From NCBI RefSeq assembly GCF_000167195.1, contig NZ_AADV02000005.1, positions 62,001 to 126,000 on the forward strand: DNA of 64,000 nt, read 5' to 3'. The position numbers were made by a program, and so were the translations under genes. This DNA comes from Crocosphaera watsonii WH 8501. GTDB taxonomy: Bacteria; Cyanobacteriota; Cyanobacteriia; Cyanobacteriales; Microcystaceae. Of the stretch, positions 1-64,000 are shown in pieces. The notes under the pieces were generated by a model. It was not told the origin of the DNA, did not search any database, and saw only the letters and a program-made list of their open reading frames with translations. The stretch's first letter is position 1, and the number at the start of each line of letters is the position of its first letter.

Positions 1-144
1 AACTTGTTGTGTCACTGAATAAGTTTCTCTCACTTTCATCATCTGATTCTCTCCATCTTTGACCCCATAGGTTTGATTATGAGGATTTTTGGTGGTGTTT
101 TTAGAAGAGTCCGAAGATACACGAGAAAGAGTTTGAGTTGTCAT
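1..144 (-). CDS. Hypothetical protein, N-terminal part (runs off window)
   Basis: The minus strand is open from an ATG at 142-144 to the window edge, giving 48 residues that begin MTTQTLSRVSSD and are rich in Ser, Thr and Asn. I do not recognise the family. It lies downstream, on the same strand, of the truncated gene ending at 263, so the two could once have shared a transcript. No signal peptide or membrane segment is visible in the part present. Confidence 0.35.
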   Translation of the reverse strand, partial: MTTQTLSRVSSDSSKNTTKNPHNQTYGVKDGENQMMKVRETYSVTQQV

Positions 145-262
145 TGATGGTATATTAAGTATATTCACTTATGTTTTTTTGCTTTGCGATGTCCAGTATA
201 ACCAATCGGGTGCGATCTTGTACAGTCCATCACCCCTGAATTCTGGCATCGTTGGGTTTTAT

Positions 263-463
263 CTACTGTCGTCTATGATACACAGTCATCAATTTTCCTT
301 GAGGGTTATAGACTTCGATGGACTTACCTGTTTGGTTACTGATTGTTTGTAAGCGTTTTTCAAAGGTGGAAAGATGCTTTAAAAGTTCTACCTGAGTTTG
401 TAAATTTCCTTCTGCTTTTGCTTGTAAAGCAATCATCCATAGTTGTTCTAAATAGTTTGATTC
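263..463 (-). pseudogene. C-terminal fragment of an unknown gene, cut by IS630
   Basis: The reading frame stays open from 604 down to 263, but positions 466-604 belong to the IS630 end. The native part is only about 66 residues, from SNYLEQLWMIAL to the end MTVYHRRQ. It is a helical, Gln/Leu-rich tail followed by a short segment like a beta strand. The rest of the gene is not on the other side of the IS, where IS66 sequence is found instead, so the 5' part was lost in a rearrangement. Function unknown. Confidence 0.45.
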
Positions 464-465
464 TA

Positions 466-1842
466 GTGCAGCTTGGCGAAAGTAATCCACCAGATTTTTA
501 CAGAAACTTTCGTGACTAGCCACGACAATGTGTTTCAATGAAACTAACGGAAGAATCTCGAAGTTGATGTCCATGATAAAAGCATTGCCAATTAACCTCT
601 CCAACCTACAGAAAACAGTACTCCAACAAATAGTGAGAGGGACAACAAACCCCTATCGCCTTGTTAGACGAGCCAAGCTAATCTTAGCCGCAGCATCAGG
701 AGAGAGCAATAGTTCGATTAGTCGAAGATTAGAATTAGACCGAGTACAAGTGCGTCAGTGGCGATCGCGATGGTTTGAGGAGAGAGAAAAACTGAGTGCC
801 GCCGAAGAACAACAGGTAACGGAGAAAGCATTAATGGTCTTGATCAAAGGAATTTTAAGCGATCGCCCAAGACCTGGAACAACAAAATCCTTTACGGTCG
901 AACAAGTAGTCCAGATTGTAGAGATCGCTTGTGAAGAATGTGAAAAATCAGACAGACCAGTGAGCCATTGGACACCTTCAGAGTTGGCGGATGAAGCCAT
1001 AAAAAGAGGAATTGTCGAAAAGATTTCCCCCCGTAGTGTGGGGCGTTTTTTAAAAAGAAGCGACATTACAACCACATCTCGTTCGTTACTGGTTAATGCC
1101 AAAATTGATGATCCCTTAAAATTTAAAAAGCAAGTCAAATATATCTGTGAACTTCATCAAGAAGCTAAAACTTTGTTAGAACAAGGAATTCATTTAATTA
1201 GTACAGATGAAATGACAGGGATTCAAGCTCTTGAGAGATTATTTCCGAACAAAAGAATCAAGCCTAAACAAGTAGAAAAAATCGAATTTGAATATGAAAG
1301 ACACGGAACTTTAAGCTTGATTGCGAACTGGGATGTGGCAAGAGGAAAAGTTGTTAGTCCCTCTATTGGACCGACAAGAACAGAACAAGATTTTTCTGAA
1401 CATATCCAGAGAACGATTAAGATTGATGAAAAAGCAGAATGGATTTTTATTGTAGATAAACTCAACACTCATAAATCGGAAAGCTTAGTCAAATTAGTAG
1501 CAGAAAGCTGTGGAATTACTATTGATTTGGGGAGAAAAGGAAAGGAGGGGATTTTGCAATCTATGGACAGCAGAGCAGATTTTTTATCAGATGAATCTCA
1601 TCGAATTCGCTTTGTTTATATTCCCAAACATACATCGTGGCTTAATCAAATTGAGTGTTGGTTTTCGATCTTAGTCAGGCGTTTACTCAAAAGAATTACT
1701 GTCCGTTCAACTGAAGAACTATCCCAAAAAATTCTCAATTTTATTGATTACTTTAATCAACATTTTGCTAAGCCGTTCGTTTGGAAATTTAAGGGCTTTA
1801 AAGATCATAAGTGACTGGTGGATTATTTTTGCTAAGCTGCAC
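466..1842 (+). mobile_element. IS630-family insertion sequence
   Basis: Terminal inverted repeats are visible. The left end reads GTGCAGCTTGGCGAAAGTAA from 466, and the right end is its near-complement, ending GCTAAGCTGCAC at 1842. Both ends are bordered by TA (464-465 and 1843-1844), the dinucleotide that IS630/Tc1 elements duplicate. The element is about 1.38 kb and encodes one transposase. The flanks do not belong together: the left is a minus-strand unknown gene and the right is the inside of an IS66 transposase. The copy therefore marks a recombination or deletion junction. Confidence 0.8.
573..1814 (+). CDS. IS630-family transposase
   Basis: A DDE transposase of about 413 residues. The N-terminal half is a helix-turn-helix region (around residues 5-60, ending VRQWRSRW) followed by a winged-helix-like segment. 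The catalytic part shows the IS630 signature acidic residues in LISTDEMTG, FIVDKLNTH and TSWLNQIECWFS. The frame is open upstream to 528, but those codons fall in the terminal region; ATG at 573 (or 567) gives a normal N-terminus. No stop or frameshift interrupts it, so it may be active. Confidence 0.85.
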   Translation: MIKALPINLSNLQKTVLQQIVRGTTNPYRLVRRAKLILAAASGESNSSISRRLELDRVQVRQWRSRWFEEREKLSAAEEQQVTEKALMVLIKGILSDRPRPGTTKSFTVEQVVQIVEIACEECEKSDRPVSHWTPSELADEAIKRGIVEKISPRSVGRFLKRSDITTTSRSLLVNAKIDDPLKFKKQVKYICELHQEAKTLLEQGIHLISTDEMTGIQALERLFPNKRIKPKQVEKIEFEYERHGTLSLIANWDVARGKVVSPSIGPTRTEQDFSEHIQRTIKIDEKAEWIFIVDKLNTHKSESLVKLVAESCGITIDLGRKGKEGILQSMDSRADFLSDESHRIRFVYIPKHTSWLNQIECWFSILVRRLLKRITVRSTEELSQKILNFIDYFNQHFAKPFVWKFKGFKDHK

Positions 1843-1844
1843 TA

Positions 1845-2254
1845 GTCAAGGCACAACAACAGTTATCTCTTCAACAAAGACTGATTGACCAGCAACAACA
1901 ACAAATCTCTACACAACAGCAAGAAATTGAAAAATTGAAAGAAGAGAGAGATAAGCTAAAAAACCGTAACTCAAAAAACAGTTCAGTCCCCCCATCATCA
2001 GACCCACTAAAAAAGCCTTCTGACAAAAAGAAACGCAAAAAAGGATTTAAACGCGGACCAAAATATGACCACCCAGGGAAGACCCGTAATGGTTTTGGTC
2101 AGCCCGATAAGATAGTCCCTTTAGAACTAGAAAACTGTCCTGTTTGTGGGGGTTCAGTGGAACGAGATGAAGTAGTTCCCGAAAAAGTCCAGCAAGTGGC
2201 TGAAGTAGTAGACCAACCCATAGAAATCAGGGAATATCGTCGCGGATTCTATAA
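1845..2254 (+). pseudogene. IS66 transposase fragment
   Basis: This 410-bp piece matches 44622-45031 of the intact IS66 transposase in this window almost base for base. The one difference I see is a Pro for a Gln codon after SSD. It covers the coiled-coil Gln-rich segment, the basic SDKKKRKK stretch and the first CPVCGG zinc-binding motif. It is cut on the left by IS630 and on the right by IS1634, and the catalytic domain is missing. The near identity indicates recent duplication. Confidence 0.85.
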
Positions 2255-4261
2255 CCCAGATTCCGCACTTCAAAATGTAGTATAAAAAAATACATAGTTT
2301 TAAAAAGTCCGAAAATCATACCTGGGCAAGAATATTTCTCTTTTCATTAAATTTTTAGGAAAAATAATCAAATTAAGAAGATTTATACTCATTGAAAACT
2401 TAGCAAGACTCAGCACAAACGAAGGAGAGTTTCCTCTTCTCATTTGATATCATTAGACTCTTATTCTTTTATTATTTTTGCTTTATCCAATTCAATTTAT
2501 AGATAATATCTTTGACAAGATGCAGGTAATAAACTCAATATAAAACGCCTTTCTTCTGTTAAATTGACAATTTGTTTAACTCCGTTTAAAATCACATAAT
2601 GAATACCTTGAAAACATTGAAATATCCACCTCAAAGTCGGACGCAATGTTACTTTCCCTACTTGATTATTTATTCCTTTTTTGACTCTTTTTAAACAATT
2701 TCTTAATTCTCTTTGCCCCAAGTTATAAATCAACAAACACAAAGACATTAAAAATAACATTGTTTCTATTCTTTCTGGTTTTTCAACGAAGAAACTATCA
2801 GTAAAAAATAAGGGATCTTTCAAAAATCGAAATCCTCTTTCCGTAGATTGCTGATTTTTATAAGTTATCAGAATTTCACTAGCTTCTAATTTATTTTCCT
2901 CTACTAAGTTAGTTGCTAAAATAAATTTTCCTGCTTCTTTAGTCTTTCTACTTATCTCTTCATCTTTTTTGATGATCAGACTAATCATTTTATAAATCTT
3001 TTCCTTTTTTTTCGAGTAAGTTTCAATCAGTTCAACTTCTTTTATTTCCAACAATCTCAATTTTTTATTAATAGCTTTTAATTTATATCGAGCAGCTTGA
3101 GGATGTTCAAATTCTTCAGATTGTATTTCTTTAAGAAATTTTTGGGATTTCTTCTCTTCTTGGGAAAGTTGTTTTTCTAGTTTTTCCAAATCACTTTTCT
3201 GTCTTTTTTCACTCAAGACTATTAACCAAGTTTGCTTGATTCTACCATAAGTAACAATTTCTTCTTTCCAGGTATAACTTTCTAAATTTAGGTCACTTCT
3301 TTTTTCTTTATCTTCATCTTTTACTTCTTCCACCTCTATATTTTGCACTAATTCTTTTGCTTTTTTTATGGTCATTGGAACTCTCGTTATCCATTTTAAA
3401 TGTTGGATTAGTTGGAGATTTTCTTGACCATATAAAGCACTATCACAAACCATGATACTATCAAACTTTATTTGCTTTTTGAATTCTACTAAAACTTTTC
3501 CAAATACAGCTTTATCAGATTCATTTCCATCTCCTACTCTCACAAATAATGGAATATCTCCATCTTGGCTTGTTATTAAATCCAAGACACATTGTTTTAA
3601 GTCTGGTCTATGATCCCGAGAATATCCTTTCTTAATAAAAATTGGTCTTTCTTTAATAATTTTTTCTTCTTCCTGTTTCTCTTTATCTTCTTCCCTTTTA
3701 TATTCTCCATCTAAATGAAATGATGTGGAATCTAAATGGGAGTATTTAAGGTCTATTTTAAATTTTTAAATTACTTCTAAAACTACTTCAATAAAAATAT
3801 CATTTAGTCCATATTTATATAATTCATCCATTACTCTCCCAATTTTATCATCATTAAGGTAATCAGGTTTGATTCTTTCTCCTAACAATTTCTCAATGGC
3901 TTTATCTTGAAAAAACTGACTGAATAAATATAGAGGTCTTGAAACAAATCCTAGTCCATTGATTAAAATAGACTTAACTACTGTACCTGCTGAGATTTTT
4001 TCTCTAACATCTATTCCTAATTTATTATTAATTATTTTGACTATTCCTATTTCATCAATTAAACCAGCTACTATCCCTAAATGGTCTAAATTTTTAACTT
4101 GTATTTCTTCTAAATAAGACATTTTTCGCTCTTTTTTTACAGAGGAAACAACTTAAACAATTATCCCACTTTTTTGTCTTCAAGAGCTTAAGCAATTATA
4201 CTTAATTATTAACCCCAGGCTTGTAGTATTTAATGCTACTTTTTGAAGTGCGGAATCTGGG
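2255..4261 (-). mobile_element. IS1634-family insertion sequence (IS4 superfamily)
   Basis: Perfect 21-bp terminal inverted repeats begin CCCAGATTCCGCACTTC at 2255 and end with the complement at 4261. The element is about 2.0 kb and carries one transposase on the minus strand. The left flank is IS66 sequence and the right flank is an unrelated secreted-protein gene. No matching target duplication is visible, so this copy too probably sits at a rearrangement breakpoint. Confidence 0.85.
2497..4122 (-). pseudogene. IS1634-family transposase, one in-frame stop
   Basis: The full frame is about 541 codons. The N-terminal DUF4277-like domain runs from MSYLEEIQVKNLDHLG to residue 118. A single TAA at 3766-3768 then interrupts it, and the same frame continues as KFKIDLKYSHLDSTSFHLDG with no shift. 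The catalytic region retains the Asp in SHLDSTSF, the Asp in VCDSALYG and the Glu-bearing signature STERGFRFLKDP. Apart from the nonsense codon it looks complete. A TTG at 3585 could restart a C-terminal fragment, but that would lack the first catalytic Asp. Confidence 0.85.
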
Positions 4262-4650
4262 ATCTAACTAAAGGTCTTCTTTTCACACTTACCTCTATTT
4301 TATTTTCCCCTTTAATGACTAATGAGGTCAAAGCTGAAAAGTTTTGTATACAGAGTATTGCCAACCCTTGTAAACCCGAAGTTAGTGAAATGTCTGAACA
4401 AGCAAAAAGACGGGCAGAACGTATTTTAGATTCTGATAATTGTGCTTTATATACTTATGGTAATGAACCGCAAATTCATTGTGCTTATGGTCGTGCAGAA
4501 AAACGACAACAAATATTAAACGATGTTCGTGCCGGTCGTGCCAGACCTTTTTATGGAGACGGTAGAACTCTTGGTTTTTATATTGAAGAAGTTGGTTTAA
4601 ATCAAGTGGTGGTTACTTTAGATAATCTCGATGTAAATTATAGCCAATAA
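4262..4650 (+). pseudogene. Small secreted protein, 5' end lost at IS1634
   Basis: Past the IS edge the frame reads LTKGLLFTLTSILFSPLM and then a cleavage-like region before AEKFCIQSIANPC, which looks like the hydrophobic core of a signal peptide. The mature part, about 105 residues, has paired cysteines and ends DNLDVNYSQ. The native start codon is gone. A TTG at 4243 inside the inverted repeat is the only in-frame start left, so a slightly altered protein might still be made. I do not recognise the family. Confidence 0.5.
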
Positions 4651-4944
4651 TTAATATTTACTTTTTGATGTTTCCTCTCTAACCTGAGGAGAGGAGTTCG
4701 GAGTTTGGAGTTGGAGATTTTCCATGAGATAATCAGGGTTTAAGACTCTTGATGAAAGATCGGTTGTCTATAAATTTCCTTATATCGAACTCAGGTCTCT
4801 AAATCAATCTTGCCAGTGGATAATGGATAATGGATAATTGACAATTATCCATTGGTAAAATCAATTCTGTTCCCTGTTCCCTCTGTAAATTAGCCAGTTT
4901 GAGCGAAGTTGCAAGATGTGAGTTTAACACCACAATTATTTTCA
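4651..4944. repeat. Intergenic region with short cyanobacterial repeats
   Basis: No gene is seen. The stretch contains GAGTTCGGAGTTTGGAGTT (about 4693-4712), a heptamer-like short tandem repeat of the type scattered in cyanobacteria. It also contains a palindromic GGATAATGGATAATTGACAA...TTATCC segment near 4817-4852. Related copies occur at about 19797-19870, 22028-22046, 25718-25752, 37868-37898 and 56399-56420. Confidence 0.6.
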
Positions 4945-6376
4945 TTGACACTCTCCTGATTCCGCTACGCTAAAATCAGGAGATTCTTCTCTCAAAGGCT
5001 CTTATCTAGCCAATCAAAGATTGACCCCGACAGAACGCCTCCAGAAGCTTCTTGATGCAGTCGCTCATGGGGGAAACCCCCAAGACCGCGCTGCATCGCA
5101 TTTTCATTCACGGGCTGCCCGACCGCTACTAATCCTCGATTTCTTATTACTTGACTCGCCGCCACATCACGATTTGTTTTATACCCACAATTAGGACAAT
5201 GATGAATTCTATTTGATAGATTCTTTTTGCCTGTTTGGGTATTACAATTAGGACAAATTTGACTGGTATAATCTTTATCTACCTTAAGAAAATAGACATC
5301 TCTTTTCCAACAAATATACGACAAGATGTTGAAAAATTGACCAAAACCAGCATCTAATGTATGCTTACCAAATAAGCCTTTAGCCCAAGCTTTGAAGTTA
5401 ATATCCTCAACAAACATCATGCCAGCTTGGTCACATAAATGATGGGCTAATTTAAAGTGCCAGTCTTTTCTAGTATCGTGGATTTTTTGATAAACTCTAG
5501 CTATTTGAGTTTGCAGTTTTTGCCAATTATTAGACCCCTTTTTCTTGTTCTTTAACCTTCTTTGCAGTGATTTCAACTTGCCATGAAGTTGATTAAAAAA
5601 CCGAGGCCTTTTGACTAATTCCCCTTCGCTAGTGGCTAAATAAGAATCAAGTCCAATATCTACCCCTAACGGATATCCCTGTATGGGTGTTTCGGGAATA
5701 TTGACAGATAACTGATAAATTAACTGTACAAAATATCCTGATGCTCGTTTAACTACCCTGATTTGTTTCAACACAAACCCATTACTGATAGGTCGAGACA
5801 TCCTCATTTTTACTTTCCCAATTTTGGGAAGTTTTACCCATCCATCACCCACCCATTCTTGCTTAACTGATGGGTAGAGAAAACTTCTCATTTTTTTCTT
5901 AAGACGTGGAAAACCAAAACCTCTTTCCCACATATTTACAAACGCAGCTTCTAAAGTTCTTAGGGTTTGCTGCAAAACTTGTGAATGGGGTTCTTTTAAT
6001 TGAGGATAGATTTTCTTGGCATCAGTTAAAGATTTACACTAAGAATTATAGGTAGGTCGTTGTTTATTCGGACTGATTATATATTCTGAGTGAATGGAAC
6101 AAAAATTGATAGGAGACTTACGACTATTTACCCAATCTTTTCTTTCTCGAAGTGCATAGTTATAGACTTTTTTGCAGGTTTCAAGATACATCTCAATCAT
6201 CTGGACTTGAGACTTTTTAGGTTTGAGCTTGAAATCGTAGGTCATCGTTATCATGCCCTCATTATAGCATACTTAATAAATGTTGCTACATTTGTTAAGT
6301 AATATTCACGGGCAATAAATTACCCGTGTTGCGCTACATCTCCCACTTAAAAGATGGGAGCTTTGCGCTGCCCGTC
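4945..6376 (-). mobile_element. IS200/IS605-group element carrying only tnpB
   Basis: The tnpB-type gene lies between two sets of subterminal hairpins rather than inverted repeats. On the right-end side the stem CTCCTGATT/AATCAGGAG is at 4953-4961/4974-4982, just after TTGACACT. On the left-end side there are hairpins CACGGG...CCCGTG (about 6308-6329) and CTCCCA...TGGGAG (about 6339-6360). No tnpA (Y1 transposase) is present, so it would need help in trans. Exact ends are estimates. Confidence 0.7.
4992..6254 (-). pseudogene. tnpB: TnpB (IS605 OrfB) RNA-guided nuclease, one in-frame TAG
   Basis: A frame of about 420 codons starts MITMTYDFKLKPKKSQ and is interrupted once, by TAG at 6039-6041, after RPTYNS. 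The same frame then continues CKSLTDAKKIYPQLK, so a Gln codon probably mutated. The RuvC-like catalytic residues remain in the second part: the Asp in GVDIGLDSYL, the Glu in FVEDINFKAW and the Asp in TNRDVAASQ. The zinc-binding CPNC...CPNCG pair is also present. The family is an RNA-guided nuclease whose guide RNA normally comes from the right end, here just below 4992. Confidence 0.85.
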
Positions 6377-6392
6377 TTTTTCTGTAAATTAA

Positions 6393-7472
6393 TTAATCAT
6401 CCATTTGCCAGGGTTCTAATAAATTATTTTCATCAAAAATCTTTTTTGGTCTTAAGACAATTATTACTTGACCTAAAAGTGGACAAGAAGGACTTTCAGC
6501 AAACCATTTAAAGGTTAATTCTTCCCCTTCTTCTACTAAAAAATAACTTTGGTCATCCCATGCAGTTACTGCTCGATCAATTAACACCAAAACATCCTCT
6601 GGTTTCCCTGTTAAAGATTGAGGAAGTCCATCGCTTTGACATAATATAGCCACGGGATCGACGGCTTTTAAAACAGATTGCCAACTGGGTAGGGGAACCA
6701 CGGAACCTGTGTTATGATAATTTACGTAGTTAAATGGGCTAACTGTATCTATCTTTTCCACCCCCAACACCTGATTTTTATTCAAGGGCAGGTTTCCGGC
6801 TAAGGGAACGATACGGGATATCTCTTCTTGGTTTTCAACGCGGTAGAGGGGCATTAAAGGCGCACTAGCTTCGGGAGTTACGGTAAAGTCGCTGAGTAAT
6901 TTTTCAATCGCTCCTCTAGCTGTATTAGAGGAGGCATATTTTAACCCCTTGGCGATTAAACGAGTACGAGCTTGAAGGTCTTTTTTCTGTTTGGCCTGTT
7001 TCCAACATTGATAAGCCATTGCATCCCCAGGATCAAGAGTAAACCCTGGCGGTAACTGGGGCATTAAAGAGAAGGTTTGGAAAGTTTTGGCGATGTCTTT
7101 AGTTTCCAGGTGATCTAAACTTTTATCCTTGGCTAACTTTGCCACTGTAACCCGTTGATTTTGCTTAAGGATGCGTAGTTCGTAGAGTACATCGCTTTTT
7201 GGTCCTCTGTAGTAGCTCAATAAGTCTTCGGAAACTTGGCCATCCAGCAAGCTATCATAAACTTGAGCGGCAACGATAATTAAATTTTGCTGACTTGCCT
7301 GAAACCCTGTTTTTTCAAAGATGGTTTGACTGTTATATCCTGCTTTTTGTAGCTGCTGACAGGTTTTTCCCCAGTCTACCCAAGTACCTTCTTTGTGGAG
7401 AAGCGATCTCATTAATTCTTCGGCCTGTTCTTCAGAAAGCTGTGGTGATGTATCTTGGGGATTATAGTTCAT
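6393..7472 (-). CDS. raf1: RuBisCO accumulation factor 1 (Raf1)
   Basis: A 359-residue protein matching cyanobacterial Raf1, a dimeric chaperone that stabilises RbcL dimers during assembly of the RuBisCO L8 core in the cytoplasm. The N-terminal alpha domain (about 1-190) includes EGTWVDWGKTCQQLQKAGY and the helix-rich QNLIIVAAQVYDSLL. A beta domain with PLYRVENQEEISRIVPLAG and a C-terminal acidic tail (FDENNLLEPWQMDD) complete it. Length and order are normal and it looks intact. It is transcribed alone. Its 3' end is only about 16 bp from the left end of the TnpB element. Confidence 0.9.
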   Translation of the reverse strand: MNYNPQDTSPQLSEEQAEELMRSLLHKEGTWVDWGKTCQQLQKAGYNSQTIFEKTGFQASQQNLIIVAAQVYDSLLDGQVSEDLLSYYRGPKSDVLYELRILKQNQRVTVAKLAKDKSLDHLETKDIAKTFQTFSLMPQLPPGFTLDPGDAMAYQCWKQAKQKKDLQARTRLIAKGLKYASSNTARGAIEKLLSDFTVTPEASAPLMPLYRVENQEEISRIVPLAGNLPLNKNQVLGVEKIDTVSPFNYVNYHNTGSVVPLPSWQSVLKAVDPVAILCQSDGLPQSLTGKPEDVLVLIDRAVTAWDDQSYFLVEEGEELTFKWFAESPSCPLLGQVIIVLRPKKIFDENNLLEPWQMDD

Positions 7473-7657
7473 CGAGTCTTTTAACGATAAAGCTTTATTC
7501 TTAGGTTATGTTATGGAGACACAAGTTTTCCAACCATAACTTACACTTTCTATTATAAATCAAAAGTGTCCAGAAACATAAAAACTTTCCCAGTTGACAA
7601 AGTTTTCCTGTATTGTAGGGTGAGTAGGTATTCGGCTAGGTATTCGGGGAAAATAGC

Positions 7658-10390
7658 ATGAAAATTGCTTATTTAATTAATCAATATCCAAAAATTAGTC
7701 ATAGCTTTATTCGTCGAGAAATTCTAGCCTTAGAAGCATTGGGACTATCGGTGACAAGGTTTTCCATTCGCTCTTGTAAAGAACCATTGATTGATGCAGC
7801 TGATCAAGAGGAATTAGCAAAAACCAATATCATTTTAGATGTCGGAATTATTGGTTTATTGGTCAGTTTGATTAAAATAGCAGTTACTCGACCTAACAGA
7901 TGGTTAAATGCTCTAAGATTAACTTTTAAATTAGGCTGGAATTCAGAAAGAGGTTTATTATTGCATTTTGCTTATTTGGCGGAAGCTTGTGTATTAGTTT
8001 CGCGATTTTCTCAGTTAAACATATCTCATTTTCATGCTCATTTTGGCACTAATTCTGCTATGGTAGTTCTGCTTAATCATGTGTTAGGAGGTCCTGCTTA
8101 CAGTTTTACTGTTCACGGTCCAAAAGAATTTGAAAAGGTAGAGGCGATCGGGTTACCGAAAAAAATTGACTGTGCCAGTTTTGTTGTGGGAATTAGTTCC
8201 TATGGTAGAAGTCAACTTTATCGCTGGTGTAACTATAATGAATGGAACAAAATTAAGGTAATTCATTGTGGTCTTGATGAATCTTTCTTTTCCCATGCTC
8301 AGCAACCTATTCCTGAAGAACTGCGCCTAGTTTGTGTCGGGCGTTTATGTGAACAGAAGGGACAACTTTTGTTAGTAGAAGCAGCCAGTAAATTAGTGAG
8401 TTTAGGGTATAAATTTAAGTTAGTTTTAGTGGGAGATGGCGAATTAAGAGCGCCCATTGAAGAAGCGATAAAATCAGATAAATTAGAAGGTGATGATAGT
8501 GATGATTATTATCAATTTAGTCTAGATAAGACTGCTGGAGTCTCGGTAGCATGGTCAAGTTCAGAGAGTATCACCGTTGAACTTCTCGACAGCAATAAAA
8601 CCTTAATTAAAAGTTTATCAGGAACCAATATATATGATGATGATGTGCTGTTTGACAATCTCAAGGCAGGGACTTATTACTTACACTTATTAACTGGAAA
8701 TAATACCGTCAGTAATTATGATGTTGAACTTTTTGTTGGGCCAACGGATAATGTAGATAATGCTAGTCAAACTCCTAAAGATTTAGGAGATTTAACTGCT
8801 ACTTCAGTAACTCAAAGTGACTATATTTATACTTATTCTGGTTTCTCAGATAGTGATACCTATAGCTTTACTCTCACTGAAGCAAGTGTAGTAGATTTTA
8901 CTTGGACTGATGGGGTAGGAGACAATACAAATATTTATTTGGGATCAGGTTTTGGCACTTTTGAAGATTTGTTACCTTATTATAATGGGGACTATGAAGA
9001 AACAGTTAGCTATCAAAGAACTTTGGGGGCAGGAACCTACGAATTTACTATTGATTATAAATATATTTCTAATGCTCCTGCTTCTTATAATTTAACCTTA
9101 ACTGCTAGTGAAGCTCCCGATGCGGGAAATAGTTTAGGAGAAGCGCAAGATTTAGGGTTGTTTTCCTATAGTATAACCAGTCCTTTAACCATTCCCATCT
9201 TCAAAGAATTTTCAGAAGTTGTTGGGGGTGATGATAGTGATGATTATTTTAAATTTACTCTAGATAACACAGTAGGAGTCTCGGCATCATGGTCAAGTTC
9301 GGAGACTATAACTGTTGAAATTCTCGATAGCAATGGAACCTTCATTAAAAGTTTATCAAGCAATCATAATGATGTTCTCTTTGAGAATCTCAATGCAGGG
9401 ACTTATTACTTACACTTATTAACAGGAAATAATACCGTTAGTGCTTATGATTTAGTATTGCAAGTCGGACCAACGGATAACGTGGATAATGCTAGTCAAA
9501 CTCCAAAAGATTTAGGGGATTTAACCACTACTCCTTTTAATCAAAGTGACTATGTTCATGGTAATCGTATCCAAGATCATGATATCTATAGCTTAACTCT
9601 CACTGAAGAAACTGTAGTAGATTTTACTTGGACTGATGGGGTGGGAGACGATACCAGATTTCAATTATGGTCAATTTCGCCAGTATTTGCTACCTTCAAT
9701 TATTTCTACAATTGGGAGGACGAAGAGACAGTTAGCTATCAAGAAACTTTGGGACCAGGAACCTACAGATTTGAGATGTGGGGTTCTGGTCCTGTTTATG
9801 CCCCTGCTTCTTATGATTTAACTTTGACTGCCACTCCAACAGGCAATACAAATGATAGTCCAACAGATATAACTCTCAGCAACACAACCATTGATGAAAA
9901 CGAACCGATTAACACAGAAATAGGCACATTGACCACAACAGATACCGATGCAGAAGAAACCTTTACCTATAGTTTAGTTGCAGGGGAAGGAGACACCGAT
10001 AATAGTTTATTTACTATTGATGGCAATGTCCTCAGAAGTAATGCTATTTTCGATTTTGAAGCTCAAGAAACTTACAGCATTCGTGTAGAAACTACTGATT
10101 CAGCTAACAATACTTATTCAGAAGCTTTCATTATTAATATTGAAGATATCAATGAAAGTATAGCCACCTTAGATATAGACGATAACGGAGCTTTAGAACC
10201 ACAAGATTATAACTTAATTAATTTATATTCTTCTCAATTAGATGAAAGTGAATTTTATTTTTTAATCAATAACTTTTCCAATGACTTAATTGGGAAAAAT
10301 TCCACCCGTACCGATGCTAGTTCAATTTTTAGTTATTTGAATGAAGTGGGAGAAATATTATTAGATATTGATGGTAACAATAAAGTATAG
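7658..10390 (+). CDS. Chimeric ORF: truncated GT4 glycosyltransferase fused to PPC/cadherin/dockerin-like protein
   Basis: Residues 1-277 are the first Rossmann domain of a GT4 glycosyltransferase of the colanic-acid (WcaL-like) type: MKIAYLINQYPKISHSF, HFHAHFGTNSA, FTVHGPKEF, then GRLCEQKGQLLLVEA. The second domain, with the donor-sugar site, is missing. At codon 278 the protein becomes GDDSDDYYQFSLD, the middle of a pre-peptidase C-terminal (PPC) domain. Four PPC-like repeats follow (two pairs), then a cadherin-like domain (about 735-835) and EF-hand/dockerin-like repeats (LDIDDNGALEPQDYNLINLY). PPC/cadherin proteins are normally secreted, but this one has no signal peptide. It most likely arose by an in-frame deletion joining two genes, and neither half is likely to work normally. 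Confidence 0.7.
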   Translation: MKIAYLINQYPKISHSFIRREILALEALGLSVTRFSIRSCKEPLIDAADQEELAKTNIILDVGIIGLLVSLIKIAVTRPNRWLNALRLTFKLGWNSERGLLLHFAYLAEACVLVSRFSQLNISHFHAHFGTNSAMVVLLNHVLGGPAYSFTVHGPKEFEKVEAIGLPKKIDCASFVVGISSYGRSQLYRWCNYNEWNKIKVIHCGLDESFFSHAQQPIPEELRLVCVGRLCEQKGQLLLVEAASKLVSLGYKFKLVLVGDGELRAPIEEAIKSDKLEGDDSDDYYQFSLDKTAGVSVAWSSSESITVELLDSNKTLIKSLSGTNIYDDDVLFDNLKAGTYYLHLLTGNNTVSNYDVELFVGPTDNVDNASQTPKDLGDLTATSVTQSDYIYTYSGFSDSDTYSFTLTEASVVDFTWTDGVGDNTNIYLGSGFGTFEDLLPYYNGDYEETVSYQRTLGAGTYEFTIDYKYISNAPASYNLTLTASEAPDAGNSLGEAQDLGLFSYSITSPLTIPIFKEFSEVVGGDDSDDYFKFTLDNTVGVSASWSSSETITVEILDSNGTFIKSLSSNHNDVLFENLNAGTYYLHLLTGNNTVSAYDLVLQVGPTDNVDNASQTPKDLGDLTTTPFNQSDYVHGNRIQDHDIYSLTLTEETVVDFTWTDGVGDDTRFQLWSISPVFATFNYFYNWEDEETVSYQETLGPGTYRFEMWGSGPVYAPASYDLTLTATPTGNTNDSPTDITLSNTTIDENEPINTEIGTLTTTDTDAEETFTYSLVAGEGDTDNSLFTIDGNVLRSNAIFDFEAQETYSIRVETTDSANNTYSEAFIINIEDINESIATLDIDDNGALEPQDYNLINLYSSQLDESEFYFLINNFSNDLIGKNSTRTDASSIFSYLNEVGEILLDIDGNNKV

Positions 10391-10549
10391 CTACAAGACC
10401 ATAACTTAATAAACTTATATTCCTCTCAATTAGATGAAAGTGAATTTGATTTTTTAATCAATAATTTTTCTAACGATTTAATTGGGGAATTTTCCACCCG
10501 CACCGATGCTACTTCCATATTTGCTTATTTTGAGACCATTACAGTTTAG
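10391..10549 (+). pseudogene. Severed C-terminal repeat of the PPC/dockerin-like protein
   Basis: After the TAG at 10388-10390 the same frame continues without interruption: LQDHNLINLYSSQLDESEFD, ending STRTDATSIFAYFETITV at TAG 10547-10549. It is a second copy of the repeat just before the stop (PQDYNLINLYSSQLDESEF). The original protein clearly ran to 10549. The TAG falls inside the Ca-binding loop (DIDGNNKV-stop-LQDH). Confidence 0.75.
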
Positions 10550-11726
10550 ATGGGGGAGTAACCCCCAGTTTAGTTAAACTTTGTGCAATGTCTTGTATGA
10601 GTTGAAAATCTTTATTTCCTGCGTTATGGTTAGGGTGGCGTAAACAATCAAAAGCTTCTCTAAACTCTGAATTATTACTGATAATTGGGGCGGAAAAATG
10701 AGCAGGAATAATCTGCTCAAAACCCCATTTTCCAACTCTATCCACCCAACTTAAAACATCCAAAGGACTACGGTTAAAAATAACTCCTTGTAAAATAGGC
10801 GCAACTAATAACTGAGTATGATATAACTTCTCAAAAGAAGATGGCCAACTGTCATCCCATTGAAAAGGAAAGATCCCAAAATAGGCTTTTCTGGAGCGAT
10901 CAGGAGCTTTCAGAGCATCTTCTAAAACTTTTCTCCATTTCACTGTACCTAATGCACTAGGACGAAAATAGAGCGCAAATAAAACAGTTCTTTGCCACCC
11001 TTTAATTCTGTTTTCTGATGTGTCTTCAATGGTTTCTACACCACTGTTTTTGGCATGAAATAGTAAAGGATAGGGATCAATTTCAGTAATTTCAGGAGGG
11101 GTTGCAGGGATAGATATAATAGAATCGGTTAATAATAAAGTCTGCGATCGCTTATGATAAAAAGCCACTTCCTGAAACGCCCCTAAACCTAAATCCAATG
11201 GTCCTAAAATCTCATAATCAAACTCATTAGCGAAGGGAGTTTGATTACTATTTAAAGGTAATTTTTGGGTTCGTTTTCGGGGAAACCCCAACCAACTCAA
11301 AGGAAGATTAACTGGGAAACTCCACTGATCAGGAGCAATGAAAACTTCTGCCTTTGGGAAACATCTGGCAAAAGGCCCCACAAACACTTTATGTTCAATA
11401 CCAGAAACCGTGGGTAAAATAATGTATTCAACCTCGCCATGAGCAGCTACCAACTCATTAACCAGACTGATACATTCACCAGTCGGGGCAACAGGAGCAT
11501 AAACCAAAAGTCCACCCTGAGCGAGTTTCACCACCGTCATACGAATGGGAACCACTACATAGAGAATACCCTGACATTGCTCAAATGTCCAAATAGTATC
11601 CTTGATAACTTCTTTGCGTATGGTACGACGTTGACCATAAGGGTACAAAGGAACTATCGGCCAAAAAGGCCAAGAGATATCTTGAGAACTAATATCGCTT
11701 GATGTTGTTTGTCGGGGTGGGGTCAT
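10539..11726 (-). CDS. DUF4336 domain protein (metallo-beta-lactamase-like fold)
   Basis: A 395-residue protein that resembles cyanobacterial and plant DUF4336 proteins, which have a fold related to metallo-beta-lactamases but usually lack the full zinc-ligand set. Typical stretches are WPFWPIVPLYPYGQRRTIRK, TIWTFEQCQGILYVVVPIRM, YAPVAPTGECISLV and VSGIEHKVFVGPFARCFP. No signal peptide is seen. The molecular function is not known. Its 3' end overlaps by about 11 bp the ancestral end of the convergent PPC gene. It looks intact. Confidence 0.75.
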   Translation of the reverse strand: MTPPRQTTSSDISSQDISWPFWPIVPLYPYGQRRTIRKEVIKDTIWTFEQCQGILYVVVPIRMTVVKLAQGGLLVYAPVAPTGECISLVNELVAAHGEVEYIILPTVSGIEHKVFVGPFARCFPKAEVFIAPDQWSFPVNLPLSWLGFPRKRTQKLPLNSNQTPFANEFDYEILGPLDLGLGAFQEVAFYHKRSQTLLLTDSIISIPATPPEITEIDPYPLLFHAKNSGVETIEDTSENRIKGWQRTVLFALYFRPSALGTVKWRKVLEDALKAPDRSRKAYFGIFPFQWDDSWPSSFEKLYHTQLLVAPILQGVIFNRSPLDVLSWVDRVGKWGFEQIIPAHFSAPIISNNSEFREAFDCLRHPNHNAGNKDFQLIQDIAQSLTKLGVTPPSKL

Positions 11727-11795
11727 TCCGTGACTTCATGTTAAAGCAACCCACCTATTTTAATGCTTTTCGCTCCCTGAGAACAATTATCAGTG

Positions 11796-12176
11796 CTAAT
11801 AATCTAACATTTGCATTGATTTTTCTTCCAAGTCGGTTGTTTCTATATTTTCGGAGGGCTTTTTATTGTACTTAACTTTCGCTATTTTTAACTTCAAAAA
11901 ACCACCAACTCCAGCCAGTCCTAAAAGACATAATATACTTAAAGGCTGAGGAATGGGTAAAATTATTGATGAATCGTTAAGATTAAGTAATTGTTGTGAA
12001 GACACCAAAACATTCTGATGGTTAACTAACTCGGTAACAACTATTTCATTTTCTTGATTTTTTACGTTTTCAAGTTGCTTTATGTCATTATTTTGACTGA
12101 GTGCTGTTTTATTACCAGATACTAAAGAGAGAAGAGCAATAACAGTAATAATCTTTATTTTACTAACTATTTTCAT
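11796..12176 (-). CDS. Small secreted protein with a PEP-CTERM-like tail
   Basis: 126 residues. A signal peptide is likely (KIKIITVIALLSLVSGNKTALSQ). A Gln/Asn-rich middle follows, then PIPQPLSILCLLGLAGVGGF and the basic LKLKIAKVKYNKK. The order Pro-rich motif, hydrophobic helix, basic cluster resembles a PEP-CTERM sorting signal, though it reads PQP rather than PEP and about 25 residues follow the helix. It may be an exported cell-surface protein; the function is unknown. Confidence 0.5.
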   Translation of the reverse strand: MKIVSKIKIITVIALLSLVSGNKTALSQNNDIKQLENVKNQENEIVVTELVNHQNVLVSSQQLLNLNDSSIILPIPQPLSILCLLGLAGVGGFLKLKIAKVKYNKKPSENIETTDLEEKSMQMLDY

Positions 12177-12331
12177 GATTCAAAAAAAGGGTATTTGGTG
12201 GCAATTATAGGTAAGATTTCAGTAACCCCCTTTCTTTTTTAGGAATACTTTAGATTTGGGATAATAATGTCTGCATCTTCCAAGCAAAAACAGTGTTATA
12301 TCATAGAAGAAAGCGAGGAAAGAAAAAAAAT

Positions 12332-14632
12332 ATGAAAAATTCCCTACACCCTCAATCTTCTCCTAAAAATAGCTCATTAACCCAGGAAAATTTACATTTA
12401 GAAGGAATGGGATGCGCTGCTTGTGCAATCAAAGTTGAAACAGTTCTTAATAAAGTTGCTGGTGTTAAAAAATGTAACGTCAACTTTGCCTTAGAAAGAG
12501 CAACGGTTGAGTATGATAGTCAAGTCACTAATTTAGGGAATATTCAAGCTGTTATTAGTAAAGCAGGATACAAAAGTCATGTTTTAGAAGAACAAAAAAA
12601 TAATCAAACTGAGGATAGTGAACAGGAAAAAAGAAAAGCTAAGCAACAAGAATTAACTCAAAAAGTGATCGTTGGTGGAGTTATCAGTCTTATCTTAATG
12701 TTTGGTGGTTTACCAATGATGACAGGTTTATCTCTGCCTTTTATTCCTCATTGGTTACATAATGCTTGGTTGCAGTTATTTTTAAGTATTCCTGTGGTTT
12801 TTTGGTGTGGTAAGGGGTTTTATATGGGAGCATTCAAAGCTTTTAAAGGTGGCACATCTGATATGAATAGTTTAGTTACTTTGGGGACAGGTGCAGCCTT
12901 TTTATATTCTTTGTTTGCTACATTTTTTCCTCAATTTTTCATCTTTCAAGGATTAAAAGCGGACGTTTATTATGAAGCTGCTGTGGTGATTATTACCTTA
13001 ATTTTATTGGGTAGGTTATTAGAAACTAGAGCAAGAAGTAAAACATCAGAAGCTATTGGCAACTTAATGGGATTACAAGCTAAAACAGCTAGGGTTATTC
13101 GTCAAGGAGAAGGGGTAGATATTGCTGTTGAAGATGTGATTATTGGCGACATAGTTTTAGTACGGCCAGGGGAAAAAATACCGGTTGATGGAGTAATTAT
13201 TGAAGGACAATCTACCCTAGATGAATCTATGATTACGGGGGAATCTATTCCCGTGGAAAAACAAACAGGAGATGAGGTTATTGGGGCAACTATTAATAAA
13301 ACAGGTAGTTTTAAGTTTGAAGCCAGAAAAGTAGGGAAAGATACTACATTATCCCAAATTATTAAATTAGTAGAAGAGGCACAAAATAGTAAAGCTCCCA
13401 TTCAAAAAATAGCGGATCAAGTGACTGCTTGGTTTGTCCCTGCTGTCATGATTATTGCGGTTATTAGTTTTATTTGTTGGTTAATATTTGCTCAAAATTT
13501 ATCCTTAGCAATGGTGACAACTATGAGTGTTTTAATTATTGCTTGTCCCTGTGCTTTAGGGTTAGCAACTCCCACATCGATCATGGTAGGAACTGGTAAA
13601 GGAGCAGAAAATGGCATTTTAATCAAAGGAGCAGATAGTTTAGAATTGGCACATAAAATAAAAGCGATCGTCTTAGATAAAACAGGAACTTTAACCCAAG
13701 GCAAACCCATAGTTACAAATTATATTACTGTGGATGGGATTGCTGATAATAATGAATTGAATATTTTAGGGATAGCAGCAGCTATTGAAGAAAATTCTGA
13801 GCATCCCCTAGCTGAAGCCATTGTTAATTATGCTAAGTCCCAAGGTATTGTTAATAATTTCCCAAAAGTAGAGAATTTTGAGGCTATGGGGGGGCAAGGA
13901 GTACAGGGTAAAATAGAAGGAAAATTAGTGCAAATAGGCACACAGAAATGGCTGGAAAAATTAGGGGTTAATACTAAGCAGTTAGTTTCTCAGGCAAGGG
14001 AATGGGAAAACCAAGCAAAAACTACTCCTTGGATAGCTATTGATGGGGAAATAAAAGGTTTATTTGCCATTGCTGATGCAGTGAAACCTTCTTCTATTGA
14101 AGCGGTTAAGAAGCTCAAAAAAATGGGCTTAGAAGTGATTATGTTGACGGGAGATAACCAACAAACTGCTCAGGCGATCGCCGATGAGGTGGGGATATAT
14201 CATGTCTTTGCCGAGGTACGTCCCGATGAAAAAGCTAACAAAATCAAGGAAATACAGCAATCTCAGGGCAAGATCGTTGCCATGGTAGGTGATGGTATCA
14301 ACGACGCACCAGCACTGGCTCAAGCGGATGTAGGAATGGCGATCGGTACGGGTACGGATGTGGCTATGTCTGCCAGTGATATTACCCTCATTTCAGGAGA
14401 TTTACAGGGTATTGTAACCGCTATAGAATTGAGTCGTGCAACCATGAAAAATATCCGTCAAAATCTCTTTTTTGCCTTCATTTATAATACGTTAGGTATT
14501 CCCATTGCTGCTGGTATTTTATATCCTTTCTTTGGTATGTTATTAAACCCCATGATTGCCGGTGCAGCCATGGCTTTTAGTTCCGTTTCTGTGGTTTCCA
14601 ATGCTTTAAGGTTACGTAATTTTAGTCCATAA
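12332..14632 (+). CDS. Copper-transporting P-type ATPase (PacS/CtaA type)
   Basis: A P1B-type ATPase of 766 residues pumping Cu(I) across the plasma or thylakoid membrane. An N-terminal HMA domain has GMGCAAC. The transmembrane metal site CPC is at about residues 405-407 ([12 protein letters not shown]). The phosphorylation site is [11 protein letters not shown] with Asp about 449, and [10 protein letters not shown] and [16 protein letters not shown] form the ATP and Mg sites. The frame is open from 12293, but ATG at 12332 follows a GAGGAAAG-type ribosome site and removes a basic, unlikely leader. PacS and CtaA cannot be told apart here. No metallochaperone gene is adjacent. Confidence 0.88.
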
Positions 14633-14693
14633 TTGTGCTATATTCTTAGTAAGGTCAACACAATAATAATGAATTAATGCTAACCTAGAAATC

Positions 14694-14873
14694 ATGATTA
14701 TTAGAGCAGTTTTAGAATGGGACGATGAAGTCAAAGCTTTTTCGGCCACCTGTCCAGAATTAAATTATATTTCTTCTTGTGGTGACACAAAAGAGGAAGC
14801 TATTGCCAACCTAAAAGAGGCGATTCAATTGCTTTTAGAACCAATCCCTGAGAATTTAGTTAGGGTTTGCTGA
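14694..14873 (+). CDS. HicB-like protein, C-terminus supplied by IS5-like element
   Basis: 59 residues starting MIIRAVLEWDDEVKAFSATC. The pattern CPELNYISSCGDTKEEAIAN is the HicB-type (UPF0150) RNase H-like fold found in HicAB antitoxins. The codons up to ENLV are native; the last residues RVC and the stop come from the inverted repeat of the element starting at about 14863. Reading across the excised element would give a slightly longer tail (ENLVI...), so insertion clipped the C-terminus. No HicA toxin gene is adjacent. Confidence 0.6.
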   Translation: MIIRAVLEWDDEVKAFSATCPELNYISSCGDTKEEAIANLKEAIQLLLEPIPENLVRVC

Positions 14874-16552
14874 AAAAGTTTCTCCAAAATTTATGCCACT
14901 TTTGACCAAGAATTTTCTGACAAATCAATAAGTTTTAGTACATAAAAATTATTTAAAGTATAATCAAAATTAATGAAAGGCGGTTTGATGAGTTCCCCTG
15001 TTCTATTATTAGTAAATAAGGACAAAAAAAGCGACAAAAACTGCCTCAGAAGTTTAGAAAGATTGACAACTAAAAATGTAATAGCAATAGATGTAATGGA
15101 GGTTTCAGGGAGTTTTGTCATCACGAGATTTAGGCTAAATCTTCGTTTAGCTTGTCCAAACTTTCCCTCAATAGCATTACGGAAGCATTCATCGGAGTGG
15201 GCTTGTTTCTTTTCTTCTTCACTGACATTTTTCGGAGGTCTTCCTAACTTCGGACCACTGATTCTTATCCCTCTTTCCTTACACCAATTTCTGTTTTCCC
15301 TAGTTCGATAAATTTTATCTACATGGACGGATTCGGGATAATAGCCAAACGTTTCTTTATACTTTTCTACTTGTTCTTTTAAATGACAAGATTCATTGAA
15401 GTTTTCCCAACTTATTTTGTCTAGAAACACATAGTTATCTACACAGCTTACTGAGAGTTTAGCTCCAAACTCTATTGGTTTTCCTGCTTTTCCCCTCACT
15501 ATTGGACGAATATGCGGTTGAGTTAAACTTACAATTCTTTGAGGAACACTCTGGGTCTTATTCTCCCACATTGACTGTTGTTGTTCATAAACTTTTTTGA
15601 TAGTCTCTAGACAATTTTTCTGTCTTTTACTCAGATTTTCCAGGGAAGCCCCAGCTTGAATTAAGTCTTCTATATTTCCTAAATTTTTCTTAAGGTATTT
15701 TAACTGTTTCCCGATAGCTTTTCTTCTTTCTTGATAAGATACTTTTCGTTTTTTAGCTACTTTTAAGTATTCCTTTCTAGCAATTATTCTAGAAGTTCTC
15801 GGCTTTTTTCTCAATTTTACTCTTAATGGTTTATCAAGATTATCTATTATTCTTTCTGTCTCAATTCTAGCTTGATTTAATATGCCTAAATCCGTTGGGT
15901 ATTTGATGTCTGCTGGCGCACAAGTCGCATCTAAAATTAGTTTACCTTTATTTTTTATTTTTTCTCCTTTTTATTGGAGACAATCCTTTTTTTTTACTTC
16001 TTTATCACTCTTGTCTATTTCTCTTTTTACTATTTTTTATTGATTTTGTTTATCAATTCTCCATCAATTCTTTTCCTAAAATGAACTAGCATTGAAGATT
16101 CCAGTGGTGGCTCTTGTTGATAACAATTTAAACCTATAAAGTATTGTAGATAGGGATTTTCTCTAATCTGTTCTATAGTTTCTCTATCACTTGTTCCTAA
16201 TTTTTCCTTAATAATTAATGTCCCTAATGCCATTCTAAATAGTTTGGCTGGCGCACCTTTTTCTGCTGAAAAAAGTTTAGCATATTCTTCCTCAAAATCA
16301 TCCCAAGGTATCAACTCTGCCATGATTACCCAACGATTATTGGGGGACAATTTGCCCTCGAAAGGTAATTCAAATTTTTCTGGGGGCGGTAAAGGTTGCT
16401 CCTCTTTTCGATACATTTGTTCTTGACCAACAACTGGGAGGTGTTTCTACCAATTATAGCGGTTTGTAGCCGACAAAGCTGATCTTTTTTGCGATCGCGA
16501 ATATGGGTGTAACCTTTTAAAGAATAGGGTTTTGCTTTTATTCAGCAAACCC
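14863..16552 (-). mobile_element. IS5/IS1182-like insertion sequence
   Basis: Matching ends GGGTTTGCTGAA (from 14863) and TTCAGCAAACCC (to 16552) are bordered by TA on both sides. About 1.69 kb, with one transposase frame on the minus strand. Unlike most IS copies here, its flanks are compatible with simple insertion into the 3' end of the HicB-like gene. The same end (TAGGGTTTGCTGAATA) reappears at 63985-64000, so a second copy starts at the window edge. Confidence 0.75.
14891..16416 (-). pseudogene. IS5/IS1182-like transposase, frameshifted
   Basis: The N-terminal DUF772-type region (MYRKEEQPLPPPEKFELPFE to SMLVHFRKRI) is in one frame, 16416-16030. The catalytic DDE region is in another, open from about 15963 down to 14891: LILDATCAPADIKYPTDL and HVDKIYRTRENRNWC, ending near YVLKLIDL. 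Moving between them needs a frameshift near the A-run at about 16032-16037 and would still meet a TAA in the linker. This copy is therefore not active. Confidence 0.75.
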
Positions 16553-16571
16553 TATTATAGCTAATGATTAT

Positions 16572-16625
16572 TATAGCGTTTCTTAGACTTATGAGGTGTA
16601 CCTCACGAGTATTAGAAACGCTATA
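16572..16625. repeat. Palindromic interspersed repeat (TATAGCGTTT...AAACGCTATA)
   Basis: Arms TATAGCGTTTCT (16572-16583) and AGAAACGCTATA (16614-16625) enclose a second near-palindrome, TGAGGTGTACCTCA (16592-16605). It would form one long hairpin. A diverged and interrupted copy lies at 21986-22085. It could be a small non-autonomous element or a transcription terminator for neighbouring genes. Confidence 0.6.
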
Positions 16626-16648
16626 TTTTGTCCAATTGAGAATCAAAA

Positions 16649-17071
16649 TCAACTATAAATAAAATTGATTGCTTCATTAATAATTGCTGTTTTATCAACC
16701 ATTTTTGCAAGTTCTTCAGCTTCATATTTTCCCTCAAAAGCTTCTTTTGCAGCAGCTTTTAAACCTAAATCATAAGCATCTTCTAACGTTTCCTGTAACT
16801 CTTTTCTGGTAAGATAAGTTCCCTTAGTTTTGCGTCTTTTATTAGTTCGTTGAATTTATTTGACTGCATTAGCAATAGATAAATCCCATGAGCGTGTTTT
16901 TCTTTTTTCCGCTGCTTGTTTAATGAGATGTAACAGGAGAATTTTACCAAAGCTAAAAATCTTATTGAGCTTATCATCCTTGCTCATTTCTGTCAACTCC
17001 TCAACCAATACTAAAGCATCCGTCACATTTCCTGACAGTAATAATTCTTTCAATATAAATAATTCTTCCAT
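16649..17071 (-). pseudogene. DUF29 family protein, one in-frame stop
   Basis: The frame starts MEELFILKELLLSGNVTDAL and runs 71 codons to TAA at 16856-16858. It then continues in the same frame as IQRTNKRRKTKGTYLTRKEL and ends NEAINFIYS. The combined 140-residue product matches the all-helical DUF29 proteins that are abundant in cyanobacteria (typical KLILLHLIKQ-type core and RSWDLSI motif). DUF29 function is unknown. One nonsense change is the only defect I see. Confidence 0.7.
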
Positions 17072-17163
17072 GTCTTTTCTTTAAAGTTATTAATTTTCAA
17101 CACAATATTTAATGACTATCTCAATATTATAGTCATTATTTTAGCTAATTAATAACAAAAAAT

Positions 17164-17236
<73 letters not shown>

Positions 17237-17276
17237 TAAAAATATCACTCCTCGATTATATCTTAAAAGTTCGCTT

Positions 17277-18152
17277 CTAAAAATCCTCTAAACTTCTTAT
17301 ATTGCCAACCTCTATCTCAGAGCAAGCACGCTTAAGTAAACCAGCTAATACCTTACCCGGCCCCACTTCTAACACTTGAGTAATCTCTTGTTGAGGCAAA
17401 GCTAACATAATTTCACGCCAACGTACCGATCCCGTCATTTGCTTGCTTAAACGTTCTTTGAGGATGGTTGCTGAGGTGCTGGGAGTGGGATCAACATTGG
17501 ATAGTACAGGAACCTTTGCGTCTGTAAACTTCGCTTCGTCTAATAACTGTTTAAACTTTGTTGCAGCTTCGGCCATCAAAGGAGAATGAAACGCCCCGGA
17601 TACTTTTAAGGCGATCGCACGTTTACTTTTAACTTGGGAACAGAGTTGATCCACTGCTTCAGGAGTGCCGGAAATGACCACTTGTTGCTCGCTGTTATCA
17701 TTAGCCAAAACCACACCAGGAATGCTTGCGATCGCCTCTTCCAACTGAGAACGATCAAACTTCATCAAGGCCACCATTTTACCTCCAGCAGCCTCACTCA
17801 TCAACTCAGATCGGCGTTTAACCAAGTTTAACCCTGTGGCAAAATCAAACACCTCAGCAGCATATAAAGCGGAATATTCCCCTAAACTATGACCTGTGAC
17901 TAAATCTACCCTTTGACCCTTATCTTTCAATAAGTCGATTAAAATACTTTCCACTACATATAAACAAGGTTGAGTGTATAACGTCTTCCCTAACTCAGTT
18001 TCATCCCCCTGACATTTATCTAATACAGACCAACCTAAGATTGTTTCTGCCTCTATGAAGCGATCTTTTGCCATAGGAGTTGCGGTTAAATCTGCTCCCA
18101 TACCTACGGTTTGTGATCCTTGTCCTGGAAATACCCATGCTGTTTTCATCAT
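17277..18152 (-). CDS. fabD: Malonyl-CoA:ACP transacylase (FabD)
   Basis: A 291-residue enzyme that moves malonyl from CoA to acyl carrier protein, the first committed step of fatty-acid elongation in the cytosol. FPGQGSQTVGMG is at the N-terminus, the catalytic Ser is in TGHSLGEYSAL, and the catalytic His is in SGAFHSPLM. Length is typical. It is preceded by fabH on the same strand with a 36-bp gap, so the two are probably co-transcribed. Confidence 0.95.
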   Translation of the reverse strand: MMKTAWVFPGQGSQTVGMGADLTATPMAKDRFIEAETILGWSVLDKCQGDETELGKTLYTQPCLYVVESILIDLLKDKGQRVDLVTGHSLGEYSALYAAEVFDFATGLNLVKRRSELMSEAAGGKMVALMKFDRSQLEEAIASIPGVVLANDNSEQQVVISGTPEAVDQLCSQVKSKRAIALKVSGAFHSPLMAEAATKFKQLLDEAKFTDAKVPVLSNVDPTPSTSATILKERLSKQMTGSVRWREIMLALPQQEITQVLEVGPGKVLAGLLKRACSEIEVGNIRSLEDF

Positions 18153-18188
18153 TACTCACCTATTTATTAATTTATATATTTATGGGGT

Positions 18189-19184
18189 CTAACTACCCCA
18201 ACGGAATACGGCAGCACCCCAAGTTAAACCAGCACCAAAACCAGAACTAGCCACAATATCCCCTGGTTTGATTTTTCCTTGTCTAACGGCTTCATCGAGG
18301 GCTAAAGGAATAGAAGCAGCAGAGGTATTGCCATATTCATCTAAATTAGCAATCACTTTCTCTCCTGGAATTTTCAGACGTTTGGCTACAGAATCGATAA
18401 TTCTTTGATTGGCTTGGTGTAGAATTAACCAGTCAATGTCATCGGTGGTTAATTGGGCGTTAAAGAGTGCTTTTTCGATGACTTCTGGCACCTTTTCCAC
18501 GGCAAAACGATAAACATCTCGTCCCTTCATGGTAATGGGTTGATAAGTGCCTTGATTGACCTTTATACCTTCTTTTAAGCCCTTATCTGTACCGTGATAA
18601 CCAAGGTTGAGAGCATCGTGTTGTTTTCCATCGCTGTACATGGCAAAACCTAACAAATTATCCTCCTCTGTAATGCCTTGACAGACAACGGCACCGGCAC
18701 CATCTCCAAAGAGAACGCAGGTGGTACGATCTGACCAATCAACCCAACGGGAAAGAATATCGGCCCCGATCACTAAGACATTTTTGTAGACTCCTGTGCG
18801 CAAAAATTGACTGGCGGTGATTAATGCAAAGACAAAACCCGAACAAGCTGCGGTTAAATCAAAAGCTACTGCCCGATTCGCTTGTAAAATGGCCTGTACT
18901 TTAGCTGCACTGCCAAAGAGATCATCGGCGGTAGATGTGGCTAAAATAATCAAATCAATATCGCCAGGAGTGAGTTGCGCCATAGCGATCGCCTGGGTGC
19001 CTGCTTGTGCCGAGAGTTCACTCAAGGATAAATCTGTGCTGGCCAAATGTCGCTTACTAATTCCGGTTCGGGTGCGAATCCATTCGTCAGATGTTTCAAC
19101 CAAAAGACTTAAATCGTCGTTGGTCATCACCTGCTCTGGTGCAGCCGAACCACAACCTATGATGCTTACCCCGATCGCTTTCAA
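18189..19184 (-). CDS. fabH: 3-oxoacyl-ACP synthase III (FabH)
   Basis: A 331-residue ketosynthase that condenses acetyl-CoA with malonyl-ACP to start type II fatty-acid synthesis. The Cys-His-Asn triad is visible: Cys in DLTAACSGFVFAL, His in LILHQANQRI and Asn in YGNTSAASIP. It is intact. It lies between plsX and fabD, as in many bacteria, but is separated from plsX by the mobile-element remnant at 19213-19790, which may change co-transcription with plsX. Confidence 0.95.
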   Translation of the reverse strand: MKAIGVSIIGCGSAAPEQVMTNDDLSLLVETSDEWIRTRTGISKRHLASTDLSLSELSAQAGTQAIAMAQLTPGDIDLIILATSTADDLFGSAAKVQAILQANRAVAFDLTAACSGFVFALITASQFLRTGVYKNVLVIGADILSRWVDWSDRTTCVLFGDGAGAVVCQGITEEDNLLGFAMYSDGKQHDALNLGYHGTDKGLKEGIKVNQGTYQPITMKGRDVYRFAVEKVPEVIEKALFNAQLTTDDIDWLILHQANQRIIDSVAKRLKIPGEKVIANLDEYGNTSAASIPLALDEAVRQGKIKPGDIVASSGFGAGLTWGAAVFRWGS

Positions 19185-19212
19185 TAACCTTTCCCCCTAA
19201 TGGTTTAGGACA

Positions 19213-19790
19213 ATAGTAGAGTTGACACTCCCTTCGACGGAGTCGAGGGATTCTTGAGCTAATCACCGCCCTTTCAAGTTTCCTCTACTTAGGTCTGACA
19301 CGATTATGTCCCATCCGAGCTTGCTAGAAGATCACTTGCTATCTAGATGCCCACTTAAGGATGGATCTCCAAGCGTTTTCCCATTTCAGGGACGATTCGG
19401 GTATGCCCTACCCTATCTGTCTTACGACAAAACCTTTTACAAGTTGTTCATTCACCGTTGTTTGTCGGTTACTGCGCTTACGGTCGCTCAGATCATTCTG
19501 AGGACACCTCAGAGTGCGCGACCTCATGTTTTACGAGGTTTTCGCTACCCTACTTTTTTGTCTCTTGTGCAGACTTTTGGGTTCTAGGGTTCAACTCAGT
19601 CGAGTCATTCACTACCGCCCTTTCGGGACTTCCACCCAGGGGATTCAAACCGTCTCTGATATGCTAACACTCGCAATTTATCCCGTCAAGAGTATATCGT
19701 GCTTCGCTGTTAATATACTTGGTCGGATTTTCATCCCGAAGGGTGAAATCTAGGGTCGAGGGTCCGACATTTTAGGATAAATCTCACTTT
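19213..19790 (-). mobile_element. ORF-less IS200/IS605-type remnant
   Basis: The left edge, TTGACACTCCC followed by the hairpin CCCTTCGAC-GGA-GTCGAGGG and GATTCTT (about 19215-19256), has the same layout as the right end of the TnpB element at 4945-4987. Towards 19790 the sequence is richer in G+C than its surroundings. It has no convincing ORF: frames such as 19306-19587 show no family and overlap one another. It sits between plsX and fabH. I read it as an internally deleted element that kept its right end and its RNA-coding part. Confidence 0.55.
19380..19770 (-). ncRNA. Candidate structured RNA (HEARO/omega-RNA-like), minus strand
   Basis: The segment is a dense series of short hairpins whose loops make sense when read on the minus strand. 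Plus-strand positions: 19380-19391, 19399-19413, 19418-19429 (minus TGTC-GTAA-GACA, a GNRA-type loop), 19474-19487, 19498-19512 (CTGAGG/CCTCAG), 19521-19539 (ACCTC/GAGGT), 19618-19627 (minus CCC-GAAA-GGG, GNRA), 19692-19718 (GTATAT/ATATAC) and 19735-19743 (CCC-TTC-GGG). IscB-type IS200/IS605 elements carry such RNAs (HEARO) upstream of the nuclease gene, which is absent here. The family assignment is inference; the structure is seen. Confidence 0.45.
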
Positions 19791-19871
19791 CCGGTGATCA
19801 ATGGATAATCACTTCTCTTTCAAAAAGAAGAGGTAATTATCCATTGTCCATTATGGATCGTCCATTGTCTA

Positions 19872-20912
19872 TTATTGTTCCACCGATGCTTTAACACCAT
19901 CGGATATAGTAGTTTTTTGAGAAGCTTTGATGCGATCTATTACTTGATTGTCGATCGCTTCTTTGGCTGAGCGAATGGCGTTAAAAATAGAGGGAGCATG
20001 AGAGCTACCATGACTAATAATACAAATACCGGCTACACCTAATAATAAGGCTCCTCCGTGTTCAGCGTGGTCGATCCTTTGTTTCAGGTTTTTCAGGTTG
20101 GGTTTGAGAATAGCTGTCCCTAATATGCCACGCCATCCTTGGGGTAGTTCTTCTCGCATGATCTGTAAAACAATTTCCCCTACTGCTTCGGCAAATTTTA
20201 AGAGTACATTGCCCACAAAACCGTCGCAAACAATAACATCAAAATTACCTGAAAGCACGTCTCGGCCTTCGGCATTACCAGCAAAGGGAATGGCTTGGTT
20301 ATTTTCCAATAATTGATAGGTGGCTAGGGCTAAATCGTTCCCTTTGCTGGATTCTTCCCCAATATTCAGTAATCCCACTTTTGGTTGCTCAACTCCCATC
20401 ACATATTGGCTGTAAATGGTTCCCATCAAGGCAAATTGTTCTAGATATTTGGGACGACAATCTACATTTGCCCCCACATCTAATACAATTACCGATTTCC
20501 CTGCTATAAGGGTGGGAAATACCGTTCCAATCGCGGGGCGATCGATGCCTTTGAGACGACCTAATCTTAGGGTGGCTGCCCCCATAGCAGCCCCAGAATG
20601 ACCGGCTGATATCACCGCATCTGCCCTATTTTTCCTGACTAAATCCATTGACACATTAATCGAGGCTTTGGGTTTGCGCCGAAGTTCACTAATCCCTTCG
20701 TGCATCTCGATCGCACCCTCTGCGTCCACGATCTCTATATTGGGGGATGGCTGATGATGTTGGAGGCACCCTTCGATGGATGGGCGATCTCCCACCAGTA
20801 AAATATCTACGTCCAACTCTTCCGATGCCCGAACCGCCCCGGCGACGATTTCTTTGGGGGCATGATCTCCCCCCATAGCGTCCACTGCAATCCTTGCTCG
20901 ATTTCCTGCCAT
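19872..20912 (-). CDS. plsX: Phosphate acyltransferase (PlsX)
   Basis: A 346-residue soluble enzyme that converts acyl-ACP to acyl-phosphate, feeding the first acylation of glycerol-3-phosphate in phospholipid and glycolipid synthesis. IAVDAMGGDHAPKEIVAGA at the N-terminus, EMHEGISELRRKPKAS and SAGHSGAAMGAATLRLGR are characteristic. ATG at 20912 gives the normal start; an upstream TTG at 20961 is in another frame. It leads the plsX-fabH-fabD cluster, now interrupted by the remnant at 19213-19790. Confidence 0.95.
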   Translation of the reverse strand: MAGNRARIAVDAMGGDHAPKEIVAGAVRASEELDVDILLVGDRPSIEGCLQHHQPSPNIEIVDAEGAIEMHEGISELRRKPKASINVSMDLVRKNRADAVISAGHSGAAMGAATLRLGRLKGIDRPAIGTVFPTLIAGKSVIVLDVGANVDCRPKYLEQFALMGTIYSQYVMGVEQPKVGLLNIGEESSKGNDLALATYQLLENNQAIPFAGNAEGRDVLSGNFDVIVCDGFVGNVLLKFAEAVGEIVLQIMREELPQGWRGILGTAILKPNLKNLKQRIDHAEHGGALLLGVAGICIISHGSSHAPSIFNAIRSAKEAIDNQVIDRIKASQKTTISDGVKASVEQ

Positions 20913-21104
20913 TACTCAAAACCATAGAAGTCACCAAGATTTTAGCAGAAGCTTTGAACAATTTTGAAATGAATTATTAATCATACTCATTATGATTATG
21001 TATATTTTCTTATCTTCTCCCTCCCTTATTGCATGGATGCGATAAAAAAATTAAGATGAACAATTTTAAGATAAAATAAGATTTGTAAAATAACCGTTTG
21101 AAAA

Positions 21105-21968
21105 ATGAATTTTTTAACCGAGCTTTTTTCTGCACCTAAATCCACTGAAAAATCAAGGAAAGAAACAGAACAAATTGGACTACCTCGCACGAAAAAAGGT
21201 CGTCGGGGGGTACAGATCAAATCCCCTGAAGAAGTGACTATTATGCGTCAATCTTCTTTAATTGTAGCAACGGTTCTCAAAGAAATTCAAGAGATAGTGA
21301 AACCGGGGATGACTACAGGAGATTTAGATAATTATGCAGAACAAAGAATCAGAGAAATGGGAGCAACACCGAGTTTTAAAGGTTATTATGGTTTTCCTGG
21401 ATCGATTTGTGCCAGCATTAATCATGAAGTGGTTCATGGTATTCCTAATGCTAAAAGAAGAATTCGCCGTGGGGATGTTTTAAAGGTAGATACAGGGGCT
21501 TATTATCAAGGGTATCATGGAGATTCTTGTATTACTATTGCTGTGGATAAAGTATCCTCAAAAACTTCTCGTTTAATTCGTGCAGCAGAAGACGCTTTAT
21601 ACGCAGGTATTAGGGAGGTAAAAGCAGGGAAGTATTTAGCAGATATTGCTGGGGCCATTGAAGATGTTGTTCATAAATATGGTTATTCTGTAGTAGAAGA
21701 TTATACCGGTCATGGTGTGGGACAAAACCTACACGAAGAACCTCCGGTTTTTAATTATCGTACCAGAGAAATTCCCAATATTAAGCTAAAAGAAGGCATG
21801 ACTTTAGCCATCGAACCTATTGTTAATGAGGGGTCAAAATATACTAAAACGTTGCGCGATCGCTGGACAGTTGTAACCGTTGATAATCGTTTATCGGCAC
21901 AGTTTGAACACACCGTATTAGTAACAGCAACAGGTTACGAAATTTTAACAGATAGAACACACATTTAA
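21105..21968 (+). CDS. map: Methionine aminopeptidase, type I, with N-terminal extension
   Basis: 287 residues. The catalytic domain begins near residue 40 ([14 protein letters not shown]). Metal ligands can be seen: Asp in [14 protein letters not shown] (two Asp), His in [13 protein letters not shown], Glu in AIEPIVNEG and Glu in FEHTVLV; the substrate His is in NHEVVHGIP. The enzyme removes the initiator Met from new proteins. The first 40 residues ([18 protein letters not shown], then basic TKKGRRG) form an extension seen in some cyanobacterial and plastid forms. Confidence 0.93.
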
Positions 21969-21985
21969 AGGAGTTAATAAAATTC

Positions 21986-22085
21986 ACTATAGCAATTATC
22001 ATAATTATGAGGTACACAGTTTTCTAGTTTTAGGAGTTCGGAGTTAGATGTTAGGTGTACCTCATGAATTCTAAAAACGCTATAA
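21986..22085. repeat. Diverged palindromic repeat split by a heptamer repeat
   Basis: The outer ends TATAGCAATT and AAAACGCTATA and the inner pair TGAGGTACAC/GTGTACCTCA correspond to the compact copy at 16572-16625. Here the centre is split by about 40 bp that include GGAGTTCGGAGTT, a short tandem repeat. It lies between map and the convergent GNAT gene. Confidence 0.5.
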
Positions 22086-22109
22086 TAACATATATTAAAG
22101 AAAAACCTA

Positions 22110-22571
22110 TTAATTAAATTTTGATTCTTCAAACATCAAGTAAGGAAGTTGTGTCATTCCTAATACCCTATAGGTTTCTTGGGCTATATTATTATCTTGT
22201 TCAACATATAATCGAAATCCACAGACATCTTCTTTATCATTAGCAAGTTCTTTGATAAACTGATACATACTTCGATAAATGCCACAACGACGATATTCTT
22301 TTTTAACAAAAACACTTTGAATCCACCAAAATACTCCATTGCGCCAGTCACTCCACTCCTTAGTAATCATCAAACATCCAACTACTTTAAAATCTATTTC
22401 AGCTACAATATAAAAACCTTGTGATGGATTTTTTAGTAAAGTATTGACCCCGGCTAAAACAACATCAGGTAATAATACCTTCTCCTCAGTTTCTTTGGCC
22501 ATTATTTGATTAAAAGTTGCGATATCTTCCGCATCACTGAGTTGGGCCAGACGTATGTTTATGGTATCCAA
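22110..22571 (-). CDS. GNAT-family N-acetyltransferase
   Basis: 153 residues with GNAT organisation: N-terminal IRLAQLSDAEDIATFNQIMA, a central strand VGCLMITKEWSDWRNGVFWW, and the acetyl-CoA binding region SVFVKKEYRRCGIYRSMYQF, corresponding to motif A (R/Q-x-x-G-x-G/A) with Cys-Gly-Ile-Tyr in place of the usual Gly-x-Gly. It ends near the recurrent C-terminal helix (AQETYRVLGM). The substrate is unknown. It is divergent from the DnaJ-like gene at 22686. Confidence 0.8.
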   Translation of the reverse strand: MDTINIRLAQLSDAEDIATFNQIMAKETEEKVLLPDVVLAGVNTLLKNPSQGFYIVAEIDFKVVGCLMITKEWSDWRNGVFWWIQSVFVKKEYRRCGIYRSMYQFIKELANDKEDVCGFRLYVEQDNNIAQETYRVLGMTQLPYLMFEESKFN

Positions 22572-22685
22572 TGTTTAACTCAAGTTCGTTTAGTTGACAA
22601 TCCCTATTTTACTCCCCAGAAGGACTTGATACAGATTATGATTGATATGGAGGACAATATTTTTAAGGATAATTCTACGGGATAT

Positions 22686-23654
22686 ATGGATTACAAAGAT
22701 TACTATGCTACATTGGGCATCAATAAAAGTTCCAGCGCAGACGAGATCAAAAAAGCCTTCCGCAAATTAGCGGTTAAATATCATCCTGACAGAAACCCTG
22801 ATGACAAGCCAGCTGAAGAACGTTTCAAAGAGATCAGCGAAGCTTATGAAGTGTTGTCTGATCCCGAAAAACGCAAGAAATACGACCAGTTTGGTCAATA
22901 TTGGAAACAAGCGGGTCAAAGCACCTGGCCTGGTGGCGGTGCTAACGTGGATATGGGAAACTTCGATTTTAGCCAGTATGGTAACTTTGAAGAGTTCATC
23001 AATGAGTTATTAGGAAAGTTCTCTACTCCAGGGGGAGGGAGAACGGGTAATTATGGTTATGGCAATCAGGGAACGGGATATAGTGGTTATAGTGGGGGTT
23101 ATGGCAATCAAACTCCGGCACCAAACCGAGAAGCAACCTTAAAACTGACTTTTTCTGAGGCATTTCGTGGGGTACAAAAACGTCTTAACTTAGGGAATGA
23201 GATCATCGATGTGCGTATTCCTGCCGGGGCAAAAAATGGTAGTCGTATCCGTGTTAAAGGGAAAGGGGGAAATAGTCCTTATAGTCAAAATAGAGGAGAC
23301 TTGTATCTGAATGTAGAACTGACTCCCCATAACTTTTTTGCCTTTGAAGATGATAACCTGGTGTGTGAAGTTCCTATTTCCCCCGATGAAGCGGTATTAG
23401 GAAGTACCATAGATGTACCTACCCCTGATGGTATGGTAACGGTTAAAGTTCCTCCTGGTATTCGCTCTGGCCAGTGTTTACGGTTGCGTGGAAAAGGATG
23501 GGTAAACCAGAAAAAAGGGAGAGGGGATCAACTGGTTAAAATTATCATTGATACCCCTCAACATATAACTGATACGGAACGAAACTATTACGAGAAAATT
23601 CGTGATAGTCGCAGTTATCAACCTCGTCAGCATTTACAAACGATTAGTTTATGA
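22686..23654 (+). CDS. DnaJ/CbpA-type J-domain co-chaperone
   Basis: A 322-residue Hsp40 without the cysteine-rich zinc domain, so CbpA-like. The J domain begins MDYKDYYATLGINKSSS and carries HPD in KYHPDRNP. A Gly/Phe-Tyr-rich linker follows (GGGRTGNYGYGNQGTGYSGY), then two C-terminal beta domains (NREATLKLTFSEAFRG, VPTPDGMVTVKVPPG). The partner is DnaK, whose ATPase it stimulates. The frame is open back to 22506, but ATG at 22686 puts the J domain at the usual position. An ATG at 22638 is possible. Confidence 0.88.
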   Translation: MDYKDYYATLGINKSSSADEIKKAFRKLAVKYHPDRNPDDKPAEERFKEISEAYEVLSDPEKRKKYDQFGQYWKQAGQSTWPGGGANVDMGNFDFSQYGNFEEFINELLGKFSTPGGGRTGNYGYGNQGTGYSGYSGGYGNQTPAPNREATLKLTFSEAFRGVQKRLNLGNEIIDVRIPAGAKNGSRIRVKGKGGNSPYSQNRGDLYLNVELTPHNFFAFEDDNLVCEVPISPDEAVLGSTIDVPTPDGMVTVKVPPGIRSGQCLRLRGKGWVNQKKGRGDQLVKIIIDTPQHITDTERNYYEKIRDSRSYQPRQHLQTISL

Positions 23655-23696
23655 TCCCCCTAACCCCCCTTATAAAGGGGGGCAAAGGAACAAGGT

Positions 23697-25376
23697 TCAA
23701 GAAGGGGAAGATTCCTCTAAAATAGTGAACTGTACATGGTTAATGGCTAAATTACCAATAGAAACCTGTTGCTTATTTAAGACAACTCCATCGATCATTA
23801 ACCGCTCAAAGGGAACCCCTTTACTCATTTCTGCATGATACCAAGCTAACCCCATGAAAAACCTTGTGGGGTATGGGCCTCCTTCGTAAATATCATCGGG
23901 GTTTGACTCCATAGGTAACCAACCCACCCCAGGAATATAAAACTCCAACCAAACATGATTATAATCGGGTTTGAGGGGGATATTATGAACTAGGGCAGAA
24001 GCAGGACATTTATAGCGGCCAACGGTACGACAAGCAATACTATTTAAACGAAATAAAGCCAGTAACACTCCTACATATTCCCCACAAGATCCCACCCCTC
24101 GTCTCAGGGCAATATCGGGGGTATCAATATGGGGTTTAATGCCATAAGACAGGCGATCGTAAACATAGTTACGAATATTGTAGATTTTTCTGAGTAGGTT
24201 GGTTTCTCTTCCCACTGCTTCGGCGGCGGCCCGTTTAATAATATCTGTATCCATGGCTAAATTATCGTTATCTACTAAATAGCGATCGCCGTAGTCTGGG
24301 GGCATTTCTGGGAGTTTTTCGCAATCACGGGGTGTTAAATTATATTTAATTCCCCATACTTCGATTAAGGCTTTCCAGCCGAAAATACAACGGCTATGTT
24401 CTGTTAGGGTATCAAATTTAAACACAGCCACCCTTTCCCCATCTTCGATTATTTCTGTAAAGGGTAGGCCGATGGGTTCGACTTTATGGACTTTTTGACG
24501 ATGGGTTTGGGCCGGTAGGGCCATACGCCATTCTAAATTTTTCAACTCGATGGGATCAAGGGGTGCCAACTCTTCTACGTAAGTCATTTCCACTAGATAA
24601 CCATTGGAGAGGGCATAATGATCCTGGGGATAGTAGCGAAAATATAAAGGATGGATAAAGGTTTCTATGCGATACACTAGTTCATGGTTAGGATCGGCGT
24701 TAGGATTATCTCTAATGTACGGTTCATTATTAACATAAGAGACATATAAGATGTCTTGATCTGTTTCTGGGTCGTGATAAAAGGTTAATCCTGTGGGACA
24801 TTCAAAAGGGGTTAATAAACTAAATTTTTGTCTTCCTGTAGCCCGATCTAAGCAATAAACACTTTGTTCTAGGGTATCGCTAACCCATAAGTCTTCTCCT
24901 TTTATGGTAATGTTTTCAATGCCAATTCCTGGAGCATCTAAATGGGTAATTTCTTTAGCATTTTGTCGATCAAAAACGGAAATGGTTCCTGCTTTTTGTG
25001 AGGAAACATAAACGCTTGATTCCCAGATGGCAACACCGTTAACACGATCAGCAAGTCGGATGAATAGTTCACATTTGAAATCGGGATCATCTAAGTTACA
25101 ATAATAGACGCTATAACGGGATGTAAACCACAGTTTATTATCGGCGATCGCTAGTCCTGTAACTCCGATAAAATCTTCCCAGTGGTTGCTATTCAGAACT
25201 TTTGTGTTATGAGTAATGGGATCAACTTCCAAAAGATAACCATTACGATTATCTAGAGCATACAATTTGTTATTATAGAAAGCGATTCCATGAATTTCTG
25301 AGGCTGCGATGGGGCGAATGGTTGCACCATTAAACTGTTGTTGTGGGGAGACAGATAAAAGGGTATCAGAAATCAT
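23697..25376 (-). CDS. Transglutaminase-like protein with an N-terminal beta-propeller
   Basis: 559 residues. About 1-250 are repeated strands such as HGIAFYNNKLYALDNRNGYL, TGLAIADNKLWFTS and VNGVAIWESSVYVSS, typical of NHL/SMP30-like propellers. The second half is a transglutaminase-like (cysteine protease fold) domain with a candidate Cys-His-Asp triad: Cys in GVGSCGEYVG, His in YNHVWLEFY and Asp in ESNPDDIY. No signal peptide is seen. The substrate is unknown. The last codons overlap a short repeat (CCCCCTAACCCCCC, 23655-23695). Confidence 0.75.
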   Translation of the reverse strand: MISDTLLSVSPQQQFNGATIRPIAASEIHGIAFYNNKLYALDNRNGYLLEVDPITHNTKVLNSNHWEDFIGVTGLAIADNKLWFTSRYSVYYCNLDDPDFKCELFIRLADRVNGVAIWESSVYVSSQKAGTISVFDRQNAKEITHLDAPGIGIENITIKGEDLWVSDTLEQSVYCLDRATGRQKFSLLTPFECPTGLTFYHDPETDQDILYVSYVNNEPYIRDNPNADPNHELVYRIETFIHPLYFRYYPQDHYALSNGYLVEMTYVEELAPLDPIELKNLEWRMALPAQTHRQKVHKVEPIGLPFTEIIEDGERVAVFKFDTLTEHSRCIFGWKALIEVWGIKYNLTPRDCEKLPEMPPDYGDRYLVDNDNLAMDTDIIKRAAAEAVGRETNLLRKIYNIRNYVYDRLSYGIKPHIDTPDIALRRGVGSCGEYVGVLLALFRLNSIACRTVGRYKCPASALVHNIPLKPDYNHVWLEFYIPGVGWLPMESNPDDIYEGGPYPTRFFMGLAWYHAEMSKGVPFERLMIDGVVLNKQQVSIGNLAINHVQFTILEESSPS

Positions 25377-25880
25377 TTTTAATGCTTCAGGATGTTTATC
25401 AGTGAACAGTTACCAGTTACCAGTGAACCGTTATTCAGTGAGCAAGAATTGTTCACGAATCATTCATTATTGCTGGCTTCCTCTAGTTTACCAACTTTAG
25501 CATAATTAACCCTTAAAAAATGCTTATTTTGAACTAATTATCACCAAAAAATCTTTTATTTTTATTAATTTTGTCTAGAATCACAATTAAAGTTAATAGA
25601 AGTCAAACTATTATAGCTCAGTGAGCATCCTACTCACCTAAGTTCGACATAAGCAAATTTATACACAACTGATTTACATCAAGAGTCTTAAACCCTGGTT
25701 ATCTCATGGAAAAAACTTCAACTCCTAACTCCTAACTCCTAACTCCTAACTCAGTTTGCCCACACTCCTCTGTGTCAAATAAATTGAATTCATTGAATTT
25801 TATCTATGGTAACCTTCTTATTCCCCTCCTGGGAGGGGTTAGGGGTGGGTAGGTTAAGAGTGGGTTGAATACCTTAAAAA
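25377..25880. repeat. Non-coding stretch with tandem heptamers and C-rich repeats
   Basis: I see no gene. ACTCCTA-type heptamers repeat about five times at 25718-25752. A GCCCCTCCC/GGGAGGGG-type segment (TTCCCCTCCTGGGAGGGGTT, about 25832-25851) is an inverted repeat that recurs at 28655-28674. GAGTCTTAAACCCTGGTTATC at about 25682-25702 is the complement of a piece at 4734-4752. Confidence 0.55.
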
Positions 25881-25965
25881 TGGTGAGTCACGAGGCATTA
25901 TCAATTTCTTGTGATAACCTAAGTTATATCCGTATAAACCACCTTATAATCTAAGTGTAATTAAC
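25881..25965 (+). promoter_or_regulatory. Upstream module 1 of the PEP-CTERM cluster
   Basis: This 85-bp block ends directly at the ATG of the first PEP-CTERM gene and recurs before the other two copies (26811-26893, 27717-27799) and, diverged, before the Uma2 gene (28717-28800). Its constant parts are TTTCTTGTGATAACCTAAGT, ATATCCGT and TATAATCTAAGTGTAATTAA. TATAAT lies about 20 bp before the start. The outer parts form an imperfect inverted repeat. It could be a promoter/leader duplicated with the gene. Confidence 0.5.
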
Positions 25966-26748
25966 ATGAAAAATTATAGAGCGATCGCTTCTTGTTTATC
26001 TTTATCTCCTCTGTTATTGAGTTCCTCGGTTTTAGCAGGAACAATAACACAAAATGGCACTCAACTTTTAAATAATCCTGATGTTTCTTTCCCGACAATA
26101 AGTCCTACTTTAATTGGTGATACTTTGAGATTTGGCACAGGTAGGGCTTTTGGTGAAACTATACTAAGATGGGACTTATTTCCAGCTAATACATTAACAA
26201 ATAATAGTCCAACAGAAATAATAAATGTTACTGCTAACTTAGGAAGATTAAGAAGTACAAGTTCGAGATTTCCTGGAGACTGGGACTTTACAATTTACCT
26301 TTGGGATGGAACTAATATTGTTGGTGGGATTTTTGGAGATAATGGAAGAGGTTTTTTTAGCAGTGTAACAGGAACTTCTAACGGCACTTTTAACACAATT
26401 AGAGAAGGAGCAAAATTCTATCCTGGAAGTGGCTTCCCTGATATTAATAAATATGCTAATTTTAATGTAGATTTTGAACTAGGACAAACTACGACACGAG
26501 TAACTTTATATGGGTTAGGATAAAGTCTTTCTTTCAATACAAATACTTTTGATAGGACTCAATCTTTATCTCTTGGAATAGCTCGAAATCATAATTATGA
26601 AAGATATGATATTAATTCAACTACTGTAATATCAAATCATGTCGTACCTGAACCTTTAACTATTTTAGGTGCAGGAACTGCTGTTGCTTTTGGAATCAGT
26701 TTTAAACGGAAAGTTAATCAATCTCAAAACCAGTCAAATAAGTCATAA
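25966..26748 (+). pseudogene. PEP-CTERM protein, copy 1, one premature stop
   Basis: This is the first of three tandem paralogs. The signal peptide is YRAIASCLSLSPLLLSSSVLAG, and the mature part starts TITQNGTQLLNNPDVSFPTI. TAA at 26521-26523 falls where copies 2 and 3 have a Glu codon (GLGE). The frame then continues SLSFNTNTFDRTQSLSL to the sorting signal VVPEPLTILGAGTAVAFG and FKRKVNQ, ending at 26748. A truncated 185-residue product would lack the PEP-CTERM anchor and so be released or degraded. Confidence 0.85.
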
Positions 26749-26810
26749 TATTGTGGGATTATTCGTCCCTAAGAATGATAACTAAACTGAGTTTTTGAGT
26801 TCTGTAAATG

Positions 26811-26893
26811 GTGGGTTACGACGGATTACTAATTTCTTATGATCACTTAAATTATATCCGTCTGACTCACCCTATAATCTAAGTGTAATTAAC
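26811..26893 (+). promoter_or_regulatory. Upstream module 2 of the PEP-CTERM cluster
   Basis: Begins GTGGGTTACGACGGATTACT and ends at the ATG. The left arm is complementary to ATCCGTCTGACTCACC further on, so a hairpin can form upstream of TATAATCTAAGTGTAATTAA. It is nearly the same as modules 1 and 3. Confidence 0.5.
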
Positions 26894-27676
26894 ATGAAAA
26901 ATTTACTTGCGATCGCTTCTTTTTTATCTTTTTCTCCTGTATTATTGAGTTCCCAAGTTTTAGCAGGAACAATAACGCAAAATGGGAATCAACTTTTAAA
27001 TAACCCTAATGTCTCTTTCCCGACAATAAGTCCAACTTTAATTGGTGATACTTTGAGGTTTGGGACAGGAAACTTTCTCAATGAAACAATTTTGAAATGG
27101 GACTTATTTTCTGCTAATACATTAACTCCTACAAGTCCAACAGAAGTAATAAATATTACTGCTAATTTAGGAAGATTAGAAAGTACAAGTTCGAGATTTC
27201 CTGAAGACTGGGACCCAACAATTTATCTTTGGGATGGAAATAATATTGTTGGGGGACTTTTTGGAGATAATAGAGGAGGTGAATTTAATAGTGTGGAAGG
27301 AACATCTAATGGTTCTTTTAATAATACTACATTTGGACCATTCTTAGATGCAGGAAATGATTTTCCTAATATTGGTGAATCGGCTAATTTTAATGTGGAG
27401 TTTGAGTTAGGACAAACAGAGACTAAAGTGACTTTATCTGGATTAGGTGAAACTCTCTCTTTTACTACTAATAATTTTGATAGAACTCAATCTTTATCTC
27501 TTTTAATTGCTCGTAATCATTTCTATGAAAGATATGATATTAATTCAATTACTGTAACATCAAATCATGTTGTCCCTGAACCTTTAACTATATTAGGTGC
27601 AGGAACTGCTGTTGCTTTTGGAATCAGTTTTAAACGGAAAGTTAATCAATCTCAAAACAAGCCAAATAAGTCATAA
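26894..27676 (+). CDS. PEP-CTERM sorting-domain protein, copy 2
   Basis: 260 residues, intact. The signal peptide LLAIASFLSFSPVLLSSQVL is followed by TITQNGNQLLNNPNVSFPTI. The body is beta-rich, with TIYLWDGNNIVGGLFGDN and FNVEFELGQTETKVTLSGLG. The C-terminal sorting signal is VPEP, a hydrophobic stretch TILGAGTAVAFGIS and basic KRKVNQ. PEP-CTERM proteins are exported and processed by an exosortase; none is encoded here. The function of the body is unknown. Confidence 0.85.
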   Translation: MKNLLAIASFLSFSPVLLSSQVLAGTITQNGNQLLNNPNVSFPTISPTLIGDTLRFGTGNFLNETILKWDLFSANTLTPTSPTEVINITANLGRLESTSSRFPEDWDPTIYLWDGNNIVGGLFGDNRGGEFNSVEGTSNGSFNNTTFGPFLDAGNDFPNIGESANFNVEFELGQTETKVTLSGLGETLSFTTNNFDRTQSLSLLIARNHFYERYDINSITVTSNHVVPEPLTILGAGTAVAFGISFKRKVNQSQNKPNKS

Positions 27677-27716
27677 TATCTTGAGATTATTCCTTACAAA
27701 AATACTGGTTAAAATA

Positions 27717-27799
27717 GTGGGTTACGACGGATTACTAATTTCTTGTGATAACCTAAGTTATATCCGTCTAACTCACCCTACAATCTAGGTGTAATTAAC
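27717..27799 (+). promoter_or_regulatory. Upstream module 3 of the PEP-CTERM cluster
   Basis: GTGGGTTACGACGGATTACT at the left, with the complementary arm ATCCGTCTAACTCACCC, then TACAATCTAGGTGTAATTAA and the ATG. It is the third copy of the block described at 25881. Confidence 0.5.
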
Positions 27800-28615
27800 A
27801 TGAAAAATTTTCTAGCGATCTCTTCTTTTTTATCTTTTTCTCCTGTATTATTGAGTTCCCAAGTTTTAGCAGGAACAATAACGCAAAATGGGAATCAACT
27901 TTTAAATAACCCTAATGTCTCTTTCCCGACAATAAGTCCAACTTTAATTGGTGATACTTTAAGATTTAGTACGGCAAATGTTTTTTATGAAACTATATTA
28001 AGATGGGACTTATTCCCTGCTAATACACTAACAGATAATAGTCCAACCGAAATAATAAATATTACTGCTAATTTAGGAAGATTAAGAAGTACAAGTTCAA
28101 GATTACCTGAAGATTGGGACCCAACCATTTATCTTTGGGATGGAACTAATATCATTGGGGGAATTTTAGGAGATAACTTAGGGGGAGCTTTTCAAAGAAT
28201 AGAAGGTACATCTGATGGAACTTCTAATAATCTTTCTCTTATCGGTTCACTATCAGATGCAGGAAATGGTTTTCCTGATATTGGTGAATCTATTGACTTT
28301 AATGTGGAGTTTGAATTAGGACAAACAGAGACTAAAGTAACTTTATCAGGTTTAGGAGAAAGTCTCTCTTATACTACTAATAATTTTGATAGAACTAAAT
28401 CTTTATCTCTTTTAATTACTCGAAACCATCCCTATGAGAGATATGATATTAATTCAATTACTGTGACATCAAATCATGTTGTACCTGAACCTTTAACTAT
28501 ATTAGGTGCAGGAACTGCTGTTGCTTTTGGAATCAGTTTTAAACGGAAAGTTAATCAATCTAAAAACAAGTCAAATGAATCATCATATTTTGAGATTATT
28601 CGTTCCTCAGAATGA
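27800..28615 (+). CDS. PEP-CTERM sorting-domain protein, copy 3
   Basis: 271 residues, intact, closest to copy 2. The signal peptide is FLAISSFLSFSPVLLSSQVL. The body has LRWDLFPANTLTDNSPTEII and TIYLWDGTNIIGGILGDN, and the C-terminal signal is VPEPLTILGAGTAVAFGIS then FKRKVNQSKNKSNESS. The tail past the signal is about 11 residues longer than in copy 2 because the stop has shifted. Confidence 0.85.
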   Translation: MKNFLAISSFLSFSPVLLSSQVLAGTITQNGNQLLNNPNVSFPTISPTLIGDTLRFSTANVFYETILRWDLFPANTLTDNSPTEIINITANLGRLRSTSSRLPEDWDPTIYLWDGTNIIGGILGDNLGGAFQRIEGTSDGTSNNLSLIGSLSDAGNGFPDIGESIDFNVEFELGQTETKVTLSGLGESLSYTTNNFDRTKSLSLLITRNHPYERYDINSITVTSNHVVPEPLTILGAGTAVAFGISFKRKVNQSKNKSNESSYFEIIRSSE

Positions 28616-28716
28616 CATTTATATTCATCTCCGATCAGTTATCTTACCCTCTTGTTCCCCTCCTGGGAGGGGTTAGGGGTTGGTAGGGCCGGGGTGGGTT
28701 GAATATATTGAAAATG

Positions 28717-28800
28717 GTGGCCTGCGAAGGATTATAAATTTCTTGTGATAACCTAATTTATATTAGTCTAAGCCACCCTAAAGTTAAGTATAATTAAAAT
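28717..28800 (+). promoter_or_regulatory. Diverged upstream module before the Uma2 gene
   Basis: GTGGCCTGCGAAGGATTATAAATTTCTTGTGATAACCTAATTTATATTAGTCTAAGCCACCC-type sequence keeps the order of the three PEP-CTERM modules, including TTTCTTGTGATAACCTAA. It lies 27 bp before an unrelated gene, so the block is either an interspersed element or a reusable promoter. Confidence 0.45.
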
Positions 28801-28826
28801 AAGAGTTAACTCAGACACTCAAAATT

Positions 28827-29408
28827 ATGTTAAAAATTAAACCTAAATTTGAAACTTTTGAAGACTATTTAGCTTACGATAATAATAGTGATAAATGGTA
28901 TGAATTATTTAATGGAGAATTAGTTGAGATGCCTCCAGAATCAGGAATTAATGTACAGATTGCCAATCGTTTATTTCTCATCTTTGCCCTGTTATTAGGA
29001 ACCGATAAAGTTAGGGGTCAAGGGTTAGAATTAGAAGTGAGAGGAGAACCTAGAAACCGTTATCCAGACCTTACCATAATTAGAGAAGAACATATCAATT
29101 TATTAGCAAAACGTAATACAATTCGTTTGTTTATGCCTCCTCCTTTATTAGTAGTAGAAGTTGTTAGTCCTGGGGAATTACAACGCAACAGAGACTATAT
29201 TGCAAAACGGAGACAATATGAAGATTGCGCTATTCCTGAGTATTGGATAATTGATCCTGAAGCTGAAAATATATTAGTATTAGAATTGAAGGATAAAACA
29301 TACATTGAGGTGGGAGAGTTTTCAGCAGATAATAGAATTATATCCCCTCAATTTCCTCGATTAGATTTAACTCCATCGCAACTTTTTCAGCCATCTGTAG
29401 GGGTTTAA
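28827..29408 (+). CDS. Uma2 family (DUF820) PD-(D/E)XK-type protein
   Basis: 193 residues typical of the very abundant cyanobacterial Uma2 family, predicted restriction-endonuclease-like proteins. The core has YPDLTIIREEH (Asp), PPLLVVEVVSPGEL (Glu) and RDYIAKRRQYEDC (Lys). These supply a candidate D-E-K active site, with YWIIDPEAENI after it. The true biological role of Uma2 proteins is not established. It is intact and has its own upstream module. Confidence 0.85.
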   Translation: MLKIKPKFETFEDYLAYDNNSDKWYELFNGELVEMPPESGINVQIANRLFLIFALLLGTDKVRGQGLELEVRGEPRNRYPDLTIIREEHINLLAKRNTIRLFMPPPLLVVEVVSPGELQRNRDYIAKRRQYEDCAIPEYWIIDPEAENILVLELKDKTYIEVGEFSADNRIISPQFPRLDLTPSQLFQPSVGV

Positions 29409-29437
29409 TATTATTAAAATTACAGTTTTGTAATAGG

Positions 29438-29977
29438 TTATCGCTGTTGAGTCATTGCGACGATAGCTTCTACTGTTAAGTCTAAAATATTATCAAGGGT
29501 AGGAAGTTTATCATTTCCAGCAAAAATAAGGGGTAATTCTTGTCCATCCCAAACCCAAATTTGTTTTCGTTGAATATCAATTAAGCAAGCAAGTTTTGTT
29601 CCATTACTTAAACAGTGTAATATCTTTTTTTGTAAGTCTAATATGTTTTGATCAGGGGATCTAATTTCTATTAACCAATCTGGTGAACCTTGTAGGGGTC
29701 CATCGTCATCACCAAGGCGCTCATATTTAACAACTACTATATCAGGTACAGGAGAAAAAGGGGGAACAATACACCGTAGTTCTTGAATCGCTTCGTATGC
29801 TTTACTTTTATTATTAATTGTGTTGACTAGGTTGCGCTGAAGACGAGAATGAAATAAGGTAGGCATGGGCTTTTGTTTAGCTTGTCCATTGATAAATTCC
29901 CACGCTGGACTTGCTTCAATATTGGGTTGCTTAAGGAAAGTGTTTAAGGAGTTAGTAATACTAGGAGTTTGCATCAT
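29438..29977 (-). CDS. Uma2 family (DUF820) PD-(D/E)XK-type protein
   Basis: 179 residues, convergent with the previous Uma2 gene but of a different subgroup. Active-site-like pieces are VPDIVVVKYERL (Asp), PDWLIEIRSPDQ (Glu) and LDLQKKILHCLSNG (Lys). KLACLIDIQRKQIWVWDG follows, as is usual for the C-terminal half. It looks intact. Function is unproven. Confidence 0.8.
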   Translation of the reverse strand: MMQTPSITNSLNTFLKQPNIEASPAWEFINGQAKQKPMPTLFHSRLQRNLVNTINNKSKAYEAIQELRCIVPPFSPVPDIVVVKYERLGDDDGPLQGSPDWLIEIRSPDQNILDLQKKILHCLSNGTKLACLIDIQRKQIWVWDGQELPLIFAGNDKLPTLDNILDLTVEAIVAMTQQR

Positions 29978-30004
29978 TAAGTTATCTCTAATAGCATGAA
30001 AAGG

Positions 30005-30199
30005 TTATGTAATTATTATTGCATCAGAGGATAGATCAATTGTGTCTGGTTGTAGATACAATTCAATCGATTCTTTTATATTTTGTAAAGCTTCTTCTTC
30101 TGTTTCTCCACAAGAGGTACATCCTGGTAACTCTGGACACCAAACAGCAAAATTACCTGTTTCTGAATCTTTCTCAAGAAGAACACGCCATTTATTCAT
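30005..30199 (-). CDS. HicB-like antitoxin family protein (solo)
   Basis: 64 residues with the HicB/UPF0150 pattern: KWRVLLEKDSETGNFAVWCP, LPGCTSCGETEEEALQNIKE and SIELYLQPD. In full toxin-antitoxin systems HicB neutralises the HicA ribonuclease, but no HicA-like ORF lies next to it. It may be an orphan regulator or a remnant. It sits 27 bp upstream of the minus-strand Uma2 gene and may be co-transcribed with it. Confidence 0.75.
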   Translation of the reverse strand: MNKWRVLLEKDSETGNFAVWCPELPGCTSCGETEEEALQNIKESIELYLQPDTIDLSSDAIIIT

Positions 30200-30325
30200 A
30201 TTGTTTATACTCTACTTATTTTTATGTTTCTATTTTAGCATAATGAGCATAATGCTATTATGCCCTTACAATATATAAAATAGCATTATCTAAATTTTAG
30301 GGTGCATTAAGCAAGTGTAATTCAC

Positions 30326-31041
30326 CTAATCATAATTCAAATCAGCAAAAGGTAAGAACAAACTATCCTCAATTTCTTCTCTCACTTCTCGACTAACATA
30401 ACACTCACTATTTAAACACTCCATTAAGAGTTTATTAGCAGTTAAATATTGCTTAAGTAATTCAATTTGCTGCTGGTTAAAGTTCCATTCGTGACCAATA
30501 TTACGATATTTAATCATCGCTTGTCTGAGTTCATTTTTCCAAGTTGCACCATTATTTTTCCACCACTGCTTTTTTATCTCTCTATCTAAATCTCTATCTG
30601 GTAATTGTTGTTGCAATTGTTGTAATATTTCTCTTAGTTTTCGATCTAGACAATGTTTTATAGCGCTGTTAAGGTCGGGGGAGAGGTCAAGGAGTTTAAG
30701 GTTGATGTCCTGGGAGAAATCGCAGGAGAGGTAGAGGGACAGGTAGAGGTCGAGGTAGAGGGAGAAGTTACGGTCGTGGTCGAGGGAGGGGTGGAGGGAG
30801 TAGTAAAACTCTCTAATAGCTGCAATTTTCTGATCTGCTTCCACTGAATTACTTTTATCTCTCACCCAAACTAAATATTCTTGTAATCTTGTTTCATTTG
30901 CGAGAAATTGATCAATATTTCGTTTCATTAACGATAATAAACGATCCGCAGGTTCTAATAGAGTTGCTGTTAATAAAAAAACTTCTTTCCATCGCTTTTC
31001 AAATACATGATCTGCTAAATCAATTAAAGCAGTTTCTAACT
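30326..31041 (-). pseudogene. C-terminal remnant of a NACHT-family NTPase
   Basis: The minus-strand frame is open from the IS edge (about 31041, ELETALIDLADHVFEKRW) to 30326. It has the helical C-terminal region found in cyanobacterial NACHT NTPases: DRLLSLMKRNIDQFL, an alternating Leu/Asp repeat (SLYLDLYLSLYLSCDFS), WWKNNGATWKNELRQAMIKY, RNIGHEWNF and CYVSREVREEIED. The NACHT ATPase and any effector domain are missing. NACHT proteins of the STAND class are often immune sensors. The family call rests on this C-terminal pattern only. Confidence 0.6.
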
Positions 31042-31172
31042 CCTTGGACTTTGGACAAAAAAAAGTTTGTTAGCGTATATTTTACGCTAAACTAAAATCC
31101 CAAAATATCGGCTCTGTATCAGTCAATAAAATTGGCTGACAAATAGGGCTAATCTATAGATTCTGAGGAAAA

Positions 31173-32612
31173 CTAAGGAGCTTTTAAGTTTTCAGTTGAT
31201 TTTTTGCTCCCTTTCTTGATAACATCATGACGAGTTCGTGGGGCTTTTTTGTAACCTTTAATACGTCCGGAAGAAAAACCTCGACGTTTGGGAAATTTGG
31301 CGAAAGTCCCCAAGGTCGTAATTATTCTTGAAAAGTCTCTTTGAACTAGACTAGGGGTGATTTTGATGGATTTATTAGTCTTCAAATACTGTTCCCAATC
31401 ACGGGGTAAAACCACAGCTAATTTTCTGGCAGCCCACAAATTTACATAAGAAAGAAGTGTTAGTTTAAACCAATTTTCTTCATGATGTACATCGGGAGTT
31501 AAATAAGATGTCATCAATAATCTTTGTTTACCAAATCGAAAAAGATGTTCCATGTCATAACGTTGTCGATAACACTGATAACAATCAACTAAACTTAACT
31601 CATCGCGCCGAGAACCAATAACAATAAGCCACATAGGTTTCCAAATACTATTTCTTTCTTGATCTCTGACAACAATCTGGAGTAAAGTAAAGGAGTGATT
31701 GTTCATTTTATAGTTTTTAGTTCCTCTCATTAACATCTGTTTCCATCCCGAAATAGTCACTGTTAATTGACGACCTTTTTTCGTTGTAAAGGGAACATGA
31801 TGAACTTCATCAGGTTCAGTCCAAGTTTTGTCATCTTTAAGGTCAAATTTATCCCCATACCAACGGGGATGTCCCGAAGTTTTGGCTTGATTTGGGTCCC
31901 GAATAAATTGACGATAAAAAACTCGGTCACTTCTAACTCTTGTAATAGTAACTACGTCTTCATGCTTAACTTGTTCCCCAATAAAATCCTTTTGGCTGTA
32001 GTCACTATCAGCCACTAAGACAGATAATTTATCAGAAAATAAAGAACTTTGCCAGATTTTTTTTAGTTGTTGATTGCCTTGATTTACTCCTTTATGTTTA
32101 GAGGGGACTAGCTCTCCTGATAAGGGGACAGCCCAAGGGACTTTTTCTGTGTCTATTTGGTCAGGTAAAGCGCAGACAACGGAATAACAATGTCCAATAT
32201 TAATGGGTTTATTTCCCTTAATTGGATTGGGGTAATGAATAAAGGTTTTATCCGCTAACGTTTCGGCAAACCGTCGTGGACAGGGAGTTGTGTCAATACC
32301 AAATAAGTTATAATGTTTTGAAGTGGGAGGAACTGTTCTCGATACCGCTGAAAATAAAGTCTCAATTCTCTGTTCATAATTAGGGTCAGTTTGAGTGGGT
32401 AAAAACTCTTGAATTCCTCTATATAAACTGTTATAATCTCTTCTAAATAAAGGATTGAGAGACAATTCAACGACTGAGTGAGCTTGTTGGTTACTGGAGA
32501 GGGCATCGAGTAATTCTATAATAGTTTCTTTTCTAACTTTTAGTCCTTGGAAGAGGTTAGACCTCCACACCAGGAATTCCTCGACAGATGTAGCCGTTTC
32601 ATTTTTGGTCAT
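31173..32612 (-). CDS. IS701-like DDE transposase
   Basis: 479 residues without interruption. The catalytic core features are LFGIDTTPCPRRFAETLADK (first Asp), SVLVADSDYSQKDFIG (second Asp) and QRYDMEHLFRFGKQRLLM (Glu in the IS4-type Y-x-x-x-E region). A basic, Lys-rich C-terminus follows. The start follows an AT-rich leader beginning at 32612. I place it in the IS4 superfamily, IS701-like, from this layout; the exact ISfinder family would need a search. Confidence 0.75.
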   Translation of the reverse strand: MTKNETATSVEEFLVWRSNLFQGLKVRKETIIELLDALSSNQQAHSVVELSLNPLFRRDYNSLYRGIQEFLPTQTDPNYEQRIETLFSAVSRTVPPTSKHYNLFGIDTTPCPRRFAETLADKTFIHYPNPIKGNKPINIGHCYSVVCALPDQIDTEKVPWAVPLSGELVPSKHKGVNQGNQQLKKIWQSSLFSDKLSVLVADSDYSQKDFIGEQVKHEDVVTITRVRSDRVFYRQFIRDPNQAKTSGHPRWYGDKFDLKDDKTWTEPDEVHHVPFTTKKGRQLTVTISGWKQMLMRGTKNYKMNNHSFTLLQIVVRDQERNSIWKPMWLIVIGSRRDELSLVDCYQCYRQRYDMEHLFRFGKQRLLMTSYLTPDVHHEENWFKLTLLSYVNLWAARKLAVVLPRDWEQYLKTNKSIKITPSLVQRDFSRIITTLGTFAKFPKRRGFSSGRIKGYKKAPRTRHDVIKKGSKKSTENLKAP

Positions 32613-32691
32613 TTTTAAAATTTATTACCTTATAAATTAGCGGAATATATACGCTAACATCAAAAGAGGTTGTTTGTTACAGTTAAGGCTA

Positions 32692-33087
32692 ATGTCATAA
32701 CATTCCGAACTTAAGACCAGTCAAGATGTCCACCTGAGAGCCAAACAAATTAAGAGTCTAATTCGCTCTCTTAAACAGAAAATAAAAAAAATTGAACGGG
32801 AAGGGGAAGTAGCACCAGCTAATTGTCATATTATTCGTTATCAGGTTAATGGAAAGGGAACAATCTACTGGTATTATAAACTACAGGCTGCTGAATCAAT
32901 TTTTCCTATGGCCACTAATAATGAGAAAAAAACCAAATATAAATATTTAGGACGAGCCGGAAGTTCTGCTCATATTGATGCTGTAGAAAAACTCACTAGA
33001 AGAAATCTCATTGATGAATTAGAACGAGTCATTCAATCTCTAACTGAAAGCTACTTAGATATCTATATTGGAACCGAAACTGAATGA
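32692..33087 (+). pseudogene. IS passenger ORF with a stop at codon 3
   Basis: Divergent from the transposase and inside the same inverted repeats. The frame reads M-S-TAA, then HSELKTSQDVHLRAKQIKSL on through IRYQVNGKGTIYWYYKLQAA and KYKYLGRAGSSAHIDAVEKL, ending YIGTETE (131 codons). A Glu codon probably mutated to TAA at 32698-32700. No other in-frame ATG, GTG or TTG is usable until far downstream. The small basic protein, possibly binding nucleic acid, is unknown to me; its place suggests an accessory factor of this IS. Confidence 0.6.
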
Positions 33088-33299
33088 AGCTATTTAACAT
33101 TTAAAATCCCCTAAAAAGATGGAAAGAGAGTTTTTAAAATCACCTTAATCCTCTATTTTAGCTCTGGAGATATGTTTAGCGTAAAATTTACGCTAACAAT
33201 TGTTTTTTATCCAAAGTCCAAGGAAACAATACCAAAGACTATCTCAACTTTTTAAAACAAGTATTCCTAGCAGAAATAGAAAGTAATAGCAACCCGGCG

Positions 33300-35465
33300 G
33301 TGGTTTATCCCATCCTACAGCAGCATCAACACCTATTAGATGATGTCTTGGCCCAACTCCTGCCACAATGGATAAAACATGGCGTTTCTCAAATCAACCC
33401 AGAAGAAACTGCGGCCATAGTCGGGGTGATTGAAAATTTATGTATTCATATTAGTCAGTTTCCTTTGGGAAGTCGAGCAAATAATCTAGAAATTGCCATT
33501 AAAGAGTATGAAACGGTGTTAGAAATGCGTCCCCGTGCAACAATGGCAGAACAATGGGCCATGACACAAAATAATCTGGGGAATGCTTATAGCGATCGCA
33601 TCCGAGGGGAAATGGACCAGAATATAGAACATGCGATCGAAGCTTATGAGCAGTCTTTACAAGTCTATACCCGTGACGCTTTTCCTGAACAATGGGCCAT
33701 GACACAAAATAATCTGGGGAATGCTTATTATAGTCGCATCCGAGGGGAAAGGGCCCAGAATATAGAACATGCGATCGAAGCTTATGAGCAGTCTTTACAA
33801 GTAAGAACCCCCACAGCATTTCCTCTAGACTGTTTACAAACAGGACGAAACTTAGGGAATATTGGGAAAGCAGAAAAAGACTGGGAAACTGCTATGAAAG
33901 GGTACGGACAAGCTATTGCGGGGGTGGAACAAAGTCGAGATTGGGCGATTACCCAGTACAGTAAGAAGGAAATACTAGGGGATGCTATCGGTGTTTATCA
34001 TGGGATGATAGAAGTGTGTTATCAGGCAGGGCAGTTAGACAGGGCGTTTACCACCGTAGAAAGCAATAAATCTCGCTATTTAGTGGAATTATTGGCTGCC
34101 ACCACGGTTAATATTCCCGATACTGCTACAGATGACCAAAGACAAGTTTATCAAGCATATCAACAGTTACGTCGTCGTCTGGATATCTCTGGGTTGCAGT
34201 CAGGAAACAGTGAAGAATTAAACAGCGAGCGTCTACAATTAAACGAGTTATTAAATGAGATCAAAGGTTTCGATCCTAACTTTGCCGTCACCCAAAAGGT
34301 GGAAAGGATTAAATTATCAGAAATACAAAGCATATTAGACCCAAAAACCGTTATTTGGGAATGGTATATAAGTGATGACAAGTTTTATTGTTTCGTCATT
34401 ACTGAAAATAGCATTGATGTGGTCATTAGTAATGAGCAGCAGTTAGAGCAATTAAAAGACTGGAGTAACGGTTATTTTGATAGTTATGTGCAGGAAAACT
34501 GGAACACTTTACCCGAAAAATTAGGGTATTTTTGGGAGACATTACTTTTACCGCAAGTGTTAGAGAAAACCCCGAAACACTGTGATGAATTAATTCTCAT
34601 TCCCCATCAATATTTACATATTTTCCCCATTCATGCGGTTTATAACCCCGAAAATAATCTAAGTTTAGCAGAGACATTTAAACAAGGTATTCAATATAGT
34701 CCCAGTTGCCAACTGCTGCAAAAAATAGAGAAAAAATCTCGTCAAAGGAAAGAGCCAAAACCTTTATTTTTCGGGATACAGAATCCTACAGAAGACCTAT
34801 TTTATGGTGGTTTAGAAGTGGAAATTATTGCCGAAAGCTTCAAACCAGATACTTTTGTTTTGAAAGAAAAAGAAGCCAGCAAAACAAAGTTATTAGAAGT
34901 AAATAATATTCAACAATTACGTCGAAGTCGTTATCTTCATTTTTCCTGTCACGGAAGCTTTAACCTTGATTCACCCTTAGATTCCTTTTTACTTTTAGCA
35001 GGAGAAACAGATAAAGATAGGTTAAACGAACAAGAGTTAGAAACCTTCAAAAATGAAGGATTTTTGAAAGATGAAAAAGGCGTAATTAAACCTATTCAAA
35101 AATTAACACTAGAAGATATTTTTGAAAAGATAAACCTACCCCAATGTGAGTTAGTTATCTTATCAGCTTGTCGAACAGGGTTAACAGGTTTAAGTAAAGG
35201 AGTTGACGAATATATTGGGTTAGGGAGTGGATTTTTGTACGCAGGAAGTCTTCATGTAATTAATAGTTTATGGAGTGTTGGGGAATTTTCCACAGCTATT
35301 TTAATGATTCGTTTTTATCAATTGATGTTCGACAAAAATAATCCTGTATCCATTCATTTAGCCTTACAAAAAGCACAAAATTGGATGAAAAGGGTTACAA
35401 AAAAAGACAGAATTGATTGGTTAACTACTTTGCCATTTAAAGATAAAAAACCTTACAAGATATGA
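33300..35465 (+). CDS. TPR-CHAT caspase-like protease, 5' end lost at IS
   Basis: 721 residues from GTG 33300; the frame is open to the IS edge at 33225, so the natural N-terminus is missing. Two near-identical TPR-like repeats (EQWAMTQNNLGNAY...IEHAIEAYEQSLQV) occur at about residues 80-170. The C-terminal CHAT domain (about 450-721) has the catalytic His in YLHFSCHGSFN (about 551) and Cys in LVILSACRTGL (about 624), then GLGSGFLYAGSLHVINSLWS. CHAT proteases are clan CD peptidases, several of which act in prokaryotic immunity by cleaving effectors. The peptidase domain is intact; sensing by the N-terminus may be impaired. Confidence 0.85.
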   Translation: MVYPILQQHQHLLDDVLAQLLPQWIKHGVSQINPEETAAIVGVIENLCIHISQFPLGSRANNLEIAIKEYETVLEMRPRATMAEQWAMTQNNLGNAYSDRIRGEMDQNIEHAIEAYEQSLQVYTRDAFPEQWAMTQNNLGNAYYSRIRGERAQNIEHAIEAYEQSLQVRTPTAFPLDCLQTGRNLGNIGKAEKDWETAMKGYGQAIAGVEQSRDWAITQYSKKEILGDAIGVYHGMIEVCYQAGQLDRAFTTVESNKSRYLVELLAATTVNIPDTATDDQRQVYQAYQQLRRRLDISGLQSGNSEELNSERLQLNELLNEIKGFDPNFAVTQKVERIKLSEIQSILDPKTVIWEWYISDDKFYCFVITENSIDVVISNEQQLEQLKDWSNGYFDSYVQENWNTLPEKLGYFWETLLLPQVLEKTPKHCDELILIPHQYLHIFPIHAVYNPENNLSLAETFKQGIQYSPSCQLLQKIEKKSRQRKEPKPLFFGIQNPTEDLFYGGLEVEIIAESFKPDTFVLKEKEASKTKLLEVNNIQQLRRSRYLHFSCHGSFNLDSPLDSFLLLAGETDKDRLNEQELETFKNEGFLKDEKGVIKPIQKLTLEDIFEKINLPQCELVILSACRTGLTGLSKGVDEYIGLGSGFLYAGSLHVINSLWSVGEFSTAILMIRFYQLMFDKNNPVSIHLALQKAQNWMKRVTKKDRIDWLTTLPFKDKKPYKI

Positions 35466-35973
35466 TCATTTATTTAAGACTAAATTATAATGAAAACCCA
35501 CCATTTAAACACCCCAAATATTGGGCAGCGTTTTGTAGTTTAGGAAAAGTAGAGTCAACAAACAGTTAACAGTTAACAGTTAGCAGTTAACTGTTTGAAG
35601 ATACAAAAAATGGTTAGTACATTGTTTGTATCTTTAAACTGTCATTCCGAGGTAGGAGGAATCTCTGTAACCTTTTAACTACAATGAGTAGTATTATGTA
35701 TAAACGTAGCAATCAGGTTTCAGTTGTGAGAAAATAGAAGAAGAGGATTTATTCTCGCTTCTCACATATCATTATTGACTACTATAGCAATCAGTTATCA
35801 GTTGTGAGAATTAAGTGAATTGTAATCCCCCCTAACCCCCCAACCCCCCTTATTAAGGGGGGATCATAAAGGGGGAACTGAAGGGGGGATCTCGACGTTC
35901 TCATGAATCATTCGGTGATTGCTATATCTCTTCTCTTTTAATTTTATTTTCACCTACCTACTTAATTAACATC
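35466..35973. repeat. Non-coding stretch with several short repeats
   Basis: I see no gene. AACAGTTAACAGTTAACAGT (about 35561-35580) is a short tandem repeat. An element bounded by CTATAGCAATCAG (about 35782) and GGTGATTGCTATA (about 35920) encloses C-rich CCCCCCTAACCCCCC and its complement GGGGGGATC, giving a large foldable structure. The GGAGGAATCTCT tail resembles ones elsewhere in the window. Confidence 0.5.
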
Positions 35974-36360
35974 ATGACAGAATCAATCACCTTAGAAACA
36001 ATTCAAGCTTTTATTTACCTAATAAAGCAAGAAGATAAAAGTATTTTTCCTGATCATTTTCAAAGTTTATCCCAACTTAACCAAAACTTAGAAAACTTAA
36101 CAAGTGAAGAAGATTTTGACGTAGCTAATATCATTTTAGACTGGTGTGAGAACTATCCTAACATTAAACAAGCATTACGAGAAGCTTGTAACAAGAGAAA
36201 ATCAACAAAAGATATTGTAGAAAATGAGGAACAAATACCCCAAAATATTAATCATCAAAATGAAGAGGGAATAATTACAAATAAAATTTTAGTCCGTAAA
36301 ACGATTGAAACTGCCTTAAAACAACAGACACAAGCTGCTGATTCTGAAAACAATGAATGA
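35974..36360 (+). CDS. Small acidic protein upstream of a membrane protein
   Basis: 128 residues, not recognised. The first about 75 residues are helical (TLETIQAFIYLIKQEDKSIF and EEDFDVANIILDWCENYPNI), compact enough to be a small protein-interaction domain of the effector-associated type. The C-terminal half is a polar linker rich in Asn, Glu and Gln with a helix at the end (LVRKTIETALKQQTQ). Its stop overlaps the start of the next gene by 8 bp, so the two are translationally coupled and probably work together. The adaptor idea is inference. Confidence 0.6.
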   Translation: MTESITLETIQAFIYLIKQEDKSIFPDHFQSLSQLNQNLENLTSEEDFDVANIILDWCENYPNIKQALREACNKRKSTKDIVENEEQIPQNINHQNEEGIITNKILVRKTIETALKQQTQAADSENNE

Positions 36361-37828
36361 TTTTGACTTTGAAGTTTATGCCCCAAATTTTCATAGTTTC
36401 ACCTTTAAAGTTCATACAGGAATTGATAAAAACTTGCAAACTATTAGTTGTGATCGCAAATGGATTTTAGATACTTATAATCCCATTGTTGAACAACTAG
36501 GAGACTTTCCCAGAGATACTATTAAACTGCGAGAAGACACCCCGAAAAATACTCCATTTAGTTTACTAGACTATAGAAAAAATGCCCGTTTATTTGACTC
36601 AGATAATGGTAATTTAGAAAGTAACAAACCCAGAAGAAAATCATTAGTTTATCCTCAACAATTTGATGATAGTTATAGCTTAAGTCTCGATTTATTTATC
36701 CCCGAAACTCCTGAAACGGATAAAATTAACAGAGAAAAAATAAAACAATTTAATCCTAATAACTGTTTTCAAATTGACACAGAATTAGGTCAAACTTTTC
36801 TAATCACGGCATTTTTAGAAGAAAATAATTCACAAAATTATGAAAAAATAGCTAATTATTGTCTCCATGAACTATTATCTATATCTCTAGAAGAAATAGA
36901 AACCAAACTATATCGTCAAGGAGAAATATTTGATAGTAATATTTTAGAATATGGTTATCCTAAAGAAGATGAATTTCATGCAGTAGTTGTATTTTTTACA
37001 GACAAATCAAACAGTGAAAAATTAGAGGAAGTTTACTGGGAATTACCCAGTTTATTCTTATACCATCACAAAATTATAAATGCTTATGCTGATAGTCGTT
37101 TAGATTACCATAAATTAGACAATCAAGTAGCCAAAATAGAAAACCTTGTTTCTAGCATCAAAAAACAAGATAACACAAAAAATAGCCAACTTTCAGAACT
37201 AGAATTAGACAACTATAAAGACACTCTAAAAGAACTTTTAAACCTATCTTTGGATTATTCTCAAACCCTCCGTAACCTACAATATTATCAAAATACAATT
37301 GCTATTAACAGTCATAACTACCAAATTAAACTGAATAAAATACAAACAATAAGCAATAATGACCTTGACTTTTTTGCCAGATTAATTGATAAAGAATGGA
37401 TAACCTTACAAGAGCAAATCAAAGCAGACTTAAGCTATTTCAATCAAGGAAATATCATTTTAAACCGAGGAATTGAGACAATTAGAGGATTAATAGAAAT
37501 CGATCAAGCTAAAAGCGATCGCCTCAGAGAACAAAAAGAAATAGAACGCGATCACAACTTACAAATCAATATTTTAGCCATTGGTTCTAGTTTAACAGTT
37601 GCAGGAATTGTTGCTAGTAGTTATGGATTAGTTACAGCAGAAAAACCTTTATTACCCCCAGAATTTTACCATCCTTTTCGTTCAGTTTCGCCTTTCTATA
37701 AATCTGTTTTCTTAAGTATTGCTTGCGCTATTATTACTTATATTTTAATCAGAATATTTCAGAAGATATTTAGATTTCTCAAAAAAATACTTAATATTTT
37801 AATCAGAAAAATTCAGAAGATATCTTGA
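36353..37828 (+). CDS. Membrane protein with coiled coil and CorA-like C-terminal hairpin
   Basis: 491 residues, not recognised by family. The N-terminal about 230 residues form a soluble alpha/beta region (NDFDFEVYAPNFHSFTFKVH, DEFHAVVVFFTD). A long helical or coiled-coil region (about 250-400) follows, then two membrane segments, ILAIGSSLTVAGIVASSYG and SVFLSIACAIITYILIRIF, and a basic tail. The order long helices, TM1 ending in YG, short acidic/Pro loop, TM2, basic end resembles CorA channels, but the YGMN motif is not kept (YGLV). It could be a membrane effector. Intact. Confidence 0.6.
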   Translation: MNDFDFEVYAPNFHSFTFKVHTGIDKNLQTISCDRKWILDTYNPIVEQLGDFPRDTIKLREDTPKNTPFSLLDYRKNARLFDSDNGNLESNKPRRKSLVYPQQFDDSYSLSLDLFIPETPETDKINREKIKQFNPNNCFQIDTELGQTFLITAFLEENNSQNYEKIANYCLHELLSISLEEIETKLYRQGEIFDSNILEYGYPKEDEFHAVVVFFTDKSNSEKLEEVYWELPSLFLYHHKIINAYADSRLDYHKLDNQVAKIENLVSSIKKQDNTKNSQLSELELDNYKDTLKELLNLSLDYSQTLRNLQYYQNTIAINSHNYQIKLNKIQTISNNDLDFFARLIDKEWITLQEQIKADLSYFNQGNIILNRGIETIRGLIEIDQAKSDRLREQKEIERDHNLQINILAIGSSLTVAGIVASSYGLVTAEKPLLPPEFYHPFRSVSPFYKSVFLSIACAIITYILIRIFQKIFRFLKKILNILIRKIQKIS

Positions 37829-37897
37829 TTATTCAAATAAAAGTAGAGATTCCTCTTACCTCGGAATGACAATTATCCATTATCCATTATTCATATT

Positions 37898-38473
37898 ATG
37901 AGACAAGAAATTATCGATTGGTTAAAAGAGAATGTTTCAGAACATCGTTTGCAACACATTTTAGGTGTAGAAAAAATGTGTGAGCAATTAGCTATTCATC
38001 ATAAAATTGACCCTAAAAAAGCTGCAAAAGCAGGATTAATGCACGACTTAGCCAAATTCTTTCCACCCCCTAAACTATTAGCAATGGCTAAGAAAGAATA
38101 TAATGAAATTGATACAGTTTGTTTATCTAACCCCCATCTTTTACACGCAGATGTAAGCGCAATGGTTGCTAGAGATACTTTTGGGGTAACAGATGAAGAC
38201 ATTTTACAAGCAATTCGTGACCATACTTTAGGGAATCCAGAAATGAGTGATTTAAGTTGTATTGTCTTTATTGCTGATGCGTTAGAACCCAATAGAGGCA
38301 ATACACCAGAATTAGAAAAAATGCGTCAAATTAGTTGGGAAAACCTGTATAAAAGTGTACAACAAACTTGTGAATATTCCCTACAGTATTTAATAAAACA
38401 TAACAAAACTATTCATCCCAGAGCAATTTTAACACGTAATTGGGCATTACATAAAATAAGAGCTAAGCATTAA
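37898..38473 (+). CDS. yqeK: YqeK-type HD-domain Ap4A hydrolase
   Basis: 191 residues. The HD-superfamily metal ligands are visible: His in HRLQHILGVEKM, His-Asp in AGLMHDLAKFF and His in AIRDHTLGNPEM, with Asp in VFIADALEPNRG. YqeK enzymes split diadenosine tetraphosphate symmetrically into two ADP using a metal centre. In many cyanobacteria the ribosome-silencing factor gene follows; here a small secreted-protein gene does. It looks complete. Confidence 0.88.
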   Translation: MRQEIIDWLKENVSEHRLQHILGVEKMCEQLAIHHKIDPKKAAKAGLMHDLAKFFPPPKLLAMAKKEYNEIDTVCLSNPHLLHADVSAMVARDTFGVTDEDILQAIRDHTLGNPEMSDLSCIVFIADALEPNRGNTPELEKMRQISWENLYKSVQQTCEYSLQYLIKHNKTIHPRAILTRNWALHKIRAKH

Positions 38474-38573
38474 AAAATATTAACTCATGAGAGATTTAAG
38501 GACATAATTTTTAATAATTTTATTTGAGTATGTATTCTAAGATCAAGAATAACTAAACAGGAGAGAACAGTTT

Positions 38574-38975
38574 ATGTTTATTACTAGAATTACAAAAATA
38601 CTGCTTGTTTGTGTGCTTTCATTGGTTCTATTTACAACGTCATTAGCGAACGCAGGGACTGTAGTAACATCCCGAGAATATAAATTAATTTTGGTTCCAA
38701 GCAACTTTAATGGTAGCAACCCAGATGATGCAGTTAATGATTATTGGAGTGAACTTCAGCTACTTGTTGAAGGGGAACCCATTAACATAGAGATGAAAGG
38801 TTCTCTAACCCTTGCTAAGAACCGTACTGTTAAATTTTACGATACACCAGGAACCTGTCAACTGAAAAAGAAAGACTTAGTATTTCGTGAAAGGGTTGAA
38901 AATGAGAAGAGAGAAGTCGTACTTAAGTTCCGTTCACCTGATCGATATATTGCTGCTTCTCTACCTATAAGGTGA
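38574..38975 (+). CDS. Small secreted protein, probably clipped near ISAzo13
   Basis: 133 residues with a clear signal peptide (KILLVCVLSLVLFTTSLANA). The mature part is beta-rich: REYKLILVPSNFNGSNPDD, FYDTPGTCQLKKKDLVFRER and EVVLKFRSPDRYIAASLPIR. The basic and acidic alternation resembles CYTH-type tunnel proteins, but this is only an impression. The frame stops about 75 bp before the ISAzo13 region, and no continuation is seen beyond it, so the C-terminal part may have been lost. Confidence 0.5.
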   Translation: MFITRITKILLVCVLSLVLFTTSLANAGTVVTSREYKLILVPSNFNGSNPDDAVNDYWSELQLLVEGEPINIEMKGSLTLAKNRTVKFYDTPGTCQLKKKDLVFRERVENEKREVVLKFRSPDRYIAASLPIR

Positions 38976-39046
38976 TTTCCGAGAAAGCTTTTCCCATAAG
39001 GGTAATCGCTTGGACTAAAGGCTTTCAAGAAATAAAAGGAACAGAG

Positions 39047-40500
39047 AGTTAGCGGATCTTGGTACACAACTTTAAAATTTCATAATTGGCTTGTCTGAAA
39101 AAACAGAAGAAATAGATTAAAATGAAGAGGTAAAAAGATTAGAGAGAGTAAATTGAAGCTAAAACAGACAAATAATCCCTTAACCCCGTCGATGGTCGAT
39201 GATTTACGTTTAGCAGCCTCAAAAATGACGGGAGCAGAGCGTCGTTCATTTCAAGCTGAAATGTGTCTCAAGTATTGTGGAGGAAGTGCCAGACAAACCG
39301 AAATCGTGTTTGGTTGAGGGAGAAAAAATGTTCAACTTGGATTACATGAAAAACGAACTGGGATAGTGTGTTTAGGATTACAATCAGTCAATAGTGGATG
39401 TAAAAAATGGGAGGAAAGATACCCAATAGTTGCCCAATCATTGAAAGAAATAGCCGAAGCTCACGCACAACAAAACCCCACATTTAATAACCCCATTGCC
39501 TATACAAGATTAACGGCGGCTGAAGCCATTAAACAATTAAGAAATCTAGGATATAATGGAGAGGAGGTTCCTGCTGCTTCGACAATGGCAGATATTTTAA
39601 ATCGTTTGGGCTATCGATTAAGAAAAGTGGTAAAAGCTAAACCTAAAAAAAAATCTCGGAGACGGACGCTATCTTCGAGAATATAGAGAAAAAAGATAGA
39701 AAAAAAGACCCTTCTGTGAAACGTTTAAGTATGGATTGTAAAGCAACTGTGGAAATAGGAGAATATTCACGTGGCGGACAAACTAGAGGTTATAATCAAG
39801 CTCAAGATCATGATATGGGAACTAAAGAAAAATACGTTCCTTGTGGGATTGTAGATGAAGATACAGGGCAACTTTATGTAACTTTTGGAAGTTCTTATAA
39901 AACGAGTGATTTCATGGTAGATAACTTGGAGCAATGGTGGACAAGTCTGAGTATAACTGAAAAGCAGCAACTAGAGAACATCCAAATTAAAGTTGATAAT
40001 GGAGCAGAAAATAGTGGAATAAGAAGGCAATTTTTGAAGAGAATGGTAGAGTTTGCCGACCAAACTAAGAAATCTATTCAATTACTATATTTTCCTCCTT
40101 ATCACAGTAAATATAATCCCATAGAAAGATGTTGGGGAATTTTAGAGAGGCATTGGAACGGAACACTTCTGAGAAATGCTCAAACGATGTTAGCTTGGGT
40201 AAAAACTATGACATGGAAAGGCTTAAATCCGATAGTTAAGTTAAGTAAAAAAGTTTATCAAAAAGGCATTTCTTTAACGAAAAAAGAGATGAAGGAAATT
40301 GAGAAACGTTTAGAACGTAATCCTCACTTACCTAAATGGGATATTTTGATTAGACCCAGTTAGTCTAAAAAGTTAATAAGAGTGTAAAATTAAGTGAATT
40401 TCCTTTTTAAAAATAGTCAAAGCTAATTTAAAAGTTAGCGTATTTCTTTCTTTTAGATAGGGAGGTTTTTGTTCGCGGAAAGTATCCGCGAACAACTTTT
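39047..40500 (+). mobile_element. ISAzo13-family element (ends not resolved)
   Basis: The transposase frame at 39153-40363 lies between a GTTAGCG at 39048-39054 and another at 40434-40440. A palindrome GTTCGCGGA...TCCGCGAAC at about 40471-40493 follows. I could not match clean terminal inverted repeats, so the limits are estimates. The left neighbour is a secreted protein and the right neighbour is a fragment of a different gene. Confidence 0.5.
39153..40363 (+). pseudogene. ISAzo13-family transposase with a stop and a frameshift
   Basis: From TTG 39153 the frame reads KLKQTNNPLTPSMVDDLRLA to EIVFG, then TGA at 39315-39317 where the family has Trp (VFGWG). It continues RKNVQLGLHEKRTGIV to VVKAKPKKK. 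At an A9 run (39645-39653) the frame shifts by one base, and the rest continues ISETDAIFENIEKKD, KRLSMDCKATVEIGEYSRGG, IKVDNGAENSG and YHSKYNPIERCWG, which hold the DDE residues. There are thus two lesions, and the second is in a homopolymer. Confidence 0.8.
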
Positions 40501-40523
40501 TATTTTTCCCTTTTCGCTTATTT

Positions 40524-40961
40524 GAGATGTTCTACAAACAGATTCTGAGAATGGGTGGGAAACTTTTTCTTGGAAATCACCTTAGCAGCCCCACTTCTAA
40601 TGCCATTGCTTCTTTGTCTTATAGCTTTAATAGTAACCAAGATTTATCTTTAGTGGTGGCTGGTACTGAAGGTACTCTTCTGGCTTATTTATCAGGCAAA
40701 ATTGTTAAGTGGTCTGCTACCCCCCCTAGTCTTAAGCAACTCTTCACAACACTTCCGGAATGGCAGTTTGCCATCAAACAAAAATTGGCCAAGTTTTTTC
40801 CCAAAAACCAAGGGCAAAAAATCAGAAACAGTCCTCACTATCGACAAATTAGCCAATTTTTTAAACAAATAGAAACCCAAGAACCTTTCACTGTCACCTC
40901 AGAAAAAGCAAGAGAAGTTGTCCGCCTTTGGGAAGAAATTGTTTCTATTTATGCAAAATAA
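40524..40961 (+). pseudogene. C-terminal fragment, possibly of a Gfo/Idh/MocA-type oxidoreductase
   Basis: The frame has no plausible native start; FYKQILRMGGKLFLGNHLSS reads like the middle of a longer protein. The central part TEGTLLAYLSGKIVKWSATP and the final helix EKAREVVRLWEEIVSIYAK suggest the C-terminal end of a dinucleotide-dependent oxidoreductase, but this is a weak call. The upstream part was probably removed with the ISAzo13 event. The stop overlaps the beginning of a TnpB fragment. Confidence 0.35.
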
Positions 40962-40989
40962 TCAGAAAACTTCCCTGTTATTAGGGATG

Positions 40990-41338
40990 TTAGCTAATCG
41001 CAAATTAGCGAAAGCCATCTCGGAACTAGGTTTTTATGAATTCAGAAGACAGCTAGAGTACAAATGTGAGCTTTACGGCTCAAAATTGACTATAGTTGAC
41101 AGATGGTTCCCTAGTTCTAAAACTTGCTCTAGCTGCGGTTCAATTAAGAGCAATTTGTCTCTATCAGATCCCATTTATCGAAGGGACGTGCGGATTTGAG
41201 ATAGATAGAGACTTAAATGCTGCCAAGGTATTAGCTAACCAAGCGGTAGGCTATACCGTGGGGCGCCTGTGGACAGAGTACCGCCGACGGTTCGCAGTTG
41301 TTGCAGGAAGTAAAACTCAATGTATCAGTTTTATGTAG
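40990..41338 (+). pseudogene. TnpB C-terminal fragment, frameshifted
   Basis: The part in the first frame, LANRKLAKAISELGFYEFRR, then WFPSSKTCSSCGSIKSNLS, is the end of the RuvC-like domain and the first half of the zinc finger. The second frame has [20 protein letters not shown], including the last catalytic Asp, and ends SKTQCISFM. The change of frame is near 41180, where the second Cys pair is damaged. This is a different TnpB from that at 4992. Its tail is shared with the remnant at 56690-56890. Confidence 0.7.
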
Positions 41339-41459
41339 CAGTGTCAATCTGACTCCGAACTCCGAACTCAAGTTAATAAACATTCATTACAAATGCTGTA
41401 ACACAGGCCACCCCTAATGATAGGGTGAAAAATGCACGTATACTACTGGGGGAACCATA

Positions 41460-42524
41460 ATGACAGGAACTAACGAGACACCCTATCTCCTTCGTGCTGC
41501 ACAAGGAGAAATCTTAGATCGTCCGCCAGTTTGGATGATGAGACAAGCTGGACGCTACATGAAAGTATATCGGGATTTACGGGATAAATACCCCAGTTTT
41601 CGTGAAAGATCCGAAAATCCTGACCTTGCCATCGAAATTTCTCTGCAACCTTGGCGAGCATTTCAACCGGATGGGGTCATCATGTTCTCTGATATTTTAA
41701 CCCCTTTGCCTGGGATGGGGATACCTTTTGATATTGTCGAAAGCAAAGGGCCAGTTATTGATCCACCCATTCGCACCAAAGAACAAGTGGATAACCTACG
41801 TCCTCTCGATCCAGAAGAGTCCTTACCCTTCATCAAAACTATTTTAAACACCCTCAGAGCAGAAGTGGGTAATAAATCCACTGTGTTAGGATTTGTGGGA
41901 TCACCCTGGACTTTAGCTGCTTATGCTATTGAAGGGAAAAGCTCTAAAAATTATGCCATCATCAAAAACATGGCCTTTTCTCAACCCGAGATCCTGCACA
42001 GTTTCTTGAGCAAAATAGCTGATTCGATCGCGGTTTATGTCCGTTATCAAATCGACTGTGGAGCGCAAGTGGTACAGTTGTTTGATTCTTGGGCCGGTCA
42101 ACTAAGTCCCCAAGACTACGAAACCTTTGCCTTACCCTATCAACAACAGGTGGTGCGTCAGGTTAAACAAACCCATCCCGACACCCCATTAATCCTTTAT
42201 ATTAGCGGTAGTGCTGGTGTCTTAGAAAGAATGGGACAGTCTGGGGTAGACATTGTTAGTCTCGACTGGACCGTAGATATGGCAGAAGGGAGAAAACGTT
42301 TAGGTAGGGGGATGAAAGTACAGGGAAATATCGATCCTGGGGTATTATTCGGGTCCCAAGACTTCATCAAAGCTCGCATTTTGGATACAGTACGCAAAGC
42401 CGGAAGAGGTGGCCACATCCTCAACTTAGGTCACGGTGTCTTAGTGGGAACCCCTGAAGATAACGTCCGTTGCTTCTTTGAAACAGCGAAGCAAGTGGAT
42501 CAATTATTAGCCGTTCCCGTGTAG
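41460..42524 (+). CDS. hemE: Uroporphyrinogen decarboxylase
   Basis: 354 residues. It removes the four acetate carboxyls of uroporphyrinogen III to give coproporphyrinogen III in heme and chlorophyll synthesis. The signature [19 protein letters not shown] holds the catalytic Arg. [19 protein letters not shown] and the Asp in [13 protein letters not shown] are also present. ATG 41460 has GGGGGA in front and a TATACT -10-like hexamer at about 41437-41442. Intact. Confidence 0.96.
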
Positions 42525-42535
42525 GTGCTAGGGTG

Positions 42536-42640
42536 GGTTAGACGGGTATAATTGCTGGCGATCGCAATAATATAAAAATCCGTCGCAGCCCATCATTTTT
42601 ACCGAAACAATCGAGTAGGGTGGGTTTTACCCACCTTATT
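42536..42640. repeat. Palindromic repeats after hemE
   Basis: GGGTGGGTTAGACGGG (about 42540) and ATCCGTCGCAGCCCAT (about 42579) are the arms of the same type of inverted repeat found before the PEP-CTERM genes. A second hairpin GGTGGGTTTTACCCACC (about 42619-42635) follows and, with the T-rich stretch after it, could terminate hemE. Confidence 0.5.
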
Positions 42641-42670
42641 ATTTTGTTCTGCAATGGTGATACTCCTATA

Positions 42671-44453
42671 CCCGGATTTCTCACAAATTAATTTGAAAGC
42701 CCAATCCAGAGATGAAAAATGATAATTTTTAGGACTAATAGAAATTTTGAATATAGATGAATAAAAAAATTGACTTTGATTATCCAAAAATTGAGTTTAA
42801 GAGGGAATAATTATATTAACTTTTGATTTTCTCCACGATAAATAAGACTAAATGAAAGTATCAGTCAGTCAACAACTTATTCTATTTATCCAGTATTAGG
42901 AATAGTTTTAATTCTTTTGTTAGCAATAGACAAAATATCTTGATAAGGACAAGCACTAGCTATAGCGATAATAATTCTTCTACAACTAATCTTTATTCTG
43001 GCTCCCAACTTAAGAAGATTTAGACGTATTCTTCCCACAGTTGCTTTAGCCAATGAAGTTTTTTTTAAACAGTGTTGACGAAAAGCATTTATGAGAACAT
43101 AAGCCCAGGAATGTATCCATAATCTTAGTTGATTACTTTGAAATGTTTGAGTTGAAGTTCTATCAGCTAACAAGTCTAATTGTTGTTCTTTAATCCGATT
43201 TTCCATCTCGCCTCTCGGACAGTATTTTTTTGTATAAAGTTTTGAGGGTGGAATTTTTGAAGCGGGCAAAGATGTCACCACATGGCGCATTTTTAAGCCA
43301 TCACTTCCATAACAAACTTTTGTCACTACTCTTCTTTGACAACTCCATGACTTTTCTGTTTTATAACGAATAGAGCGATACCAAGTAGAAATTGGTACTA
43401 ATTTTTTAACTTCTTCTAAATCTTCTTTTTTCTAAAATAAACTATCCATTAATTCAGTTATTGGAGCTAGTTTTTTTCATATTTATGTTTGGCTTTTTCA
43501 ATTACATCATCCGCTCGTAACTTAAGAACGCCATTTGTTCCCATAGCTATAACATAATCAACTAAAGGCTGATTTTCACAAAAATAGAAGATTTCTTCAC
43601 GGGCATAGGCACTATCACCCCTAACTAGGATATGAGTCTCTGACCATTTTTCTCTAATTAGTCCGATAATTCTTTGTAATTCGTCTAAGGCTCCATCGGC
43701 TGGATCTACATTAGATGAACGAAGTTTAGCAACTAATAAATGATGCCCACAGAAAATATATAAAGGAGCATAACATACTCCGTGATAATAACTATTAAAA
43801 AATGCCCCTTCTTGATTACCATGTACTTGGTCATCCGTGACATCCATATCTAATATAATACTTAAGGGAGGTTTTTTATAAGACTCTAAAAAAAATTCGA
43901 CAAAAGATTTTTCAATGGCTTCAAAGTTGGGTTCTATTTTATGATAACGACTCGTTTTTTGGTCGAGAATAGTCTCAGGACAATATTCCAATCTATTAAT
44001 TGTACTTTTTCCAGCTAACCATCCCTTTTTATCTTCAAGTTCATTAAGCTTTTCTAAAGCGATCTTAAGGGCAAGATCGTGACGTAATTTATCATGGTCA
44101 TTGACATCTTCATAGCCTAAAATAATTCCATAAAGCCTTTGTGCTAATAACTCATGAACGGAATGATCTACATAAGATTGATGACGATGATCTTGAAAAC
44201 AGTTACCAAACTTCTCGGTAATTCCCAGTTTTTTATCCAACTCAGCTATCCAGACAATCCCCGCATCTGAAGTGATTAGTCCCCCATCAAAATTAGCGAT
44301 TATTTCTTTTCCTTTCTGTTTACTAAAGTTGATTACTTGACGAGGGGTTCGGGGATGACTGGGACTCATTAAATCAGTTTAAGATAAATTGCTTTAATAA
44401 TTAAATTATAGTATATTTTATTCTAACAATCTAGTACTATTAGAGATTTTATT
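42671..44453 (-). mobile_element. IS1380-family element, copy A (one end missing)
   Basis: The end CCCGGATTTCTCACAAATTA at 42671 matches copy B at 53299. The two copies stay aligned to about 44453, where copy A stops at the IS66 end while copy B continues a further 180 bp to its inverted repeat. Copy A has therefore lost its transposase-proximal end. Confidence 0.8.
42886..44369 (-). pseudogene. IS1380-family transposase, copy A
   Basis: The frame from 44369 (MSPSHPRTPRQVINFSKQKG) encodes IS1380-type motifs: IANFDGGLITSDAGIVWIAE, LDMDVTDDQVHGNQEGAFFN and ILVRGDSAYAREEIFYF. It is broken at a T7 run (43471-43477), where copy B has nine T and is in frame, and by a TAG at 43432-43434, where copy B has CAG. 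The rest continues to 42886 (KRIKTIPNTG). Confidence 0.85.
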
Positions 44454-46323
44454 GTAATTGCTCACCGCAATAAAGAATCTGTCTTGACAACATAAAGGTA
44501 AAATCGGGGATTTTTATGTATAGTGGGGGTTATGACCACAAATGCTACCATTGATTCAAAGCTAGTTAGAGCTATCGCCGATGAACAGTTGGCGAACAAT
44601 GTCTTCATGATTGAGTGGCTAGTCAAGGCACAACAACAGTTATCTCTTCAACAAAGACTGATTGACCAGCAACAACAACAAATCTCTACACAACAGCAAG
44701 AAATTGAAAAATTGAAAGAAGAGAGAGATAAGCTAAAAAACCGTAACTCAAAAAACAGTTCAGTCCCCCCATCATCAGACCAACTAAAAAAGCCTTCTGA
44801 CAAAAAGAAACGCAAAAAAGGATTTAAACGCGGACCAAAATATGACCACCCAGGGAAGACCCGTAATGGTTTTGGTCAGCCCGATAAGATAGTCCCTTTA
44901 GAACTAGAAAACTGTCCTGTTTGTGGGGGTTCAGTGGAACGAGATGAAGTAGTTCCCGAAAAAGTCCAGCAAGTGGCTGAAGTAGTAGACCAACCCATAG
45001 AAATCAGGGAATATCGTCGCGGATTCTATAAATGTCCTAGTTGTGGATGGTCAGATTACAGTCCTGTTCCATTGGGAGTTAAAGAAGGATTCCGTTATGG
45101 GGCGCGATTAAGTAGCATCGTGGGCTGGCTTGGCTATGGGGGTAATCTTACATGGCGTAAACAGGAACATTTTATAGAGTATGTCTTTGGCATTCCCATT
45201 TCTCAAGGGAGCCTTGCCAAAATGCACAAATGGTTTCAAGAAAGTTTAGAACCCTTGACCCAACAGTGGTTAAAGTACATCCAGCAGCCAGGAATCCGAT
45301 GTGTTGACGAAACCAGTTATTGCATCGATGGCATCAAGTATTGGGTTTGGGTAGCCACATCAAATGAGGTCTGTGTGTTGATGTTGGCTCCCACTAGAAG
45401 CTCCGCAGAAGTCGAGAAATTGTTAGGAGCAGATTTTAAGGGCATCCTCACCAGTGACTGCTATAGTGCCTACTTTAGACAAAGTGCGATGGCCAAACAG
45501 AAGTGTCTGGCACATTTAGAACGAGAGTTAGAGTCCCTTAAAACCAGTCGTTTTCAAGCGAATCGAGAATTTGCTGCCGATGTACAGCAAGTTTTAGCAA
45601 CCGCCCGTATCCATTATCGTCATTATCATGCTCGAAATTTAACCCTTGAAGACTTAGGCTCCAAAAGAACAGAAGTCGAGAACTCACTGCAAAAGATTTT
45701 TAAAGCAACTCCCAAAAAAGGATGGCCTTATGATGCACAAAGATTGATTAACCGTCTCAAACGTCATTGGGAAGAGTGGTTCACCTTTCTAACTTATCCT
45801 GAAGTCAAACCAGATAATAATGATGCTGAGAGAGCTTTACGTCCCATTGTCATTCACCGCAAAGTAAGTGGGGGAGCAAGAAGCGACTGGGGTGCAGAGT
45901 TAGTCACCCAAATGTTCAGTTTTTTAGAGACCATGAGATTACAGGGGCAAAATGCCATTGTCCAATTATGCGAATTATTTTCATTAGCTGGTCGGAGTCC
46001 CCCAGGATTAGAGATGTAAAAGGCTCCGGAGCCGATGGGGGATAGATTTTTCTTGATCCCCCTATCTCTCTGCACAAAAATACACAGGATTAGCGGATAA
46101 TCTCCGCTAACAAAAAACTATCTTACTATTCTTTTTTTTTCATATTGTTGTTTTTATTTGAGGTTTTAAAAAGACTTGATTCTGGGAATGTTAGTCATTA
46201 AAATAGCCGTAATAAATTAGCTTAAATTTTACGCTAAATCACAGGGCTTATATTTTTGTTGACTCAACTGATGTTGTTTGTAGTGCTTTTCAATAAGACT
46301 TTTTTGTTGCGGTGAGCAGTTAC
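44454..46323 (+). mobile_element. IS66-family element, structurally complete
   Basis: Inverted ends GTAATTGCTCACCGCAA (44454) and TTGCGGTGAGCAGTTAC (46307-46323). One transposase gene is present; the helper genes tnpA/tnpB of classical IS66 are absent. Past the gene are two palindromes (GGATTAGCGGATAATC...CGCTAAC at about 46089-46109 and AGCTTAAATTTTACGCTAAA). The left flank is IS1380 copy A and the right flank is half a glycosyltransferase gene, without a matching 8-bp duplication. Confidence 0.75.
44532..46019 (+). CDS. IS66-family transposase
   Basis: 495 residues from ATG 44532; the frame opens with GTG at 44523. A Gln-rich coiled coil (QQQLSLQQRLIDQQQQQIST) leads to the basic RNSKNSSVPPSSD region and two zinc-binding pairs (CPVCGG and CPSCGW). 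The DDE core then has Asp in IRCVDETSYCIDG, Asp in LTSDCYSAYF and Glu in DNNDAERALRPIV. No interruption is seen, so it is the likely source of the fragment at 1845-2254. Confidence 0.9.
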   Translation: MTTNATIDSKLVRAIADEQLANNVFMIEWLVKAQQQLSLQQRLIDQQQQQISTQQQEIEKLKEERDKLKNRNSKNSSVPPSSDQLKKPSDKKKRKKGFKRGPKYDHPGKTRNGFGQPDKIVPLELENCPVCGGSVERDEVVPEKVQQVAEVVDQPIEIREYRRGFYKCPSCGWSDYSPVPLGVKEGFRYGARLSSIVGWLGYGGNLTWRKQEHFIEYVFGIPISQGSLAKMHKWFQESLEPLTQQWLKYIQQPGIRCVDETSYCIDGIKYWVWVATSNEVCVLMLAPTRSSAEVEKLLGADFKGILTSDCYSAYFRQSAMAKQKCLAHLERELESLKTSRFQANREFAADVQQVLATARIHYRHYHARNLTLEDLGSKRTEVENSLQKIFKATPKKGWPYDAQRLINRLKRHWEEWFTFLTYPEVKPDNNDAERALRPIVIHRKVSGGARSDWGAELVTQMFSFLETMRLQGQNAIVQLCELFSLAGRSPPGLEM

Positions 46324-46735
46324 AGATAAAGTAATAATTGTGGAAAGTGTAGCCCATGATCAAGTTCCCCAGTATATTAACTTAATGAGTGTTTTGGTCT
46401 TACCTTCAGAAACAACCTATAAATTCAAAACCCTGACTGCTGTAGGTTGGAAAGAACAGTTTGGTCATGTTTTAATCGAAGCAATGGCCCGTAAAGTTCC
46501 TGTGATTGGTTCAAATTCTGGTGAAATTCCTAATGTTATTGGAGAGGCTGGTCTAATTTTTTCTGAAGGAGATAATCTCGCTTTAAAAAATTGTTTAAGG
46601 TCCTTGATGTTAGATAAAAAACTGGCTAGTGAATTATCAGAAAGAGGCTATCAAAGAATTTTAAATTATTATACAAATAAAGCTTTAGCTCAAAAATCAC
46701 TAAGTTTTTATGAAAGCCTCGTTGAAACAATCTAA
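46324..46735 (+). pseudogene. C-terminal half of a GT4 glycosyltransferase
   Basis: From the IS66 edge the frame reads KVIIVESVAHDQVPQYINLM, then VLPSETTYKFKTLTAVGWKE and QFGHVLIEAMARKVPVIGSN, the donor-sugar half of a GT4 enzyme with its E-x7-E region (EAMARKVPVIGSNSGEIP). The N-terminal acceptor domain is gone. It is a different subfamily from the truncated GT4 at 7658, so it is not the missing half of that gene. It probably took part in exopolysaccharide synthesis. Confidence 0.7.
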
Positions 46736-46796
46736 ATAGAACGAAAGTTTGCTAGACTGTTAGTGATTATTTTAGATTAAATATTGAGATGCAAAA

Positions 46797-47641
46797 ATGT
46801 CAAACTTTCCTTCACAAGCTAATCAACTGTTAAATATAGAAAACAACTTTGCCTTGATTTTAACAGCTACCATCTGTGTTGATAATTTACCCAGAGTATA
46901 TCCCGCAGATAGATCTGTGAGAGAACAGCAATACTTGAATACTTTAAACTGTTATCTCCATAATCATCCCAGACTAAAAAAAATCATTTTTATCGAAAAT
47001 TCTGGAAGTTCCTTAAATGCTTTAGAACAAGCCACGCAAAATAATCCCTATCAAAAGCAGGTAGAGTTTATTTCTCTCAATAATAATCTCAGTTACGGGT
47101 TTAACGGAAAAGGTTTTGGAGAATGTTTACTAATTCAAGAAGGCTTGAAACAATCCAATATTATTGAGAGTGTAACCCACTTTGGCAAATTAACAGGGCG
47201 CATTTATCTTGAGAATATAACCCAAATTTTAGAAACCTGTCCTGATAATTTTGACTGTATTTGCGACTATAAAGATCAAGGTTATATCCTTAAAAATACC
47301 CTAGCCAAAAAAAGAGATTTGCTCCTTTTTGTGATACCAGATTTATTGCATTTAGCTGGAAATTCTATAGTAAGTACCTTGAGTCTTTACACTTAGACTT
47401 TATTGAGAAACACCCTAATCAAGGATTTTTTATTGAGCCTGAATATTATCGAGTAATACATTCTTTAGAAAAAGAAGCAAACATCATCAAAAGATTTAAA
47501 AATGAACCAAAATTTTGCGGGGTTTCTAGTCATTCAGGAGGGAAAAAATACGGGGGTAAGGACTATGATAGTTTCAGTGAAAAACTAAAGTATCAATTCA
47601 GAATTGCTGCTCGTCAACTGTTCCCTTGGTTGCATATCTAG
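46797..47641 (+). pseudogene. Polysaccharide-locus protein, frameshifted
   Basis: The first frame starts MSNFPSQANQLLNIENNFAL and includes PRVYPADRSVREQQYLNTLN. At a T5 run (47326-47330) it passes into wrong residues. The +1-shifted frame continues CDTRFIAFSWKFYSKYLESL, HPNQGFFIEPEYYRVIHSLE and ends ARQLFPWLHI at 47641. One extra T would restore about 281 codons. It follows the glycosyltransferase fragment and may be another glycosyltransferase-like gene of a surface polysaccharide locus. Family not certain. Confidence 0.6.
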
Positions 47642-47710
47642 AAATCCAGAAGAAGAGTAAGCTTGTTGATAATATGCTATACTAAGTACAGTATCTATTC
47701 ATAAGAAACA

Positions 47711-47881
47711 ATGTTAATTTTACCAGGAACCACAGTTAAAGTAACAAACCCTAACGATACCTATTACAAATTTGAAGGCTTAGTACAACGAGTCAGTGAT
47801 GGAAAGGCCGCCGTGTTATTTGAAGGGGGTAACTGGGATAAATTAATTACTTTTCAACTTTCTGAAATCGAACCTGTTTAG
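47711..47881 (+). CDS. ndhS: NAD(P)H dehydrogenase subunit S (NdhS)
   Basis: 56 residues: [20 protein letters not shown], then [20 protein letters not shown] and [16 protein letters not shown]. This matches the small SH3-like subunit NdhS of the cyanobacterial NDH-1 complex, which helps bind ferredoxin for cyclic electron flow at the thylakoid membrane. Too short for many ORF searches. It lies 11 bp before the HAS-barrel gene, so an operon is likely. A TATACT hexamer is at about 47679-47684. Confidence 0.85.
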
Positions 47882-47892
47882 TATCATAAACA

Positions 47893-48561
47893 ATGAGACT
47901 GCCTTTACCTCAGTTTGCCACGGATAATCATCACCCTGATCATATTGCCGAGGTGATAGAAACATCGACTACCCAATTTTTAGCCCAATGTTTGGAACCA
48001 GAAGACCTAAGTTTTCCGGTAATGCCCCCCTTTGGAAGTTGGCTAAAATCTTTAGATGAAGAATCGGGCAATAAAATAATAGCGGTTGTTACCTATGCTA
48101 CCACTACCCCCATTGATTCTGTACATCGTGCAAGAGCATTGGGGTTGTCCTTAAGCGAGTTAAGAGAGCAACAACCCCAGATTTTTGCTATGTTGAAAAC
48201 AGAATTTAAAGCCACTATTGTCGGTTTTGAAAGTTATCAAAACACAGAAAATGGCAATGGTAATAGTTTAGGCAAAGTTTATCAATATTTGCCTCCCCGT
48301 CCCCCTCAAATTCATCAAGGGGTTTATCGCTGTGAAGCAGCAGAAATTCTCAATTTTAGTGAACAAGTCGAATTTTTAAGGATTTTATTACAGGTTAGAG
48401 ATGCGCCAGTAGATGCTTTAATGGCCGCTGCCATTCGAGACATTTACCTATTAAGAAAAGGGGATAAAGATTGGTTAGTAAAAGTGGGCAGAACCCTCAG
48501 TATTTTATTAAGAGATGATTACGATCGCTTGCAATATATTCTTAGTCAAGTCACCTTGTAA
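47893..48561 (+). CDS. HAS-barrel domain protein
   Basis: 222 residues conserved in cyanobacteria. The N-terminal region RLPLPQFATDNHHPDHIAEV, IETSTTQFLAQCLEPEDLSF and PPFGSWLKSLDEESGNKIIA is the small beta barrel seen in HerA and ATP synthase (HAS-barrel). TPIDSVHRARALGLSLSELR and a helical C-terminal part follow. The specific role is unknown. It lies directly behind ndhS. Confidence 0.65.
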   Translation: MRLPLPQFATDNHHPDHIAEVIETSTTQFLAQCLEPEDLSFPVMPPFGSWLKSLDEESGNKIIAVVTYATTTPIDSVHRARALGLSLSELREQQPQIFAMLKTEFKATIVGFESYQNTENGNGNSLGKVYQYLPPRPPQIHQGVYRCEAAEILNFSEQVEFLRILLQVRDAPVDALMAAAIRDIYLLRKGDKDWLVKVGRTLSILLRDDYDRLQYILSQVTL

Positions 48562-48705
48562 CGTTGAGATTGTAGGGGTTAACGGTTGTTAAACCCTAGT
48601 TTGGGAAATTGCCACTTTTTCGGTTCGGTTCCACTACTGTTTTAAATGGGTTAATCGGTTTATCATCGAAGAAGTTAGAAGTCAGTGGCAGACTGAGAAA
48701 AATTT

Positions 48706-50163
48706 ATGATGGTTTCCGAGGCGTTATTAGAGAAATTAAGCGATATTCTCAACCGAGATCCAGGGGTCAACTTGATACCCTCTCCTTCTCAACCTACCCA
48801 GATAGAAGTTGAGCAACAACGACTGAAAGCTCAAGGACAATGGGTGAGTGCGATCGCCTCCCTAGAAACCCTCTTATTGTTAACAGACCAAGAAGGCACC
48901 TCAGAGGAGACTCCTCAAGGACTAATTCTATCTGCCCCTACCCCCATTTTATGCCATCCCCATCTAACGAAAACACTGCACAGAGGGATTTTTACCCTAC
49001 AACATCCCCATTATCGTTGGCAACAATTTCAACTAACTGGAGTATCTGAGGGAACTGAGGATAACAATAGTCCCAAGTTAACCGAATTACCCATATTTCC
49101 CCAAGATCCCCTGGCAACGGAACAATTTTGCCTCGTTTTAACCCCTAAATTTCCTTTGTTGATGGTACTGGGGGAGGATAGCTTAGGACTGCCGGCCTTT
49201 CAATTTTCTTTTGCCCCTGATATGGTTACTCAAGGGTGGTTAAGCTTGCGATCACGTCTCAAGTTAGTCAACCATCCCCAACTTGCTTATTTAGACCAAT
49301 TAGTTGAACAATTTACACCTGTAACTCCCAGTTATCAAGTGGTCACAGAGTTTACTCGATTATTACTGCATTATTGTCCACAAATTCCTCCTATTATTAC
49401 TCGCAAAAATTCCTATATTCAAGACTTACAAGAAAATCATCATCAACCCCAGTCCCGTCAACAGAAACCTTTAACCGCTTCTCAGGTTGAAGAAACCACA
49501 GACATTGCTTTACTGCAAGCCTTAAGTCATGAAATTCGTACCCCCTTGACCAGTATTCGCACCATGACCCGTTTACTGTTGAGAAATAAGGACTTACAAC
49601 CGAAAATGACTCGGTTATTAGAAAATATTGATCAAGAATGTAGTGAACAAATTAACCGCATGGAGTTGATTTTTAAAGCTACGGAATTGAAGAGTAAAAG
49701 TGATCAAGATTGCTCCGTAGAATTAGTTAAAATATCCTTAGATAGCCTATTTCATCAATCTATTCCCCGTTGGAAAAAACAAGCACAAAGACGAAATGTT
49801 GATTTAGAGATCGGACTGCCTAAAAAGTTACCACAAGTGGTCAGCGATCCAGGAATGTTAGATCAAGTTTTAACAGGTTTGATAGAAAAATGTACCCGTA
49901 GTCTTGCTGGTGGGGGAGAAATTAAAGTACAAATTACAACAGCCGGTCATCAATTAAAACTACAATTTCAGACAGAATCTCATCGAGAACATAACCCTTT
50001 CAAAGCCTTGGGACAACTATTATTATTACAACCAGAAACCGGAAGTGTTAGTTTAAATTTGGACGTGACAAAAAACTTATTTAACCGCTTAGGGGGTAAG
50101 TTAATTGTTCGTCAGCGATCGCAACAAGGAGAGATTTTCACCATTTTCTTACCGTTAAATTAA
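48706..50163 (+). CDS. Sensor histidine kinase with a degenerate ATPase domain
   Basis: 485 residues. A long cytoplasmic N-terminal sensor region (about 1-250) has no recognised domain or membrane segment. The HisKA helix carries the phospho-acceptor His at about 275 (ALSHEIRTPLTSIRTMTRLL). The catalytic domain follows, but the N-box reads GLIEKCTRSLAGGG, without the usual Asn, and no D-x-G-x-G box is visible where expected (FQTESHREHNPFKALGQLLL). The second Gly region is FNRLGGKLIV. It may bind ATP poorly or act as a receptor or phosphatase. No response regulator is adjacent. Confidence 0.75.
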   Translation: MMVSEALLEKLSDILNRDPGVNLIPSPSQPTQIEVEQQRLKAQGQWVSAIASLETLLLLTDQEGTSEETPQGLILSAPTPILCHPHLTKTLHRGIFTLQHPHYRWQQFQLTGVSEGTEDNNSPKLTELPIFPQDPLATEQFCLVLTPKFPLLMVLGEDSLGLPAFQFSFAPDMVTQGWLSLRSRLKLVNHPQLAYLDQLVEQFTPVTPSYQVVTEFTRLLLHYCPQIPPIITRKNSYIQDLQENHHQPQSRQQKPLTASQVEETTDIALLQALSHEIRTPLTSIRTMTRLLLRNKDLQPKMTRLLENIDQECSEQINRMELIFKATELKSKSDQDCSVELVKISLDSLFHQSIPRWKKQAQRRNVDLEIGLPKKLPQVVSDPGMLDQVLTGLIEKCTRSLAGGGEIKVQITTAGHQLKLQFQTESHREHNPFKALGQLLLLQPETGSVSLNLDVTKNLFNRLGGKLIVRQRSQQGEIFTIFLPLN

Positions 50164-50164
50164 A

Positions 50165-50202
50165 TTTGGGTAGGGGTCAACGGCCGTTGACCCCTACCCA
50201 AA
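50165..50202. terminator. Perfect 38-bp palindrome between convergent genes
   Basis: The 19-bp arms TTTGGGTAGGGGTCAACGG and CCGTTGACCCCTACCCAAA are exact complements with no loop. It lies 2 bp after the stop of the histidine kinase gene and 6 bp before the stop of the convergent glycosyltransferase gene, so it may terminate both. A related imperfect version is at 48573-48598. Confidence 0.55.
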
Positions 50203-50207
50203 TGTTT

Positions 50208-51638
50208 CTAAACCTGATAACTTTCTTCAGGGGTTCCTTCGTGAACGGTTTTCACCCATTTTAAGCGTTTGGGACGAATAGACATCCGCGCCGTAACACA
50301 GGGCATAATAATTAACCAGTGCATCATATATACCATTCCCCGTAAAGTTTGCCACCCGAAACCAAAGATATCCATAAACTGAAACGTCTCTTGATTTTTG
50401 ATCCGACGTAACCCTGTAAACATTCCCCAAAAAGACAGAGATAACATTAACCCAGTCAATGGACCCAATACAGGTAAACGATGACGAGTAACAATCATCA
50501 TAAGATCAGGAATAGCTGCGGTAGGGAGAAGATACTGCATCAAAATAAAGGAGATCAGATCAAACCTTTTCCCTAACCCCATAGGTTGATTAAAAATAAA
50601 CCGCCAATAATCTAAATAGCGTTGATAACCCCCTTCGGCCCAACGGTTTCGCTGGTGCCATAAAGCTTTCGCTGTGGTAACTCCTTCTTCTTGAACCGCA
50701 GGATGGTTTAAAAAGCCAATTTTCCAATCATCCAAGTGTAAGCGCATGGTTAAATCTAAATCATCGGTGATGGTTTGTTCGTTCCATCCCCCGCAGTTAA
50801 TTAACGCTGTACGGCGCACAAATTGACCGTTACCCCGTAATTCCCCAATACCACCGAGGGAGATGCGTTTTTGTTGAAAAAAGCTGTCTAAAGCCATTTC
50901 TGCTGCTTGTCCTTTGGTCCAGAAGTTCAGGGGTTCATTGGCGATCTGTTTCCTCACTTGGACGGCACCAATTTTTTCTTGATTAAATAAGGGAACCACC
51001 CGTTTTAGTAAGTCTGGTGTTACTTTGGCATCCGCATCAAACACAGCGAGAATATCACCTTTGGTTTCCGGGAAGACACCATTTAAGGCCCCAGACTTAC
51101 CCCCTTGGGCCCCAGCCCCACGATGAATAACATTGAGTTGGGGATAGTCTTTGCTCAAGCGATCGAGTATTTCCGGGGTTTTATCCGTACTATGGTCGTC
51201 AACAATCCACAAATCGTATTTTTCCCTAGGATAGTCTAGATTGCATAATTGCTCTACTAATTTGCCGATAACCGCTTCTTCGTTTTTGGCTGCCACCAGC
51301 AAAGACACAGAAGGGGCCTGTTGTAAACCTTCCTCGGATAAGGGTTCTGGAATGGGATCGGGTTGAGCAAAAATAAGACGAAAAGCTTGTAAGGTAAAAA
51401 CCGTGGTTAAAGCAATAATAATTCCTGTTCCCCAAGCGACTACATGGAGAGTCATGACAACACCCCAAACCCCCATCAAGACAAAGGCCGCTTTTTTACG
51501 TCTTCCTGATAAACCCTGAAAAAAGTCGCTTCTAAACTCTTCTTCCTCCTCTTCGGGATCGGACCATTCCGATAAAATGGAACTGATGGGATCTAAGTTG
51601 TCTTGTTCGTCGTTGTCTATCCAATAGTTTTTTGCCAT
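50208..51638 (-). CDS. mgdA: GT2 processive glycosyltransferase, MgdA-like (monoglucosyldiacylglycerol synthase)
   Basis: 476 residues, resembling Synechocystis sll1377, which makes monoglucosyldiacylglycerol, the precursor of the thylakoid galactolipids. An acidic N-terminus (WSDPEEEEEEFRS) precedes a TM pair (FVLMGVWGVVMTLHVVAWGT). The GT2 domain has VAAKNEEAVIG, VDDHSTDKTP, AVFDADAKV (the DXD region), TITDDLDLTMRL and the QRNRW motif (Q-x-x-R-W). Three to four C-terminal TM helices follow. UDP-glucose is the expected donor. Intact. Confidence 0.75.
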   Translation of the reverse strand: MAKNYWIDNDEQDNLDPISSILSEWSDPEEEEEEFRSDFFQGLSGRRKKAAFVLMGVWGVVMTLHVVAWGTGIIIALTTVFTLQAFRLIFAQPDPIPEPLSEEGLQQAPSVSLLVAAKNEEAVIGKLVEQLCNLDYPREKYDLWIVDDHSTDKTPEILDRLSKDYPQLNVIHRGAGAQGGKSGALNGVFPETKGDILAVFDADAKVTPDLLKRVVPLFNQEKIGAVQVRKQIANEPLNFWTKGQAAEMALDSFFQQKRISLGGIGELRGNGQFVRRTALINCGGWNEQTITDDLDLTMRLHLDDWKIGFLNHPAVQEEGVTTAKALWHQRNRWAEGGYQRYLDYWRFIFNQPMGLGKRFDLISFILMQYLLPTAAIPDLMMIVTRHRLPVLGPLTGLMLSLSFWGMFTGLRRIKNQETFQFMDIFGFGWQTLRGMVYMMHWLIIMPCVTARMSIRPKRLKWVKTVHEGTPEESYQV

Positions 51639-51756
51639 AATTCAAGGGTTAGTTTAATTTTGTTTTTTTCTACTAAGAGCAGGGGACGATCATTTTTGCT
51701 CCCCTGTGTTTGTTAACCTTATTTATCCCATATTTTAACCAAAAATGTTGCCTATT

Positions 51757-52539
51757 TTACCGGTTATTGATCCTGACTGGGTTAATAACCTGAGTTTCTA
51801 TAGGTCTCATTGTCTTTAAGGGATCATCCACACCAGCCCATTTTGCCCATAATTTAGTAATTTGTTGTTCTTTTGAGTTATCTTCGTTGTTTAAACTCAT
51901 AGTTAAACGCCAAGGTATTGTAATGCCAGAATAACCATTATAAGCTCCAGATAGGGCTGCTGTAATGGCAAGAATTGGGAGATGGTTAAATTGAGATGCT
52001 TGTAGAATACTTAATTTAAAGTTGTCTGGAGTTTTAGCAAAACAATACAAAGACAATAATAAATGGTTACTATCTAAAATGGTTTTTTGTCGAAACTGTC
52101 GCTTTAATTCGGTTAATGGGGTTTGATTATTTAATAATGTTTGTACTTTTTCTAGACTTGGTAATAAGTCTTTCTTGTCTTCAAAAATCAAGTTGATAAT
52201 TTGCCTAAATAAAACAACATCTTGGATTAATTGTTGATTTAGATTGGTGTGGTTTTTGATTGTTTCTAACTGTTCAGATAATAAATGTTCTGTTTCATGG
52301 AAAAAGATAATTAAAGGTAATACTTTTAAAATCAATTCTCCAGAAGTTATTTGTTCATTTTTTGACATGATTGTTTGACAAGTTTTTGGAGATATTGTTT
52401 CATTTTGAATTAAATCTATGATAATTTTTTCATTGCTTATTTCCCAATTTAATTTAGGTGGCTTTTGACCTATGATTTGCTGAGAAATCACCGGTCCTAA
52501 TAAGATGCCCCGAAAATTATTTAACAAAGATTGACTCAT
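51757..52539 (-). CDS. ADP-ribosylglycohydrolase-like protein, degenerate
   Basis: 260 residues with the outline of the ADP-ribosylglycohydrolase fold: FRGILLGPVISQQIIGQ at the N-terminus and ALSGAYNGYSGITIPWRLTM near the C-terminus, equivalent to the ALxGAxNG...P region. The metal-binding Asp/Glu cluster of active enzymes is not evident, so activity is doubtful. Many cyanobacteria carry similar proteins of unknown role. Intact as an ORF. Confidence 0.6.
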   Translation of the reverse strand: MSQSLLNNFRGILLGPVISQQIIGQKPPKLNWEISNEKIIIDLIQNETISPKTCQTIMSKNEQITSGELILKVLPLIIFFHETEHLLSEQLETIKNHTNLNQQLIQDVVLFRQIINLIFEDKKDLLPSLEKVQTLLNNQTPLTELKRQFRQKTILDSNHLLLSLYCFAKTPDNFKLSILQASQFNHLPILAITAALSGAYNGYSGITIPWRLTMSLNNEDNSKEQQITKLWAKWAGVDDPLKTMRPIETQVINPVRINNR

Positions 52540-52578
52540 AGCTTTTCTGGTAATTATCTATTATCCATTATCCAATTC

Positions 52579-53296
52579 CTATATTAAGTCTATCATATTG
52601 CTATATTCACTAATAAATTCATCGTAAGTTAAACTATCATTTTCGGTTTGTGGACTCCACATTAGTTCAAATTTAAGTAAATAATCGGATGGCATAGAAC
52701 CTAGACTATTTAGGGCTTCTTTGAGATCATCTGGGGTTCTAATATCTTCAAATAATGGCTTATCGTGTGCCGTTCCCACTAATAAAGTGACCACAATATA
52801 CATAGCTGACTCATCATCAGGAGAAATCACAGATTTTTCTTTGATATTTCCCTCAATATTAGATAGAGTTTCTGAACTTAATTTGCTTCTTTCTTCTAGG
52901 GATAAACTATTAAATTTAGCTTCTGCTTGATCAATATTAATTTTCTGGGAACTATTCACATGATGAGTCCAATACTCGGAACTTCTCAGTAAAATTAGGA
53001 CAGATTCTTGTAATAATTCTTGGAGTCCTTCTTCTGTACTGGTATCTACCCTTAAACTTAATTCCGTTAACCCTGACTGGACATCTGTTGCTAATGCTAA
53101 TAAAGCAATTTGTAAGCGAGAAATGGTTACAATATCATTATCTCTCTCTCGACTATAAGCAGTAGAGTTATTATCATTACTATTGCCAGAAAAAGCTGAC
53201 TTGAGTGTACTGTAAACAATGGCAAAGAGAATAATTCCAAAAATACCAAAGAAGACAACTCCAAAAAATATTCATGCTCCTCCACTCCCACCACTA
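52579..53296 (-). pseudogene. DUF1517 family protein, 5' part lost at IS1380 copy B
   Basis: The conserved part is present: IVTISRLQIALLALATDVQS, then DTSTEEGLQELLQESVLILL, EYWTHHVNSSQKINIDQAEA and KFNSLSLEERSKLSSETLSN up to SEYSNMIDLI. Upstream it has a membrane segment (VVFFGIFGIILFAIVYS), then TGA at 53272-53274 right after SGGSGGA. The IS end follows at 53297. In relatives a Gly-rich N-terminus with a signal peptide precedes the membrane segment. A GTG at 52959 could start only a fragment of 126 residues. Confidence 0.75.
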
Positions 53297-53298
53297 TA

Positions 53299-55292
53299 CC
53301 CGGATTTCTCACAAATTAATTTGAAAGCCCAATCCAGAGATGAAAAATGATAATTTTTAGGACTAATAGAAATTTTGAATATAGATGAATAAAAAAATTG
53401 ACTTTGATTATCCAAAAATTGAGTTTAAGAGGGAATAATTATATTAACTTTTGATTTTCTCCACGGTAAATAAGACTAAATGAAAGTATCAGTCAGTCAA
53501 CAACTTATGATAGATATCTTTTTTTAAAAACAACTTATTCTACTTATCCAGTATTAGGAATAGTTTTAATTCTTTTGTTAGCAATAGACAAAATATCTTG
53601 ATAAGGACAAGCACTAGCTATAGCGATAATAATTCTTCTACAACTAATCTTTATTCTGGCTCCCAACTTAAGAAGATTTAGACGTATTCTTCCCACAGTT
53701 GCTTTAGCCAATGAAGTTTTTTTTAAACAGTGTTGACGAAAAGCATTTATGAGAACATAAGCCCAGGAATGTATCCATAATCTTAGTTTATTACTTTGAA
53801 ATGTTTGAGTTGAAGTTCTATCAGCTAACAAGTCTAATTGTTGTTCTTTAATCCGATTTTCCATCTCGCCTCTCGGACAGTATTTTTTTGTATAAAGTTT
53901 TGAGGGTGGAATTTTTGAAGCGGGCAAAGATGTCACCACATGGCGCATTTTTAAGCCATCACTTCCATAACAAACTTTTGTCACTACTCTTCTTTGACAA
54001 CTCCATGACTTTTCTGTTTTATAACGAATAGAGCGATACCAAGTAGAAATTGGTACTAATTTTTTAACTTCTTCTAAATCTTCTTTTTTCTGAAATAAAC
54101 TATCCATTAATTCAGTTATTGGAGCTAGTTTTTTTTTATATTCATGTTTGGCTTTTTCAATTACATCATCCGCTCGTAACTTAAGAACGCCATTTGTTCC
54201 CATAGCTATAACATAATCAACTAAAGGCTGATTTTCACAAAAATAGAAGATTTCTTCACGGGCATAGGCACTATCACCCCTAACTAGGATATGAGTCTCT
54301 GACCATTTTTCTCTAATTAGTCCGATAATTCTTTGTAATTCGTCTAAGGCTCCATCGGCTGGATCTACATTAGATGAACGAAGTTTAGCAACTAATAAAT
54401 GATGCCCACAGAAAATATATAAAGGAGCATAACATACTCCGTGATAATAACTATTAAAAAATGCCCCTTCTTGATTACCATGTACTTGGTCATCCGTGAC
54501 ATCCATATCTAATATAATACTTAAGGGAGGTTTTTATAAGACTCTAAAAAAAATTCGACAAAAGATTTTCAATGGCTTCAAAGTTGGGTTCTATTTTATG
54601 ATAACGACTCGTTTGTTGGTCGAGAATAGTCTCAGGACAATATTCCAATCTATTAATTGTACTTTTTCCAGCTAACCATCCCTTTTTATCTTCAAGTTCA
54701 TTAAGCTTTTCTAAAGCGATCTTAAGGGCAGGATCGTGACGTAATTTATCATGGTCATTGACATCTTCATGGCCTAAAATAATTCCATAAAGCCTTTGTG
54801 CTAATAACTCATGAACGGAATGATCTACATAAGATTGATGACGATGATCTTGAAAACAGTTACCAAACTTCTCGGTAATTCCCAGTTTTTTATCCAACTC
54901 AGCTATCCAGACAATCCCCGCATCTGAAGTGATTAGTCCCCCATCAAAATTAGCGATTATTTCTTTTCCTTTCTGTTTACTAGAGTTGATTACTTGACGA
55001 GGGGTTCGGGGATGACTGGGACTCATTAAATCAGTTTAAGGTAAATTGCTTTAATAATTAAATTATAGCATATTTTATTCTAACAATCTAGTACTATTAG
55101 AGATTTTATTAATAATTTTTTTGGAAAAATGAGTGATTGATTTATCTTTTCATCTTTGTCTAATTCGGGTTGATTTTAACTTAAAATCTGACAACAGACT
55201 GTTGGTTGGGGAAATCTGCGATCGCTCTGTTCAAACCCACTTCCTGTAAGGCTTCTGTGTTTGGCGATCGCAGATTTTGTGAGAAATTCGGG
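53299..55292 (-). mobile_element. IS1380-family element, copy B (both ends present)
   Basis: Ends TACCCGGATTTCTCACAAA at 53297 and TTTGTGAGAAATTCGGGTA ending 55294 agree at 18 of 19 positions. About 2.0 kb. Between the transposase start and the right end is an inverted repeat of HIP1 type (55212-55225 and 55264-55277). The left flank is the DUF1517 gene and the right flank is a different sequence, so simple insertion does not explain it. Confidence 0.8.
53544..55026 (-). pseudogene. IS1380-family transposase, copy B
   Basis: Close copy of the transposase at 42886-44369. It is broken by two one-base losses in T runs: T5 at 54531-54535, where copy A has six, and T4 at 54566-54569, where copy A has five. 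The sites where copy A is broken are intact here. The catalytic motifs LDMDVTDDQ-like and RGDSAYAREEIFYFC remain. Confidence 0.85.
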
Positions 55293-55378
55293 TAACCAAT
55301 AAAGGTGATCTTGACCAAGTGTTGCAATATGTTCAGACGCATCAACCGCAATACTTAGAAGTCAGGTTACAGGTTTGA
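55293..55378 (+). pseudogene. Short C-terminal gene tail beside IS1380
   Basis: Reading from the IS edge, the frame VTNKGDLDQVLQYVQTHQPQ continues to YLEVRLQV and a TGA at 55376-55378. It looks like the last 28 residues of a helical protein. The rest is not on the other side of the element. Low certainty that it is coding. Confidence 0.3.
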
Positions 55379-55436
55379 TTTTTCCAAGAAAAAGCTCTTA
55401 TTCACTCTGCTTCTCAGATACACGGAGGATTTGACT

Positions 55437-55778
55437 ATGTTGAAAACGTTGATGGCGAGTATCATTCTTGTCGGCGCAACCGCTTTGCCCATGCAAGCAC
55501 AACGGCAAGGGCCTGGATGCGGCCCTTACGATAACTGTCGAGGGGGACGAGGAGGACAAGGTTATTATGGACAAATTTGTACCAACGATCGCAATGGCCG
55601 CTTAAATGTCAGAAACGGCCCTGGAGTCAATTATCGCCGTTGGACACAAGTTCGCAATGGACAAACAGTAATGATTGTTAATAGTGCTATGGGTCACGAT
55701 GGTGGTCGTTATAGATGGCAACAAGTTTACATCAATGGTCGAGAGGGATGGGTTCGTGCCGATTATGTTTGCGATTAG
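55437..55778 (+). CDS. Secreted SH3-like (SH3b) domain protein
   Basis: 113 residues from ATG 55437, which has GGAGG at 55424-55428. A TTG at 55431 is less likely. The signal peptide is LKTLMASIILVGATALPMQA. A Gly/Arg-rich segment (NCRGGRGGQGYYGQ) is followed by a bacterial SH3 domain: LNVRNGPGVNYRRWTQVRNG, then WQQVYINGREGWVRADYVCD. Such domains often bind cell-wall peptides. Likely periplasmic. Confidence 0.8.
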   Translation: MLKTLMASIILVGATALPMQAQRQGPGCGPYDNCRGGRGGQGYYGQICTNDRNGRLNVRNGPGVNYRRWTQVRNGQTVMIVNSAMGHDGGRYRWQQVYINGREGWVRADYVCD

Positions 55779-55829
55779 TTGAGTTTGGGAACAAAACCAA
55801 TAACTACGGGTCACTTAGATTATGCTGAG

Positions 55830-55962
55830 CAGCGGACGAGATAAAATGCTAACTATTTAAGCTTTTCAAGTGTCTCCGTAAGAAGAGTTTGCCGTCTGCT
55901 TTTAGTCTTACGCTACATCGGCTACTCTTAACAACAGTCCAAGTATTTCTTGGGCTGTTTTT
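55830..55962 (+). ncRNA. Possible small RNA ending in a strong terminator
   Basis: AGCAGCGGACG (about 55831) is complementary to CGTCTGCT (about 55892). Another stem-loop, AACAGTCCAAG-TATTT-CTTGGGCTGTT with a run of T, is at 55933-55963. The terminator is convincing. That an independent RNA precedes it is only a possibility; it may equally be the 3' end of the SH3-gene transcript. Confidence 0.3.
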
Positions 55963-55963
55963 C
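55933..55963 (+). terminator. Rho-independent terminator
   Basis: An 11-bp stem (AACAGTCCAAG/CTTGGGCTGTT, one G-T pair) with loop TATTT, followed by TTTTT. It lies downstream of the SH3 protein gene. Confidence 0.75.
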
Positions 55964-56014
55964 CTAAAAATTTTGGTAGTTCAATTATCCATTGATAATT
56001 AGAGACGGGAGAAA

Positions 56015-56326
56015 TTAGGAAGTAAGAAACTTTCTGATTTGATATTCTTCAGCTTCGATCATTGTATAAGGATGATCTTGCATTTCTTGGGCAAACTCTT
56101 CGTCTGTTGCTGCTAAAACAGATAGAGGGATAGCTTTCCATTTTTCACGGGTTTCCCAACGAATGATTAAAGTGATTTCGTCGGGAATATTAGGGGATAT
56201 CCAGACTTCTTTCCCCATAAAACCAGGAAACTGCGCTAAAGTTTTTGTCCATATCTTATTGTCCAACTGAATGAAGATATCCCTAGATTGGGGAGAAACC
56301 CGAAATTTAAGCAACTCGATAACCAT
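56015..56326 (-). CDS. TIGR03792 family protein (ABM-like fold)
   Basis: 103 residues: MVIELLKFRVSPQSRDIFIQ, WTKTLAQFPGFMGKEVWISP, EITLIIRWETREKWKAIPLS and YTMIEAEEYQIRKFL. It matches a small cyanobacterial family with the dimeric alpha+beta barrel of antibiotic-biosynthesis monooxygenases. The biochemical function is unknown. Intact and monocistronic. Confidence 0.75.
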   Translation of the reverse strand: MVIELLKFRVSPQSRDIFIQLDNKIWTKTLAQFPGFMGKEVWISPNIPDEITLIIRWETREKWKAIPLSVLAATDEEFAQEMQDHPYTMIEAEEYQIRKFLTS

Positions 56327-56573
56327 ATTGTAAATTTTTACTGAATTAATACAACAAAATCTTATTTTTACGAGAGAATGAAGATAGGGAGTTAACGAAG
56401 TCAGAAGTCAGAAGTCAGAAGTTCCTCACTACGTTCCGGCACTATCGTACAGAAGTTGTTTTTGAAACAGAGATTTATGCTCCGCTTCAAAAACTATGCG
56501 CCTTAAAAGGCGGGGTTTTAGACCCAACTATTTTCGATAAATAAACTAAGATTATTTCCCCGGGAGTGAGATT
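56327..56573. repeat. Intergenic stretch with GTCAGAA heptamers
   Basis: Three GTCAGAA heptamers in a row at about 56399-56420, then GCCTTAAAAGGCGGGGTTTT (about 56500-56519). I see no gene here. Confidence 0.5.
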
Positions 56574-56687
56574 ATGATTAATACATTTTTATACCCTAAT
56601 AGCATTACTTACTTGATTGTTAAACTCTGTGTTTTATTGGTAGCTGTTTTACTCTATTTTATGTTCACAGCTACCTCCGTCACGTGA
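56574..56687 (+). CDS. Possible small membrane peptide
   Basis: 37 residues from ATG 56574, with GGGAGTGAG in front: MINTFLYPNSITYLIVKLCV then LLVAVLLYFMFTATSVT. A single membrane helix is evident. Such one-helix peptides are common in cyanobacterial thylakoid complexes, but it could also be the truncated start of a gene broken by the TnpB remnant that begins right after it. Confidence 0.35.
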   Translation: MINTFLYPNSITYLIVKLCVLLVAVLLYFMFTATSVT

Positions 56688-56689
56688 TC

Positions 56690-56890
56690 TAATCTGCTAC
56701 ATAAAACTGATACAATGCGACATAATATGACACATTGAGGTTTACTTCCTGCAACAACTGCGAACAGTCGGCGGCAACGGACTTCAATACGCGCCCACAG
56801 GTGGCGCGTCCAGTCCTCCTCTGTCCACAGGAGCTCCACGGTATAGCCTACCGCTTGAGCGCGCTAATACTTTAGCGGCATTTAAGTCTC
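56690..56890 (-). pseudogene. Tail of a TnpB element
   Basis: On the minus strand GAGACTTAAATGCCGC, GCTATACCGTGGAGCTCC and TTCGCAGTTGTTGCAGGAAG align with the tail of the TnpB fragment at 41205-41338 ([10 protein letters not shown]..., then FAVVAGSK...QC). No long frame is left. The remnant directly abuts, and supplies, the stop of gcvH. Confidence 0.65.
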
Positions 56891-57280
56891 TTCCCCTTCA
56901 ACCAAAGCACGATAGTCTTGAGCAGACATGGTATCTTCTGATTCGTCATCGAGGTTTTCAATACGGACTTTTAATAACCATCCATCACCGTAGGGATCAT
57001 CAGCGATCGCCTCGGGGCTTTCAATCATTTCTTCATTGCGATCAACCACGGTTCCTGAAACGGGGGGATAAAGGTCTTCTGCTGCCTTAACCGACTCAAT
57101 AGAACCAAAGCTAGTTCCTAATTCTAAGGAGTCCCCTACTTCGGGTAACTCTAAAAAGACGAGATCCCCTAATTGCTCGATCGCATAAGAACTAATGCCA
57201 ATAGTGGCAATTTCTCCATCTAAACGGATGTACTCGTGGGTATCCAAATATTTTAAATCTTCAGGAAATTCTAGATCCAT
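56882..57280 (-). CDS. gcvH: Glycine cleavage system H protein
   Basis: 132 residues. The lipoyl-carrying protein shuttles the aminomethyl group between the P, T and L proteins of glycine decarboxylase, important in photorespiration. The lipoylated Lys is in [18 protein letters not shown]-terminal [20 protein letters not shown] and C-terminal [13 protein letters not shown] are typical. The last codons (GAG ACT TAA) merge with the TnpB remnant. The group II intron ends about 52 bp upstream of the ATG. Confidence 0.93.
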
Positions 57281-57374
57281 GACCTATCCTCAAAGTTAGC
57301 ATAAATTTTTTTTGCTTTGATGACCATCAAAATTAGGGGTCGAAAAGGAAGTCACCTTCCTCTCCTCCCATTCC

Positions 57375-57408
57375 GAACCGTGCGTGAGACTTTCACCTCA
57401 CACGGCTC
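57375..57408 (-). ncRNA. Group II intron domain V
   Basis: The 34-nt hairpin starts GAGCCGTGTGAGGTGAAAGT and ends CTCACGCACGGTTC. It has the catalytic AGC near its base, a two-nucleotide bulge and a GAAA loop, the standard form of domain V. Confidence 0.9.
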
Positions 57409-57415
57409 TCGGCAA

Positions 57416-59200
57416 TTAGTCCCTTGTCATAGGTACTGTTAACATATCGTCTTTCCATTCATAGCCATTGTCTAGCCAATCATAGAGGTAGTCATTTTTG
57501 CTTTTGACATCATGACAGTGACGATGTAGAGCTTGTAGATTGTTGTACGTATCCTTTCCACCTTTCGATTTAGGGATAATGTGGTCAACTTCTATCAAGT
57601 CATCAGGTGTAAAGTGTTGCTTGCATTGGGGGCATCTACCTTTTTGTTTCTTTAAGAGTTTTGAAACGCTAGTTGGTGTTCCAGTGTAGTTACCCCGTCT
57701 TTTACTCCAATAAGACCAGTTTCCGTCGTAATACGATGCTTCGGGCTTGACCAATTGATGTCTCATAATTTTCGTTTCGGCATGGTAGTAGAGGCTGATT
57801 TCTTTTGTTTGAAATGTCCAGTGTCCATGCTTTCCGTATGTGAAATATTTACTGAGAGCATTAATCAATGGTGCATTTCCCTTTTTCCTGCTGGCTGTCC
57901 AAGCTCTGAGCATATTCCATAATATGTTATCTTCAGATGAAAACGTTTCCTTACTGCAAACAGTTCGGTAGTAGTTGCACCATCCTTTGATTATGGGGTT
58001 TAATCTTGCGATTAATGCTGTTTGCGAGGATTTCTTATTGGTTTTGATAACCTCTTTGATTTCCTCGTGATGAGCTAGTATTTTCTTCTTGCTGGGTTTG
58101 ATTAGAGTTTTGAATCCAAGGTTTTTCTTCCATCCTGTTTTGGCAGAGTGGTGTTTCCCAGTAGGGTATGACCTGATGTTGAATCCAAGGAAGTCGAATC
58201 CTGCTTCTTCCATCTTTCCATTAACTTTTACATCCTTTAAGGTGTGGCAGATTCTGGTTTTAGATGGCTTGATTTCAAGTCCGACTTGTTCTAACCACTG
58301 TGCAATCAGTTCTTTACATTGTAGAATAACGTCGTAGTCCTCATGGAGAACTACGAAATAATCAGCGTATCGGATGATTCTGGGTTTATAATCCCAGTTT
58401 GTACTTCCATCTTTCCTACGTTTTGTACGGGGAAAGTGGTTTACTATATCATCTATCATACCGTGTAGTGCAATATTAGCCAATAACGGACTTATTACAC
58501 CCCCTTGAGGTGTTCCTGATTCGGTTTCCTCAAATACGCCTTTGTCTAATACACCACATTTCAACCATTGTTTGATGATTCTTTTGATGTTGTATGAGCA
58601 ATCTACTTTGGACAGTAGGTGGTCATGGTTAATCTTGTCGAAGCATTTTGCAATGTCGGCATCTAGGACATATTTTGCCTTAGAGTTTATGACTGTATAT
58701 ATTCTCTCTATTGCGTCATGTGCGCTTCTGCCTGGGCGAAAACCATAAGATGTTCCCTCGAATTGGGCTTCCCAGTATGGCTCTAGGGCTGATTTAACCA
58801 AGGCTTGCATTACTCTATCTTTCATGGTTGGTATTCCCAATCCACGTTTTTCCTCTCTTCCAGGTTTAGGAATCCAAACCCGTCTGAGTGCCTTGGCTTT
58901 GTAACCTTTTAACCTTAGTTCGTTAACTAGCTTTAGTCTTTGGTTAGGTCGTAATGACTTTTTCCCATCAACTCCAGCAGTTTTCTTACCTTGGTTGTCT
59001 TGGGTCACTTTGCGGATGGCTAAGAGCTTTGCGTAATGTGACTTTAACAGTAACTTCTGAAGCTGTTTAGCTTTGACTTTATTACCTGATTTAACAGCTT
59101 GAAATATTCTGGTTTGAAGCTTGAACACTTTTCTCTGAACTTTTGCCCAGTTGATTGTGTTCCATTCTGGCGTAGTCTTGGTTATACTCGCATTCGACAT
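57416..59200 (-). CDS. ltrA: Group II intron reverse transcriptase/maturase, YADD changed to YADY
   Basis: 594 residues. RT domains run from about 60 to 330: KRGLGIPTMKDRVMQALVKS, DADIAKCFDKINHDHLL (first catalytic Asp) and GTPQGGVISPLLANI. The active-site YADD reads Tyr-Ala-Asp-Tyr (IIRYADYFVVLHED, residues 278-281), so the second catalytic Asp is lost, probably by one G-to-T change. Thumb/maturase domain X follows (LIARLNPIIKGWCNYY). A C-terminal HNH endonuclease domain has CPQC, VDHIIPKSKGG and HRHCHD. Splicing help may survive; reverse transcription should not. Confidence 0.9.
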   Translation of the reverse strand: MSNASITKTTPEWNTINWAKVQRKVFKLQTRIFQAVKSGNKVKAKQLQKLLLKSHYAKLLAIRKVTQDNQGKKTAGVDGKKSLRPNQRLKLVNELRLKGYKAKALRRVWIPKPGREEKRGLGIPTMKDRVMQALVKSALEPYWEAQFEGTSYGFRPGRSAHDAIERIYTVINSKAKYVLDADIAKCFDKINHDHLLSKVDCSYNIKRIIKQWLKCGVLDKGVFEETESGTPQGGVISPLLANIALHGMIDDIVNHFPRTKRRKDGSTNWDYKPRIIRYADYFVVLHEDYDVILQCKELIAQWLEQVGLEIKPSKTRICHTLKDVKVNGKMEEAGFDFLGFNIRSYPTGKHHSAKTGWKKNLGFKTLIKPSKKKILAHHEEIKEVIKTNKKSSQTALIARLNPIIKGWCNYYRTVCSKETFSSEDNILWNMLRAWTASRKKGNAPLINALSKYFTYGKHGHWTFQTKEISLYYHAETKIMRHQLVKPEASYYDGNWSYWSKRRGNYTGTPTSVSKLLKKQKGRCPQCKQHFTPDDLIEVDHIIPKSKGGKDTYNNLQALHRHCHDVKSKNDYLYDWLDNGYEWKDDMLTVPMTRD

Positions 59201-59979
59201 ATTTACCTCTAGTAGAGACTATTTCTTCTAATTAACCAGCAATACGTCAGCTTATCCATACTCATTACAAGTAGGCATTTGCTTCTTATTGCTTCTCACA
59301 TCCATGACCCTTGCGCTTAAGTTTGTCACTACTTACATCATCGACCTGATGGTAAGAGCAGTCATGGACTTAATTCGTTCCGTTGGTTTGGGTATATCGA
59401 TTTTAGGTTTCATCTTTCCCCCAAGTTACTTTTAGGAATCTGTGTGGATAGCATAGGCAGACTTCCACTTTTCACTTTGTTCTTTCGAACGCAGCCTGTC
59501 AAACAGATTTGGCTACTTGCTTATTTTTTGAGGGTTCAAGTCGATGATTCAACGTAATGTTTAACCATAATCGATTGACTCGGGAAACGGCTTATCATGC
59601 TGTTTCATGACGGGCTTCCCTTTTAACCCTGCTTCCATCCTGAATTTACTAAGTCCAAAACGGAGGGTTATGTCGTTCCTCTCAGGATTGCTCCCTTGAT
59701 TCCGAGTGTGGCTCCTTTAGCCAACAAACCAACAGTTATTCTGTTATACAGGTACAGAACGAGCTACACGCTTGTACTTAGTACAGGCTTTCTAGCTCAA
59801 CGAATCACACGCCTATGTCTAGCATAAGCCCCAATTAGTTCCTTGAAAAGTAGCCTAACCAATTTATTTTTTCCATCTTTGGCGAGGTTCCCTGGAATAT
59901 TTGCTTAAAATTTCCTAAAAAACATATCCCTCTGCCAAAAATACCGATTCAATAGAGGTGAATATAATCAACTAGCTTT

Positions 59980-60324
59980 ATGCACGAACTGGGTATTACT
60001 CAAAATATTGTGGCTATCGTCTGCGAGCAAGCTAAAGGCGCATCAGTTACCCGTGTTACTTTAGAAATCGGTAAACTGTCAGCTATTATGCCCGATGCTA
60101 TTCGCTTTTGTTTTGATATTTGTTGTCAAGATACAATTTTAGAAGGAGCAACCTTACAAATTATTGAAACAGAAGGCAGGGGCAAATGTCGTCGTTGTGG
60201 ACATGAAATTAATTTATCTCAACCCTTTGGACAATGCGATCGCTGCCATAGTTTTGAACTAGATATTATTCAAGGACAAGAATTACAAATTAAAGAAATG
60301 GAGGTGGAAGAATTATGTGCGTAA
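59980..60324 (+). CDS. hypA: Hydrogenase maturation nickel metallochaperone HypA
   Basis: 114 residues. The N-terminal MHELGI binds nickel (His2), and a zinc site of two CxxC pairs (CRRC and CDRC) is in the C-terminal half. HypA works with HypB to insert Ni into NiFe hydrogenase. It overlaps the start of hypB by 10 bp. It is divergent from gcvH, with the group II intron in between. Confidence 0.93.
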   Translation: MHELGITQNIVAIVCEQAKGASVTRVTLEIGKLSAIMPDAIRFCFDICCQDTILEGATLQIIETEGRGKCRRCGHEINLSQPFGQCDRCHSFELDIIQGQELQIKEMEVEELCA

Positions 60325-61148
60325 CCTGCGGTTGTTCTGAGGGTAATGATGTCACTATGACCAATATTGAAACAGGAAAAACCACCGAGATCAATGGTCA
60401 TCATATCCATACCTTAGCCGATGGAACGGTTATTACTCATTCCCACGATGATCATCATAACCATAATGAGTCGTCAGAAATTCATGCTAAAATGCACGGC
60501 ACTACAGTAACTTTAGAAGAAAAGATCCTGCAAAAAAATGACTTAATCGCTGCTGAAAATAGAGGTTATTTTAAAGGTCGGAATATTTTAGCCTTAAACT
60601 TAGTGAGTTCACCTGGTTCCGGCAAAACCACCCTATTAACACGGACTATTAATGATCTCAAAGGGAAACTAAAAATTAATGTTATTGAAGGGGATCAAGA
60701 AACAGCTAACGATGCACAAAGGATTAAAGAGACAGGGTGTAAAGTCGTCCAAATTAACACGGGAACCGGTTGCCATTTAGAAGCAGAAATGGTGAAAAAA
60801 GGCTATACAGAATTAACCCCCGAATCAGACTCAATTTTGATGATTGAAAATGTGGGTAATTTGGTTTGTCCTGCGTTATTTGATCTGGGAGAAGCAGGGA
60901 AAGTAGCTATTCTTTCTGTGACAGAAGGAGAAGATAAACCCATCAAATATCCCCATATGTTTCGGGAAAGCAAGGTAATGATTTTAAATAAAATTGATCT
61001 CTTACCCTATGTTTCTTTTAATGTAGAGAAATCCCTCGAATACGCCCGAAAAGTTAACCCATACTTAGAAATATTCCAAGTCTCTTCTGTGACGGGAGAA
61101 GGGTTATCCTCCTGGTATCATTGGCTAGAAAATCAGTTGATTTATTAG
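60315..61148 (+). CDS. hypB: Hydrogenase maturation GTPase HypB
   Basis: 277 residues. The N-terminus has CVTCGCSEGND (high-affinity nickel site) and a His-rich segment (HSHDDHHNHNESSEIH). The GTPase domain has the P-loop SPGSGKTTLLTR, the metal-site region INTGTGCHLEAEMV and the NKIDLLPY motif for guanine. It is translationally coupled to hypA. The partner hydrogenase genes are outside the window. Confidence 0.95.
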   Translation: MCVTCGCSEGNDVTMTNIETGKTTEINGHHIHTLADGTVITHSHDDHHNHNESSEIHAKMHGTTVTLEEKILQKNDLIAAENRGYFKGRNILALNLVSSPGSGKTTLLTRTINDLKGKLKINVIEGDQETANDAQRIKETGCKVVQINTGTGCHLEAEMVKKGYTELTPESDSILMIENVGNLVCPALFDLGEAGKVAILSVTEGEDKPIKYPHMFRESKVMILNKIDLLPYVSFNVEKSLEYARKVNPYLEIFQVSSVTGEGLSSWYHWLENQLIY

Positions 61149-61369
61149 TTTTCATTCATCCCCACCGAACATATCAGTGTTTTTTTGGGAATTTATTAGG
61201 TGGGGACTTCTGCAAATAATTTTCTTCAATTGACTGATAAAACGAAAATTTTCGGGTAGAATTAAACTGTGGATTGCTAGTGGTGGGAGCGTTAGGATTA
61301 TCTAAAAAATCTATGAATAAATCCAATGGTAAATATTGAAGTCATCACCGTTGCAAAAATAACTGTTTT

Positions 61370-62266
61370 ATGCTAAAGAAGTTGTCTTTAAACTCAATCA
61401 AGATTAGTTTAGGACTGTTAGTCTGTCTTAATGCTCTTGATTGTCTAACCCCACCAAGCCAAGGGGCTACCCTGCGCTTACTTCTGGGAACAACACAGAG
61501 CCTCAACATAAGAGAAATAACAACCCTAGACTTTCTAGACCCCGATATTCTCGCTCTATTGATCCCTCCCCAAGAAGGAGTAGCAAGCCTTGACGATCCC
61601 TTTGCCCCAGAGGCAACTGTTCTACAAGCTTTGTCAGATCCAAAAAGCATATCTATAGATTCTATAGTTGCTTCCCTTAGTCAGATCAACCTATACCTAA
61701 ATAGAGACGATATAATCGTAGAAGAAGTTCCTATCTTGCCACAAGTGGCTGCGTCCGATATTTATAAGGACATCTATGATTTTGGCACTACTACAGCATC
61801 GGAACTGAGTAATCCTCTAAGTGTTGGGGTATTACCGTCCCCAGAAGCCCCTCCTACCCCAAGAGGTGGAGCAACAACCACAAGAACCGGAGCCTTAGGA
61901 GTTCCCGGCCTCAACACAAATCAGCCCCGCTTACCCCGTTTTGGGGGACCGGTAGCTATTATCGGGGGTCCGTCTGAGGATTTTGTCGTTCCCTTGCGTC
62001 AAGTGACCTTACCTTCAGCTAATCCCGTGCAAGCTGGTAGTTGGGGAGATGCTGAACTAGATGTGTTTTTTGCCTCTCTACCCGAAAAAGAAGTGGTGGA
62101 TATTGATATCTTCATGAGAACAGTGTATCGAACCAGTGTCTCTGATATGGTCAAACAAATTGATGCTAGTTTGGATTTAACCATTGATACTGATTTCAAC
62201 TCCATGCCAGCGGAGGTTTTCCCCAGGAATGCTATGCCCTCTGGAGAATTTAATCGAACTCCTTAA
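61370..62266 (+). CDS. Secreted protein of unknown family
   Basis: 298 residues. Signal peptide LNSIKISLGLLVCLNALDCL, then ATLRLLLGTTQSLNIREITT. The middle is Pro/Gly/Thr-rich (SPEAPPTPRGGATTTRTG), and the C-terminal third is acidic and helical (ELDVFFASLPEKEVVDIDIF). It may be periplasmic or part of the cell surface. It lies 14 bp before the FIST gene, which could make them one transcript. Confidence 0.6.
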   Translation: MLKKLSLNSIKISLGLLVCLNALDCLTPPSQGATLRLLLGTTQSLNIREITTLDFLDPDILALLIPPQEGVASLDDPFAPEATVLQALSDPKSISIDSIVASLSQINLYLNRDDIIVEEVPILPQVAASDIYKDIYDFGTTTASELSNPLSVGVLPSPEAPPTPRGGATTTRTGALGVPGLNTNQPRLPRFGGPVAIIGGPSEDFVVPLRQVTLPSANPVQAGSWGDAELDVFFASLPEKEVVDIDIFMRTVYRTSVSDMVKQIDASLDLTIDTDFNSMPAEVFPRNAMPSGEFNRTP

Positions 62267-62280
62267 TTGCTCAAAAACGA

Positions 62281-63501
62281 ATGTTCTGGACTAACGCCCT
62301 CTCAACTCAACCTTCTTTAGAAACTGCTGTGACAGAAGTGAGTCAAACGATTCTTAGTCGTTTGTCGAGTCCTGCTGATGTGGGCATTTTCTGGATTTCA
62401 TCGGCTTATGCCAGTGATTATTCACGATTAATTCCCTTAATCTTGGAAAAATTTCCCCTACCCATATTGATCGGTTGTGGTGGTGCCGGAATTATTGGGC
62501 AAAATGAGAACAAAGAAAGCTCTGAGATAGAAAACAATCCGGCTTTGAGTTTAACAGTTGGTTGTTTACCCAATGTCAAGATCAACCCTTTTTTTCTCAA
62601 CCCTGAGAGTTTACCAGATTTAGACAGTTCCCCCGAAATTTGGCAAGAATTAATGGGAGTTTCTCCCCAAGAACAACCCAATTTTATTTTATTGTCCGAC
62701 CCCTTCTCCACTCCCATTAACGACTTACTGGCAGGTTTAGATTTTGCCTATCCTCAATCGGTTAAAGTCGGAGGATTAAGTAGTAGCAATTTGATGGGGG
62801 TTCCAGGAACCGTATTTTATCATCAAGCAGATGATCCCCAAAGTGGGTTTTATCATCAGGGAACCGTAGGGCTGGCCTTGAGTGGTAATATTGCCATCGA
62901 TACCATTGTCGCCCAAGGATGTCGTCCTATCGGTGAACCCTATCAAGTGGTTAAAGGACAACGAAATATTATTTTAGAATTGTCCCAAGACGGGGAAACG
63001 AAATCTCCCCTGGAATGGTTGCGACAGTTGATGGAAGGTTTAAACGACTCGGATCGTAGTCTGGCTCAACATTCCCTATTTGTAGGAGTGGTTAGAGATG
63101 AATTTAAACAAGAATTACAACCAGGAGATTTTTTAATCCGCAATTTCTTGGGGGTCGATCCACAGTTGGGCGCTATCTCTATCGGCGATCGCGTTCGACC
63201 CGGCCAAAGATTACAATTTCATCTACGGGATGCTCAAACCTCTGCCGATGACTTAGATACCCTACTCAAACAGTCTAACCCACCAACTCCCATTCAAGGT
63301 GCGTTGATGTTTTCTTGTCTGGGAAGGGGACAAACCTTATACCAAATACCAAATTTTGACTCTCAGTTATTAGCTAATTATTTTCCTGGGGTTCCCATAG
63401 GAGGATTTTTCTGCAATGGTGAAATTGGCCCCGTAGGAAAGGAAACTTTTCTACACGGTTATACTTCTGTAATCGCCCTACTACGACAATTAAGGATTTA
63501 A
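62281..63501 (+). CDS. FIST domain sensor protein
   Basis: 406 residues with the FIST N (about 30-215) and FIST C (about 225-380) architecture: SSPADVGIFWISSAYASDYS, PILIGCGGAGIIGQ, VKVGGLSSSNLMGVPGTVFY and GVPIGGFFCNGEIGPVGKET. FIST domains are thought to sense small ligands, perhaps amino acids, and are often found with signalling kinases. The stop TAA at 63499-63501 overlaps the start of the GAF-type gene by one base, a typical coupled pair. Confidence 0.88.
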   Translation: MFWTNALSTQPSLETAVTEVSQTILSRLSSPADVGIFWISSAYASDYSRLIPLILEKFPLPILIGCGGAGIIGQNENKESSEIENNPALSLTVGCLPNVKINPFFLNPESLPDLDSSPEIWQELMGVSPQEQPNFILLSDPFSTPINDLLAGLDFAYPQSVKVGGLSSSNLMGVPGTVFYHQADDPQSGFYHQGTVGLALSGNIAIDTIVAQGCRPIGEPYQVVKGQRNIILELSQDGETKSPLEWLRQLMEGLNDSDRSLAQHSLFVGVVRDEFKQELQPGDFLIRNFLGVDPQLGAISIGDRVRPGQRLQFHLRDAQTSADDLDTLLKQSNPPTPIQGALMFSCLGRGQTLYQIPNFDSQLLANYFPGVPIGGFFCNGEIGPVGKETFLHGYTSVIALLRQLRI

Positions 63502-63984
63502 TGGAACCTCTTGATTCTACTTCTTTAGAAGTAGGTTTACGGACAATTATTAATCAATTGGGACATCTTTTAGACGTTGATTACTGCGTTTTTAGTCCAT
63601 TTAATTCTCATTATTCAATCAATAAAAGTATTTTTTATAATAAAAAAAAGAGAAAAATGATAATCAATTAGCTTTGTTAGAACAGACAATTGTTCCTATT
63701 CAGAAGATAGAAATAATTAACTGTATAAAAAAATATAGTTTTGCAGAAAAGCCCAGAGAAAAAGCATATCAACTGACGAAAATTGGAGCCTCTTTATTAA
63801 TTCCTCTCACCTTAGAAAATAATTTTATTGCTGTGGTTGGATTACACCGTAATTGTGATTTTTACCATTGGCAAAAACAAGAAATTGCTATTACCAAAAT
63901 GGTAGTAGAACAAATAAAATTAGCTATTTCCCAAGCCCAAGCCTACCAACAAGTAAGAGCATTAGCCCAGAGAGAAGCCTTAAT
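63501..63984 (+). pseudogene. GAF-domain signalling protein, frameshifted and cut by IS
   Basis: ATG 63501 starts EPLDSTSLEVGLRTIINQLG, HLLDVDYCVFSPFN and so on, a GAF-type beginning. At an A8 run (63642-63649) one base is missing, and the sequence continues in the other frame as NDNQLALLEQTIVPIQKIEI and GASLLIPLTLENNFIAVVGL to QQVRALAQREALI. The IS5-like end at 63985 then takes over. The complete gene was probably a GAF-containing histidine kinase coupled to the FIST protein. Confidence 0.7.
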
Positions 63985-64000
63985 TAGGGTTTGCTGAATA
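63985..64000 (+). mobile_element. End of a second IS5/IS1182-like copy
   Basis: TAGGGTTTGCTGAATA is the same as the complement of the right end of the element at 14863-16552. The rest lies beyond the window. Confidence 0.75.

Follow-up and report, generated by a model that had tools for sequence, protein, structure and literature searches.

The window, that is, the whole stretch of 64,000 nucleotides of Crocosphaera watsonii DNA that was analysed, carries an IS200/IS605-type element of 555 bp between the genes plsX and fabH (Table 1). The element has both of its ends and no protein gene inside; neither tnpA nor tnpB is found within it. On the minus strand it reads, in order, left end, extended -10 box, an RNA of about 430 nt and right end. 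Its boundaries were placed after the pattern of five related copies for which exact empty sites were found. The left end matches those of three tnpB-carrying elements (Table 1), and the right end has matches in many tnpB elements. One of the three, L077, is a fuller relative, having the same left end, a tnpB gene, a tnpA-like frame on the opposite strand and a right end of the same type.

A DNA search of the genome retrieved other copies of the element and, separately, short matches of both edges of the block to tnpB-carrying elements. The aligned copies have a single architecture, consisting of a left end, a conserved interior without genes and a right-end hairpin closing in GAGTGTCAA, beyond which nothing is common. 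Degradation or internal deletion is seen in some of the tnpB-less copies, among them those in G031 and L204. A conserved reading frame was found on neither strand among the homologues compared, and the longest stop-free stretch on the RNA strand is 40 codons. A 93-aa ORF on the plus strand (19306-19587) was considered as a coding sequence and rejected, because the open frames of the homologues vary in both length and frame.

Table 1. Features of the plsX-fabH element and of the window's tnpB element (positions are those of the window)
Feature	Position	Strand	Evidence or remark
plsX, upstream gene, same strand	19872-20912	-	ORF; orthologue 97.4% identical in L119
TTAT, left-end flank; target site and presumptive TAM (TTAY)	19777-19780	-	TTAC at the same place in five related empty sites
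Whole tnpB-less IS200/IS605-type element	19222-19776	-	Ends common to tnpB elements and homologous tnpB-less copies; missing from the orthologous spacer of relatives
Left-end imperfect palindrome (GTCGG...CCGAC)	19722-19768	-	Matches left ends of tnpB-carrying L016, L019 and L077
Predicted RNA promoter: extended -10-like box TGTTAGCAT	19661-19669	-	TGNTANNNT precedes the start of the RNA in most copies
5' structured domain (type A), specific to tnpB-less elements	19452-19650	-	Model R2, 148 bits, E=1.1e-27; covariation
Hairpin GAGGTCGCG...AGCGACC, an optional insertion in the 5' domain	19482-19525	-	In the window, L051, L014 and L015; other copies without it
TnpB-type omegaRNA scaffold	19222-19419	-	R1 match end to end, 46 bits, E=2.4e-10; R3, E=8.5e-5
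Stem 1 hairpin GGGUA-GGGCA-UACCC, with loop GGCA (19404-19407) as the 5' strand of the pseudoknot	19399-19413	-	Helices 7 and 8, 98.8% and 100% of cells paired
5' strand of the long-range stem, CUUGG (partner UCAAG, 19253-19257)	19369-19373	-	Helix 10 of the whole-RNA covariation
Arm CUAGA...UCUAG, conserved in many tnpB-less copies and specific to them	19324-19346	-	Helix 13 of the whole-RNA covariation
Right-end hairpin TCCCTCGAC...GTCGAAGGGA	19229-19250	-	Helix 14 of the whole-RNA covariation; common to tnpB elements
Right-end terminus GTGTCAA, with UGUC (19224-19227) as the 3' strand of the pseudoknot	19222-19228	-	GGCA/UGUC and GGCG/CGUC co-vary
Presumptive guide CUCUACUAUUGUCCUAAACC, flanking sequence of the fabH leader immediately 3' of the right end	19202-19221	-	Position is that of the guide of TnpB omegaRNAs
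fabH, downstream gene, same strand	18189-19184	-	ORF; orthologues 78-92% identical in the genus
tnpB with PF01385 and PF07282	5112-5915	-	Domain search
Right end, with the omegaRNA, of the tnpB element in the window itself (positive control)	4945-5131	-	R1, 36.9 bits

The RNA and its scaffold

The initial annotation described a block of at least nine hairpins at 19380-19770, to be read on the minus strand, in a remnant the edge of which matches the right end of the TnpB element. The minus strand is the one on which both the GUAA loop (GUC-GUAA-GAC, 19419-19428) and the GAAA loop (CCC-GAAA-GGG, 19618-19627) are tetraloops. Region 19222-19650 folds better than its shuffles on this strand (z -2.58), the result for the plus strand being less clear (z -1.73). 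Folding energy alone is weak evidence, and the decisive evidence is covariation. Over the 64 pairs of the whole RNA, 94.0% of the cells are paired, as against 81.6% in shuffles, and 36 of the pairs carry compensatory changes on both sides, as against 17.7 in the shuffles, none of 500 of which was as high. Shifting the pairing partners by one column causes a sharp drop in pairing. The hairpins are real and the minus strand is that of the RNA; covariation in homologous copies was a check that the annotation had named. The annotated interval is too short: the RNA runs from 19222 to about 19650, and the element covers 19222-19776.

The 3' part of the RNA was identified with covariance model R1, which was built from the right-end regions of 22 tnpB-carrying elements, every tnpB-less copy being left out. 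The omegaRNAs from which it was made have changes on both sides in 25 of 31 pairs (0 of 500 shuffles as high). R1 has two matches only in the 64-kb window, at 19222-19419 and at 4945-5131, the latter in the window's own tnpB element, so that one and the same model upholds the edge match noted earlier. R3, a model of the same type made without the three closest tnpB elements, also matches the scaffold of the window end to end. All 33 tnpB-less loci of the first set are matched by R1. The scaffold is of TnpB type, and the putative guide follows at its 3' end. It does not overlap the end of a tnpB gene, none being present in the element, and very few copies have tnpB-like sequence closer than about 1.5 kb.

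The right-end hairpin and GTGTCAA double as DNA ends for transposition, and part of the scaffold score could therefore reflect constraints on DNA. The features that argue for a function of the RNA are stem 1, the long-range stem, the pseudoknot and the 5' domain. The long-range stem is also present in the tnpB elements (helix 2 there), where four of its five pairs show compensatory changes. In the pseudoknot, UGUC at the 3' end, within GUGUCAA, pairs with the GGCA loop of stem 1, and an end that reads CGUC goes with a loop that reads GGCG. When the tnpB-bearing and tnpB-less sets are pooled, the GGCG/CGUC combination occurs 10 times versus 67 for GGCA/UGUC; the further cases are six of GACA/UGUC and four irregular or misread copies. 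The cells of the pseudoknot are 100% paired in both aligned sets, tnpB-bearing and tnpB-less, with switches from A-U to G-C. In the structure of the ISDra2 TnpB omegaRNA, a pseudoknot links the 3' end of the RNA to its 5' region (PMC10097598).

No Rfam family reaches its gathering score in block 19380-19770, and the HEARO model (RF02033) has no match there at E up to 5. Genome-wide, the same model finds one true HEARO on another contig with 117.5 bits, which serves as a positive control. Group I and group II introns and other ribozymes of Rfam are without a match in 19150-19900 at E up to 5. The initial annotation had counted a lack of hits to any RNA model among the findings that would tell against its reading; Rfam did yield none, but it contains no family of this kind, and the models made here match. 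A weak sucC match (E 3.1) and a match of the plastid psbA 3'UTR to the flanking palindrome 19797-19851, below its gathering score, were taken as chance.

Several other loci were noted in these searches. The genome's single HEARO adjoins an iscB gene reduced to about 109 codons (L023 1542-1868; G000:C171:7348-7573). Next to this locus (L023) lies a DDE part nearly identical to that of what is probably an interrupted IS in the window, at 14891-16416 (-), the transposase of which is in two frames (DUF772, 16030-16416; DDE, 14891-15814). A group II intron domain V/VI match is found at window positions 57332-57410 (-) with 64.1 bits.

The 5' domain and the spread of the family

Upstream of the scaffold lies a second domain of about 140-200 nt, which in type A begins with GUUUGAAUCC. 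A covariance model of this domain, R2, was made without the window sequence. It matches 47 of the 391 genomes of the order, distributed over 24 of 150 genera, and a phylum-wide sample gave nine matches, all from the same order. A TnpB-type scaffold comes after the 5' domain at nearly all of 30 R2 loci. Conversely, R2 finds no 5' domain in the tnpB-bearing loci, about 40 of which were tested. Related copies of type B are matched weakly by R2. Copies of type C, also without tnpB, have a distinct, unrelated-looking 5' domain joined to a compact scaffold of TnpB type, on which R1 scores 61-107 bits. The type C set comprises L080, L081, L082, L084-L088, L090 and L091, with a 5' domain of about 170 nt (GGTATTCAACC...TGAACCTTGAAAACTA...).

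DNA searches of relatives gave matches in 27 of 50 family genomes and in 51 of 245 genomes from the order, edge-only matches counted in. Carriers of a copy include several genomes of Microcystis and Crocosphaera. An exact-pattern scan for the arm at 19324-19346 over 84,980 species returned 21 contigs, all of them cyanobacterial. The element was not found on any plasmid or phage of the collections searched. One IMG/VR contig carries the arm motif. The description of the locus as a remnant that has lost its nuclease gene is misleading, since tnpB-less copies with a 5' domain of their own make up a mobile family present in many genera and the window copy has both ends.

An extended -10 box, TGNTANNNT, stands about 5-11 nt upstream of the conserved RNA start in most tnpB-less copies, the chance expectation from shuffled sequence being 0.51 per 420 nt; kinship of the copies inflates this signal, yet the box is common to types that differ in the left end and in the 5' domain.

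Mobility and the plsX-fabH spacer

The flanks of the five related copies, all from Microcystis, were joined and used to search the genus, and uninterrupted sites 90-99% identical to them were found. The empty sites are exact: TTAC is followed directly by the right flank, and there is no target duplication. This indicates insertion 3' of TTAC without duplication, as carried out by the TnpA of IS200/IS605 elements. It also follows that the sequence after GUGUCAA, which is the guide position, matches the empty site beside TTAC in these five copies. The sequence at this position varies between copies. By analogy, the guide of the window copy would correspond to the empty site beside its TAM. At Microcystis loci L202 and L203, a 1.7-kb insert lies at the site of the RNA-only element of L031, a few bases away; it encodes a serine-recombinase-like protein and a TnpB-like protein (IS607-type).

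The evidence for insertion of the window copy is its absence from the spacer of relatives. The plsX-fabH spacer is 125 bp long in the relative with the 97.4% identical PlsX versus 752 in the window (30-base margins included), and the element is missing from this place in eight relatives of the genus. Homologous copies occupy unrelated loci. A search of the genome for targets of the guide gave, besides its own site, one site with one mismatch and one with two, versus two control matches, which is the chance level; once the site is filled, no target is expected.

Two other features of this spacer were observed. A palindrome, CAATGGATAATC...GATTATCCATTG, and a repeated TCCATTGTCCATTAT adjoin the element (window 19797-19880) and are not present in the relatives; they are possibly another small repeat. 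In L126 (G013) the spacer is different and longer (425 versus 123-247 bases, margins included) and has palindromes like an IS605-type end as well as a structured interior, possibly a second, unrelated element without genes.

Interpretation and comparison with known systems

The locus is probably a non-autonomous IS200/IS605-type element which provides a guide RNA of TnpB type and relies in trans on TnpA and TnpB from other elements. Its sole product would be the RNA of about 430 nt, transcribed from its own predicted promoter at the -10 box, in which the TnpB-type omegaRNA scaffold forms the 3' half and a structured 5' domain of about 200 nt takes the place of the tnpB gene. TnpA of other elements would excise a single strand at TTAY and insert it elsewhere. 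The RNA would end with about 16-20 nt of flanking DNA as the guide and, judging from the biology of TnpB, would load a TnpB made by a related element. The resulting complex is expected to cut the empty site after excision, and repair would copy the element back. The probable role of the 5' domain, although this is a guess, is to stabilise or mature an RNA that does not arise by cleavage of a tnpB mRNA. Possible partners exist in the host: the genome has 80 TnpB-like matches, several of which are intact and in the right clade (PF01385 and PF07282), and Y1 transposases are present. Known omegaRNAs have neither the arm at 19324-19346 nor the 5' domain, and both could be a hindrance to TnpB.

The ends and the target site, which are those of the IS200/IS605 family, and the existence of degraded or internally deleted copies would equally suit a plain MITE- or PATE-like derivative of IS605, for which the DNA ends alone matter to TnpA and the interior is inert, having been inherited from an omegaRNA. 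This explanation is unlikely: compensatory changes extend along the entire interior in many genera and reach even the 5' domain, which lies at a distance from the right end; an inert interior would not keep them. It is more doubtful still that the omegaRNA scaffold has been reused for a partner other than TnpB, the RNA being either catalytic or bound to another protein of the host or of an element. A large conserved 5' domain found only where tnpB is absent, and the existence of several such domains (type A, the related type B and the unrelated-looking type C), would fit such reuse. Against it, the TnpB omegaRNA scaffold, the pseudoknot and the guide position are all intact, and there is no resemblance to the group I and group II introns or other ribozymes of Rfam at E up to 5.

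Kinship with HEARO, the IscB-type omegaRNA proposed in the initial annotation, was suggested by the IS605 setting and would accord with the one HEARO that stands beside an iscB fragment in this genome. It was rejected and can practically be dismissed, because the HEARO model is silent at E up to 5 and the guide-side end, the pseudoknot and the scaffold are of TnpB type. What remains of that proposal is a solitary guide-RNA-like molecule on the minus strand that could serve a nuclease in trans and that belongs to an IS605-type element lacking a nuclease gene. The annotation also held that the place between plsX and fabH could matter, and the RNA is indeed co-directional with fabH and ends inside the fabH leader. 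That it is a domesticated RNA acting in plsX-fabH-fabD expression is nevertheless very improbable: the spacer is without the element in the eight relatives, one of them with a 97% identical PlsX, and homologous copies lie at unrelated loci. A host role at plsX-fabH is not supported, because the relatives do without the window's insertion.

Beyond the non-autonomous element itself, we put at about even the chances of a broader proposal, namely that a lineage of mobile elements has kept or gained a guide RNA alone, an omegaRNA of TnpB type that is expanded by a new 5' domain, has a promoter of its own and spreads on borrowed TnpA and TnpB; in its strongest form, the 5' domain would recruit or replace a protein partner. 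If this is true, guide RNAs themselves may be units of selection, parasitic on RNA-guided nucleases, and TnpB homing would be a shared good that can be exploited by elements without a nuclease. TnpB is the ancestor of Cas12. Separation of the guide RNA from the nuclease gene is a proposed step on the way from transposon to CRISPR (PMC10097598). A widespread family with the guide RNA as a gene separate from that of the nuclease would be a natural and testable parallel to this step, and the family supplies large, well-conserved RNAs with a 5' domain. The part of the relevant literature on tnpB-less omegaRNAs that was covered holds nothing specific on a family of RNA-only elements, and its novelty is provisional.

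PATEs and MITE-like elements are non-autonomous derivatives of IS200/IS605. They resemble the element of the window in having transposon ends and a TTAY target without transposase or tnpB, but its interior is a conserved, covarying RNA and not an arbitrary sequence. IStrons combine a group I intron with parts of IS605 and likewise join a structured RNA to IS605 ends, whereas the window RNA has no group I intron match at E up to 5. The HEARO or IscB omegaRNA (RF02033) is also a non-coding guide RNA of an IS200/IS605-type element; its model is silent on the window RNA, the guide of which is at the 3' and not the 5' end. The RNA resembles the TnpB omegaRNA (reRNA), for example that of ISDra2, in its 3' scaffold, which comprises stem 1, the long-range stem, the right-end hairpin and the 3'-end pseudoknot (PMC10097598), and in having a guide directly 3' of the element. 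Unlike the TnpB omegaRNA, the window RNA overlaps no tnpB gene and has its own predicted promoter; its scaffold is 198 nt long, compared with about 131 nt in the tnpB elements, and to this it adds the arm and a 5' domain of about 200 nt.
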